Source: a virus
IMG/VR virus record: IMGVR_UViG_3300046006_005870
Coordinates: 1-40,959 of that record
DNA length: 40,959 bases
Direction: 5' to 3' (one strand)
The position numbers and the translations under genes were made by a program. The notes under the pieces are model-generated. The model made no database searches. It had not been told where the DNA came from and worked only from the letters and a program-made list of their open reading frames with translations. Below are positions 1-40,959 of the stretch, in pieces (within the stretch, counting starts at the first letter, position 1; the number at the start of each line of letters is the position of its first letter).

Positions 1-591
1 ATGGCCATCGACCCAACCTACATGGAGCATGCTCGCAGGCTGGAAGCTGCCGCTGCGGAGGAATACAAAAAGTGGCTGACCGACATGACGCCAGCCGAGC
101 GTGCGAAGCTTGTCGAGCTTGGCATCGACACACCCGCTCCTGAGTCCTCACACGCATCAGGGCACAGTCCCAGCGAGACCCAGGACGCCGCCGAGTCACC
201 CCTCGCCGTCATCGGGTTTGACTATGACTCCCTTGATCGCGACCCCTCGCCCACCACTCGCACAGGTGGCCTCGACCCCCTCGTCATCCAGCGCGTCATC
301 GGCCTCCTTCTCATTGAGCAAAACGTCCGCATCAGCGTCGCCGGGCTTTGCTTCGCCCTGAATCTCGACGCCCTGAACGGCCTTGGCAGCATCCGCGAGT
401 ATGCCGCCCAGATCGATGTCTCACCCGAGGCCATCAGCAAAAAGAAACGCCAGTGGGAAGCCGAGCTTGGCATCAGCAGCACCACCTTTGGCAAGACCAC
501 CAAAGCCAAAGCCGCCCTCTCACAGGCTCAGCGCCTCAAGCACTGGCGCAATAAAACATGGACGACCAAAACACCCGCCCAACCCGCCTGA
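1..591 (+). CDS. Helix-turn-helix-like phage protein
   Basis: This encodes 196 residues from an ATG at the first base, so an upstream start cannot be excluded. The N-terminal 75 residues are charged and look disordered. The middle is a compact helical region, and residues about 128-155 (SIREYAAQIDVSPEAISKKK) have the spacing of a helix-turn-helix followed by a basic helix. The C-terminus is Lys/Arg-rich, which fits DNA binding. It heads the replication arm. Candidate roles are replication initiator, small-terminase-like protein or regulator; the sequence does not decide between them. Confidence 0.6.
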   Translation: MAIDPTYMEHARRLEAAAAEEYKKWLTDMTPAERAKLVELGIDTPAPESSHASGHSPSETQDAAESPLAVIGFDYDSLDRDPSPTTRTGGLDPLVIQRVIGLLLIEQNVRISVAGLCFALNLDALNGLGSIREYAAQIDVSPEAISKKKRQWEAELGISSTTFGKTTKAKAALSQAQRLKHWRNKTWTTKTPAQPA

Positions 592-599
592 TCTCACCC

Positions 600-622
600 G
601 TAACAAATCGTCACAATTAACT
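600..622 (+). promoter_or_regulatory. 23-bp element, left copy (candidate operator)
   Basis: GTAACAAA, two variable bases, then GTCACAATTAACT. It matches the reverse complement of 39830-39852 at 20 of 23 positions and lies 18 bases before the ATG at 641. Recurrence in front of two plus-strand gene groups suggests a shared repressor or activator site. Confidence 0.5.
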
Positions 623-640
623 ATCAGTGTCACACACCCA

Positions 641-1483
641 ATGTCCCAGCCCACCATCAATCCCCGCCTCCTCTTCCTCTTTGACGCACTCAGGAACAAG
701 CCAGTCCCCGAGACCGATCTCGACCCCGAGCTTGTTGAGCTTGGCCTACAGGCCCGCGTCATTCGTCGCATCCTACCTGTTGATGAGACTGGAGTTCCTA
801 CCGTCTGGCTCACCGGCACCGGAGTTGAGACAGCCCTCGCCATGCGCTCAGAGGGACAGTTGCTCCTGAACCTCGACATCTGCCGCCACGGCTTGCGCCT
901 TCACCGCGACCTCACACAGGAAGAGTGGAGCATCACCCTTTCCCGTCTCCGCATCGTCAAAGAGACCTACCACACCGCCCTCGCCGACCTCCTCAATTAC
1001 GGCCGCAGCCAGTTCGGCACCGAGTTCGTGGAGACTCAGATCACCCAGCTTGCCTTCCCGTTTGAGGACATCACCCATGCAAACAGCATCGGCCTCACCC
1101 CGCTCAGCTTGCGGGAAAAGTGGAATCTCACCAGCGAGCACTACTACGTCCTTGGCCTGAAATTTGCCACCGACACCGTCTCACAGGAATTGTGGGCACA
1201 GCGCGCCCATGAGCATCACCTCTCACCGCTCGCGCTCAAGCGATCCATCGAAAAGGATGTGATCATCACCGATCAGGATCTCAAGGAGGGCGTCGGCCAG
1301 TCCAGCGGCGTCCTCACCTTGCAGGGGCTCAGCCTTAAATTCCGCCAGTGGAAGAATCAGGTCGGCGGCACTGATCACATCCTCAGTTGGCCCATTGAGC
1401 GTCGCATCGCCTTCCTCACCGAGGTTGAAGACCTCATCGACACCGCCATCCGCGTCCGCGATTCCCTCCCCACAGATGATTGA
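641..1483 (+). CDS. Unknown phage protein of the replication arm
   Basis: This encodes 280 residues. The frame is open further upstream (to 383), but that part runs through the preceding gene in another frame, and the ATG at 641 follows directly after the shared 23-bp element, so 641 is chosen. The protein is mixed alpha/beta with a short C-terminal helical region rich in charged residues; no signal peptide, membrane segment or known catalytic motif is visible. The next gene's ATG lies inside the last codons, so the two are translationally coupled. Function not recognised; DNA replication or recombination is a guess from position. Confidence 0.75.
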   Translation: MSQPTINPRLLFLFDALRNKPVPETDLDPELVELGLQARVIRRILPVDETGVPTVWLTGTGVETALAMRSEGQLLLNLDICRHGLRLHRDLTQEEWSITLSRLRIVKETYHTALADLLNYGRSQFGTEFVETQITQLAFPFEDITHANSIGLTPLSLREKWNLTSEHYYVLGLKFATDTVSQELWAQRAHEHHLSPLALKRSIEKDVIITDQDLKEGVGQSSGVLTLQGLSLKFRQWKNQVGGTDHILSWPIERRIAFLTEVEDLIDTAIRVRDSLPTDD

Positions 1484-1802
1484 TCCCAGAGCCACCGCCG
1501 CCCTGAAAGGCACCATCTACCTTTCCGGCCCCATCACCGGCGTCCCTGATTTCAAACTGCGCTTCCGAGTCGCAGAGGAGACCGTCCGCACGCTGCACCA
1601 GCCCCACCGCATCCTCAGTCCCGTCATCTTCCCAGCCGGCTGGACCTACGACCATTACATGGAGCACTGCCTCATCATGGTGCGCCGCAGCACCGCCGTC
1701 ATCATGCTGCCAGACTGGCAGGCCAGTCCCGGCGCACGCACCGAGCGCACCTACGCCCAGAGCCTTAAAATCCCCATTTTCAATCTCCCACCACGCTCAT
1801 GA
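1476..1802 (+). CDS. DUF4406-like (nucleoside deoxyribosyltransferase-fold) protein
   Basis: This encodes 108 residues and overlaps the preceding gene by 8 bases; its own stop overlaps the primase start (ATGA). Two signatures support the call. IYLSGPITGVP near residue 13 matches the first beta strand and nucleotide loop of the DUF4406/nucleoside 2-deoxyribosyltransferase fold. The C-terminal stretch with PDWQASPGARTE matches the second conserved block, where the family carries its W-x-x-S-x-G-A and acidic residue. Length fits DUF4406 phage proteins. These are thought to act on nucleotides or nucleosides, but the substrate here is unknown. Confidence 0.72.
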   Translation: MIDPRATAALKGTIYLSGPITGVPDFKLRFRVAEETVRTLHQPHRILSPVIFPAGWTYDHYMEHCLIMVRRSTAVIMLPDWQASPGARTERTYAQSLKIPIFNLPPRS

Positions 1803-3136
1803 GTGATACCTCCCAGCTCATCAGCGAGCTAAAAATCCGTCATCCCCTCCTCACTTGGCTGCAAAAAGACGGTCTCGTCATGCGCCGCCACAGCACCGGT
1901 CGATGGATGGCCTGCTGCCCCTTCCATGTTGAAAAGACACCCTCCTTTCACATCTGGGAATCAGACAACCACTACCACTGCTACGGCTGCGGCGTCCACG
2001 GTGACCTCCTCGACTACCTCACCCACAGCCGCGGCATGACCAAGGCCGAAACCATCGCCGCACTCCTTGCCGACTCACCCGACCTCCGCAGCGGTGACTT
2101 CACCCCCACGCCAAAGGCCACGCCCGCCCCGATCCTCATCGAGCCCCTGAAACCTCAGCGCCTGCTCGCCTGGCAGTCCGCCTGCGCCGCCCTTGCCGCC
2201 GACCCGCGTGCAGTCCAGCACCTTGCCGACTGGCGCGGTTTCAGCCCCGACACCATCATTGGAGCCGCCGAGGCACAGCTCATGGCCCGCTGGCAGTATT
2301 TCGGAGAGACCCGTGAGGCATTCCTTGTTCAGGCACCCACCCACGCCCTCACCGGCAGGCAGGATGGCGGTTCCGAGCTTGCCCCCATCTCCATCCACTG
2401 CCGACTTGCGCCCAATTCACAGGGCAATCCCCATCCCAAACCCTCCTGGCGCTTCGACCCCTCCGGCACCCGCGCATGGCCCTTCTTTTGGGGTAATCCC
2501 ATCGGTGCACGGTGGATCTTCTTCACTGAGGGCCAGTGGGATGCCATGGCCATCGCCGACATCTGCGGCTGGCACTGGCCCGCCTCCATGCCACCCGGCG
2601 TCTGCATCATCGGCCTCCGTGGTGCACAGTCTTGGCGTCTCCTCCTAGATCCCGCCATCGGCATCCCCATCGACAGCGCCGCCGTCGCCATCGCCATCGG
2701 AGACGCCGACACCGCAGGCACCAAATGGTATGAGGAAGGCGGCTTTTTAGACACCCTCAGTCCCCGCCTCACCCGCCTCGTCACCCTCCTGCCCACCGCT
2801 CCAGGGTGCAAGGATTTGAATGACCTCATCAAAGCAGGCCACCTCACCGGCACCGACTTCCTCGCCCAGATCCGGCCACGCCTCACCGCCGCCGTCCGGC
2901 CAGATACCCCGCCCCTCAGCTTCCTCAAATGGTGCCGAGCCGCCGCCCTCACCAGCACCACCCTTGGCATGACCGCCCGCCTCATCCTCATGGACCCCAG
3001 CCATCCCAAAGGGCGTCGCTCCCCCAGCTACTGGCGCACCTACTGGCGCACCCTCAATCTGGGCGATCAAGTTTACGCCGATCACCTTCACCTTATGGAG
3101 CAGTGGCAGCAGGGACTTCCCCCGCCCACCGCCTGA
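1799..3136 (+). CDS. CHC2 zinc-finger/Toprim DNA primase-like protein
   Basis: This encodes 445 residues. A CHC2-type zinc finger is clear at residues 38-65: CCPFH, then YHCYGCGVHGD. This part of DnaG-type primases binds template DNA. A Toprim-like metal site follows: TEGQWDAM near residue 241 gives the catalytic Glu, and GDADTAG near 302 gives the Asp-x-Asp pair. The C-terminal 100 residues are helical and may contact the helicase. It starts in an ATGA overlap with the DUF4406-like gene. It should make RNA primers for phage replication together with the ATPase at 4992-6362. Confidence 0.85.
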   Translation: MSDTSQLISELKIRHPLLTWLQKDGLVMRRHSTGRWMACCPFHVEKTPSFHIWESDNHYHCYGCGVHGDLLDYLTHSRGMTKAETIAALLADSPDLRSGDFTPTPKATPAPILIEPLKPQRLLAWQSACAALAADPRAVQHLADWRGFSPDTIIGAAEAQLMARWQYFGETREAFLVQAPTHALTGRQDGGSELAPISIHCRLAPNSQGNPHPKPSWRFDPSGTRAWPFFWGNPIGARWIFFTEGQWDAMAIADICGWHWPASMPPGVCIIGLRGAQSWRLLLDPAIGIPIDSAAVAIAIGDADTAGTKWYEEGGFLDTLSPRLTRLVTLLPTAPGCKDLNDLIKAGHLTGTDFLAQIRPRLTAAVRPDTPPLSFLKWCRAAALTSTTLGMTARLILMDPSHPKGRRSPSYWRTYWRTLNLGDQVYADHLHLMEQWQQGLPPPTA

Positions 3137-3183
3137 GCCCGTCAGTTGACTACCCATGATCATCCCTTCCACCAGCCCTCACC

Positions 3184-3714
3184 GTGCCCACACCCGCCGC
3201 TCTCACCGAGACCCAGCGCCGCCTACCACCCCGGCTCCGGCGCACGCCGAACACCCGTCCACGCCTCCGCGTCCAGATGCCCAATGAAGAGCGTGACCTT
3301 GCCGACACCGCTCACGACCTTGGCGCCGCCCTGCGCAGTCTCGCCACCCCCATCCTCTTCCGCCGTGGCCGCATCATCGTCTTTCCCGATCTCATCCCCG
3401 AGACAGACGGCCTCTACCGCATCGGCCTCCTACCCCTTGAGCCCGCCAGCGCTCGCACCTTCTTCTCCGATTACATCGAGCTTTGGCGGCAGAAATTCGG
3501 TGCCAACGGCCAGACCCGCGAAATCACCGTCACCCTCTCCAAGAGTGAAGCCGAAGGCCTCCTCACCGCTTCACAGTTCATCAGCCAGTTACCTGAGATC
3601 GTCGCCATCCATGCCCGGCCCCTGCCCGTCCTAGATCCCGTCACTCACGCCATCCGCCTGCTTCCCTCCGGTTATGACACCACCACCCGCATCTACACCT
3701 ACCCCGCCGCCTGA
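3184..3714 (+). CDS. Primase/helicase N-terminal-like domain protein
   Basis: This encodes 176 residues from a GTG. An ATG at 3277 would give 145 residues but would begin inside the first predicted strand (RLRVQMPNEER), so the upstream start is preferred with low certainty. The region PNEERDLADTAHDLG, then LFRRGRIIVFPD, resembles a domain that in phage primase-helicases sits just before the ATPase. Here it is a separate gene, and the candidate ATPase starts 1.3 kb downstream after five small genes. No active-site residues can be named. Bases 3137-3183 hold no convincing gene; a 43-codon Pro-rich frame (3156-3287) is doubtful. Confidence 0.6.
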   Translation: MPTPAALTETQRRLPPRLRRTPNTRPRLRVQMPNEERDLADTAHDLGAALRSLATPILFRRGRIIVFPDLIPETDGLYRIGLLPLEPASARTFFSDYIELWRQKFGANGQTREITVTLSKSEAEGLLTASQFISQLPEIVAIHARPLPVLDPVTHAIRLLPSGYDTTTRIYTYPAA

Positions 3715-3928
3715 TGCCACCCGCGCCACCTTGGAGCACAGCATCACCGTCGAGTTGCAGCGTTGCTACCTCCTGCTGGAGAAGCACATCGCCAAGCCCA
3801 CCTGCCCCGCCGCCATCCACCGCTTCATCACCCTCAGTCAGTTGATCGAAACCACCAAGCAAGCCCTCCTCACCGATGACCTCGCCGCCCTCTTCACCGC
3901 CTACACCCACCTCCGCGCCGCCAAGTAG
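3674..3928 (+). CDS. Small helical protein, unknown
   Basis: This encodes 84 residues and overlaps the preceding gene by 41 bases. The first 15 residues are Pro/Thr-rich. The remainder is predicted almost wholly helical (LEHSITVELQRCYLLLEKH and ITLSQLIETTKQALL), with a leucine pattern suggesting a helical bundle or dimer. It is the first of five small genes between the primase-related and ATPase genes. No family recognised. Confidence 0.55.
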   Translation: MTPPPASTPTPPPDATRATLEHSITVELQRCYLLLEKHIAKPTCPAAIHRFITLSQLIETTKQALLTDDLAALFTAYTHLRAAK

Positions 3929-4124
3929 CATCTCCATCGTTCCAGCCTGGACACCCTCACAGACTGAGGAAGCTCTTTCTGCCCTTTGGTTCATCGTCGC
4001 CCTGCTCACCTACAGAATCAAGTTCCTGCGCTGGGCAGTCTTTTTGTCCACTTGGTATGCCCTCGCTCATCTAGTTTTCGCCATCCTGTTTGCCATCAGC
4101 CGAGTCATCACCAATACACCATGA
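3876..4124 (+). CDS. Small membrane protein, unknown
   Basis: This encodes 82 residues from an ATG 53 bases inside the preceding gene. No later ATG is available, so a non-ATG start near 3930 is possible. Two hydrophobic segments are visible: ALWFIVALLTY (about 35-48) and FLSTWYALAHLVFAILFAI (about 56-75), separated by a basic turn RIKFLR. It should be an inner-membrane hairpin protein. The stop overlaps the next ATG (ATGA). Superinfection exclusion or membrane tethering of replication are possible roles, but nothing decides. Confidence 0.5.
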   Translation: MTSPPSSPPTPTSAPPSSISIVPAWTPSQTEEALSALWFIVALLTYRIKFLRWAVFLSTWYALAHLVFAILFAISRVITNTP

Positions 4125-4510
4125 TCAAGCGCCCACTCAACACCCGCTTCACCAGCGCAGTGCTCTCAGGTCAGAAGTTCACCACGATCCGTGATAAGCC
4201 GTGGCCAGTCAAAACACCGATCATGCTCTACAACTGGACTGGTGCCGCCTACCGCTCGCCACAAACCAATGTCGCCGCTATCACTGTCCTTGGCTACTGG
4301 ACGATCCGAATTACCCGCCGCGAGGATGGCGGGATGCTCTACTCATACGGCATGGAGAATGCAAAGCGCCTTCATGAAACGGAGGGCTTCGAGTCCCGCA
4401 AGGAGATGGACGAATGGTTCCGCCCGCTAGTAAAGCCAGGCCAAACCATCACAAAATGTCTCATGCGGTTTCGACTGCTTAACGCTCCAACTGTGCCGAC
4501 CGCCGACTAA
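4121..4510 (+). CDS. ASCH-domain-like protein
   Basis: This encodes 129 residues. The N-terminal pattern of a Phe/Thr-rich strand, then VLSGQKFTTIRDKPWPVKTP, then strands with IMLYNWTGAAY, matches the layout of ASCH domains. Those are PUA-like beta barrels found in phages and thought to bind RNA or modified nucleotides. TTIRDK, with a basic residue at the start of the ligand loop, fits. It is coupled to the membrane protein by an ATGA overlap. The specific ligand is unknown. Confidence 0.62.
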   Translation: MIKRPLNTRFTSAVLSGQKFTTIRDKPWPVKTPIMLYNWTGAAYRSPQTNVAAITVLGYWTIRITRREDGGMLYSYGMENAKRLHETEGFESRKEMDEWFRPLVKPGQTITKCLMRFRLLNAPTVPTAD

Positions 4511-4523
4511 CCACGACTGACTT

Positions 4524-4895
4524 ATGAAGACCAAAAAGACACCATCGAAGAAGCCAGCTACCAAAGGCCAAAAGCCCAGGCGGTTGGCACCAGTGCCGTG
4601 TTCTCAGTTCTGGGTGCTCGACACCGGAACGGATGGCATGTCAGAGGGCACGATCCAAGCGCACGGACCCTACCACACGCAAGAACGCGCCGAGCAATGG
4701 ATCAAGGAAACCTCCGCCGAAGACTGGATAGGCTCATGCGGCTGTCTGCGCACTGGTGGAGCGCCGCAAGAATGGGGAGATGAATACATCATTGTCCAGG
4801 TGGTGCGCAGTGTTAGGCCAGTGCCGCCACGCTGCGTGGAGATGACGCTGATGGACACCCCCTCGCATCCCGCTCATGCATCTTTGCGTCTGTGA
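4524..4895 (+). CDS. Hypothetical accessory protein
   Basis: This encodes 123 residues. The first 25 are very basic and Lys-rich (MKTKKTPSKKPATKGQKPRR), like a nucleic-acid-binding or nucleoid-entry tail. The core has aromatic and acidic residues and a Cys pair (GSCGC). Its last codons overlap the start of the Cys-rich mini-gene at 4876. No family recognised. Confidence 0.6.
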   Translation: MKTKKTPSKKPATKGQKPRRLAPVPCSQFWVLDTGTDGMSEGTIQAHGPYHTQERAEQWIKETSAEDWIGSCGCLRTGGAPQEWGDEYIIVQVVRSVRPVPPRCVEMTLMDTPSHPAHASLRL

Positions 4896-4986
4896 CCACG
4901 ACGACTGCCCACCTCACCGCTGCAAGCAGAAACCACCTTTCTACGCGCCCTTCATTGGCCGCCGCCGGAAAAGAAAACACTCCTAA
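4876..4986 (+). CDS. Cys-rich 36-residue mini-protein
   Basis: This short frame encodes 36 residues. Cys at positions 4, 6, 11 and 16, with His at 2, 8 and 14, lie in the first half, followed by a very basic tail (GRRRKRKHS). The pattern suggests a small zinc knuckle that binds nucleic acid. It starts inside the preceding gene and stops 5 bases before the ATPase start, typical of a coupled phage gene. No ribosome-binding site is visible, as for neighbouring genes. Confidence 0.45.
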   Translation: MHLCVCDHDDCPPHRCKQKPPFYAPFIGRRRKRKHS

Positions 4987-4991
4987 CCATC

Positions 4992-6362
4992 ATGGCCCCC
5001 ACCGCTCCCTACCTTGTCGATCTTTACCGCGAGTTCCCCTTTGCTGAGGGCAATTTGCGGTCACTCACCACCGCCGCCGCCAATCTTGAAGACATCCCCG
5101 CTGCCGCATGGCCGCGCAGTTTTCGGGTGCATCTCGCGTGCATGGTCAGCCTCATCATCAATGCCATGCTGCCCAAAGGCTGCAACCGTCTCGGGTTCGC
5201 CTACAACGCCAATGCCCAGCGCTCCGGCAAATCCCTGCTGGCACAGTCCGCCATCTGTCCCGTTCATGGCTGGACTGCAGGCCGCTCCTGGCCCGTCGCT
5301 GGAGAGAAGAAATCCACCACGGATGAGAATGAACTCCGTAAAGTCCTCGACACCATCTCCCTTGAAGGTGCCAGCTACGCCTTTTTCGACAACATCCGCG
5401 CTCAGGTCGAGTCACCCAACCTTGAAGCCTTCATGACCCTGCCCGTCTGGAATGGCCGTATCCTTGGCGGCAACCGCAGCTTCACCGCCGCCACCAACTG
5501 CAGCATCATCATCACCGGCAACAACCTCAAACTCAGCGTGGACATGGTCGAGCGGTTTTTGCAGTGCGACCTCTTTGTCGAGGAAGTGGAAGCGCAGTCC
5601 CGCGTCGTGGAAAACACCATCGAGCAGGCATGGATCATGGAGCATCGTGAAGAAATCTTCGCCGCCGCCTATGGCCTCGTCACCCATTGGGACAACCTTG
5701 GCCGCCCACCCTCACCCGGTCGTGTCCGTCGTGGCTTTGAGACCTACTCCAACATGGTCGGCGGCATCATCGGTGCCGCAGGGTTTGGCGATCTCTTTGA
5801 GCCCCGCTTTGCCGACTCCAACAGCGGCAACAGCGTGGATTCCGACATGCGCAAGCTCGTCAATCTCATGACTGAGAAGATCCATCCTCACCTCCTCACT
5901 CAAGGCTTTCCCGCACACGCCTTCACCTTTGATGAGATTGCGCAGCTTTGCTTCCAGAATGGTCTCTTCACCTATTACCTTGAGGGCAGGGAAGAAGTCT
6001 CCGCCGCCACCGGTCTCACCCGCATCCACCTCAGTCAGAGTGCCAACGCCCGCTTTGGTGCCTGCCTGAAAAATTATGCTCCCGAGCGCCGCGGCAGAAC
6101 GTGGACCCTTCCCCACGGGGGAGTCTTCCGGTTCAGGTGTGAAGGTGAAGGCCGCGCCCGCAAATACATCGCCACTCTCGAGCTTTCATCCCGCGCGCGC
6201 CTGCATCAGCTCATGCTCGCTGAAAACATCGGCCTCGCCACCCTCTCCAGCGTGCTTGAGTCCCAAGGCTTCCCTGCGTTGGATGCCATCGATCCCTCTG
6301 ACCAAGTCCAGATCATTCAAAACTGGCCCACCCTACTCCGCCAGATCCGGGCCCTGAACTAG
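4992..6362 (+). CDS. P-loop helicase-like replication ATPase
   Basis: This encodes 456 residues. A Walker A-type loop NAQRSGKSLLAQ lies at about 75-86, an acidic strand YAFFDNIR at about 129-136 serves as Walker B, and IIITGNN near 171-177 looks like sensor 1. This order is that of the ATPase half of phage primase-helicases. The usual N-terminal half is missing from this polypeptide and may be the product of 3184-3714. The C-terminal 120 residues hold a winged-helix-like part. It should unwind DNA at the phage fork. Its 3' end overlaps the convergent gene at 6333-6662 by 30 bases. Confidence 0.72.
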   Translation: MAPTAPYLVDLYREFPFAEGNLRSLTTAAANLEDIPAAAWPRSFRVHLACMVSLIINAMLPKGCNRLGFAYNANAQRSGKSLLAQSAICPVHGWTAGRSWPVAGEKKSTTDENELRKVLDTISLEGASYAFFDNIRAQVESPNLEAFMTLPVWNGRILGGNRSFTAATNCSIIITGNNLKLSVDMVERFLQCDLFVEEVEAQSRVVENTIEQAWIMEHREEIFAAAYGLVTHWDNLGRPPSPGRVRRGFETYSNMVGGIIGAAGFGDLFEPRFADSNSGNSVDSDMRKLVNLMTEKIHPHLLTQGFPAHAFTFDEIAQLCFQNGLFTYYLEGREEVSAATGLTRIHLSQSANARFGACLKNYAPERRGRTWTLPHGGVFRFRCEGEGRARKYIATLELSSRARLHQLMLAENIGLATLSSVLESQGFPALDAIDPSDQVQIIQNWPTLLRQIRALN

Positions 6363-6662
6363 CCACTTGCCCATCGGGCAGCGCTCCGTCGTCAGCAGCA
6401 TCTTCATCCGGCTGCATCCGCATTGTTCATGGCCGCAGCCACCCGTGCCACCATACGCCTCTGTGCGCCACCACTCGCAGGCCTGACAGATTGCCAGCCT
6501 GCGCTGCACCTCCACCGCAGGCACCAGCACAGGTCCTTGCAGCAGCATTTGAGTCACCACCCTGCCCACCGCCGCCACTGCATTCGCCCCGCGCCTGCTC
6601 ACGCTTGGCATGTCTGGCACCACCAGCTTGCGCTTGCTCGCATACATTTCAGCCGGTGTCAT
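6333..6662 (-). CDS. Zinc-binding (Cys-cluster) phage protein, end of late block
   Basis: This encodes 109 residues. The first half is basic and helical. The second half has a zinc-type cluster: CQAC near 60, then GGCGHEQCGCSR, then ERCPMGKW, giving at least six Cys and one His. Such small Cys-rich proteins are often encoded beside tail genes, but their role is unknown. It is the last gene of the minus-strand block and overlaps the convergent helicase gene by 30 bases, with no terminator hairpin between them. Confidence 0.7.
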   Translation of the reverse strand: MTPAEMYASKRKLVVPDMPSVSRRGANAVAAVGRVVTQMLLQGPVLVPAVEVQRRLAICQACEWWRTEAYGGTGGCGHEQCGCSRMKMLLTTERCPMGKWLVQGPDLAE

Positions 6663-6666
6663 ATTT

Positions 6667-8196
6667 TTACACCCGTGTCAGCACCACCGTTGCACTATGC
6701 ACGATCACCCCGCTCGCTGTGGTGAACATCGACCCATAAGCGTAGCATTGCCCGGCCGGCACCGTCACCGTTTGCGTCACTCCGGCATCCGCCACCGCCA
6801 GTGTCCATGTTTCATCCTCTTCCGCGATGTATGGGATGTCGATCCGGTAGCGATACTGCACCTCAGCCATTGTCGCTGTTCCAGCCAGCACCACCACGGA
6901 CTGCTCCTGCTCATAATCCGCACCGGAAGCTAAGCGCAGCAACTTGTAACTGCCCGCCGTCGCCGCACTTTGCGCCGCCACTGCCGCCGCATATCTCGCA
7001 TCCGCCACCGCCTTGCCTCGGGTGGCATCCAGTTCATTATGGATCGCCGCAGCCAGCGCTGCCTGCCATGTCCGCTTGGTAGCATGATAGGCCAGCACCG
7101 TCGTTGCATCCGGCGCAGATCCACCACTGGTGCACCAGACCAGCATCGCCGCCTTCCACGCCGTATGTGTGGCCGTGAAATCACTTTCAAACGCCGCCAA
7201 GTCCGCAGTCGCCGCCGCCACATCCGCCGTGGCCGCCGTCAATTCTGATGTGCGCGCGCTTACCAGAGTGGATGCCGCACTCACCGCGTCCGCCAGCCCT
7301 GCCGTGGTGATGTTGCTGCTCATCGCCGTGCCGCAGGCCGTCGTTTTCGGCAGACTGCCATTGTAAAGCGTCTCCGCCACACCCCAGGCAATGCTGCTCA
7401 GGGCTGGCAGCGTGCCCAGCTTGGTCGTCACATACGAAGTGAGTTCAGCGTCCGTGGACTCCAGGGAATAATCATCGGTGTAAGTCAGGCTGGCCGTGCC
7501 ATGCGTTGGCGTGCCTACCCCCAGCACCTTGTATTGCGTGCCCGTGATTGTTGGTGTGCCCAGAGTCGCCGCCGGGCAGCACTCATCTGATGCCTCAGTG
7601 TTGTAGAGCGTGATAAAATGCCCGAACCCAAGCGCATTGTAATACGAGCCCGTGGCATTCGTGCCATAATACACCCCGCAGGGTGAAGTGTGACTCACCT
7701 CCGCCCGTGTCCATGTCCAGCTTCCCGTCACGCACGCATCTGTGTCCACGCTCCAACTGCCGGAAAAACTCTCCGTGGCGCACAGCTTGTAAGTCGGCCC
7801 GCCCGGATCACGGGTGTCATTCTGCCCACTGATGGTGGAACTGCCTGAACAACTCAGGTTGCCCAGCATGTCCAGTTCCTGCGTGAAGGTGGAGTGCACA
7901 TCCCCGCCAGCACTCACCGGCGCACCAGACGCAATCTTTTCCGTCCAATGACTTTCCAAGTCTGACACCACCTTCTTATACAGCTTCACGCCCGTATCAG
8001 GATCAGCAAAGCCCACTTTGGGCAGACTCATCACCCGCGCCTTCACCTCCAGCACCGCGCTGGCACCACTGCCGCAGGGTGTGCAGTTATCCACCCCCTC
8101 GGCAGGTGCCGTATCCGGCGTCACCGAATGGCAGTTCTGCGCCTTCTCCACCCAGGTGAAGCTTGGATTGAAACCGTTGCAGAGCGTCGTGGCCAT
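6667..8196 (-). CDS. Putative tail-tip/structural protein
   Basis: This encodes 509 residues. It is Thr/Ser/Gly-rich beta-type sequence in the N-terminal half with many Cys. An Ala-rich helical stretch (about 300-420) has the regular pattern of a coiled coil, followed by a beta C-terminus. This layout of beta domain, coiled coil and beta domain is common in trimeric tail spikes and fibres. It lies distal to the tape measure in the late order, where tip and receptor-binding proteins are usually encoded. No enzymatic motif was seen. Confidence 0.6.
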   Translation of the reverse strand: MATTLCNGFNPSFTWVEKAQNCHSVTPDTAPAEGVDNCTPCGSGASAVLEVKARVMSLPKVGFADPDTGVKLYKKVVSDLESHWTEKIASGAPVSAGGDVHSTFTQELDMLGNLSCSGSSTISGQNDTRDPGGPTYKLCATESFSGSWSVDTDACVTGSWTWTRAEVSHTSPCGVYYGTNATGSYYNALGFGHFITLYNTEASDECCPAATLGTPTITGTQYKVLGVGTPTHGTASLTYTDDYSLESTDAELTSYVTTKLGTLPALSSIAWGVAETLYNGSLPKTTACGTAMSSNITTAGLADAVSAASTLVSARTSELTAATADVAAATADLAAFESDFTATHTAWKAAMLVWCTSGGSAPDATTVLAYHATKRTWQAALAAAIHNELDATRGKAVADARYAAAVAAQSAATAGSYKLLRLASGADYEQEQSVVVLAGTATMAEVQYRYRIDIPYIAEEDETWTLAVADAGVTQTVTVPAGQCYAYGSMFTTASGVIVHSATVVLTRV

Positions 8197-8199
8197 GGC

Positions 8200-8820
8200 T
8201 CAGTCCCACATCATGGCAAACTTGGTTTCCGTGCAGCTCATGTAAACCACCCGCCTGCCAAACTGCCGGTTCACCTTTTCGATCTGCTCCACCATCGTGA
8301 TCCCAGCAGCATCACTGGTCACTTTCAGCACCGGCAGATAGATCGCACTCGGCGCACCCGTGGCGCTGAACCACGCCGTCACCGGACTCGGCAGGGATGA
8401 ACCGCTGGCCATCGCCGCACCCGTCACCGCCCCCGTGCCACTCAGCGTCACCGAGACCCACACATACAGCACCGACGAAGAACCCACCGTGAACGGCCCC
8501 GCCATCCCAGTTGGCACAATCAGATTCACCGTGCCACTGGTCAGACAGAACTGGAACGCCGTGCTTCCCGCAGGTGCCGAGCGGTAGCGCCACGGGTGAT
8601 CCGCAATCGGCGCACCCCGCGCCCGGTTGCGGGTTGAGATCGTCACCCCTGCAGGCCCGTTGCGAACCTGAATGCCCATGCCTCCGCGCACATGCTTCCC
8701 CGCCGCTGCTTCCTGTGCCAGAATCCCCAGCGCATTCATCCGCTCCGCCGTGATCGCCTCCTGCATCCGCATGCCCGGTGTCGTCTCACTCAGCGTTTGA
8801 GAAAATCGGTCAGCACTCAT
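8200..8820 (-). CDS. Putative tail protein
   Basis: This encodes 206 residues. The frame extends to 8868, but the ATG at 8820 lies 3 bases below the upstream gene's stop, so this start is taken. A helical N-terminus (MQEAITAERMNALGILAQEA) leads into Gly-rich beta sequence. That resembles the N-terminal attachment helix plus body of tail-fibre adaptor proteins. It lies between two other tail-tip candidates with almost no spacing, so it is co-transcribed. Function inferred from position only. Confidence 0.6.
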   Translation of the reverse strand: MSADRFSQTLSETTPGMRMQEAITAERMNALGILAQEAAAGKHVRGGMGIQVRNGPAGVTISTRNRARGAPIADHPWRYRSAPAGSTAFQFCLTSGTVNLIVPTGMAGPFTVGSSSVLYVWVSVTLSGTGAVTGAAMASGSSLPSPVTAWFSATGAPSAIYLPVLKVTSDAAGITMVEQIEKVNRQFGRRVVYMSCTETKFAMMWD

Positions 8821-8822
8821 GG

Positions 8823-9578
8823 TCAGTAAACATCCGTGTTCCAGCCCGCAGGCCCGCTCAACAGCCATTCCTTCTGCACTTCATAGACAATGCCGCTCCC
8901 ACCCGCAGGCGCACCGCGCCGCTTGTAGGTGAAGCCCATGTAGAGCCAGGTCCGCGCTCCCAATGAGCCCGGAAATCCTGGCAACGGCACACCACTGCTG
9001 GCAATTTTACCAAAGCCCGTGGCACTTGGCAGATTGTCACTCACATAAATCTGCCGGTAAGTCACCGTCGGTGCCAGAAACGATTCCAGTCCACCCATCG
9101 GATTGCGCCCACCACCCGTCAGCACAGGCGCAAACCGCTCAAACACGCACTTCACATTGCTGGTCCCGATCATGTTCGTATCCGGGTCAATGAAGATCGC
9201 CCCGTTCAGTGGTGCCGTGGGAGTGCCCGCCAGCGTGCTGGCAAAGAGTTGATGCGTTTCAATCGGCTGCTCCTGCATCGAGATCGTCAGCTCATACTGC
9301 GGCACATCGAACATCGCCGGTTCCGCACCCGCATAGCGGCAGTCAGCCCGCATACCTGTCGGAGTCTGCGTCAGCGTCCGGCTTTCCATCCACACATTGC
9401 TTGAAAGCGGATGCACTGTCCCGAGTCCCGGCAGGTAAGCCGCCAGCGCCACCCCAGGCACGCCCGACACTTCAAAGCTGGCCTCACCCTCACTCAAGCC
9501 GTTCTTTTTCTGCGTCAGCCGCACACTGTCAGGCAGCGTGCGCGCTGTATTGACCGGACCAAATGTTTTCAGAGCCAT
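8823..9578 (-). CDS. Putative distal tail/tail-tip protein
   Basis: This encodes 251 residues and is the first gene after the tape measure, where distal tail proteins normally lie. The sequence is beta-rich (FEVSGVPGVALAAYLPGLG, then ELTISMQEQPIETHQLF). A variant GTTGAC box (ATTGAC) lies 15 bases before the ATG. The opening MALKTFG resembles the MALKQFG opening of the tail-tube protein at 13216-13608, which may mean the two share a tube-type fold. No alignment was done beyond this. Confidence 0.58.
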   Translation of the reverse strand: MALKTFGPVNTARTLPDSVRLTQKKNGLSEGEASFEVSGVPGVALAAYLPGLGTVHPLSSNVWMESRTLTQTPTGMRADCRYAGAEPAMFDVPQYELTISMQEQPIETHQLFASTLAGTPTAPLNGAIFIDPDTNMIGTSNVKCVFERFAPVLTGGGRNPMGGLESFLAPTVTYRQIYVSDNLPSATGFGKIASSGVPLPGFPGSLGARTWLYMGFTYKRRGAPAGGSGIVYEVQKEWLLSGPAGWNTDVY

Positions 9579-9602
9579 ATCGCAGCGCCGGGTGTCAATG
9601 CC

Positions 9603-12452
9603 TCACCGCAGCTTCGCTTCATGCGCTTCCTGCTCCTCCACCGCCTTGATCAGCTTGTCCAGTCGATCCGTGATGGCCTTGATGTCGCCACCACCATACG
9701 TGCTGCCACCACCACCGATTCGCGCCATGCTGTCAGACACACTGCGTTCACCCATCGCCACCCCCAGCAGACTGCCCTGCCGATCCATCTCACGGCTCAT
9801 TCGGTTACGGTTAAACTCCGCCTGGGTCTGGCCTTTGGCCTCTTCATCCGTCAGGCCCGTGTCCATCAGCGCCTGCTCACGCGCCTTGCGTCCAGCCTCC
9901 TCACGCGCCAGCGCCGCCTTCTCCTCCATCTCCCGCATCTTGTCTCCGCGACCACCCAGCCGCGCCGCCTGTGCCCGCAGATCAAACCCGCCTGCCTTGA
10001 ACTCACCCGTGCGTTCCTGTTTGGCAATTTCCTTCTGTGTATTCAGCCGCAGTTGATCAATCTCCAGCAGCTTGCGCCGCGCTGCATAGATGCGTTCATC
10101 CATGCTCTCCGTGCGTGCCTGAATCTCCAGCCGCTGCCGCTCCGCATCCAGTGCCGCCTGCTCTGAGGCCAGTCGGCCATCCAGTCCCGCACCCGCCACC
10201 GTCACATCCAGCTCCGCATTCCGGCCCGCCGCATCCGCCGCCTTGCGTTCCCGTTCCGCCTGATCCCGTTTGGCAATCTCCTCCGGCCGGTTCATGATGT
10301 CTGCGCCAGTCTCAGCCTTACGCCGCTCCACCTCGGCCCGCATCGCCTGCGCTGTGCGTGGGTCCATCTTGGCCATGCCAGCAATCTCAGCAAGGCGCCG
10401 CCGGGTCTCCAGTTGATCCTCCAGTGCAATGGTCAACTCACGGACTTTTTGCGCCTTTTTACCATCTTTATCCTCTTCCAAAGTCGCCTCAGTCACCGCG
10501 TTTTGCGCCGCCTCAACATCTGCCTGCACGGCCACCCATTGATCCCAAATTTTGAGCTTTTCCTGCATCACGGCAATCTCGCTGCCACTGGCCTCTGCCT
10601 GCATCAGCACCGCCTTGGCCAGTTCAATTTCCTGAGTTTTTAACTCTGCCGCCCGCTGTGTCAGCATAGCATATCCCGTTGGATTCAATGCTTGTTTTTT
10701 TGGATCATCCAACCCACGACCACGGAAAGCCTCCTGCACTTCCTTTTGATCGGTTCGATTGCGCGCCAAAGCCGTTTGCGCCTCTGCCCCGCCCTCCGTA
10801 TAGCTCATCTGGCCGGCAATCTCACGCGCTGCCGCCTCCCGCCTGCGCAGCAGTTCATTGGCCTCCAGCTCACTGTCCGCAGCGCGGCCTTCGGGTGTCA
10901 TTTTGGCCCGGTTTGCTTCCCGTTCTGCCGCGGCATTGTTACGCCGGTTGCCTTTCAGTGCCGTCATGGTGTCCACCACATTTTGCGGTTGCTCCAGTCC
11001 AGCCCGATTGATCTTGTCCAGATAAGCCAAGTGCTCTTTGAGTGCCGTGATCTTGTCACGCGCCGCCTTTTGTTTTTTACCCTCGCCAGCAAGCGCAGCA
11101 TCCGCCTCCTGCTCATACGCTTCCCGCAGTTTGGCTAGCGTTTGCTGGTAGCCCAGGCTGAGTTCGTCCAGCGTTTTGATCGCTGCCGCCTGCGCTTGTA
11201 GTTGGGTGATCAGTGACCGCGTGGCCCCCTGATACTCACGCAGCGCCGCGCTGGTGCGTGCCGCTTTATCACGGATCATCATCAGGCCCGACCCCAGCAG
11301 CAGCAGCGCCGCCGCCAGCAGCACAAACGGCCCCGATGCCAATAGCAGCAGGCTCCGCCCCAGCGCCGTCACGCCCAAGCGCGCCACCAGCGCCGCCTTG
11401 CCCAGCGCCGCCACTCCACTCACCAGTTGGTAGATGCGCACCACACCCACGACACTGGCCAGACCCACAATCGCCACTGATAGCAGGGCCACCGCGCGCG
11501 CCACCACACTCATCACCACCTGCACAGGCTTCCAGCTCGTCACCATGGCCAGCGCCTTATCCTTGAACGTCGTGGCAATCGTGATCACACTGCCAAACGC
11601 CTGCCCCAAATCTGCCGCCACGGGTGTCAGGTTCTGCATGGTCTGCATCTGCGCCTGCATCGCCTCCTTCTGCCCTTCCAAGAAGTTCATGCTGAAACTC
11701 GCCTGCATCTGATCCTGTGCATCCGCCACGGCCTGCTGCATGCCTTCCAGCGTCCGGCTGGTGTAGTCCATCGTGCCCTTGCTGCGCTTGAGTTCCTGCT
11801 CGACCACTCCCCACACTTCGGCAAATCCAGCCCCACTGGCCTGTAACTGCTCAAGCCGGGTGCGCGCCGCCCCGCTCACCACTCCGAGTTCCGCCAGTCG
11901 AAACAGCACTTCCCCCACTGGCCGACCCGCTGCCAGTCCATCATAGAGACGGCCCACATAAATGGACATCTGTTCAAAATCGGTGCCCGCCTGTGCCGCG
12001 GCATCCCCCACCTGAGTCATCATCTCCTTGGTGCTCAGCGCACCACGGCCCAGGCTTTCCATCACCCGATTGCCCGCCACCACATCCTTCATGGAGAACG
12101 GCGTCTTGACACTGAATGCCTGCATCTCACGCACCCGTTGTTTGGCGGCATCCAACCCTTTCAACATCACCCGCAGTTGGTTCTGCACCTTTTCCATGCT
12201 GGCAGCACTGGCCACCCCCATGCTGGCAAAGCCCTTGGTCAGTGAAAACACACCCTTGAGCGCCCCGTAAGCCATACCGGCCACCAAGGACAACGGCCCC
12301 AGCACCTTATGCGCCAGCGCCTGCCCAAGACCAGCCATCGCCGCCTCGGCCTTGCTGCCACCCAGCGCCAGTGTCACCAGCGCCGCTCCGCCGCCCTCGA
12401 TCGCTGAGGCTTTATTGCTGTTGACCAGATTGCGCAGATTCGGGAGTGCCAT
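9603..12452 (-). CDS. Tape measure protein
   Basis: This encodes 949 residues. The ATG at 12452 is chosen because a GTTGAC box sits exactly 14 bases upstream; a TTG at 12458 is the alternative. Residues about 85-290 form the helical region seen in phage tape measures. Two strongly hydrophobic stretches lie at about 310-345 and 365-393, expected for a protein that enters the host membrane. The rest is long Ala/Glu/Arg/Gln coiled coil. By the usual 1.5 angstrom per residue, the tail would be about 140 nm. It overlaps the chaperone candidate by 41 bases. It sets tail length and is ejected with DNA. Confidence 0.92.
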   Translation of the reverse strand: MALPNLRNLVNSNKASAIEGGGAALVTLALGGSKAEAAMAGLGQALAHKVLGPLSLVAGMAYGALKGVFSLTKGFASMGVASAASMEKVQNQLRVMLKGLDAAKQRVREMQAFSVKTPFSMKDVVAGNRVMESLGRGALSTKEMMTQVGDAAAQAGTDFEQMSIYVGRLYDGLAAGRPVGEVLFRLAELGVVSGAARTRLEQLQASGAGFAEVWGVVEQELKRSKGTMDYTSRTLEGMQQAVADAQDQMQASFSMNFLEGQKEAMQAQMQTMQNLTPVAADLGQAFGSVITIATTFKDKALAMVTSWKPVQVVMSVVARAVALLSVAIVGLASVVGVVRIYQLVSGVAALGKAALVARLGVTALGRSLLLLASGPFVLLAAALLLLGSGLMMIRDKAARTSAALREYQGATRSLITQLQAQAAAIKTLDELSLGYQQTLAKLREAYEQEADAALAGEGKKQKAARDKITALKEHLAYLDKINRAGLEQPQNVVDTMTALKGNRRNNAAAEREANRAKMTPEGRAADSELEANELLRRREAAAREIAGQMSYTEGGAEAQTALARNRTDQKEVQEAFRGRGLDDPKKQALNPTGYAMLTQRAAELKTQEIELAKAVLMQAEASGSEIAVMQEKLKIWDQWVAVQADVEAAQNAVTEATLEEDKDGKKAQKVRELTIALEDQLETRRRLAEIAGMAKMDPRTAQAMRAEVERRKAETGADIMNRPEEIAKRDQAERERKAADAAGRNAELDVTVAGAGLDGRLASEQAALDAERQRLEIQARTESMDERIYAARRKLLEIDQLRLNTQKEIAKQERTGEFKAGGFDLRAQAARLGGRGDKMREMEEKAALAREEAGRKAREQALMDTGLTDEEAKGQTQAEFNRNRMSREMDRQGSLLGVAMGERSVSDSMARIGGGGSTYGGGDIKAITDRLDKLIKAVEEQEAHEAKLR

Positions 12453-13131
12453 GCACAACCCTCTGCGTCAACGCCCGCATTCGCCGCGCCCGTTGAGCCA
12501 TCACCTCGATGCTTGATGGCGCAGGGTCAGTCATGGCCCGCGCTGCCTCCGCTTTGCGCATCAACTCACGGTCTTCCGTGGTGATGAATTTCCGTCCGCC
12601 TTCCCGGCTGGCCAGCGTCTCCTGCAGCCAGCCAATCAGTGAAGCAGGCCACACGCCCACCACCTCACGGTGCGGGAATCCAGCCTCCACCATCGCTGCC
12701 CAGCTATCCAGAAACGCTGGCGCATCCCGCTTTTCAGAGGCCCCGGCCGCCGCCTGCTCACGCACCATCATCTCCGGCGCTTTCAGCGTGGCCTCGGCAT
12801 AACTCGTCATGATGCCCCACTGCTCCGGCAGTGCCCGCCACCAGCGCAGCAGCACCAAAGTGAACCGAGCCCGCTCCCATATCTGCCACCACCCCTTCCG
12901 CCTGCGCGTCAGCCAGCGCCCTGCACGCCACGGGTCCATGCTGCAAATCCGCGCCGCCAGATCCAGCTCCGGCAAGTTCATCTTCCCGCCTGTCACCACC
13001 CCACTGTTGATCATGCGCAGCAGTTCAATGTGCAGCAGCGTCAGCGGTCGCAGACGATGCCCCAGCACACGCCAGTCACCGCCCCCACACCAGGCCAGCA
13101 GCACTTCATCAAGTTCAGGATGTTTACTCAT
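12412..13131 (-). CDS. Putative tail assembly chaperone
   Basis: This encodes 239 residues, predicted mostly helical. Trp is unusually common between residues 65 and 110 (WRAGRWLTRRRKGWWQIWE). It lies between the tail-tube and tape-measure genes, the fixed place of tail assembly chaperones, and overlaps the tape measure by 41 bases. No second frame or slippery heptamer for the usual programmed frameshift is apparent, so this may be a single-product version. A GTTGAC box lies 14 bases before the ATG. Confidence 0.6.
   Translation of the reverse strand: MSKHPELDEVLLAWCGGGDWRVLGHRLRPLTLLHIELLRMINSGVVTGGKMNLPELDLAARICSMDPWRAGRWLTRRRKGWWQIWERARFTLVLLRWWRALPEQWGIMTSYAEATLKAPEMMVREQAAAGASEKRDAPAFLDSWAAMVEAGFPHREVVGVWPASLIGWLQETLASREGGRKFITTEDRELMRKAEAARAMTDPAPSSIEVMAQRARRMRALTQRVVHGTPESAQSGQQQ
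12467..12472 (-). promoter_or_regulatory. GTTGAC box before tape measure start
   Basis: GTTGAC on the minus strand with 14 bases to the ATG at 12452. It decides that start over the in-frame TTG. Confidence 0.5.
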
Positions 13132-13151
13132 GCAGCACCCGCGCCGTCAAC

Positions 13152-13182
13152 AAAAAGGCCGGGGGAACCACCCCCGGCCTTT
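13152..13182 (-). terminator. Rho-independent terminator after tail-tube gene
   Basis: A perfect 12-bp stem (AAAGGCCGGGGG, loop of 5, CCCCCGGCCTTT) is followed on the minus strand by a T tract. It lies 34 bases after the tail-tube stop and should raise tail-tube transcript relative to downstream genes, with read-through into them. Confidence 0.85.
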
Positions 13183-13215
13183 AACCCTTGCTGTTCATCC
13201 TGCCAAGCAGCCCCG

Positions 13216-13608
13216 TTAGGCCACAATCGTCGTGCCAGCCTGATCCGTGATCTGGCTGTAGCTCACTCCCGTGACGCTCCCAGTCTGGAAGTCATCCTTC
13301 TTCACCCCCAGCTCACGGCCGGAAATGATGAGCACAAAAGTCTTGTAAACAAACGTCTGGCCGATCGCCGCTTCAAACAGGGCGGCATTGCTGATGTAGC
13401 CATTGAGCGTGAAGCTTTTCTTGCCCTGAGTGTCCAGCGTGAAGGCCACGGCGCGGTTGTAAATGTCCTTGCCCTCCGCCTCGACTTCGGGAGCCACCTG
13501 CATCGTCAGGTCTTGCGGGGTCAGCCCGATTGTTGCTGCGATTGCTGCAGCCTCACCATCGGTGAAGCCATAGACGTAACCCTGATTGCCAAATTGTTTG
13601 AGAGCCAT
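13216..13608 (-). CDS. Major tail tube protein
   Basis: This encodes 130 residues. It is small, beta-rich and lacks membrane segments. It has a central DIYNRAVAFTLDTQGKKSF region and a flexible C-terminus. It is followed by a strong terminator, as expected for the second most abundant virion protein. It lies between the tail terminator-like gene and the chaperone candidate, the canonical slot for a siphovirus tail tube. A GTTGAC box lies exactly 14 bases before the ATG. The family assignment rests on size, place and terminator. Confidence 0.72.
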   Translation of the reverse strand: MALKQFGNQGYVYGFTDGEAAAIAATIGLTPQDLTMQVAPEVEAEGKDIYNRAVAFTLDTQGKKSFTLNGYISNAALFEAAIGQTFVYKTFVLIISGRELGVKKDDFQTGSVTGVSYSQITDQAGTTIVA

Positions 13609-13629
13609 ATCCAGCGCACCCTGTCAACA

Positions 13630-14082
13630 TCACAGCTCCACATCCGGTGTATACACCGCTCCGCCTTCTTGTTTTTCCAGCACCCCGCAGCCCACATTGA
13701 GTTCCATCAGCACCCCGATCTCATGCGCCGTGTTTGCCGTGGTCGTTTGCAGCACCGTCAGGCCATAGACCCGCACGCCATGATCTTCATCCTCCGCTGG
13801 CCGCGGCAGGGACTCCAGTGCCAGGCGCACCGCCTGCACGATCTCACCATGCCGCTCACCGGATTCTTCATCCAGCGCATGCGTCACCAGCAGGTAAACC
13901 TTGACGTAAAACACCCCGCTTTCAGGCGTTGTTTCCCGCGCTTCATCCGCTTGGATCAGCGCATACGGCGGATCGCCCTCCGCATTTTGCTGGCTCAGCA
14001 GCCAGCGCATTTCCGGCACACGGGCAGACAGCTCCGCCCCCAGCATCAGTTCCACCCGTTGTTCGATAGTCGTCGTCGCCAT
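13630..14082 (-). CDS. Putative tail terminator / minor tail protein
   Basis: This encodes 150 residues. An N-terminal helix (EQRVELMLGAEL) is followed by strands with a conserved-looking FYVKVYLLVTHAL core and a later helix EIVQAVRLALESLP. This order resembles tail terminator proteins of lambda gpU type. It lies directly before the tail tube gene. The upstream stop TGA is inside its GTTGAC box, which is 14 bases before the ATG. Confidence 0.62.
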   Translation of the reverse strand: MATTTIEQRVELMLGAELSARVPEMRWLLSQQNAEGDPPYALIQADEARETTPESGVFYVKVYLLVTHALDEESGERHGEIVQAVRLALESLPRPAEDEDHGVRVYGLTVLQTTTANTAHEIGVLMELNVGCGVLEKQEGGAVYTPDVEL

Positions 14083-14097
14083 GCAGCACCGCCGCCG

Positions 14098-14439
14098 TCA
14101 ACGATCACCCACCGGCCCGCAATCAAGCTGCACGCCAGCACCACCCAGATCGATCACCCGCAGCACCCGTGCACGCCGCGTGCCACGCAGCACCACCTTG
14201 CCCTTGAGCCGTTCCGCCGCACCGTCATCAGGGTAACATTCAGTAACTTGTAACCGAGTGAGAAACACCTGAAACAGCACCCCGCTGTTCACCACCATCG
14301 GCCCCTGATGGGTCGGGCTGGACTCCACTTCACTCACCACCGCCGTCAGCGCCACATCACCCAACGTAATGGCCTCCCCCATCTGATTCACCGCAGCCTC
14401 TGTCTCAAGAGTCCACGCTGCATCAAAGGGAGAGGCCAT
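14098..14439 (-). CDS. Putative head-tail connector (neck) protein
   Basis: This encodes 113 residues, mostly beta (VALTAVVSEVES, LFQVFLTRLQVTE, KVVLRGTRRARVLRVIDLGG), of the size of lambda FII-type neck proteins. It is encoded immediately before the tail terminator candidate, as expected of a head-tail joining protein. It is joined to the next gene by a stop/box overlap. The family is inferred from size, secondary structure and place. Confidence 0.55.
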   Translation of the reverse strand: MASPFDAAWTLETEAAVNQMGEAITLGDVALTAVVSEVESSPTHQGPMVVNSGVLFQVFLTRLQVTECYPDDGAAERLKGKVVLRGTRRARVLRVIDLGGAGVQLDCGPVGDR

Positions 14440-14462
14440 GCCGGGAGAAGAAGAAAATCAGG

Positions 14463-14882
14463 TTAGGCCACCGAGCCACCTGCCAGCACACTGTAATTGA
14501 GTGTGGTCGCACTCAGCGCCACTCCGATCACGATCACTGCGTCACCGGAGGAAGCTGGAGCCACCACCACCTTGCCCGGTGTTTCACCGAGCACCAGGAT
14601 GTCACCGGCAGCCATGACCACCGTTGTGGTGGCACCCGTGGTCAGCACCGGATCTTTGGAAACCACAATCAGGGACTGACCAACAGCAGCGGCATTCATG
14701 GCCATGCCATAAACGACCTTGGCAGCAGCAGCGCCATTGGCGTCTGACAACCAGAACAGGCCCGTGGTTTCAGCGCGGTAAACCTGATCACCAGCGGCAA
14801 TCGCTTCACCCGCCACACCGATAACCTTAGTGGCGGCAGTGCTTGGTTTGAGTCCAGTGGAAGAAAAAACAGGAGATGCCAT
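14463..14882 (-). CDS. Capsid decoration-like protein (short paralogue)
   Basis: This encodes 139 residues, Ala/Gly/Val-rich and beta-type, with the opening (F-S-x-x-G-L-K-P-S) and core (W-x-S-D-A-N-G-A-A-A) of DUF2190-like decoration proteins. Its whole length aligns with the first ~135 residues of the neighbouring 14935-16413 product, so the two arose by duplication. DUF2190-type proteins decorate heads or stabilise virions. A GTTGAC sequence lies 36 bases or more upstream, outside the usual spacing. Confidence 0.6.
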   Translation of the reverse strand: MASPVFSSTGLKPSTAATKVIGVAGEAIAAGDQVYRAETTGLFWLSDANGAAAAKVVYGMAMNAAAVGQSLIVVSKDPVLTTGATTTVVMAAGDILVLGETPGKVVVAPASSGDAVIVIGVALSATTLNYSVLAGGSVA

Positions 14883-14934
14883 AATGAGTGATTAAAAGAG
14901 AGTTGACTGTTCCCCTCGCTCCCCCTGTCAACGC

Positions 14935-16413
14935 TTAGACCAGTGATCCAGCCGTGCCCGACCCATTGGTGCCACCCGATGCGCCAGCATTGGCATAAGC
15001 CGTGCCCGCTGTGCCAGCCGTTCCATTGGCTCCACCCAGAGCACCGTCACCACCTAATCCCAGACCTCCTGCCGTCGCTGTTCCAGCAGAGCCGGGAGTC
15101 CCGCTGATTCCACCTGCACCACCTGCATACGAAGCGATGGCTGATCCCGCCCAGGCTCCCAGATCAATGTCACCACCATCACCACCACGACCACCCGTGC
15201 CACCCGCACCACCATTGGCATACGCATTACCGCCATTGCCGCCATTGCCACCCACTTCCGGAGCCATGCTGTTGTTTGAGTCACCCCCACGGCCACCGAA
15301 CCCGCCAAGCGCACTGCCGCCATTGCCGCCAATCCCGCCATCACCACCCGGACCACCCACCGCTGTGATGTATGACACTGAGCCAGCACCCGCCAGCGTC
15401 ACATCCCACGCCCGGTTCCCGGTGCTGCCAACACTCCCAGCCGCCCCACTGGCATACGCCATATCTCCATCGTATCCATTCATTGGCGGAGAATTTGGCG
15501 GCGGGGAAAAGCCTGCATCCGCATTCACAGTCCCTCCATGCGCCCCATTGCCGCCTGGCGTGTAACTGCCACTGCCACTCACCTGCAAGAGTCCGATCAC
15601 CGTCTCGGCATCTCCCGTGATCGTGCCTGCTGAATCCGCGCCACCCCCGACATGCCCCACCTTGACCAGCGCAGTGATACTCACATGATTCAGCGTCAGC
15701 AGCGCATCCGGCTGGCTGCCAAAGCTCACCTCTCCCAGCGACACTACGCCTGTGTCATGACTGCGGATCGTCAGCCCTGCCGTCAGCAGCGTGTCCAGAC
15801 TGGCGCTGGAACTCAAAACACCATCCCCGCCAACTCCTCCCAGACATCGGATCGTCGTCGTTTGCCCAGGATAGGCCGCCGCCAGTGCGCCCACTGCCGC
15901 CGCCAGCGTCAAATAAGGCTGGTCCAGATACCCCAGCGTCCCGCCACTGTCATTACCGCCACTGGCCACAAACGCCGTGCGGGTGTAAAACGTGCCCGCC
16001 GCCGTCTCCCCGCCAGCCAGCGGCTTGAAATGGATCTCCGTGCTTGAGTTGGCCACCGCCACCACCACCGCCGTGCTGGAAGAGACCGCCGACCCGATTT
16101 TCAGCACGCCCGCCGCTGTGCTCAGCACCAGAATGGAGCCCGCCGCGATCACCTCGCCCGTGGTCAGGCCCGTGCGCAGGTGAGGATCTTCCTGCACCAC
16201 CAGCAGACTCTGGCCCACCACGGCCGCATTCAGCGCCAGCCCATGCACCACCCGCTTGGCCGCCGCGCCATTGGCATCCGACTGCCACCACCGCTCCGTC
16301 TCCGGCACGCAGTAAACAGCAGCCCCATAGGCCACCGTCTCACCAGCAATACCCACCACCTTCCGTGCTCCAGCACTCGGTTTCAGGCCGGACGCAGAAA
16401 AGACAATAGCCAT
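14935..16413 (-). CDS. Decoration domain fused to beta-helix and Gly-rich tail
   Basis: This encodes 492 residues in three parts. Residues 1-135 are a paralogue of the neighbouring 139-residue protein. Residues about 140-290 look like the start of a right-handed beta-helix (GGNDSGGTLGYLDQPYLTLA, as in pectate-lyase-like folds). From about 300 the sequence is dominated by GGxGG and NGGNGGN repeats up to the end, like a PGRS or collagen-like stalk. It probably displays an adhesive or surface-binding fibre on the head. Low complexity is visible in the DNA as runs of CCACC and GCCGCC. Confidence 0.62.
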   Translation of the reverse strand: MAIVFSASGLKPSAGARKVVGIAGETVAYGAAVYCVPETERWWQSDANGAAAKRVVHGLALNAAVVGQSLLVVQEDPHLRTGLTTGEVIAAGSILVLSTAAGVLKIGSAVSSSTAVVVAVANSSTEIHFKPLAGGETAAGTFYTRTAFVASGGNDSGGTLGYLDQPYLTLAAAVGALAAAYPGQTTTIRCLGGVGGDGVLSSSASLDTLLTAGLTIRSHDTGVVSLGEVSFGSQPDALLTLNHVSITALVKVGHVGGGADSAGTITGDAETVIGLLQVSGSGSYTPGGNGAHGGTVNADAGFSPPPNSPPMNGYDGDMAYASGAAGSVGSTGNRAWDVTLAGAGSVSYITAVGGPGGDGGIGGNGGSALGGFGGRGGDSNNSMAPEVGGNGGNGGNAYANGGAGGTGGRGGDGGDIDLGAWAGSAIASYAGGAGGISGTPGSAGTATAGGLGLGGDGALGGANGTAGTAGTAYANAGASGGTNGSGTAGSLV

Positions 16414-16416
16414 GGC

Positions 16417-16677
16417 TCAGGGTTTGGTAGCGCCCGAAGCCTCAGAAGTCTTCTCAGCATCACGGGCCGAGATGAAACCGATCCCACCCAGCAGCTCCGC
16501 CTTCGCCAGCATGATCTGGGCCGCATCGATCTCCGCCGTGCCATTGGCCACCGCCGCCGCCTGATCCACCAGGACCAGGGAGGCATGCAGGATCATGCCA
16601 ATACCCACCAGCGTGGTGTTGTGATTGGCCAGCGCAGCGCGCAGGTATTTCGTCAGATAATTGAGCAGGAATTGCAT
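16417..16677 (-). CDS. Small membrane protein (holin candidate)
   Basis: This encodes 86 residues. An amphipathic basic N-terminus (NYLTKYLRAALANHN) leads into one hydrophobic span (LVGIGMILHASLVLV, about 23-37), then an acidic helix and a second weak span (AELLGGIGFI). It sits beside a lipoprotein and another membrane protein, forming a lysis-like group. Holin is inferred from size and neighbours. Confidence 0.5.
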   Translation of the reverse strand: MQFLLNYLTKYLRAALANHNTTLVGIGMILHASLVLVDQAAAVANGTAEIDAAQIMLAKAELLGGIGFISARDAEKTSEASGATKP

Positions 16678-16703
16678 GATTTTGAGATTGTGTTTTTGAG
16701 TGA

Positions 16704-16949
16704 CTATTTACTGACCGTTACATTCTTCACCGCTTTGGCCGACCTATTGGCAGCCTGTGTCCGGCGCACATCGTCCTTGATGATTTCAGCGGCAGCCACG
16801 CTGTCTGTGCCGATTCGCAGCAGATCCATCAGCGAAAGGTTGCCCTCGCGCAGTGTCCAGTCATTCAGCTTGCCCATACTGCATCCGCTTAGCAGTCCCA
16901 CCACCAACATTAGAACAGCCACTGTCCGCAGGAGAAGTTTGTTTTTCAT
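16704..16949 (-). CDS. Small lipoprotein (spanin-like candidate)
   Basis: This encodes 81 residues with a classic lipoprotein signal: Lys start, hydrophobic core and lipobox LLSGC with Cys at position 23. The mature part is about 58 residues, helical and charged. Lipoproteins of this size next to holin-like genes are often outer-membrane spanin components, but the Pro-rich feature of Rz1 is absent, so the call is tentative. GTTGAC lies exactly 14 bases before the ATG, with the upstream gene's TGA inside it. Confidence 0.6.
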   Translation of the reverse strand: MKNKLLLRTVAVLMLVVGLLSGCSMGKLNDWTLREGNLSLMDLLRIGTDSVAAAEIIKDDVRRTQAANRSAKAVKNVTVSK

Positions 16950-16964
16950 TCCTGCCGCCCAGCG

Positions 16965-17351
16965 TCAACCATGCGGCCGCATCTTGTCCTCGATCGCGTT
17001 TTTCACAAAGCCACGAAAGTGCTGCAACTGCTCCTCATTCAGCTCCGCAATCCTCTCCAGACTCACCGCATGTTTGTCCAGCGCCGTGCACATCCGCTCC
17101 TCCCGCGCTGTGCTCTCCTCCTTGTGCAGTTTCCAGGTCTCCGTCATCTCCGCCTTGTGATCCCGCTGGCTTTGCAGGAACAGCTTGCCAATGAAGAACA
17201 CCGCCGCCAGCAGGATGCCTTTGAGGCCCACCTCATCCCAGCCTTGAAGATTCAGCGATTGACTGGCATCCGCCACCCATGCACCAAGGCCGATCAGAGC
17301 CAGCAGTGTCAGCTTGATTTCAGTGAGAAAGTGTTCGGTAAAATTCATCAT
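16965..17351 (-). CDS. Two-span membrane protein with charged tail (holin/spanin candidate)
   Basis: This encodes 128 residues from the first of two adjacent ATGs; the frame is open further upstream inside the sigma-like gene. Two membrane spans lie at about 12-28 (LTLLALIGLGAWVA) and 45-60 (ILLAAVFFIGKLFL). A long charged helix follows (HKAEMTETWKLHKEE and LERIAELNEEQLQHF). The layout fits a class II holin or an inner-membrane spanin. It overlaps the end of the sigma-like gene by 32 bases. Confidence 0.6.
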   Translation of the reverse strand: MMNFTEHFLTEIKLTLLALIGLGAWVADASQSLNLQGWDEVGLKGILLAAVFFIGKLFLQSQRDHKAEMTETWKLHKEESTAREERMCTALDKHAVSLERIAELNEEQLQHFRGFVKNAIEDKMRPHG

Positions 17352-17841
17352 CTTCGTTGAGTTGCAGCATTGCCCTGACTTGTTCCCGCACCTTTTTCCG
17401 GAAGCGATACAGCGCCACCCGTTTGGCATCTTCCATGCCCGGTTTCCAGATCACCGTGGCCTCAGTGACTCCACAGGCTTCCAGCACCCGCGCCACATCC
17501 GCCCGGCTGGCTTCCGCATCTGGCAGCAGGGCCGCATCCGGCACCTCCGCGCATTGATCCAGCCCCACATGCTCCGACGTGCCACCCCGGCAGGGCCGTG
17601 CTGCCCGTGTTTTCCGCGCACTGATCACCCAGCCCAGATTCATCCGCAGCCAGGCCCCCACATTGCGCGCCTCATCCAGCTTGATCCCCAGCCCCTTCCG
17701 CATCAGCAGCACAAACAGATCCTGCACACAATCCTGCGCCTCCATCTCCGAACGGCGATGATACCCCACCGCATACGCCACCAGATTCTGCCGGTGCTCT
17801 GTGTAAAGCTGGCTGATTTCACACATGCTGTTATTCTCCAA
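17320..17841 (-). CDS. ECF-like RNA polymerase sigma factor
   Basis: This encodes 173 residues; an ATG at 17826 is the alternative start. The first half matches sigma region 2: LYTEHRQNLVAYA, then AQDCVQDLFVLLMRKGLG, the helix that contacts the -10 element and core polymerase. The second half has a long linker, then a helix pair ending ALYRFRKKVREQVRAMLQ. That is a degenerate form of region 4, so -35 recognition may be lost or altered. It is embedded among late structural and lysis genes, overlapping both neighbours. It could direct host polymerase to phage late promoters or affect host transcription. Confidence 0.62.
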   Translation of the reverse strand: MENNSMCEISQLYTEHRQNLVAYAVGYHRRSEMEAQDCVQDLFVLLMRKGLGIKLDEARNVGAWLRMNLGWVISARKTRAARPCRGGTSEHVGLDQCAEVPDAALLPDAEASRADVARVLEACGVTEATVIWKPGMEDAKRVALYRFRKKVREQVRAMLQLNEDDEFYRTLSH

Positions 17842-18148
17842 TGGTCACGGTGCCGTCTTCATTGCGCACAAAGGGCAGCGGTGGTGTGTAGTCAGATGGG
17901 TCCAGTTCCACCCCCTGTGACAGCAGGAATGCCACCGCCGCAGCGTGTCGGTCAAACAAGGCGCAGCAGTTTGTCCCCCACTGCGCCGCTTGCTCGGTAG
18001 GCGTAACTGTTGGGTGTTTCCAGAATAGCTTGAAAGCTTCTCTGATGCTGCTGACAAAGCTTTGCACACCGTCCTTGGCAGTCTGGTCAATGGTCTGGGC
18101 AACCGAATAGGCTGCATTGACCGGGGGTGGTGTTAGGAGATCGTTCAT
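17831..18148 (-). CDS. Hypothetical late protein
   Basis: This encodes 105 residues. An Ala/Gln-rich helical N-terminal half (AQTIDQTAKDGVQSFVSSIR) is followed by an acidic, Pro-rich C-terminus (DYTPPLPFVRNEDGTVTIGE). It overlaps the sigma-like gene by 11 bases and begins in an ATGA overlap with the upstream gene. The position between fibre genes and the sigma gene suggests fibre chaperone or virion protein, without direct evidence. Confidence 0.6.
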   Translation of the reverse strand: MNDLLTPPPVNAAYSVAQTIDQTAKDGVQSFVSSIREAFKLFWKHPTVTPTEQAAQWGTNCCALFDRHAAAVAFLLSQGVELDPSDYTPPLPFVRNEDGTVTIGE

Positions 18149-18606
18149 GGTGTTGTAGTGCTTAGGATTTCGGTTTTGCGGGATTCACTCAAGATGCCAG
18201 CCGTCACTAGTGCAGTCAGCCCAGCAAGGATACGAGCGTCATCGGCCCGCACGGTAGCGGTCCACATCGTGAGCTCTTTATCAAGGAGCTTGATGCCAAC
18301 GTCCGGGCAAGTGATGATGCCTGCCTTCTCGGTATCGGTAAGCTCTGCCCAGAACTCCGACTTAGTCGGCCACACCTTTACTGCTGGTGGCAAGTCGGTG
18401 ATAGTCCAACTGTAGTGGATCGTGCGGGCAGGAACGTCGATGGTTTCGACTCTGGCTAGGAGCTGTGTAACAGGGTTATACGCAGGAGTCTCATCGTGCG
18501 TCACAGTCATTGCCAAGTATTCAGCAGACAGCCCGACAATATCCTCATCGTCGCTGCGTGGATACTGACTAACAGCCTGAGTTACGGTGTTGTATAGAAG
18601 TCTCAT
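18145..18606 (-). CDS. Hypothetical, fibre-associated
   Basis: This encodes 153 residues: beta-type N-terminal half, then a Trp-containing helical C-terminal half (FWAELTDTEKAG, DDARILAGLTALVTAG). It follows the LamG-like fibre gene with a one-base stop/start overlap and precedes the next gene by ATGA. Proteins after fibre genes are often fibre chaperones. No family was recognised. Base composition here is less GC-rich than in the head genes. Confidence 0.58.
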   Translation of the reverse strand: MRLLYNTVTQAVSQYPRSDDEDIVGLSAEYLAMTVTHDETPAYNPVTQLLARVETIDVPARTIHYSWTITDLPPAVKVWPTKSEFWAELTDTEKAGIITCPDVGIKLLDKELTMWTATVRADDARILAGLTALVTAGILSESRKTEILSTTTP

Positions 18607-19373
18607 TAGAAGTTAGAGAAAGCACTAGTTGGTGGCGTAAAGTTGGCTATATATCGACCGACACCTTTACTGATGCGGATGTCGTCAAATCGGCCATTTA
18701 GAAAATGGTAACGTGTTGGCAACCCATAAGGCAGACACCCTATTTGTAGCGCAACTGTAGAGCCTGTCATGTTTGTGCTATCTGTAGCTGTGGTGCCGTA
18801 TTGCACGCCATCAATAAACATCCTTAAACTAGTGCCACTGCGGCAAACCGCAAAATGCTGCCATAATCCATTGGTTGGCACCCATGTCCAAGCGGTTGTC
18901 GAGGCTATCATTGTTCCTCCCCACAAAAATTCTAAACAGTGACTTGTATCATTGAACCTAAAAGTAAATCCATTTCCGCTGTTATAGGTACTGACGAAAG
19001 TACTGGCGTCTGACGCTGCGGTAAATTTTACCCAGCCTTCTATTGTAAATGCGCCTGTCCCAAAATCCCAGTCAGAGGAGTCTTCAACTTCAAGATAATC
19101 TCCCGTCCCATCCAATAACACTGACGCCGTCCCAAATTTAGGGGCCGTAGTATTTAGCTGCGCGTTACCACCAAAAGTGACGGTATTGTTCACTGAGCTA
19201 GAGTCGGTGGTGCTGGTCGCACCATTGGTGCCATCGGCGTGCAGTAGCAGTTTGACGCTACTGAACGATGGGTCGCCCCCTCCCGAGGTACTCACAAAAC
19301 CAAAGATGAATCCAGCAGCGGGTAATGCTGCGAGGATGCAAGCTATAGCGAGGATGTGTTTGACGCAGCGCAT
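18606..19373 (-). CDS. LamG/concanavalin-like lectin protein with signal peptide
   Basis: This encodes 255 residues. The ATG at 19373 is 2 bases below the upstream stop; a longer frame (to 19460) lies inside the upstream gene. Residues 1-30 are a Sec-type signal (MRCVKHILAIACILAALPAAG). The rest has the jelly-roll signature of LamG-like lectins: DGTGDYLEVEDS, then FTIEGWVKF, then WQHFAVCRSGTSLRMFIDG, then FDDIRISKG. Such domains bind glycans. In a phage fibre module it should be a receptor-binding or cell-surface adhesin. A signal peptide on a virion fibre is unusual. This area is AT-richer than the capsid genes. Confidence 0.75.
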   Translation of the reverse strand: MRCVKHILAIACILAALPAAGFIFGFVSTSGGGDPSFSSVKLLLHADGTNGATSTTDSSSVNNTVTFGGNAQLNTTAPKFGTASVLLDGTGDYLEVEDSSDWDFGTGAFTIEGWVKFTAASDASTFVSTYNSGNGFTFRFNDTSHCLEFLWGGTMIASTTAWTWVPTNGLWQHFAVCRSGTSLRMFIDGVQYGTTATDSTNMTGSTVALQIGCLPYGLPTRYHFLNGRFDDIRISKGVGRYIANFTPPTSAFSNF

Positions 19374-19374
19374 T

Positions 19375-21771
19375 TTAGTCGATTGTTCCGATGACCCAAA
19401 CTTTGACTCCCTCTCCCGTGTTGTCTGTGGTGGTTCCAACTTGGTCGATAAAAAACTCAAGAACTGCGTCCTCCGCGAATGCCGTTGAGGTCAGCGTGTG
19501 TGCAGTGGCAGCTGTGGCACTTGTAGTTTCACCAGCATCTACAGATAGTTTGTTTGTAGTCATCACGCTAGTCCCATCCTTATGGACATCCACGATAAAA
19601 GTAGCTCCCGTAGCAGCCTTAGTGAGGCAGCACTTTAGCCGCGTGATTGTCATCGCATACGGCATACGGAAAGTCCGCTTTGGGACAGTGCTGGACGCAG
19701 TATTGTCGCTCGTTTCGTCAGAGAGCTCTATGCCATGCGCCGTTTCTGGCGTGGCTGGTGTTGGTGGTGGTGCTGCTGCGCCGACTACTGCCCAACCTGT
19801 ATTACCAGTGCCGGAAGTTTTGGTGTAAAGCTCTCCCGTTGACCTATCGGTGTAAGCACTTCCTATAGCAGCTGTTTCCACGCTTTCAGGAGAGCCAGTC
19901 CCGCTCCCAACCCAGACTGTTGGTGTGGTGTAGTAGCGCACTTGGGAAGCTACACCAGTGCCAGTAGCTACTGGCTTGATCGTGTTCGATCCGCTGGCTG
20001 CTGAGATTTCGAGATACTCATCATTGGCCCCGCTCGGATCGGTCTCGTAAACTCGCACCTTTTGGGGGTTAGTCGAGTTCGAGAACGCCATGGTATTAGA
20101 GGCGTCTTTTCTCATGTAGGTATCGCCACCAAAGGAGATGCTGGTAGTGGTCAATTCCACGGCGGCTCCAGAGGTAAGGTAAACTGCGGGGCAAGCAGAA
20201 TAACCTAGATAGAGCGCACCTCGCGTGGTGTCGATTACACTGCCGCTGACTTTCAGCATGAAATTGGAGTCATCCTTAATTTCGACCACTTGACTGTTTG
20301 ATTCACTGGCATCCGAGCTGGTCACACGGAATCTCTTGGCTCCATTCTTTTGGACCATCATCAGGTCACCCGTGAATGCTGCCGGGGAATTTAGGCCAAA
20401 CATGCTGCCTGCTGTGTTCCAAGTATTTGAGACCGTCACCGTAGAGGGCTCAATTTGCAGCAATGGTGTCGAGGTTGAACCTGTCCCTGCATACACAGTG
20501 CCTGTGAGTTTCAGTGCTGGTGTGGAGGCTACAGCATTGACCGTCAGTAATTGCGCCCCCGTAAATGTATTGGCTCCCAGTGTGGCACCGCCACCACTGC
20601 CATTGCTGGCTGCGGTGATCCTGCCATCAGCATCCACGGTCAGGTTTGTGGACGTGTAACTGCCCGCTGTGACTGCCGTGGAAGCAAGCTGTGTTGCCCC
20701 AATAGCGTTCGCTGTAATAGTTGTCGCATTCCCAACTGAGGTTACTGGACCCGTGAGGTTCGCATTCGTTGTGACAGTCGCTGCGTTTCCAGTCGTGTTC
20801 TGATTCAGGGTGGGGAAGTCAGTAAGCCCAGCAGCAGAACCGTTGGTAGTTAGAATCGTTCCCGCCACAGCCCCACCAGCCAGATTCGCTGTTCCCATCG
20901 TCAGCGAACCGCCTGCGATGGTGGTGATGCTACCTGCGTTTTGTCCAGCGGTGCCATACATCATCAACGACCCGCCATTGCCACCGTGCTGGCCGTCTGC
21001 ATCGGCACCTTGCAGCAAAAGAGATCCACCAAGACCTCCATGCCATGGCGACGCACTGGCCCCACCGAAAAAGCGCACCATGCCATCTGAGTAGCGAGTG
21101 GGCCCGCCGACGCGCCCTTGAATATCACCGTCCGATACAATCTGACCAAGGAACGATGGAGACGCTAGCGGTGCATAAGTGCTGGCGGCGGATGCAGTCG
21201 TGAGATAGTCGCTGATGGTCGCGCTCTGAGTCGCCAGCGTGCCCAGGCCGAGGGTGGTGCGTTGAGTGGTGGCATCGGCATCATCGAGCAGGGCGCGTCC
21301 GGCCGTCGTGGTGACCAGTGCAGCGATGGCGGTAAGGTCGGAGTCAAGTTGCTGGTAGGTGCTGGCGGCGGATGCGGTCGTGAGATAGTCGCTGATGGTC
21401 GCGCTCTGAGTCGCCAGCGTGCCCAGGCCACTAATCTGACCCGCCGTGATGCCTGTCAGCGTCGCTCCACTGCCCGTGGTGGTTAAAAACAAACCCGTGC
21501 CGGATTCATCACTGAGGACACTGCGCAGTTGCTGCGAGCTGGTGGCCGCAAACTGGCTGAGCGGATCACCAATCATCGCGTTACCCGCGCCCACCGTAAG
21601 CATGGCCGGCACGCCTGCCGTGAACCCAATCGCTTTGCCATTTTCCGCCGTGATGCCGTAGCTGGTCATGCCAGTGCTGCCGCGCTTGCGCAGTTCCCAT
21701 TGCCCCACGGTTTGAGCGCAGGCAGACAGGATGAAGATGAAGGTAAAAAAGCCGCAGAGGAGGGATCGCAT
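19375..21771 (-). CDS. Tail-fibre-like protein with lipoprotein signal
   Basis: This encodes 798 residues. The N-terminus is hydrophobic (LLCGFFTFIFILSAC) with a lipobox LSAC, Cys at 18. The long body is Thr/Ser/Ala/Gly-rich, with repeated GNAATVTTNANLTG and GLGTLATQSATISDY blocks, typical of phage fibres. About residue 580 onwards shows beta segments as in carbohydrate-binding tips. Two 71-bp direct repeats encode a duplicated block. It should be the main side or tail fibre, yet carries an export/lipidation signal, so membrane display is possible. Confidence 0.72.
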   Translation of the reverse strand: MRSLLCGFFTFIFILSACAQTVGQWELRKRGSTGMTSYGITAENGKAIGFTAGVPAMLTVGAGNAMIGDPLSQFAATSSQQLRSVLSDESGTGLFLTTTGSGATLTGITAGQISGLGTLATQSATISDYLTTASAASTYQQLDSDLTAIAALVTTTAGRALLDDADATTQRTTLGLGTLATQSATISDYLTTASAASTYAPLASPSFLGQIVSDGDIQGRVGGPTRYSDGMVRFFGGASASPWHGGLGGSLLLQGADADGQHGGNGGSLMMYGTAGQNAGSITTIAGGSLTMGTANLAGGAVAGTILTTNGSAAGLTDFPTLNQNTTGNAATVTTNANLTGPVTSVGNATTITANAIGATQLASTAVTAGSYTSTNLTVDADGRITAASNGSGGGATLGANTFTGAQLLTVNAVASTPALKLTGTVYAGTGSTSTPLLQIEPSTVTVSNTWNTAGSMFGLNSPAAFTGDLMMVQKNGAKRFRVTSSDASESNSQVVEIKDDSNFMLKVSGSVIDTTRGALYLGYSACPAVYLTSGAAVELTTTSISFGGDTYMRKDASNTMAFSNSTNPQKVRVYETDPSGANDEYLEISAASGSNTIKPVATGTGVASQVRYYTTPTVWVGSGTGSPESVETAAIGSAYTDRSTGELYTKTSGTGNTGWAVVGAAAPPPTPATPETAHGIELSDETSDNTASSTVPKRTFRMPYAMTITRLKCCLTKAATGATFIVDVHKDGTSVMTTNKLSVDAGETTSATAATAHTLTSTAFAEDAVLEFFIDQVGTTTDNTGEGVKVWVIGTID
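21179..21249 (-). repeat. 71-bp direct repeat, copy 1, in fibre gene
   Basis: It differs from 21359-21429 at one base. The copies lie exactly 180 bp apart and encode the duplicated LATQSATISDYLTTASAAS block. Confidence 0.9.
21359..21429 (-). repeat. 71-bp direct repeat, copy 2, in fibre gene
   Basis: This is the partner of the repeat at 21179-21249. In-frame spacing lets recombination remove or add 60 residues of fibre. Confidence 0.9.
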
Positions 21772-21792
21772 GTCGTCAGGTTGAATGAATGA

Positions 21793-22338
21793 TTAAGCCG
21801 GAGGTTCGCCAAGATTGAGCGCCAGATGGTAAACCGTGCCATCTGCCGCCTCGTAACGCATGAACCCGCCTGCCGTGATGGTCTGCGGCACGCCCAGCGG
21901 ATTGCCTTCGTCGTCGCCCGTGCTCACCTTGCGTTGCAGGGTCAGTTGCAGGTCATCGCTGGCTTCCCAGTCGGTGGCTCCGCTCAGTTTCCACAAGATT
22001 TCACCCAGCACCGGCAGGCTGGTTTTCAGGGGGTTGGCCGCCAGTAGAGTCACCACGCTCACGGTGTTGAAACTCAACCGCGCTGTGTAAAATCCGCTGC
22101 TCACATCGTCCGGTGCCGTGAAGCTGGTCTGCTCTGCCAGCAGCACACCACCCTTAGTGTCACGCACCACCAGCTTGAGTTCCGTGCCAGAGGGCAGGGC
22201 ATAGGGACTGCCATGCTGGATGAAGCGGATCTCCACCCGCTCACCCGTGAGCGCCTTCACCAGTTGCCGGTAGCCCCCGGCTCTCGCCGGATACTCGCCG
22301 CTCACTGTGCCCTCAGTCAGGTTTACATAACACCGCAT
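21793..22338 (-). CDS. Hypothetical, first gene of fibre module
   Basis: This encodes 181 residues. It is mixed beta with GERVEIRFIQHG and LKLVVRDTKGG segments, resembling the N-terminal domain of baseplate upper proteins (BppU-like), a rigid platform for receptor-binding proteins. This similarity is by eye only. It lies just after the terminator that follows the capsid gene, and GTTGAC is 15 bases before its ATG, so read-through or a private promoter must express it. Confidence 0.58.
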   Translation of the reverse strand: MRCYVNLTEGTVSGEYPARAGGYRQLVKALTGERVEIRFIQHGSPYALPSGTELKLVVRDTKGGVLLAEQTSFTAPDDVSSGFYTARLSFNTVSVVTLLAANPLKTSLPVLGEILWKLSGATDWEASDDLQLTLQRKVSTGDDEGNPLGVPQTITAGGFMRYEAADGTVYHLALNLGEPPA

Positions 22339-22365
22339 ACACTACAAGTGCCCGTCAACCGACAC

Positions 22366-22397
22366 AAAAAAGCGCCGCCAGTTTCCCGGCGGCGCTT
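22366..22397 (-). terminator. Rho-independent terminator after major capsid gene
   Basis: A 10-bp stem (AAGCGCCGCC, loop of 8, GGCGGCGCTT) is followed on the minus strand by a run of T. It lies 25 bases after the capsid stop. Confidence 0.85.
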
Positions 22398-22421
22398 CAT
22401 CCTTCTGACTTCATCCTTTCA

Positions 22422-23393
22422 TCAGGCCCACTGAGTCGTGATGAGGTAGCCCTCATTCACATCCGTGACCTTCTCCGTGCTGTTCTGACGCACGCGGACA
22501 ATGTCCGAGCGGTTGGTTTCATCACGGTAGCTTTCAGCCACATACAGGCCGGAAGCATCTTCCGTCCAGACGATCGTGCGGCCGATGCCGCCTTCGCTGA
22601 ACTCACCCGACTTGAGGTTGGCCAGCAGCACCGTGCTGGTGCCCCAGATCGCGCTCAGGGAAAGGGTGCCGCCCTTTTTGGCTGAGTTGCGGCTGCGGGT
22701 GCCGAGCAGGATTTCCTTGACCTCAAGCGCATCCGCCAGTTCAGCCAGATTGAGGCGCTTGTTGCCCACATCCGCATGGTTGCCGAACACGTAGGAAAGC
22801 AGTTTCGGGGAGCGGCGCAGGCGGTCATAGACCACGTTGCTCATCACCAGAGACATCTCCTCCTGATTCACGCCACGGGCGGTCAGGTATTGCTTGGCTT
22901 CCTGGATGTCACGCGGCAGGTCGATGGTCGCCAGATTGGCTTCCGTGTAGGCCACCACGCTGTTGGCGGCGGTGAAGCCGCTGTTGGCAGCACTCATCAC
23001 CTTGGTTGCCACGCGCTGCTCATAAGCCAGCGCCGTGTTGCGGCGCAGTTTCTGGGCAGAGGAGACTTCCATGTCGAAGAACTTCTTCACCTTGCGGGCA
23101 TCCGTTTCATCGACCGCCTCTTCAAGACCGCGGTCCTCGCAATCAAAGGTGTCCCATTCGTAGCTGCGGTTGATGCGCTTGTAGCCGGTGCCGGGAGCGC
23201 GTTTGGTATCGGTGTCAGCGTCCAGCAGGCCGCCGTTGCCGATGTTGTAGCGCGGGTAGCGCCCGGTGGTTTCGTCGCTGGAGTAAACCCCAAGGACTTT
23301 GTCTGCGATCAGACCTTTGTCTGCTTCGCGGGCCTGCTCAAGCAGGACGCGAATGTCAGAACGTGGGACGGCGGCGGTATTGGAATATGCCAT
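22422..23393 (-). CDS. Major capsid protein
   Basis: This encodes 323 residues. An N-terminal helical arm with Asp-rich turns leads to a core of lambda gpE/HK97-fold type. The helix READKGLIADKVLG, the central helix EQRVATKVMSAANS, the strand around LPRDIQEAKQYLTARG (spine helix) and LVMSNVVYDRLRRSPK follow the usual order. The last 80 residues are beta-rich, as in the A-domain. It follows protease/scaffold and a decoration-like gene and precedes a strong terminator, fitting an abundant shell protein. No GTTGAC box precedes this start; a TACTAAAAT-type AT-rich stretch lies about 10 bases before the ATG. Confidence 0.85.
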   Translation of the reverse strand: MAYSNTAAVPRSDIRVLLEQAREADKGLIADKVLGVYSSDETTGRYPRYNIGNGGLLDADTDTKRAPGTGYKRINRSYEWDTFDCEDRGLEEAVDETDARKVKKFFDMEVSSAQKLRRNTALAYEQRVATKVMSAANSGFTAANSVVAYTEANLATIDLPRDIQEAKQYLTARGVNQEEMSLVMSNVVYDRLRRSPKLLSYVFGNHADVGNKRLNLAELADALEVKEILLGTRSRNSAKKGGTLSLSAIWGTSTVLLANLKSGEFSEGGIGRTIVWTEDASGLYVAESYRDETNRSDIVRVRQNSTEKVTDVNEGYLITTQWA

Positions 23394-23437
23394 AATGGTA
23401 TTTTAGTAAAGCGTTTCGAGTGTGCGGTTGATGTTGA

Positions 23438-24157
23438 TCAGTCGTAGGTGACACGGATGATGGTGCCGTCCGCGCTGGACGATTCCAAAGCCTGGCCGAT
23501 CTTCGGCATCAGCAGGTTCAGCGTGGTCGTGACGGCGATGTTGCTGCCGCCACCAGCCTCCACCGCAGCGGAGAGACGCACATAACGGCGGGCCGTTGGA
23601 GCCAGCGCAATGTTCGTGGTCAGGGCCGCAGAACCGGCGGCAGCCGCCGCACCTGTGCGGGTGATGGCAGGCACGCCCACCATCGTGGTGAAAGTGACAT
23701 TGTCCGCGCTGTCCTCCACCAGGAAGGTGGCCACCTTGGCTTCCACCAAAGCAGGCAGGGCAGGGATGACGACTTGAACTTGGATGCCGTTCACCGGATC
23801 GACCGACAGGTCATGGCTGGCCGTCACCGCCGTGGCGGCAGCGGCTGGCATGGCGATGGCCTTGGCCACCGCAGCGTGCTTGTCGATCTTGCCCAGCGCC
23901 GCGCCCTGGATGGCATCACCAGCCGTGATGGCCGTGACTCCGTCATGGGTGGCGTAGTGACTGCCGTTGGTGCGGCGATGCACGCCCACCGTGTTGGCAG
24001 AAGGTTCCGAGCCGTTGAAATCGGCTTCGCTGCTGCCCATGAACCGCTGTGCGGCTCCGGCATGGACGGCGAAACCCGCCACGTTGGCGATTCGGCGGCC
24101 CATCGTGATGGCCACGCCGGTATCGGCGACCAGACTCAAATGTGTGCTGTGTTGCAT
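23438..24157 (-). CDS. Head decoration-like protein
   Basis: This encodes 239 residues, Ala/Thr/Val-rich and beta-type with no charged clusters. The region GVTAITAGDAIQGAALGKIDKHA resembles DUF2190-like folds, with a C-terminal half rich in ITRTGAAAAAGSAAL turns. It lies between the scaffold and major capsid genes, where decoration or head-stabilisation genes often lie in lambda-like phages. No box of the GTTGAC type was found. Not proven to be virion-bound. Confidence 0.6.
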   Translation of the reverse strand: MQHSTHLSLVADTGVAITMGRRIANVAGFAVHAGAAQRFMGSSEADFNGSEPSANTVGVHRRTNGSHYATHDGVTAITAGDAIQGAALGKIDKHAAVAKAIAMPAAAATAVTASHDLSVDPVNGIQVQVVIPALPALVEAKVATFLVEDSADNVTFTTMVGVPAITRTGAAAAAGSAALTTNIALAPTARRYVRLSAAVEAGGGSNIAVTTTLNLLMPKIGQALESSSADGTIIRVTYD

Positions 24158-24194
24158 GATGTGTTTTTTCGTGTGTGTGAAATTGCTGCCTCGA

Positions 24195-24941
24195 TTACAG
24201 GGTCGTGATGCCCATCTTCTTCTGATGAGCGGTGTAGTCAGCCGGGTAGGTGGCGATGGCGAACTTCATGGCCTCGGCCTTGGCGGAGAACTCAGAGAGT
24301 ATCGGCTGGCTTTTGCGCAGATCGGCAAACTTGGCTGCCACACGGCGCTCAAAATTGGTGCCGCCTTCGACTTCACCGGACTGGTCGAACATGATCGACT
24401 CGCCGCTGGCGGAGAGCTTCACCTGACGACCGGACTGGTATTCAGCCACCAGTTCACGCAGCGCCACATTCTCAGCCTGCGCTTCTTCAAAGCGGGTGAT
24501 CAGTTCATCCTGCTTGGCCTCGATGGCGGCAAACATGGTCTGTTCAGCCTGCTTCTTCTTGGCCTGCTTCTCACCGAGAAGCATGGCTTCCAGTTTGTTG
24601 CACCGTGCCTCGAAGTAATGGATCGGGTCATTGCGGGAAAGCGCATGGGCCTCGGCAGCTTCGTGCTCGCCTTCGCCTTCGCCCTCACCTTCGCCTTCAC
24701 CTTCACCCTCGCCTTCACCAGCTTCTTCTGCCAGCATCAGACCGCCTTCGCCGTCTTCGACAAGAGTGCCGTTGTCGATGAGTTCCTGGACTTCCTCATC
24801 AGAGAGTTCCGGTTCATCGTCGTTTTGACCGCCAGCTTCAATCGCTTCGATGCGCTGATTGATGCCGTTGATAGCGTTCATGACATCCGCCAAAGTCGGT
24901 TCAGCGGCAGGAGTTGGATTGGATTCAGTGGTTTTAGCCAT
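24195..24941 (-). CDS. Nested scaffold protein (internal start)
   Basis: This is the same frame as the protease gene, starting at its Met195: 248 residues with the charged helices and acidic Gly-Glu repeat. The start is marked by GGAG 6 bases before the ATG and by a GTTGAC box 15 bases upstream. This is the same arrangement as lambda gpC with Nu3 nested in it. The acidic repeat would sit inside the scaffold and be lost on cleavage. Confidence 0.7.
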   Translation of the reverse strand: MAKTTESNPTPAAEPTLADVMNAINGINQRIEAIEAGGQNDDEPELSDEEVQELIDNGTLVEDGEGGLMLAEEAGEGEGEGEGEGEGEGEGEHEAAEAHALSRNDPIHYFEARCNKLEAMLLGEKQAKKKQAEQTMFAAIEAKQDELITRFEEAQAENVALRELVAEYQSGRQVKLSASGESIMFDQSGEVEGGTNFERRVAAKFADLRKSQPILSEFSAKAEAMKFAIATYPADYTAHQKKMGITTL

Positions 24942-25523
24942 GCCTTTCTCCGGACTGTCAACACCTGCGCTGAACATGCCGCCCGGATTGGCCGCTGGAC
25001 TGGCCACCAGATCGGTGCTCACCAGCTCTGTGCAGCGTGCATGTTTGGTAGTGCCCGGTTTCAGGGTCACCTTGCGCCCGCCTGCCGCCAGTGTGTAATC
25101 CGTCTTGGTCTTTTCATCATGGAAGATGGTCTCCCCATCCGCCGTCTCCGGCTCCCCGCGAAAGGCCACAGACAGGCCCACGCTGTTCGGCATCCGCTCC
25201 GCCATTTCCAGCAGATGTTCCGTGGTCGCATACGTGCGCAGCAGATGCCAGTCACCGCGCACCTTGTCGCCATCGATGCGGAAGTTGGTCAGGAAACCAT
25301 TCACCGCATCCACACCACTGCCGTGATTGGTCTTCACCGGCACCTGGCCCATTTTTTTGGCGCAGAGGTAGATTTGTTTCAGCGTCTTGCCGTCCACCTC
25401 CAGCCCATGACCCTTGGCCGTCAGGCCACCAGTAATCATGCTCACGCCGCTGATCACGGCATTCTCTGCATCCACGGCACCATCGGCACCGAACGTCTCA
25501 AATGTGTATAGGGGTTTGCTCAT
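24195..25523 (-). CDS. Prohead protease fused to scaffold
   Basis: This encodes 442 residues. Residues 1-190 look like a prohead protease of the herpesvirus-assemblin fold: candidate His67 in TNHGSG and Ser118 in PNSVGLSVAF. The protein then continues with a Pro/Ser linker, a helical region and a Gly-Glu repeat (GEGEGEGEGE...), then long charged helices (EQTMFAAIEAKQDELITRF) typical of scaffolds. An internal start inside the gene makes the scaffold alone. It directs shell assembly and is cleaved by the protease. A variant ATTGAC box is 17 bases upstream. Confidence 0.8.
   Translation of the reverse strand: MSKPLYTFETFGADGAVDAENAVISGVSMITGGLTAKGHGLEVDGKTLKQIYLCAKKMGQVPVKTNHGSGVDAVNGFLTNFRIDGDKVRGDWHLLRTYATTEHLLEMAERMPNSVGLSVAFRGEPETADGETIFHDEKTKTDYTLAAGGRKVTLKPGTTKHARCTELVSTDLVASPAANPGGMFSAGVDSPEKGMAKTTESNPTPAAEPTLADVMNAINGINQRIEAIEAGGQNDDEPELSDEEVQELIDNGTLVEDGEGGLMLAEEAGEGEGEGEGEGEGEGEGEHEAAEAHALSRNDPIHYFEARCNKLEAMLLGEKQAKKKQAEQTMFAAIEAKQDELITRFEEAQAENVALRELVAEYQSGRQVKLSASGESIMFDQSGEVEGGTNFERRVAAKFADLRKSQPILSEFSAKAEAMKFAIATYPADYTAHQKKMGITTL
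24667..24719 (-). repeat. Gly-Glu coding hexamer tract
   Basis: Repeats of a 6-bp unit (CCTTCG/CCTTCA type on the plus strand) encode alternating Gly and Glu in the protease/scaffold. The tract is prone to length change in whole hexamers, so the frame is kept. Confidence 0.85.
24957..24962 (-). promoter_or_regulatory. GTTGAC box before nested scaffold start
   Basis: GTTGAC, 15 bases, then the internal ATG at 24941. The box lies in the protease coding region and codes for Val-Asp. Confidence 0.5.
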
Positions 25524-25549
25524 CGCAAAACCCCGCCCCTGTCAATCCT

Positions 25550-26536
25550 TCACGCGCCGCGCCGCATCTCCCGTTGCAGCATCGACCCACGCCCGGAAGC
25601 CTTTTCAGCCCCCCCCTGCATGAAGCCCTTGCCACGTCCGCCACTGGACTTGTTCACCAGCGCCGCACGCAGATCCCGCAGCTTGCCACCCGCCACCTTG
25701 AGTCCCTTGCTGGCCAGCTTGCGCCCGCCGCCTGTGCCACCCAGCAGCCCCGCACCCGCCAGCGCCGCCGCACCTGCGCCCACCGCCAGCGACTTCTTGC
25801 CATACGCCTGCCGCATCGTCACCGGATCTGCCCCACCCGTCGCCGCCCCCACAAACTGCCCGTCACCATCACGGGTGCGGTCGGAGAATTTGATCACCTT
25901 GCCATCTGGCTGAACCCTCCACAAGCCACGACCCTTCTTGTCCACCTTTGGCTCATGGCTTGTTTTGCGGATGTTGTTATTCTTCCTCAACAGCCGATCA
26001 ATCCCAGCACCTGCCATCGGAATTAGATTGCTTAAATGATCATCAGCAGGCGTGGGAAGAAAAAGCGGGATGCTGGCATAAGTAGCCGCATTGCGTTTCA
26101 AATGCGCCAGCACACCACGCTCCTTCTGCACTCCATCATGAGTGTTCATGTAACCACCCGCAAACTCCGTCACCTCACCCCGCGCATTCAGCATCAGGGT
26201 TTTGGCAGCGCCGGGTTTGCCAGCCTTGGCCAGCACCTTGGCCCCGGCCTGCGGGTCAAAGCTGCGGATCTCGACATCCATGCCATACTTCTTTTTGCCA
26301 TCACGCTGGTTCATGTTGCGGCCGGTGATTTTGTATTCCACCAGCGCCGTGCCCGTCTCCGGCAGCGCCATGACATCATCCTTCACCCGATTCACATACA
26401 GATTCGGATACTGAATCTTCGGTGCTTTGGAATCACTCAGACTCGGCATGCAGCCATAACTGTCGTCATAAGTGTAACCAAGATCCAGTTTTTCAAACTG
26501 AGTCAGCAGCCGTGAGAGTCGGGAGAAGGAGGTCAT
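25550..26536 (-). CDS. Membrane-type virion protein, related to neighbours
   Basis: This encodes 328 residues. The frame is open to 26728, but the ATG at 26536 follows a pyrimidine leader and the upstream gene ends at 26577, so 26536 is chosen. It begins with the LTQFEKLD motif also seen in the giant protein. Later come KFSDRTRDGDGQF and a Gly/Ala-rich span (LAVGAGAAALAGAGLLGG), then a basic tail. The motif-then-Gly-span order recurs in two adjacent proteins. Likely a head-internal or ejected protein; no enzyme motif seen. Confidence 0.6.
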   Translation of the reverse strand: MTSFSRLSRLLTQFEKLDLGYTYDDSYGCMPSLSDSKAPKIQYPNLYVNRVKDDVMALPETGTALVEYKITGRNMNQRDGKKKYGMDVEIRSFDPQAGAKVLAKAGKPGAAKTLMLNARGEVTEFAGGYMNTHDGVQKERGVLAHLKRNAATYASIPLFLPTPADDHLSNLIPMAGAGIDRLLRKNNNIRKTSHEPKVDKKGRGLWRVQPDGKVIKFSDRTRDGDGQFVGAATGGADPVTMRQAYGKKSLAVGAGAAALAGAGLLGGTGGGRKLASKGLKVAGGKLRDLRAALVNKSSGGRGKGFMQGGAEKASGRGSMLQREMRRGA

Positions 26537-26576
26537 GAGGGAGGAAGGAGGAAGGATGAAGGATGGAGGATGAACC
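26537..26576 (-). promoter_or_regulatory. Pyrimidine leader (TTCATCCTT type)
   Basis: The minus strand reads almost pure C/T (TTCATCCTTCC repeats) directly before the ATG. The same tract lies before the plus-strand GTG starts at 34787 and 40616. No Shine-Dalgarno sequence is seen. Confidence 0.55.
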
Positions 26577-27386
26577 TTACTTGAGCCTGCCCGCGACTTT
26601 ACGCAGACCGAGCGCACCCTTGATTTTGCGCAGGGCTGGCTCGGCATGATAAGATGCTTGAGCCATGCCTTTTTTAAGACCGCGCTTTCCTGCCTGCATG
26701 CCACTGGTGACGGCATCGCCGTAAGCATTGGCGCGGGTCGGAGTGAATCCGTATTTCTTCTTGGCCGCGCTCATGATGGCGTGGTCACCTACAAAAGCAC
26801 CCCCACCGACAGCTATTGCCCCGGCACCGATCCGCGCAGCTTTTTTCTTGCGCTCATCGTCACCCACCAAATGCTTCATAGTGGAACCAAACTCCACCAG
26901 CACGTCATCCAACTGCGCTTCGAGTTCCACCAAACGCTGCGCCGCACCAAAGCGCACGCCTTTCAGGGCTGCCAGAGCCGCCTTACCCACACCCATGCCG
27001 GGTTTCTTCCAACCCAGGCCCGCAGTGCCAGCACGCGCACCCTGATAAGCACCCTTGACGTTCTTGCCGTAGGTCGCCGCACGGGCCGCACCGGCAGCGC
27101 CAGCCGTCTTCACCTTGTCCAGCGCCTCATTGCCCACGGCTTTGTAGGCATCACCGGCGCGCACCGGACCAGCGGCAGCACCGCGTTGCATCACGCTGCG
27201 ATGTCCGGCATAACCGGCACCACCCAGCACGCCCGCAGCGACAATCCCACCACCGACACGGCGGTTGCGCTTTTCACGCTGCTGCTGCTGCCATGGGTAT
27301 TCCCCGGTGGCATTGGCTGCCAGGGCAAATTGGTTGAGTGCCCCGTTGAGACGGGAGGAGAGTTGAATGAGTTGGCGTGTTTTCAT
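26577..27386 (-). CDS. Gly/Ala-rich membrane-type virion protein
   Basis: This encodes 269 residues. NQFALAANATGEY near residue 18 is another copy of the F-x motif, followed by basic QQQQREKRNRR and a glycine-zipper span (VGGGIVAAGVLGGAGYAG). A second span (IGAGAIAVGGGAFVG) lies near 190, and a basic helical C-terminus follows. The sequence is rich in small residues with clusters of Lys/Arg, like ejected internal proteins. Same gene group as the giant upstream protein; function unknown. Confidence 0.6.
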   Translation of the reverse strand: MKTRQLIQLSSRLNGALNQFALAANATGEYPWQQQQREKRNRRVGGGIVAAGVLGGAGYAGHRSVMQRGAAAGPVRAGDAYKAVGNEALDKVKTAGAAGAARAATYGKNVKGAYQGARAGTAGLGWKKPGMGVGKAALAALKGVRFGAAQRLVELEAQLDDVLVEFGSTMKHLVGDDERKKKAARIGAGAIAVGGGAFVGDHAIMSAAKKKYGFTPTRANAYGDAVTSGMQAGKRGLKKGMAQASYHAEPALRKIKGALGLRKVAGRLK

Positions 27387-27424
27387 GGAAAAAGTGTGTC
27401 TGTCAGTTTGGGTGAAGTTGTCAA

Positions 27425-30400
27425 TTAAGCCGCTGCCCCAGCGGAGGGTTTGGGCATGAATCGAATGTTGGACGGTGGCGACCCACCGGCGGCCGCCCGC
27501 TTCTTGTGCACGGCTTGCAGCGCCTTGCGGATCTTGGCTCGCTCAGCCTGCACCGCCCGCTCTGTGGCAGTGACCAGTTTCTTGCCGCCCAGCTTGTGCA
27601 TGACCGCTGCACTCAGGCCCGTGCCGGCCAGTGCCGCACCCGCCCAGAGCTTGCGTTCGTTGTCGATCTTTTCATACCACTCCTTCGGCCTGCGATCACG
27701 GCCCTGACTGCCCGGTGCAAACACCCGCGCCGAACGGCCCCGCGCATCCCGCAGATCCCAGCCAGCATCCAGTGGATCACTGAACCGGGTGACCTTGCCC
27801 AAATACGCCGCCAGATTCAAAGATGGCGTGTCGCCTCCCTTGACTGGCCTGCTGGCCTTGGGTTTGACCACCTTGAGCTTGGAGCCCTTGATGCGTGCCT
27901 TCGCCTCTTTGGCATCCTTGGCCAGCTTGGCTGCCAGAGCTTTGGCCTCTTCCTCGATCATGGCGCTGGTGCTCTGCGGTTTGCCCGTCATCGCCGCAGC
28001 ATGGGCTGTGCCCTTGTCTGGAAAGGTGTCTGGAAAGACTTTGTTCACGGCATCCTTGCCCTTGATTTTCAGTCCCTCAACTCCGCGCTGCAGTTTCGGG
28101 AACTTGCGGTAAGCCAAACCAGTGGCCAGAATGGCCCCGCCTGCCACAAGCTGATTGCGCTTGCGCTGGAACCATGGCTTTTCCCACTCACGCTTTTTCT
28201 CGCGACCCCAGGCATCCTTCTCACGCTTGTCGCCGCGCAGATGCTTGACTGCATCATGCGCCAGACCGCCGCCGCGCTCCGACACCATGCGCACAGTATT
28301 GGCCTTGCGCATGATGCTGCGCCCAATCTGCCCCGTGGTGGCTTCCAGCGGATTGTCCTCGATGTCTTTCATGCTGGCATGGATCTTGCTCACGGTCTCC
28401 GGCGCGAACTTGCGTGCGCCTGATTCATGATCCGCCAACTGCCGCCGCAGGCGATGGTATTCGTTCACATCCTTTTTGCGGTAGCCCTTGGATTTGCCGA
28501 TGAAACTGTCCCAGGAGTCCATGTAGCGGCTGCTGTGCAGGTCAGCCTGCTGCTCACTGCTGCCAAACTTACGCAGCACACGCAGATCCCCCATCTCCTG
28601 CTGCTTGCGGCCAATCATGCCACCCGCTGCACCGCCGATGGCTGGCATGCCGTTTTCCACGGCATACGCACCAGCACGCGCCCGACGCTTGGCCCACTTG
28701 CCCAGCGGCTTTTCAGGATTCCGTTTTAACAGCGTCCGGTAAAGCGGTGCCCGCACCTTGCCGCCCAGCATCGCCCCCGCCACCGTGCCCACCGCGGCCC
28801 CGATGATATTGAACTGCGTCAGCTTCATCTGGCCTTCCGGCCCGACTTGCAGCAGCCGGATTTTCTTGCCGATGCGCACCACCTTCTGCGCCCAGCCTGG
28901 TGCTGGCGCTGCCGCAGCACTGCGCTTCCCGCGCCGGAATGCCCCGCGCACCTTGGCCTGATAGCGTTTCGGCTCACGCAGCGGTTGTGTCAGATCCCCA
29001 TACACCCGCCCGACATCCGCACTGATGCGGGTGGCATGGCGCACGTTCGTCGTCGTTGCCTTCATGTCCTTCACGGTCGGTGCCACCGCCTTCACCACCT
29101 TGTGTCCCTGATGCACCAGATAACCCGCCCCAGCCGTCGCCGCCGCCGCTCCACCGAGCACGGCGATGTCACGCGCACGGCTCAGCTTGTCACGCTTCGG
29201 TGCGGTTTCAAACTGCGTCAGCTTCCGCCCATCCGCCCACAGCTTGATCTGGCCGATCTTCTTGGCCCCGACCGCAATCTTGCGACCCGCCTTGGCAATG
29301 CCGCGATTCATCGACGCCGCTGGCTGCACGGCATCGTTCACCGTGCCCAGGGTTTCTTTGGTGCTAATCGCCGCCTTGCGCCAGCTCTTGCCAATCTTGC
29401 CCGCCTGACGCAGCCCGACATTCGCCCGCGCCAGGGTGCGGCGCACGGCAGGCGTCAGCTCCGTCACCGCCTTCTGCCCCTGCTTATAAAGCTTGTGCCC
29501 GCCGTAGCCCGCGCCACCGATCAAGCCCAGCACGCCCACATCCTTCGCCAGCCCCAGCTTGTCCCGCAGATCCCGCGTGCGATTGCGTGAGGGGTCAGCG
29601 AACGCCGTCAGGCTCAAACGCGCCGACATCTCTTTGAGCTTTTCATTCCGCGCCTTGCGTTCCTTCCATGCCTTCTTCGCATAGACACCGCTGCCAGCCA
29701 GCATCGCCGCGCCACCAACTGCCAAGCCCGCACCGGCGGCAGCACGCTTGGGGTGCAGTTTGATATACTGTTTCCATTCCTTCATCGACATCCCCTTGTA
29801 ATGCTTTGAGCCAACGCGGTAGGATTCCGGTGCTTTGTTCTTCATCACTTTGGTGCGGTCTTTCAGCATGAAGGAAGCAACTGGATCAAGCAGTTGATCA
29901 ACCTCTGGATTCGGCATCAAATTTTTCTGCAATCCTTTCCGCCACAGCGGCATGCGATACTTCAAAACGGTGCCTTTGTGCCGATGCGTGAGCGGCATGA
30001 GGTCACGTCCTAGTTTTTTACGCACCGCCGTAACCACAGCCTTTCCCATCCCTTTGCCGCTATCCTTGGCGTCCATGATCTTTTTGACATCTTCGGCGCT
30101 CAGTGGGCGTCCGCCTTCCTTTAGCCAGGCACTTTGAGCGGCATACTGGCCCGCTCCATTCATGCCTTTTTCATGGGACAAGAAAGCACCCTTGCGCGTC
30201 TTTTTGAGCATGTCGGCCTTGTTGCCGCCAAACGGATTAAACGACTCCTTCCCACCGCCCATGATCACATCCGAAATTCCGTGAGTCTTCGCACGGTCCG
30301 CTGATTTCAGCCCTGTTTTCTGGATATTCTTCGCGGAGGCTTTGTCCGTGCCATGATACAAAGTTGTGCGGCCAGTTAGTCTGTCCCGCCCCTCACGCAC

Positions 30401-31255
30401 CAGCTTTTGACCAACCAAGCCACCGCCGATCACCAGTTGGGCATCCCTCACCGTTTTCGATTTTGCTTCAGCATTTTGGTGCTGGCCTTCAAGTTTTTTA
30501 GCCTCGTCAGGCGTAACGCTGCCGATCAAAGCTTTCCACTTAGCCTTCTTCGGATCTGAGTTGGTGGCCCGTGTGCCTCGATCTGGGTTTGAGCGCATGG
30601 ACAGAAACCCAAACTCCGTGGTCTTCCCTGTGCTCAACCGTGCCGGGGTCAGATCCAGCACGTTCAGGCTGCTGGTGATCGCGCCGCGCTCGGCTTTCGC
30701 CAAAAAGTGATGCCCGTCCACAATGCGGTCGTTCATGAGCAGGATGTATTTGCTGCCGCCCTTGATCTTGCCCATCACCTCTTCCCGTGCCCGACTGGCG
30801 CGCAGGGTGCCCAATGCTTTGCGTGCCGACTTCAAATTTTCGGCATCCGCTTTGCCGATCAGTTCCGCCACCGTCATACCGTAATGCACCAGCGGCGTGC
30901 CTGCCTTGGCATCGACAAAGCGCGTCACTTCGCCCTGCACTTCTTTGGGCAGGGATTTGAAGACCATGTCTTCAATGAAGGCGCTGAATTTCCAGTCACC
31001 ACCCGTGGCCACACTGTCCACGGTCTCACTGCGCTTGCCTTTGTTGGTGGCTCCCAGCACCGCGCCAGCCACTCCGCCTGCCCGTGCGCCATGCACGGTC
31101 ATGGTGCGCCGCCGTGTGCGCAGCAGACGCTGCAATGCCTTGGGAATTTTATGCTTCCCATCCAGCACCATGCTGCCGAGATAAGCCCCGGCCGTGCCGG
31201 TGATGAGTGCATTGCGCGCGCGGTCGCCGCCGGAAATTTTGGAGTTGTCAGCCAT
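27425..31255 (-). CDS. Giant virion-type protein with ParB-like and ADP-ribosyltransferase-like regions
   Basis: This encodes 1276 residues. The ATG at 31255 has a GTTGAC box exactly 14 bases upstream; a GTG at 31264 is the alternative. Residues about 118-205 resemble the ParB/sulfiredoxin fold, with NDRIVDGHHFLAK at 175-187. Residues 297-372 resemble ADP-ribosyltransferases: TTLYHGTDKASA, then GAFLSHEKGMNGAGQYA; a catalytic Glu cannot be placed with certainty. From about 500 to the end, basic stretches alternate with Gly/Ala-rich hydrophobic spans (near 504-526, 571-586, 696-716 and 814-832, and two near the C-terminus). It lies between portal and scaffold genes, so packaging into the head and ejection are plausible. 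Confidence 0.68.
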   Translation of the reverse strand: MADNSKISGGDRARNALITGTAGAYLGSMVLDGKHKIPKALQRLLRTRRRTMTVHGARAGGVAGAVLGATNKGKRSETVDSVATGGDWKFSAFIEDMVFKSLPKEVQGEVTRFVDAKAGTPLVHYGMTVAELIGKADAENLKSARKALGTLRASRAREEVMGKIKGGSKYILLMNDRIVDGHHFLAKAERGAITSSLNVLDLTPARLSTGKTTEFGFLSMRSNPDRGTRATNSDPKKAKWKALIGSVTPDEAKKLEGQHQNAEAKSKTVRDAQLVIGGGLVGQKLVREGRDRLTGRTTLYHGTDKASAKNIQKTGLKSADRAKTHGISDVIMGGGKESFNPFGGNKADMLKKTRKGAFLSHEKGMNGAGQYAAQSAWLKEGGRPLSAEDVKKIMDAKDSGKGMGKAVVTAVRKKLGRDLMPLTHRHKGTVLKYRMPLWRKGLQKNLMPNPEVDQLLDPVASFMLKDRTKVMKNKAPESYRVGSKHYKGMSMKEWKQYIKLHPKRAAAGAGLAVGGAAMLAGSGVYAKKAWKERKARNEKLKEMSARLSLTAFADPSRNRTRDLRDKLGLAKDVGVLGLIGGAGYGGHKLYKQGQKAVTELTPAVRRTLARANVGLRQAGKIGKSWRKAAISTKETLGTVNDAVQPAASMNRGIAKAGRKIAVGAKKIGQIKLWADGRKLTQFETAPKRDKLSRARDIAVLGGAAAATAGAGYLVHQGHKVVKAVAPTVKDMKATTTNVRHATRISADVGRVYGDLTQPLREPKRYQAKVRGAFRRGKRSAAAAPAPGWAQKVVRIGKKIRLLQVGPEGQMKLTQFNIIGAAVGTVAGAMLGGKVRAPLYRTLLKRNPEKPLGKWAKRRARAGAYAVENGMPAIGGAAGGMIGRKQQEMGDLRVLRKFGSSEQQADLHSSRYMDSWDSFIGKSKGYRKKDVNEYHRLRRQLADHESGARKFAPETVSKIHASMKDIEDNPLEATTGQIGRSIMRKANTVRMVSERGGGLAHDAVKHLRGDKREKDAWGREKKREWEKPWFQRKRNQLVAGGAILATGLAYRKFPKLQRGVEGLKIKGKDAVNKVFPDTFPDKGTAHAAAMTGKPQSTSAMIEEEAKALAAKLAKDAKEAKARIKGSKLKVVKPKASRPVKGGDTPSLNLAAYLGKVTRFSDPLDAGWDLRDARGRSARVFAPGSQGRDRRPKEWYEKIDNERKLWAGAALAGTGLSAAVMHKLGGKKLVTATERAVQAERAKIRKALQAVHKKRAAAGGSPPSNIRFMPKPSAGAAA

Positions 31256-31269
31256 GTTGGCCACTCCAC

Positions 31270-31275
31270 GTCAAC
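31270..31275 (-). promoter_or_regulatory. GTTGAC box before giant-protein start
   Basis: GTTGAC with 14 bases to the ATG at 31255; it decides against the in-frame GTG at 31264. Confidence 0.5.
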
Positions 31276-31283
31276 TTGGCAGC

Positions 31284-31505
31284 CTACTGCACCTTCCAAG
31301 CTTCAATCCGCTGATGCACGAACACCTGCCGCCCCAGCCGCAGACTCATGGCCTCATGCCAGACATAAGTCTCCCCCTTGATGATGACCCGCCGCGCAAA
31401 CGGCGGATCACTGCCCGGCTCACTCGCTGCCACCAGGGCAAATTCAGCCCCATCCTGCGCGCCACCATAGCACACGCCCAGATTGGATTTCACCCCGGCA
31501 CTCAT
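31284..31505 (-). CDS. Small hypothetical head-region protein
   Basis: This encodes 73 residues, mostly beta (ARRVIIKGETYVWHEAM), with a single Cys and a basic C-terminal half. Its start lies just after the stop of the SSB-tail protein gene. It is of the size of phage head-completion or stabilisation proteins. No family recognised. Confidence 0.55.
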   Translation of the reverse strand: MSAGVKSNLGVCYGGAQDGAEFALVAASEPGSDPPFARRVIIKGETYVWHEAMSLRLGRQVFVHQRIEAWKVQ

Positions 31506-31507
31506 GA

Positions 31508-31852
31508 TCAGAAGGGAATGTCGTCGCCCTCACTCGGTGCCGCCGTATTCATCGGCCCCGTCTCTGCCGGTGTCGCTGGTTTGGCCCGGCTCGATGCCCC
31601 ACGGCCATTGTCGATGCCGAACAATTTCACCCGCGCCGAGCTGGTGCCCTTTTCCATCTGGCCCCGTGCCAGTGTGGCCAGCACGGGATTGAGCGCATCC
31701 ACATGCAGACGCACCTCCGTCCATTCATTGCCTGCATTGTCCTGAAACACCATGAGCACGCCCAGCTCACGGTATTCAATGGTCGCCTTCTGAGCGCCCT
31801 GTTTCATGTAACTGCCCACGGGCAGACAAAGTCGATGTGTGATCTCAGCCAT
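31508..31852 (-). CDS. Small protein with SSB-like acidic tail
   Basis: This encodes 114 residues. The last residues EGDDIPF match the acidic tip of single-stranded-DNA-binding proteins, where Asp-Asp-Ile-Pro-Phe docks host repair proteins. The body has strands (KATIEYRELGVLMVF, TEVRLHVDALN) that might form an OB-like barrel, then a Ser/Ala/Pro-rich linker of about 30 residues before the tip, as SSB has. The usual SSB N-terminal signature is not seen. It is encoded among head genes, not with replication genes, which is unexpected. Confidence 0.55.
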   Translation of the reverse strand: MAEITHRLCLPVGSYMKQGAQKATIEYRELGVLMVFQDNAGNEWTEVRLHVDALNPVLATLARGQMEKGTSSARVKLFGIDNGRGASSRAKPATPAETGPMNTAAPSEGDDIPF

Positions 31853-31878
31853 CTTGGTTTTTTTGGGTTGTTTGGTTG

Positions 31879-33600
31879 TTATTGGTTCGGGATGATTTGC
31901 TCTGCTTCGGCCAAGTCCATGCCGTAGCTCGCCACCAGCACCGTCACTGCCTGTTCGCGAGTCAACTCGCCCGTGTTCAGTTTTTTCATGATGTCCAGCA
32001 GACCCTTGACCGCGTCCTTGCCATGCGCTGCCGCCAGACCGGCCGGTGGGGCAGGGGAGTCCATCGGCATCTGCTCCGGTGCATTTTCATCCAGCACAGG
32101 CTGCTCTGCGTCCGGCTCTCCCCGTGTCTGCATGGCTGCCAGCAGTTGTGTCGCATTCGGGAACCGCTCGCTTTGCAGTTCGATCGGCACGCCGCTCTCC
32201 GCCGCCACTTCCTGCCGGATGGTCATTTCACGGGCCTGTGATTTGCACAGCTCTTCAAAGTCACCGCCCAGCTTGCCCTCGACCAGATCACTCAGGCTGA
32301 TGGCCCCGACTTCCAGCAACTGCAAATCTGCCGACGTATCATGGCCCACATCACCCGTGATCTCCGCGCCAAAGTTCCACTTGCCCGCACCGCGTTTCGG
32401 ATGCTGGCGGATGTCTTTGTTCGCCACCCCGCGCCGCAGCACTCGCACCACCACTTCTTCCAGCAGCTTCCGCCGCATCAGTTCACGGAAATGCTTCAAG
32501 GTGCGCATGACCTGGTTCACCTCGATGCGTGCCGTGACCCCACCCAGCATGGCCAGATTCCAGATGAAGCCAAACGGCATGTCCAGCTTCACCGAGAACT
32601 CACGGATCTTGTTCTCATAATACGCCATGTAGGCACCGTTTGGCCGGTTTGGCGGATTCTGGAAAACAATGTCATCCCCCTCCGGCAACCGCTGGATGAT
32701 GCCGCTCTTCATCTCCATCTTGTTCACGCCATCCGCTCCCTTGCCATCCCAGGCCGAGCCGGACTTGCTGCTGTAGGGATTGTTGGATTTCAGGAACCCG
32801 GCAAAGCTGGCGGCAAACTTGGCGGCATCCATCTCCGATTGATCCAGCTCCTTGAGGTCTCGCGGCACTGTCAGCGCCCCGCCCGCCCAGCAGATGCCCC
32901 GTGTCTGGTCAATCCGCTCCGCATCCATCAGCAGCACAAAATCAGACGGCACCACCTCCTGATCAAAGTCATACTGGTTGTTCCGGTTCCGCTTGTAAAT
33001 CTTGTATCCGGTGACCTCGCCGTGCTCACCCAGCTTCACGCCGCGCACTTCATTGTTGCCCTGATTGCCCGCCTGATTCGGATCACCAATGCGGTCGGCC
33101 TCGATCCCCTGCAGTTTCAGTTCACCGCCTTCATCGACAAAATGCACGCCCACATCCCCATCCCGCAGCATGGAGCGCAGGTAAAGCTGGCACAGCTTGG
33201 TGAAATCATGCTGGCCCTTGTAATCGCAATTCTTCTGCCAGTTCTCAAAGTAGGCCTCATATTCGGCATCCAGCGCACTGTCACCCGTGCGGCTCTGCCA
33301 CTTGATCGTGCCCAGCGAGTAGCGCGTCGTCCGGCTCAGCACCCCGTTCCACAGCGGTGAATTGCGCTCCAGATCCCGGCTCTCCCACATCAGCTTCACC
33401 ACATCCAGCGACATGCGCGGATTCTCCGGTGATCCATTCCGCCCTGGCGTGCCCCCGCTGGTGCCACGCCTGCCATCCCCGCTCACCCCGTCGTATCCAA
33501 ATTGAGTCAGCATCTGCCGCGCATGACCGCGCTCCAGCGCCATGGTCGGTGACACATACGAAATGACTTTTTCTAACAGGTTGAGTGTTGGCTTTCCCAT
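31879..33600 (-). CDS. Portal protein, lambda gpB type
   Basis: This encodes 573 residues. The sequence fits lambda-type portals: LRSMLRDGDVGVHFVDEGG with EADRIGDP (wing and clip region), a long helical stem, and the EVNQVMRTLKHFRELMRRKLLEEVV tract. Length is normal for the family (about 500-600). It forms the dodecameric DNA channel at the head vertex. GTTGAC lies exactly 14 bases before the ATG, inside the overlapping upstream gene, where it encodes Val-Asp. The C-terminal 50 residues are Pro/Ala-rich. Confidence 0.85.
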   Translation of the reverse strand: MGKPTLNLLEKVISYVSPTMALERGHARQMLTQFGYDGVSGDGRRGTSGGTPGRNGSPENPRMSLDVVKLMWESRDLERNSPLWNGVLSRTTRYSLGTIKWQSRTGDSALDAEYEAYFENWQKNCDYKGQHDFTKLCQLYLRSMLRDGDVGVHFVDEGGELKLQGIEADRIGDPNQAGNQGNNEVRGVKLGEHGEVTGYKIYKRNRNNQYDFDQEVVPSDFVLLMDAERIDQTRGICWAGGALTVPRDLKELDQSEMDAAKFAASFAGFLKSNNPYSSKSGSAWDGKGADGVNKMEMKSGIIQRLPEGDDIVFQNPPNRPNGAYMAYYENKIREFSVKLDMPFGFIWNLAMLGGVTARIEVNQVMRTLKHFRELMRRKLLEEVVVRVLRRGVANKDIRQHPKRGAGKWNFGAEITGDVGHDTSADLQLLEVGAISLSDLVEGKLGGDFEELCKSQAREMTIRQEVAAESGVPIELQSERFPNATQLLAAMQTRGEPDAEQPVLDENAPEQMPMDSPAPPAGLAAAHGKDAVKGLLDIMKKLNTGELTREQAVTVLVASYGMDLAEAEQIIPNQ

Positions 33601-33863
33601 GCCACGCCACCCGCGTCAACCGGCCAAACGGCCAAACGGCTCCCCATCATCACCGGCCGCAAATCCGCCAGCAGCGCCAGCAGCTCTTCCATCACCACCC
33701 GATTGCCCGGCGCTGGCAGTGCCCGCCACTCCGGCGCACCGGAATAGTCCACCTCCTCCTGCCACTGCATCTCCACGCGGCAGCGCGTCATCTGCCCTTG
33801 CAGCAGGAAGCTGCGCACGCCCCGTGCGGCCTGCTCCTCAGTCGTGAGTTCCTGGATCGGCAT
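33573..33863 (-). CDS. Small hypothetical between connector and portal
   Basis: This encodes 96 residues with a helical N-terminal part (TTEEQAARGVRSFLLQG), a Trp-containing middle and a helix LEEL-type stretch (VVMEELLALLADLRP). It shares its first base with the stop of the connector-like gene below and overlaps the portal start by 28 bases. The coupling indicates co-expression. Family unknown. Confidence 0.6.
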   Translation of the reverse strand: MPIQELTTEEQAARGVRSFLLQGQMTRCRVEMQWQEEVDYSGAPEWRALPAPGNRVVMEELLALLADLRPVMMGSRLAVWPVDAGGVAWESQHSTC

Positions 33864-34105
33864 CAGGCTCCGGAAAAATCCGCCCTCCCTTTCATGACGC
33901 TGTTGCCACTGCTTGCCTTCCCGTTCTTCACCCGAACGCAGGCTTGCAGCATGTCATCGATCCGCCGCAGATCCTGCGTGTAACTTTTGCTGCCGATCGA
34001 CTGGCTCAGGTAACCCTTGCGCGCCGTTTTCAGCCGCGTGATCTCCTCCTCCAGTTCCGCGCCGGTGTAACTCTCGTAAACCTCAAGGTGTTGTGACATG
34101 CCCAT
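33863..34105 (-). CDS. gpW-like head-tail joining protein
   Basis: This encodes 80 residues. The start at 34105 is chosen over a GTG at 34111 and ATG at 34099 because GTTGAC is exactly 14 bases upstream. It is helical with ELEEEITRLKTARKGYL, then SIGSKSYTQDLRRIDDML. This two-helix and strand layout resembles lambda gpW, whose gene also precedes the portal. It would plug the portal after packaging. Similarity was judged by eye. Confidence 0.6.
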   Translation of the reverse strand: MGMSQHLEVYESYTGAELEEEITRLKTARKGYLSQSIGSKSYTQDLRRIDDMLQACVRVKNGKASSGNSVMKGRADFSGA

Positions 34106-34119
34106 GCCCACACCGCAGC

Positions 34120-34125
34120 GTCAAC
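34120..34125 (-). promoter_or_regulatory. GTTGAC box before gpW-like start
   Basis: GTTGAC with 14 bases to the ATG at 34105. Confidence 0.5.
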
Positions 34126-34128
34126 ACT

Positions 34129-34710
34129 TCACGGTTTCGGCATGCCCTTGAACCCGCAGGCTTCCCGCATGGCCTGCATGGGAAAGGCCGGGCCTGGATC
34201 ATTCTTGCGTGCTGGTGCCACATCTTCATGGCCGATCCCGTCATCCAGATTGTAGCGTTTCACCAGCACCTTCGACAGCGCCTCACAGGCCGCAAGCTGC
34301 GCTGGCGGATACGCCTCCCACTCCTGCACCGGCCCGCCATTGCGATGCCGCGCACGCACCAGCGGCAGTTTCGTCCAGCGTTTGGCCAGCGATGTCTCAT
34401 CCCCCGCATTCGCCAGCTCGATCCCGATGGCGCAACTGTTCAGCCCGCTGAATCCCTGCCACTTGCTCACTCCGGCATGACCGCAGGTTTTGTTGAAAGG
34501 ACGGCATTGATAGATCGTGCCATCCCGATCAATCACCACATGAGCGCATGCCCCATTGGCCGCCGTGCTGTTCCAGTAGTTGATGCTTGAGACCGCCGTG
34601 GCTCCACTCGTGAAATGCCAGACCAGAAAGCGCCGCACATTCATGGCCGAGCCCCCGACAACCGGACGCCGCACCGCTGTATCCAACCAATGATCTGCTG
34701 TGATATTCAT
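34129..34710 (-). CDS. N-acetylmuramoyl-L-alanine amidase endolysin
   Basis: This encodes 193 residues; a TTG at 34716 is the longer start. It is an amidase_2-family zinc enzyme: candidate ligands are His32 in LVWHFTSG and His161 in GHEDVAPARKNDPG, with Asp171, the ligand pattern of AmpD and T7 lysozyme. Lys169 lies two residues before Asp171. It cuts the amide between muramic acid and L-Ala. No signal peptide or cell-wall-binding domain is present, so it depends on a holin. It is the first gene of the late block, an unusual place for an endolysin. Confidence 0.87.
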   Translation of the reverse strand: MNITADHWLDTAVRRPVVGGSAMNVRRFLVWHFTSGATAVSSINYWNSTAANGACAHVVIDRDGTIYQCRPFNKTCGHAGVSKWQGFSGLNSCAIGIELANAGDETSLAKRWTKLPLVRARHRNGGPVQEWEAYPPAQLAACEALSKVLVKRYNLDDGIGHEDVAPARKNDPGPAFPMQAMREACGFKGMPKP

Positions 34711-34786
34711 CAGCAAACTTGGCCTGTCACCAATCCCGCTTGCAGTTCACCTCTTCATCCTTCATCCTTCCACCTTCATCCTTTCC

Positions 34787-35029
34787 GTGAAAACCATCAC
34801 CCTGCCCGCCAACTACGATGTCTGGCTCACCGAGCTGAACGATCACCTCAACCGGCACCATGGCAGCAAGAGCGCCTTGGCCCGCCATCTCGTTCACCAG
34901 CGCGGCCTCACATTACCAGGTGCCAGAGTCAGTGTCAGCAACTTTGCCAGCGGGAAAGTCCAGCCCAGCGCCAGTTACTTTCTGGAAATCGCCACCTGGC
35001 TCGCAGCGCAGCAGGAACACGGACGCTAA
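34787..35029 (+). CDS. Small helix-turn-helix regulator
   Basis: This encodes 80 residues from a GTG that follows a pyrimidine leader (an upstream ATG at 34700 would enter the promoter region). The N-terminal strand (MKTITLPANYDVWL) is followed by helices. SKSALARHL and ARVSVSNFASGKVQPSAS have the helix-turn-helix spacing of XRE-type repressors, with a basic tail of recognition helices. It is divergent from the amidase gene, 76 bases away, and upstream of the AT-rich palindromic region, so it is a candidate for the early/late or immunity switch. Confidence 0.68.
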   Translation: MKTITLPANYDVWLTELNDHLNRHHGSKSALARHLVHQRGLTLPGARVSVSNFASGKVQPSASYFLEIATWLAAQQEHGR

Positions 35030-35094
35030 CCCCCTGCCGCCGCCATCCGCCGGACGCATCCCAGGCCACACGCGCCCATCTCTGCTTGGTTAGT

Positions 35095-35120
35095 AAATTT
35101 ACTTATGTATAAGTAAATTT
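35095..35120. promoter_or_regulatory. 11-bp inverted repeat (operator candidate)
   Basis: AAATTTACTTA, TGTA, TAAGTAAATTT: a perfect repeat covering the -10-like TATAAG of a candidate plus-strand promoter. Confidence 0.65.
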
Positions 35121-35375
35121 CACCTAGTGACAGTTTTTTCTAAACTTGGCACGCTTTCACAAATTCAGGAATCATGCCAAGTTATCACGAAAGTTTAGAA
35201 TGCGGGAATGTTTATTTTTCGGGAAAGTGTCGAAAGTGGTTGATAGTGTTATGTGATCTGCTAAGATTAGACAGTGGTTCACACTGTGAAGTGTCAAACC
35301 TTAGCGAGGGCCGCGTGCCTTTCCGTTTTTTCCGAAGCCATACTGGTGACGGGCGGGAGATACGTGCCCGAAATA

Positions 35376-35390
35376 GCACGCCCGGCGTGC
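35376..35390. repeat. GCACGCCCGGCGTGC palindrome, copy 1
   Basis: A 7-1-7 palindrome, 12 bases before the ATG at 35403. It is preceded by GTGCCCGAAATA, matching the copy at 36296-36310, so direct repeats flank the gene. Confidence 0.7.
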
Positions 35391-35402
35391 CTCTAATATC
35401 CC

Positions 35403-36194
35403 ATGAAAAAATCCCCTATCGCGGCCCCTGCCGCTCCTGAATTCGCCAAGTTCGACTTGGCTTCACTCGCATCCCTTTCCGGCGATTCTATCAAGACGCT
35501 CGCAATCGCAGAATTTGCGGCCCTTGATTCGTTCACCAATTCTCGCTTGCCTTACATTGGAGCGATTCGCTTTCACGCACAAAGAAACGGCCTTTCACTC
35601 GCCGAAATTGTGAAGGAATACGGCACTGGCACGCGCAAGGCTTTCGAGGATAGCAAGTCTTTTGCGGATGTCTTGAGCGCTATTTCAGCTTTCATCCCTC
35701 AAGCGTCTTATGAAGCAATTTCACGCGCTGAAAGTCGAACATTGGCAGATTATTTTTCGAGCATCAAAAAAGACACGGCTACGCTTGAAAAGCTCACGAA
35801 ATACTTAAGCGGCCCTTGTAAGTTTCGCGCTGGATGGATTGCTTATATCCTCGAAAAATTCCCTGCCGCCACTGATGCGCCTGCCGCCACTGATGCGCCT
35901 GCCGCCACTGCGCCTGCCGCCACTGCGCCTGCCGCCACTGATGCGCCTGCCGCCACTGCGCCTGCCGCCACTGATGCGCCTGCCGCCACTGCGCCTGCCG
36001 CCACTGATGCGCCTGCCGCTACGCTTTCAGCGATTGCGCTTGTCGAGCTTGTGAAAGGCCATCTTTCGCGCATGAATGACAAGCAGGCAGAGGCGGCCCG
36101 CTCTATGCTGGCGGCCCTTTGCAACTCGCCGGAAAAATTGAAAGCCCTGCTTTCACCTGCCGCGAACATCGCGCCATTCAAGCAGGCAGCCTAA
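35403..36194 (+). CDS. Repeat-linker protein of a likely acquired cassette
   Basis: This encodes 263 residues. A helical N-terminal domain (1-150, with AQRNGLSLAEIVKEYG and AFEDSKSFADVLSAIS) is joined by a 50-residue AATDAP/AATAP linker to a helical C-terminal domain (SAIALVELVKGHLSRMNDKQ). Codon use is richer in A/T-ending codons than in neighbours. The gene has its own AT-rich promoter region, its own terminator and flanking palindromic repeats, so it looks like a moron (inserted independent gene). No family recognised; DNA-binding or a plasmid-type adaptor are possible. Confidence 0.65.
   Translation: MKKSPIAAPAAPEFAKFDLASLASLSGDSIKTLAIAEFAALDSFTNSRLPYIGAIRFHAQRNGLSLAEIVKEYGTGTRKAFEDSKSFADVLSAISAFIPQASYEAISRAESRTLADYFSSIKKDTATLEKLTKYLSGPCKFRAGWIAYILEKFPAATDAPAATDAPAATAPAATAPAATDAPAATAPAATDAPAATAPAATDAPAATLSAIALVELVKGHLSRMNDKQAEAARSMLAALCNSPEKLKALLSPAANIAPFKQAA
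35865..36014 (+). repeat. Tandem 18/15-bp repeat in linker
   Basis: Nine units of GCCGCCACTGATGCGCCT (18 bp) or the 15-bp form lacking GAT, in frame, encode AATDAP or AATAP. The mixed order suggests unequal exchange. Confidence 0.9.
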
Positions 36195-36200
36195 AATCAA

Positions 36201-36233
36201 GGGCCGCGCTAAAAAGCGCGGCCCTCTTTTTTG
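36201..36233 (+). terminator. Rho-independent terminator after cassette gene
   Basis: An 11-bp stem AGGGCCGCGCT, loop AAAA, AGCGCGGCCCT, followed by CTTTTTT. It lies 6 bases after the stop. Confidence 0.9.
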
Positions 36234-36251
36234 ACTTTTGCCCACGGGCCA

Positions 36252-36375
36252 CCGTCCGCAACTCTGCGGCACAAGGGATGTCCGTGCCCTGAATAGCACG
36301 CCCGGCGTGCCTTTCCCCGTCCGCCGCTCTGCGGCACCAAGCTGGAATCATACCCACCACCACACGCTCGGCGTG
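36252..36375. repeat. Tandem ~65-bp degenerate repeat with GGCGTGC palindromes
   Basis: Two units are seen, each with CCGTCCGC..CTCTGCGGCAC..AAG (36252-36275, 36317-36341) then a palindrome (GCACGCCCGGCGTGC at 36296-36310; CACGCTCGGCGTG at 36363-36375). The first palindrome with its left flank also occurs at 35365-35392, before the cassette gene. The 189 bases between the cassette gene and 36384 hold only the terminator and these repeats. Confidence 0.65.
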
Positions 36376-36383
36376 CTCCTCTT

Positions 36384-37202
36384 ATGTTATCCGATCTACT
36401 TGCAAGTCCAGGCACGAAAGCCTTTGCGGCCCGTGCCGCTAAATGGGCAGCCATTAAAACTGCCGCCGACCCCGTCCGGTTTCTCCCGACCGATGACGGC
36501 CCTGATCCCGAAAATATGCCTACCAAGGGCTTCACCGCCCCCGCCTGCCATGATGAGTTCTTTGCGGCTCCCATGTCCTACTCCGCCCACCTCGCGGATG
36601 CGAATCTGGAAATCAAAGCGGATGGCACCCCGCGCTACAAAAATGGCAAAGCCGTGCTGCTGTTCCCACAGAAGGCCAGTCCAGGCACCTTTGCCTCCCG
36701 TGGCGGCAAGCTGCGCAAGTCCAGCGCCATCGCGTCCATCAAAGCGCAGCGATGGTTTGCCCCCGAAGGTGAAGCCCACGCCCGCCGCATGGATCGCTTC
36801 ACCCGTGGCTGGATCGCCACCAAAGCCGGTCTCATGACCCGTCTGGCAGACCCCGCCCCGTCCGCCCCCGTGCCCAAGGCACCCGCCAGCATCCGCGCTC
36901 ATTGGGAACTGGCCATCGACGGCACCCTGCCGGAATGCGGCCCGCCCCTGCTTAAGGCCGTCTGGCACTCCGGCAAGACCATCAAGGCCAAGACCGTGAA
37001 GGCCAAGGCACCCGCCCCTACCCCGCCACCGCAACCTGAACCCGCCCCCGTGCCTGCCTTCAAGGCCCGCACTCTGGCCTACCGTCCACCCGCCAACCCC
37101 ACCCAAACCAGCACCAGCACATCCGCCTGGGGCCGCAGCAGCATCAGCATCTGGGAATCCCAGCATGACCTGCGCTTCCTCGGCACCCGCACCCAAGCCT
37201 AA
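36384..37202 (+). CDS. Hypothetical protein with Pro-rich linker
   Basis: This encodes 272 residues. The N-terminal 180 residues are basic and mixed (AARAAKWAAIKTAA, then YKNGKAVLLFPQ, SIKAQRWFAPEG, FTRGWIATK). They are followed by a Lys-rich stretch (KTIKAKTVKAKAPAP) and a Pro-rich linker before a short C-terminal segment with SISIWESQHDLRFLG. It follows the tandem palindromes and is followed by a terminator. Family not recognised; the basic linker suggests contact with nucleic acid. Confidence 0.6.
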   Translation: MLSDLLASPGTKAFAARAAKWAAIKTAADPVRFLPTDDGPDPENMPTKGFTAPACHDEFFAAPMSYSAHLADANLEIKADGTPRYKNGKAVLLFPQKASPGTFASRGGKLRKSSAIASIKAQRWFAPEGEAHARRMDRFTRGWIATKAGLMTRLADPAPSAPVPKAPASIRAHWELAIDGTLPECGPPLLKAVWHSGKTIKAKTVKAKAPAPTPPPQPEPAPVPAFKARTLAYRPPANPTQTSTSTSAWGRSSISIWESQHDLRFLGTRTQA

Positions 37203-37221
37203 ACCACTCAACCCCAACCCG

Positions 37222-37254
37222 CCCGCCCGCTCCCCAGCGGCGCGGGCTTTTTTA
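37222..37254 (+). terminator. Rho-independent terminator
   Basis: Stem GCCCGC+CCGCT, loop CCCC, AGCGG then one bulged C and GCGGGC, followed by six T. It lies 19 bases after the stop of the preceding gene. Confidence 0.85.
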
Positions 37255-37272
37255 TACCCACACCCAAACGCC

Positions 37273-37488
37273 ATGAAACTCACCTACACCCCACTCAGCC
37301 CCCACGCCACCGCCATGCCTGAAAGCATTGGCGATGAAAAAATCGTGCGCGCTCACGCCGCCAACATCCTGCGCAGCGCCCGCCGCACCAGCCTCGGCAC
37401 CCTGAAACCCCGTGAACTCCGTCCGCGCAATGCCGGCAAGTCCGGTCTCTGGAAGCTCGCCAACGGCCTGCTCCAACTCTGCTGGTAA
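37273..37488 (+). CDS. Small basic protein, unknown
   Basis: This encodes 71 residues. The frame continues upstream to 37165, but the ATG at 37273 follows the terminator and an ACCCACACCCAAACGCC leader. The protein is basic and helical with ILRSARRTSLGTLKPREL and ends SGLWKLANGLLQLCW. No family. Possibly nucleic-acid binding from its charge. Confidence 0.55.
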   Translation: MKLTYTPLSPHATAMPESIGDEKIVRAHAANILRSARRTSLGTLKPRELRPRNAGKSGLWKLANGLLQLCW

Positions 37489-37521
37489 CCACTCACCCCA
37501 AACCCAAACACCACCCACATC

Positions 37522-38175
37522 ATGGCTCTCTTCTTGCATCTCTTCCACGGCCGCAGCCACCCCGACGATCAACCCGAGGACTGGGGCACTGTCGGCCCCA
37601 CCTTCGGGCCGATCAAAAGCCTCTCCGGCACCTACGGCGACCCACCCCACTTCGTCTTTGAAAACTTCAAAGAAGGCTACCTCTCTGCCATCGAAGACTT
37701 GATCCACTATGACGATACCTATTACGGCGACTGGTGCGTCACCACGGATGGCCCCGAGACTGACACCTTCTCTCAGCACCTCGCCACCCCGCCCGGAATG
37801 CCCGTGCCACCCCATCCAGATGAGGGCGACGAGTGTGGCTGCCTTGCACCGGAACCACCCATCACCGCCATCGTCCCTGCGCCCGAAGCGCCCACCCTCA
37901 CCGAGGTGGACAAGGCCATGATCGACGCACTGATCCATTTGCGCGACATCGCAGCACAGGATGATCAAACCAATGCCCTCGCAGAGCGCATCACCCAAGT
38001 CATGCAAGAGCGGCTCGGCCTATTCGATCCCAAGGCGGGATTCGACAGTGTGGAGCAGGCTTATTACCTCATCCAAGCCACCGCCGACCCCATCGCCAGC
38101 CTTGCTGCTGTAGTCGCGGAAAACATCCGCCACCAAGAGTTCGGCTTCTGCACAGGCCTGCTCATGGAATGGTAA
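37522..38175 (+). CDS. Hypothetical phage/plasmid protein (HGR..WG..GP type)
   Basis: This encodes 217 residues. The N-terminal 60 residues (LFLHLFHGRSHPDDQPEDWG, then GPTFGPIKSLSGTYG) resemble a recurrent small phage/plasmid protein that opens with a His-Gly-Arg and a Trp-Gly...Gly-Pro block. The rest is acidic; residues about 75-110 hold a DDTYYGDW stretch and two Cys near GDECGC. The C-terminal 90 residues are helical. Preceded by an A/C-rich leader with repeated CCCAAA. Confidence 0.55.
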   Translation: MALFLHLFHGRSHPDDQPEDWGTVGPTFGPIKSLSGTYGDPPHFVFENFKEGYLSAIEDLIHYDDTYYGDWCVTTDGPETDTFSQHLATPPGMPVPPHPDEGDECGCLAPEPPITAIVPAPEAPTLTEVDKAMIDALIHLRDIAAQDDQTNALAERITQVMQERLGLFDPKAGFDSVEQAYYLIQATADPIASLAAVVAENIRHQEFGFCTGLLMEW

Positions 38176-38219
38176 CACCACCCTTCATCCTTTCCCCAAA
38201 CCCAAACCAAACCCACCCA

Positions 38220-38405
38220 ATGAAAGCCAGCATCAAAAACAACCTCCTCACCATCGAAATCAACCTGAACGCGCCCAAGATTTCCTCGTCCGGCAAGTCC
38301 TACCTGCTCGCCAGCGACACCGCCAAAAATGCCGCCGAATACACCGCTGCCGATGGCAGCAAGAAGGCGGTGACCATTGGCGTCAATGCCTACTTCAAAC
38401 CCTAA
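38220..38405 (+). CDS. Small protein, unknown
   Basis: This encodes 61 residues from the ATG at 38220 after an A/C leader with three CCCAAAC-like units; the longer frame (from 38169) would run into the preceding gene. It is beta-type with KNNLLTIEINLNAPKISSSG and a Lys-rich centre. It is of the size of small single-domain phage proteins such as host-takeover peptides. Nothing more can be said. Confidence 0.55.
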   Translation: MKASIKNNLLTIEINLNAPKISSSGKSYLLASDTAKNAAEYTAADGSKKAVTIGVNAYFKP

Positions 38406-38418
38406 CCCGTCCGCTATC

Positions 38419-38443
38419 CCGTGCCGCCACTCCGGCGGCACGG
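38419..38443. other. GC-rich hairpin without T tract
   Basis: CCGTGCCGCC, 5-base loop, GGCGGCACGG: a perfect 10-bp stem. No run of T follows on either strand, so a terminator is doubtful. An AT-rich stretch (GTAAAAAAACTG) follows and leads to the next gene, so a promoter-side role is possible. Confidence 0.5.
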
Positions 38444-38512
38444 TGACAGTCTGCGTCAGTTCGTTACCAAATGTAAAAAAACTGTTTCAGTTACACCCCC
38501 AAACCCACGCCC

Positions 38513-39469
38513 ATGAATCCCCTCACTCAAACCACCCTGCTGGCCCGCCAGAAGTTCTCTCTGTTCGGCAACAATCTCAAGGACGACGACCTCACCGATG
38601 AAGTGCACCGCAAGCACAACATGAGTGACAAAGCCGGAAAATACAGCCGCTGCCGCCTGCCTGACGATTGCCTCAAGCCCATCCGCCAGATCCGCAGCGC
38701 CGCCAAGTCAGACCACGAAAAGCAGACCTTTGTGGCCCCCTTTGGCAGCATCATCCCAGCCTCCCGCTCCGAAGCTTACCTACGCAGCATGGCCGCGTGG
38801 AAGGATCAGTGGGATGCCGCCGTCCGCCGCTTCATCGACAATTACGCATCCTACAAGCAGCGCGCCCGCCTTGAAATCCTCAAAGATGCCTACCGTGAAG
38901 AGGACTACCCCGCCGCCCACACCCTGCCCGACCTGTTCTGTTTCGATTACGGGCTGCTGCCCCTGCCGAATCCAGATGCGTTGGATGCCGTGCCCGGCCT
39001 GTCAGATGCCCGCGTCCAGATGCTCAAGGATCAACTGGCGCAAGCCACCCAACTGGCAGGCACACAGGCGCGCAATCAGCTCATGGAGCGCATCACCGAG
39101 AAGATGAACCGTCTGTTCCAGTCTCTCTACGAGACCGGCCCCGACGGCCAGCCACGCCTCAAAGCCGAGCCACAAATCCACGCCCGCACTCTGGAAAATC
39201 TCAACGAGATTCTGGAACTGGCCCCGCAATACAACATGACGGAGGACAGCACCATCAGCCGCCTGGTGGCCGATGCCCGCCGGATGCTCAACCGCACGCA
39301 GGCCGACCTGCGTGACAGCGCCATCGCCCGCACCAGCACCGCCGCCGCCCTATCTACGCTGGCCACCAGCTACGGCCTCAACCTGGCCCCGCGCAAGCTC
39401 GCTGCACCCGCCGCTCCGAAACCCACCGCCCCAACCGCTCAACCCACCCCTGACTCCATCGCCGCATGA
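38513..39469 (+). CDS. DUF3150-like phage protein
   Basis: This encodes 318 residues. RQKFSLFGNNL near the N-terminus, then CRLPDDCLKPIRQIRSAAKS and the long helical centre, with SRSEAYLRSMAAWKDQWDAA, are in the order seen in DUF3150-type phage proteins. Their role is not settled. The C-terminus is an Ala/Pro/Thr-rich tail (PAAPKPTAPTAQPTPDS). It stops by ATGA overlap at the next gene. Confidence 0.55.
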   Translation: MNPLTQTTLLARQKFSLFGNNLKDDDLTDEVHRKHNMSDKAGKYSRCRLPDDCLKPIRQIRSAAKSDHEKQTFVAPFGSIIPASRSEAYLRSMAAWKDQWDAAVRRFIDNYASYKQRARLEILKDAYREEDYPAAHTLPDLFCFDYGLLPLPNPDALDAVPGLSDARVQMLKDQLAQATQLAGTQARNQLMERITEKMNRLFQSLYETGPDGQPRLKAEPQIHARTLENLNEILELAPQYNMTEDSTISRLVADARRMLNRTQADLRDSAIARTSTAAALSTLATSYGLNLAPRKLAAPAAPKPTAPTAQPTPDSIAA

Positions 39470-39768
39470 TCACCGCCTGCACCACCCGCCGCCGCACCCA
39501 GCCCGGCCGCATCCACACAGATCTCAACGAGGCCAAGCTCCAAGCCGCCAGCACCACCGTGCCCCAGCGTTACCGCCCACCCGCCGCCTTTGTCCTGCAT
39601 GGCAAGGAGGGCGATCTGCTAAACATCGACCACGACGGCTACGTCCGCCGTGGCCGTGTCTGGGACAGCGCCAGCAAGCAGTGGGTCTGGCTGCGCTGCG
39701 CCGCCTTTGACCCCGCCACCACCACCCTGCCAACCCCAGCCGCCAGCGGCCTGCCGTTCGCCGCCTGA
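39466..39768 (+). CDS. Small hypothetical protein
   Basis: This encodes 100 residues and overlaps the DUF3150-like stop (ATGA). N-terminal basic residues (TTRRRTQPGR), then a helical-to-beta centre with LHGKEGDLLNIDHDGYVRRG and a Trp-rich stretch WDSASKQWVWLRC. The Cys/Trp and acidic pattern hints at a small beta fold. No family known. Confidence 0.55.
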   Translation: MITACTTRRRTQPGRIHTDLNEAKLQAASTTVPQRYRPPAAFVLHGKEGDLLNIDHDGYVRRGRVWDSASKQWVWLRCAAFDPATTTLPTPAASGLPFAA

Positions 39769-39786
39769 CCTCATCCGTCACTCATC

Positions 39787-39842
39787 GTGACAATTAACTT
39801 TACGTGATACGGCCCGCCGTGTTAAGTTTAGTTAATTGTCAC
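39787..39842. promoter_or_regulatory. Perfect 13-bp inverted repeat (operator candidate, right copy)
   Basis: GTGACAATTAACT and AGTTAATTGTCAC lie 30 bases apart. The right arm with the following bases (39830-39852) is the reverse complement of the element at 600-622, with three differences. It lies between the stop at 39768 and the gene at 39867 and probably controls the Ycf35 cluster. Confidence 0.65.
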
Positions 39843-39866
39843 TTTTTGTTACCACACGCCACCACC

Positions 39867-40100
39867 ATGACCATCGAAATCGCCAATGGCACCGCCCGCG
39901 CCCTGTGGACGGATGCCGTCGATCTGCGTGAACTCGGCCCTTGCCAAGTCGAGCGCGCTTCCACGGTGGACTTCAATTTCCTGACTCAGGAATGGGAAGT
40001 CCGCATCCAGTCCGACCACGCCCCCCTCTTCGCTCACTCCGACCGCAGCACCTGCCTGCAATGGGAGCACGACCACGATCACCTCCTGCTCGCCCAATAA
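39867..40100 (+). CDS. Small hypothetical protein
   Basis: This encodes 77 residues, starting at the ATG after the inverted repeat region. It has strand/turn sequence with VDLRELGPCQVERAS, then FNFLTQEWEVRIQSDHAPLF, resembling small phage-encoded proteins that recur beside DUF1257-type genes; the similarity is by eye. It heads the cluster controlled by the 13-bp repeat. Confidence 0.55.
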   Translation: MTIEIANGTARALWTDAVDLRELGPCQVERASTVDFNFLTQEWEVRIQSDHAPLFAHSDRSTCLQWEHDHDHLLLAQ

Positions 40101-40124
40101 CCCAACCCACCACCACCACCGTCC

Positions 40125-40580
40125 ATGTCCCACATCACCACCATCAAACTGGTCATCAAAGACCTCGCCACCCTCGAAGCTGCCTGCGCCGAACTCGGCG
40201 CGTCCCTCCACCGCAACGTCCCCACCTACAACTGGTATGGCGCCAAAGTGGGCGATGAACCTCTGCCAGAGGGCATGACCCTGGCCGACCTTGGCAAGTG
40301 TGATCACGTCATCCGCCTGCCCGGCGTGCATTACGAGATCGGCGTCGTCGCCAGCAAGACCACCGCCGGCAGTTACACCCTCGCCTGGGACTTCTTCGGC
40401 ACGGGCAAAAACCTGCGCCATGACGGCATGAAGCTCAAAGAGCGCTTCGGGGACAACCTCGTCCGCCTGCAGGATACCTACGGTGCCCACACCGCCATGG
40501 CCATGCTTCGGCAGAAAGGATACCAGCCCGTCCGCAAAACCCTGCCCAACGGGGCCATCCAGATCACCTGCGCCGCCTAA
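40125..40580 (+). CDS. Ycf35/DUF1257-family protein
   Basis: This encodes 151 residues. The opening MSHITTIKLVIKDLATLEAA and the later YNWYGAKVG, KCDHVIRLPGVHYEIGVV and WDFFGTGKNL follow the Ycf35/DUF1257 pattern of a strand start, a helix and an aromatic core. This family is found in plastids, cyanobacteria and phages and has no proven enzyme activity. Here it is followed by DUF2997 and a WGR protein. Confidence rests on the family-like opening plus the neighbour DUF2997, its usual partner. Confidence 0.78.
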   Translation: MSHITTIKLVIKDLATLEAACAELGASLHRNVPTYNWYGAKVGDEPLPEGMTLADLGKCDHVIRLPGVHYEIGVVASKTTAGSYTLAWDFFGTGKNLRHDGMKLKERFGDNLVRLQDTYGAHTAMAMLRQKGYQPVRKTLPNGAIQITCAA

Positions 40581-40615
40581 CCTTCATCCTTCATCCTTCA
40601 CCCTTTATCCTTTCT
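40581..40615 (+). promoter_or_regulatory. Pyrimidine leader before DUF2997 gene
   Basis: This holds CCTTCATCCTTCATCCTT, then further C/T-rich sequence (CACCCTTTATCCTTTCT), directly before the GTG. It is nearly the same tract as at 34751-34786 before the regulator gene, and the two proteins begin with the same MKTIT. Confidence 0.6.
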
Positions 40616-40804
40616 GTGAAAACCATCACCATCACCCTGCACAACGGTGCCACCTCCGTGGAGACCAGCGGCTTCAAAGGCAAGTCCTGCCAGAGCACCA
40701 CCGCCCAGATCGAGGCCGCACTCGGCACCGTCCAGTCCGTCAAAAAGAAACCTGAGTTCCACGCTCAGACCTCCGCCACCACCTACCAAAACGCCAACGC
40801 TTAA
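40616..40804 (+). CDS. DUF2997-family small protein
   Basis: This encodes 62 residues from a GTG. The layout of strand MKTITITLHNG, then VETSGFKGKSCQSTTAQIEAALG, matches the short DUF2997 signature (G-F-K-G-x-x-C, then a helix ending in a-L-G). DUF2997 is commonly encoded next to Ycf35/DUF1257, which adds support. The tail is Thr/Ala/Asn-rich. Role unknown. Confidence 0.8.
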   Translation: MKTITITLHNGATSVETSGFKGKSCQSTTAQIEAALGTVQSVKKKPEFHAQTSATTYQNANA

Positions 40805-40812
40805 CTCCGTCC

Positions 40813-40959
40813 ATGACCACCACCCTTTACAACCGCCAAGCTGGCAGTGACAAGGTCTATCAAGTCACGATCGACCCCATCACGGCCACCACCAGCATCG
40901 TCACCTTTGCTTACGGCCGCCGTGGCAGCACCCTGACCACCGGCACCAAGACGCCCGAA
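40813..40959 (+). CDS. WGR-domain-like protein, cut by window end
   Basis: The first 49 residues are visible. MTTTLYNRQAGSDKVYQVTI, then VTFAYGRRGSTLTTGTKTPE, fits a WGR fold: a strand, then the Y/W-G-R-R-G motif and turn. WGR domains bind nucleic acid and occur in PARP-like and phage proteins. The 3' end lies beyond the window, so length and any fused domain are unknown. It follows DUF2997 by 8 bases. Confidence 0.75.
   Translation, partial: MTTTLYNRQAGSDKVYQVTIDPITATTSIVTFAYGRRGSTLTTGTKTPE

What the first reader, a model, noticed from the sequence alone, without database searches (positions are those of the whole stretch)
27425..31255. Giant late-block protein with ParB-like and ADP-ribosyltransferase-like parts
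A 1276-residue product lies between portal and scaffold genes. Seen: a ParB/sulfiredoxin-like stretch (NDRIVDGHHFLAK), an ART-like stretch (LYHGTDKASA, then GAFLSHEKGMNGAGQYA) and a run of basic blocks with Gly/Ala hydrophobic spans. Known: polyvalent proteins of phages and conjugative elements join ART, ParB-like and other effector domains and enter the host with DNA. Inferred: this could be a head-packaged, co-injected effector that modifies a host target at the start of infection. A catalytic Glu was not located with certainty.
Basis: partly seen in the sequence, partly recalled or inferred. Interest (0 to 1): 0.85.

Follow-up and report, generated by a model that had tools for sequence, protein, structure and literature searches.

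The report
Phage head protein with swappable cargo
An uncultured phage family carries, between its portal and capsid genes, a giant protein built from modules joined by a short repeated motif, with an exchangeable slot that holds a different domain in nearly every relative (ADP-ribosyltransferase-like here); this suggests, but does not prove, a set of effectors made as one chain, packaged in the head, cut apart and injected with the DNA.

Summary
The ORF is real: 1276 aa (ATG; 1279 from an upstream GTG), minus strand, between portal and protease-scaffold genes, conserved in several related contigs. The ADP-ribosyltransferase (ART) reading has limited support: its N-terminal part is closest to KptA/Tpt1 and outscores every decoy, but only over 38 residues; no catalytic acid is fixed and structure prediction failed. 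The ParB reading is a motif resemblance only: no profile matches, and the family's pocket arginine is Phe in all relatives.

The main finding is the architecture. The chassis is conserved, but the ART stretch sits in a cargo slot: relatives carry nothing, DUF6321 plus a membrane-like module, another membrane-like module, or an LRAT-like domain there. Distant relatives with the same C-terminal chassis and gene order carry an ATP-DNA-ligase domain. Modules end in [LIV][TNS]xF (LTQF). Cassettes are bracketed by it; the codons vary, so the peptide is conserved. The motif also occurs near the N-termini of both neighbouring small proteins and the portal, and in the scaffold part of the protease gene.

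Best model, not shown: a head-internal polyprotein cut at these motifs by the maturation protease, delivering exchangeable effectors with the DNA. It is a polyvalent-protein-like variant with no relative in named phages.

The parts
27425..31255 (-). Giant modular protein (1276 aa from ATG; GTG at 31264 would give 1279 aa; residue numbers in this report use the 1279-aa frame)
   Evidence: intact ORF conserved in related contigs
30977..31255 (-). Module 1 (residues 4-96), basic with a Gly-rich span, ending in FSAF; slot 1 lies at its end in relatives
30611..30976 (-). Conserved module 2 (residues 97-218), the 'ParB-like' stretch with DGHHFLAKAERG (183-194), ending in TTEF
   Evidence: 77-95% identical in relatives; no profile support for ParB
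29600..30610 (-). Cargo slot 2 as filled here: ART-like domain plus a Gly/Ala-rich membrane-like span (509-527), ending in LTAF (F555)
   Evidence: empty in L023, different content in L005, L002, L007
30347..30361 (-). LYHGT motif (H304), the ART/KptA first-strand motif
30140..30190 (-). GAFLSHEKGMNGAGQYA (Y374), possible second ART motif
   Evidence: sequence; inference only
29825..29827 (-). E480 (APESYRVGS), one candidate for the acidic third ART residue
   Evidence: inference only; not tested
29210..29599 (-). Chassis module 4 (556-685; NRTRDLRDKLGLAKDVG...), ending in LTQF
28811..29209 (-). Chassis module 5 (686-818; similar by eye to module 4), ending in LTQF; L005 has an extra cassette here
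27782..28810 (-). Chassis module 6 (819-1161), with GREKKREWEKPWF shared with distant relatives, ending in VTRF
27425..27781 (-). C-terminal chassis module (1162-1279; DPLDAGWDLRDARGRSARVFAPGS...RRPKEWYEK), the most widely shared part
26577..27386 (-). Small basic protein 1 (269 aa) with short N-terminal leader ending LNQF
25550..26533 (-). Small basic protein 2 (about 327 aa, start as in relatives) with leader ending LLTQF and a second VTEF
24195..25523 (-). Head maturation protease fused to scaffold; scaffold part carries ITRF and LSEF
31879..33600 (-). Portal protein (lambda family), with LTQF at residues 31-34
22422..23393 (-). Major capsid protein (phrog_1005), without the motif

Best explanation
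The protein is a head-internal polyprotein with exchangeable cargo. Shown from sequence: a conserved basic, Gly/Ala-rich chassis; modules separated by a short hydrophobic-x-x-Phe motif (LTQF type); and cassettes inserted, lost or swapped at these motifs, so that N extra cassettes come with N extra motif copies. Inferred: during head assembly the giant, the two small proteins and the protease-scaffold gather in the prohead; the maturation protease cuts at or next to the LTxF motifs, shedding leaders and scaffold and splitting the giant; the fragments stay with the DNA, and at infection the Gly/Ala-rich segments help passage through the host membrane while the cargo acts in the new host. In this phage the cargo is an ART-like domain, which probably modifies a host protein or nucleic acid; in distant relatives it is an ATP-dependent DNA ligase.
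For: Slot comparison: between TPARLSTG and NRTRDLRDK, L023 has 13 residues with one motif, the window has ART plus a membrane-like span (TTEF...LTAF), L005 another module (TTEF...LHQF), L002 two modules (TTEF...LTEF...KTEF), L007 an LRAT-like module (LTQF...LHLF); L005 slot 4 (LTQF...FSEF) and the L007 DUF6321 cassette (LTQF...LTQF) behave alike. L033/L034 carry a ~150-165 aa module that L035 lacks, with related F-x-T-type sequence on both sides. Motif enrichment: [LIVM][TNS]xF 8 seen vs 0.9 expected in the window's three proteins (highest of 500 shuffles 5), 4 vs 9.4 in other window ORFs; scaffold parts 18 vs 6.3 for a looser pattern. Nine LTQF copies use six codon spellings. The scaffold-protease has a conserved NH...GLS pattern and resembles head maturation proteases (phrog_976 E = 0.0012 for the L035 ortholog; hhalign 80%, E = 1.4e-5; score 27 vs at most 20 in 100 shuffles). 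DNA ligase in the distant clade: 2.8e-7 to a solved ligase over nearly the whole domain. DUF6321: 1e-11 and 3e-13. Precedents: T4 gp21 cuts scaffold and internal proteins after L/I-x-E, and Alt, an ART, is packaged and injected (PMC9026906); P1 DarA is cut by its head protease and injected (PMC12810830).
Against: No virion proteomics; packaging, cleavage and injection are not shown. The motif is short, was defined on these data, and is not confined to junctions (VTRF at F116 lies inside module 2). Automatically called homology breakpoints cluster near motifs only moderately (26 of 138 vs 15 expected, P = 0.004, not independent). The motif is degenerate in the ligase clade. Structure predictions failed (pLDDT 33 and 41). 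The protease assignment is remote (HK97 gp4 gives no match).
Confidence: 0.5

Rival explanations
1. The LTxF motif is a docking or capsid-targeting motif rather than a cleavage site. Many copies bind the scaffold or capsid, so the whole uncut protein is loaded into the head and injected or retained.
For: Leaders of the small proteins look like amphipathic helices ending in the motif (MKTRQLIQLSSRLNGALNQF, MTSFSRLSRLLTQF); T4 internal proteins are targeted by 10-19 residue leaders (PMC9026906).
Against: Placement at cassette borders and within the scaffold part fits processing at least as well; a pure docking motif need not sit at every module border.
Confidence: 0.2
2. The giant is mainly a DNA-ejection or membrane-channel protein. 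Its Gly/Ala-rich spans form a conduit through the host envelope, and the enzyme-like insertions are accessory.
For: Net charge +0.11 per residue, 24% Gly+Ala and several membrane-like spans; weak glycine-zipper hits in relatives.
Against: Does not explain the ligase, DUF6321 and LRAT-like cassettes or the motif-bounded exchange. It can be true together with the best explanation.
Confidence: 0.15
3. A late, non-virion protein acting in the producing cell (host takeover, superinfection exclusion or lysis), whose cassettes turn over because of conflict with the host.
For: No virion data exist; late-block position alone does not prove packaging; enzyme-like cassettes occur in conflict proteins generally (PMC5512222).
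Against: Motif shared with portal, scaffold and small head-block proteins and conserved neighbourhood in distant relatives.
Confidence: 0.12
4. The ART resemblance is local and the cassette has another fold or is inactive; the modular architecture is unaffected.
For: Support spans only 38 residues; no model over its cut-off; ART-PolyVal gives no match; AlphaFold2 failed.
Against: Best hits to that stretch in three libraries are KptA/Tpt1 and the score beats all decoys.
Confidence: 0.35

Closest known systems
Polyvalent proteins of phages and conjugative elements (Iyer et al. 2017, PMC5512222)
   Same: Large multidomain proteins near virion genes combining ART, ParB-like and other domains, proposed to enter the host with DNA; architecture varies strongly between orthologs.
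   Different: Neither hallmark domain tested here (ART-PolyVal, ddrB-ParB) is found by profile; modules are joined by a short motif suited to a separate head protease, whereas for DdrB the paper proposes self-processing by a fused metallopeptidase domain; strongly basic with membrane-like spans.
Phage T4 Alt and internal proteins IPI-III (PMC9026906)
   Same: Internal head proteins including an ART, cut by the prohead protease at a short hydrophobic-x-Glu motif, injected with DNA; cargo differs among related phages.
   Different: Separate proteins with a single leader each; here many modules in one chain with internal motifs, a motif ending in Phe, and no sequence relation found (no phage record matches).
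Phage P1 Dar proteins (DarA, Hdf, DdrB; PMC12810830)
   Same: Head-internal, injected, DarA processed by the head protease; DdrB has a ParB-like domain.
   Different: No detectable similarity to the DdrB ParB domain.
KptA/Tpt1 RNA 2'-phosphotransferase
   Same: The segment with LYHGT and the following helix (to GL) aligns.
   Different: Only 38 residues align; the N-terminal lobe is absent and the RxxVHLS region is not clearly conserved.

Membership tests
ADP-ribosyltransferase superfamily | First-strand H-G-T motif with following helix | tested here: met
   LYHGTDKASAKNIQKTGL; KptA hits in three libraries and hhalign score 33 vs decoy maximum 24
ADP-ribosyltransferase superfamily | Second motif (Y or S) and third acidic residue | tested here: inconclusive
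   Y374 and E480 are candidates by eye only; no homologue of the cassette except an identical contig
ADP-ribosyltransferase superfamily | ART fold | tested here: inconclusive
   AlphaFold2 pLDDT 33 and 41; no usable model
ART-PolyVal (PF18760) | Match to the family model | tested here: not met
   No match in the window record; the control set also lacked a positive, so this is weak
ParB/Srx superfamily | Profile match to ParB_N or ddrB-ParB | tested here: not met
   PF02195 no match; PF18763 no match at E <= 10 in relatives while P1 DdrB scores 6e-42; no Pfam family on the isolated domain
ParB/Srx superfamily | Conserved pocket arginine | tested here: not met
   All relatives read DGHHF where I would expect DGHHR; which residue is equivalent rests on the motif alone
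Polyvalent proteins | Several effector domains in one chain, beside virion genes | tested here: met
   Portal-protease neighbourhood; ART-like, DUF6321, LRAT-like and ligase domains across relatives
Polyvalent proteins | Delivery into the host with the DNA | not testable with these tools
   Needs virion proteomics and infection experiments
Head-protease-processed internal head proteins (T4 IP/Alt type) | Recurrent short motif in internal proteins and scaffold | tested here: met
   Enrichment in giant, small proteins and scaffold, not in other ORFs
Head-protease-processed internal head proteins (T4 IP/Alt type) | Cleavage at that motif by the cognate protease | not testable with these tools
   Needs co-expression or virion mass spectrometry

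The most novel reading that the evidence does not exclude
A phage makes its injected effectors as a single polyprotein with interchangeable cassettes, each bracketed by recognition sites of the head maturation protease, so that cargo can be swapped by recombination without losing packaging or release; cargo includes an ART in one clade and a DNA ligase in another.
Probability: 0.4. Interest if true: 0.85.

Novelty: new variant of a known kind. Interest (0 to 1): 0.66.

Why it matters
If true, it gives a simple rule for finding phage effectors by sequence (read what lies between the motifs), extends the T4 single-leader system to a polyprotein with several cargo slots, and predicts that some tailed phages bring a DNA ligase and other enzymes into the cell inside the capsid. 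It also shows a natural scheme for loading proteins into capsids.

Tried and rejected
Structure prediction of residues 92-560 with five sequences and of the ART core alone failed (pLDDT 33 and 41), so no fold search was run. ART homologues were sought by peptide patterns and a degenerate DNA pattern; the only new hit (L038) is a primase-like ORF in which YHGTDKA is a chance match. tblastn of the giant, ParB-like and ART segments against named phages (and of ART against plasmids) found nothing, even at E <= 10 for the segments. Genome collections gave no prophage relative by the C-terminal chassis or the capsid protein, so the host is unknown. A DNA-level repeat as the source of the motif was rejected because synonymous codons vary. 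HK97 gp4 as protease relative gave no signal. PADLOC gave no defence match.

Full report
Observation. The window is an IMG/VR virus record of 40,959 bases. The ORF is intact and lies on the minus strand from 31255 (ATG, 1276 aa) or 31264 (GTG, 1279 aa) to 27425; relative L002 starts at the ATG equivalent. Upstream lie a 114-aa ORF and a lambda-family portal; downstream two small basic proteins, a protease-scaffold protein, a 239-aa protein and the major capsid protein (phrog_1005). The quoted peptide strings are present.

Relatives. Scans of viral contigs found a 100% identical copy (L001, 63 kb contig), L005 (73% identical), L002/L003/L004 (69%), L007 (45%), a near copy of L007 split over the ends of its contig (L008/L024), a partial relative L023, and a distant clade L033, L034 and L035 that shares the C-terminal chassis. 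The gene order portal - giant - small 1 - small 2 - protease-scaffold - capsid is kept where contigs allow. No named phage matches, and no bacterial genome contig.

ART-like part. Residues 298-329 hit KptA/Tpt1 in Pfam, PHROGs and NCBIfam, below curated cut-offs where these are given. hhalign of the segment against a KptA profile scores 33-34 with E about 1e-4 for the single comparison; 100 shuffles reach at most 24.2 and 118 natural tiles at most 21.6. The alignment covers 38 residues only. H304 is the likely first motif residue; Y374 and E480 are candidates by eye. Two AlphaFold2 jobs gave no usable model. I call the segment probably ART-like.

ParB-like part. Residues 97-218 are the best conserved part of the N-terminal half (77-95% identical), but neither PF02195, PF18763 nor any Pfam model on the isolated domain matches, and hhalign against the P1 DdrB domain gives no signal. 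The motif reads DGHHF where I would expect an arginine from ParB/Srx relatives. The resemblance is therefore a lead only.

Cargo slots. Residues 219-555 of the window are not conserved. Between TPARLSTG and NRTRDLRDK, L023 has only 13 residues including one VTEF; the window has the ART-like domain and a membrane-like span; L005 a different Gly/Ala-rich module; L002 a DUF6321 domain (3e-13) and a second module; L007 a module with an LRAT-like GNNCEHHARD stretch (Pfam LRAT E = 0.05). Each module ends in an x-x-F motif, so N modules come with N+1 motifs. L005 has an extra cassette between LTQF and FSEF, and L007 has DUF6321 elsewhere in the chain, between two LTQF copies. In the distant clade L033/L034 carry a ~150-165 aa module that L035 lacks, with related F-x-TPA-x-R-like sequence on both sides. 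The N-terminus of that clade is an ATP-dependent DNA-ligase domain with the KLDG, LEGE, EGVVV and KxKP motifs and an OB-like part (best solved structure 2.8e-7 over positions 6-219; DNA_ligase_OB_2 about 3e-5, below its cut-off).

The motif. [LIVM][TNS]xF occurs 8 times in the window's giant and two small proteins against 0.9 expected, with at most 5 in 500 shuffles; 25 other window ORFs have 4 against 9.4. The pattern was chosen on these data, so the figures overstate the case somewhat. It also appears in the portal N-terminal region (LTQF, residue 34) and a looser form is enriched in the scaffold part of the protease gene (18 vs 6.3). Nine LTQF copies use six codon spellings, so the conservation is of the peptide, not of a DNA repeat. 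An automatic breakpoint test gave 26 of 138 within 12 residues of a motif against 15 expected, P = 0.004 without independence; many of those breakpoints come from partial alignments of low-complexity spans, and the pairwise cases are shown. Not every copy is at a junction (F116).

Mechanism. Shown: conserved chassis, exchangeable cassettes, recurrent peptide motif at most cassette borders and in scaffold and small proteins. Inferred: the motif is a maturation-protease site, the chain is cut in the prohead, and the pieces are injected. The neighbouring protein resembles head maturation proteases remotely. T4 gp21 cuts after L/I-x-E in scaffold and internal proteins, and Alt is a packaged, injected ART (PMC9026906); P1 DarA is cut by its head protease (PMC12810830). 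L-T-E/Q-F is close to L/I-x-E, so the cut could be before or after the Phe. Docking without cleavage, a mainly channel-forming role, and a non-virion role remain open.

Comparison and novelty. It works like polyvalent proteins (PMC5512222) and T4 internal proteins, but matches no tested hallmark domain of the former and is arranged differently from the latter. I rate it a new variant of a known kind.

Noticed in passing
window 31508-31852 (-): A 114-aa ORF between portal and giant ends in EGDDIPF, like the C-terminal tip of single-strand DNA-binding proteins; no Pfam support. It may be an SSB made with the head proteins.
   Followed up: partly
L034:6197-6883, L035:8057-8749, L033:1679-2365: ATP-dependent DNA-ligase domain at the N-terminus of the giant in the distant clade, a candidate virion-borne ligase.
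   Followed up: yes
L002 giant residues 285-357 and L007 giant residues 1613-1685: DUF6321 domain (Pfam PF19846) at different places in the giant; PHROGs hits to the same stretch lie at or near the C-termini of several phage families of unknown function.
   Followed up: partly
L034 giant linkers (GQRSAVSGKAEMTD, GQRSAVSGQRVKNF); window upstream of 26533 in the frame of small protein 2 (HPPSFILPPSSL): Linker peptides that look like translated dispersed repeats I recall from Verrucomicrobia-type genomes; a possible host hint, from memory only.
   Followed up: no
L053 (5 kb contig): More distant contig with protease and partial capsid gene but no giant directly upstream of the protease, so the giant is not universal in this capsid lineage.
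   Followed up: partly
window 34129-34716 (-): Amidase/endolysin (phrog_1794, 3e-22) just upstream of the portal.
   Followed up: no
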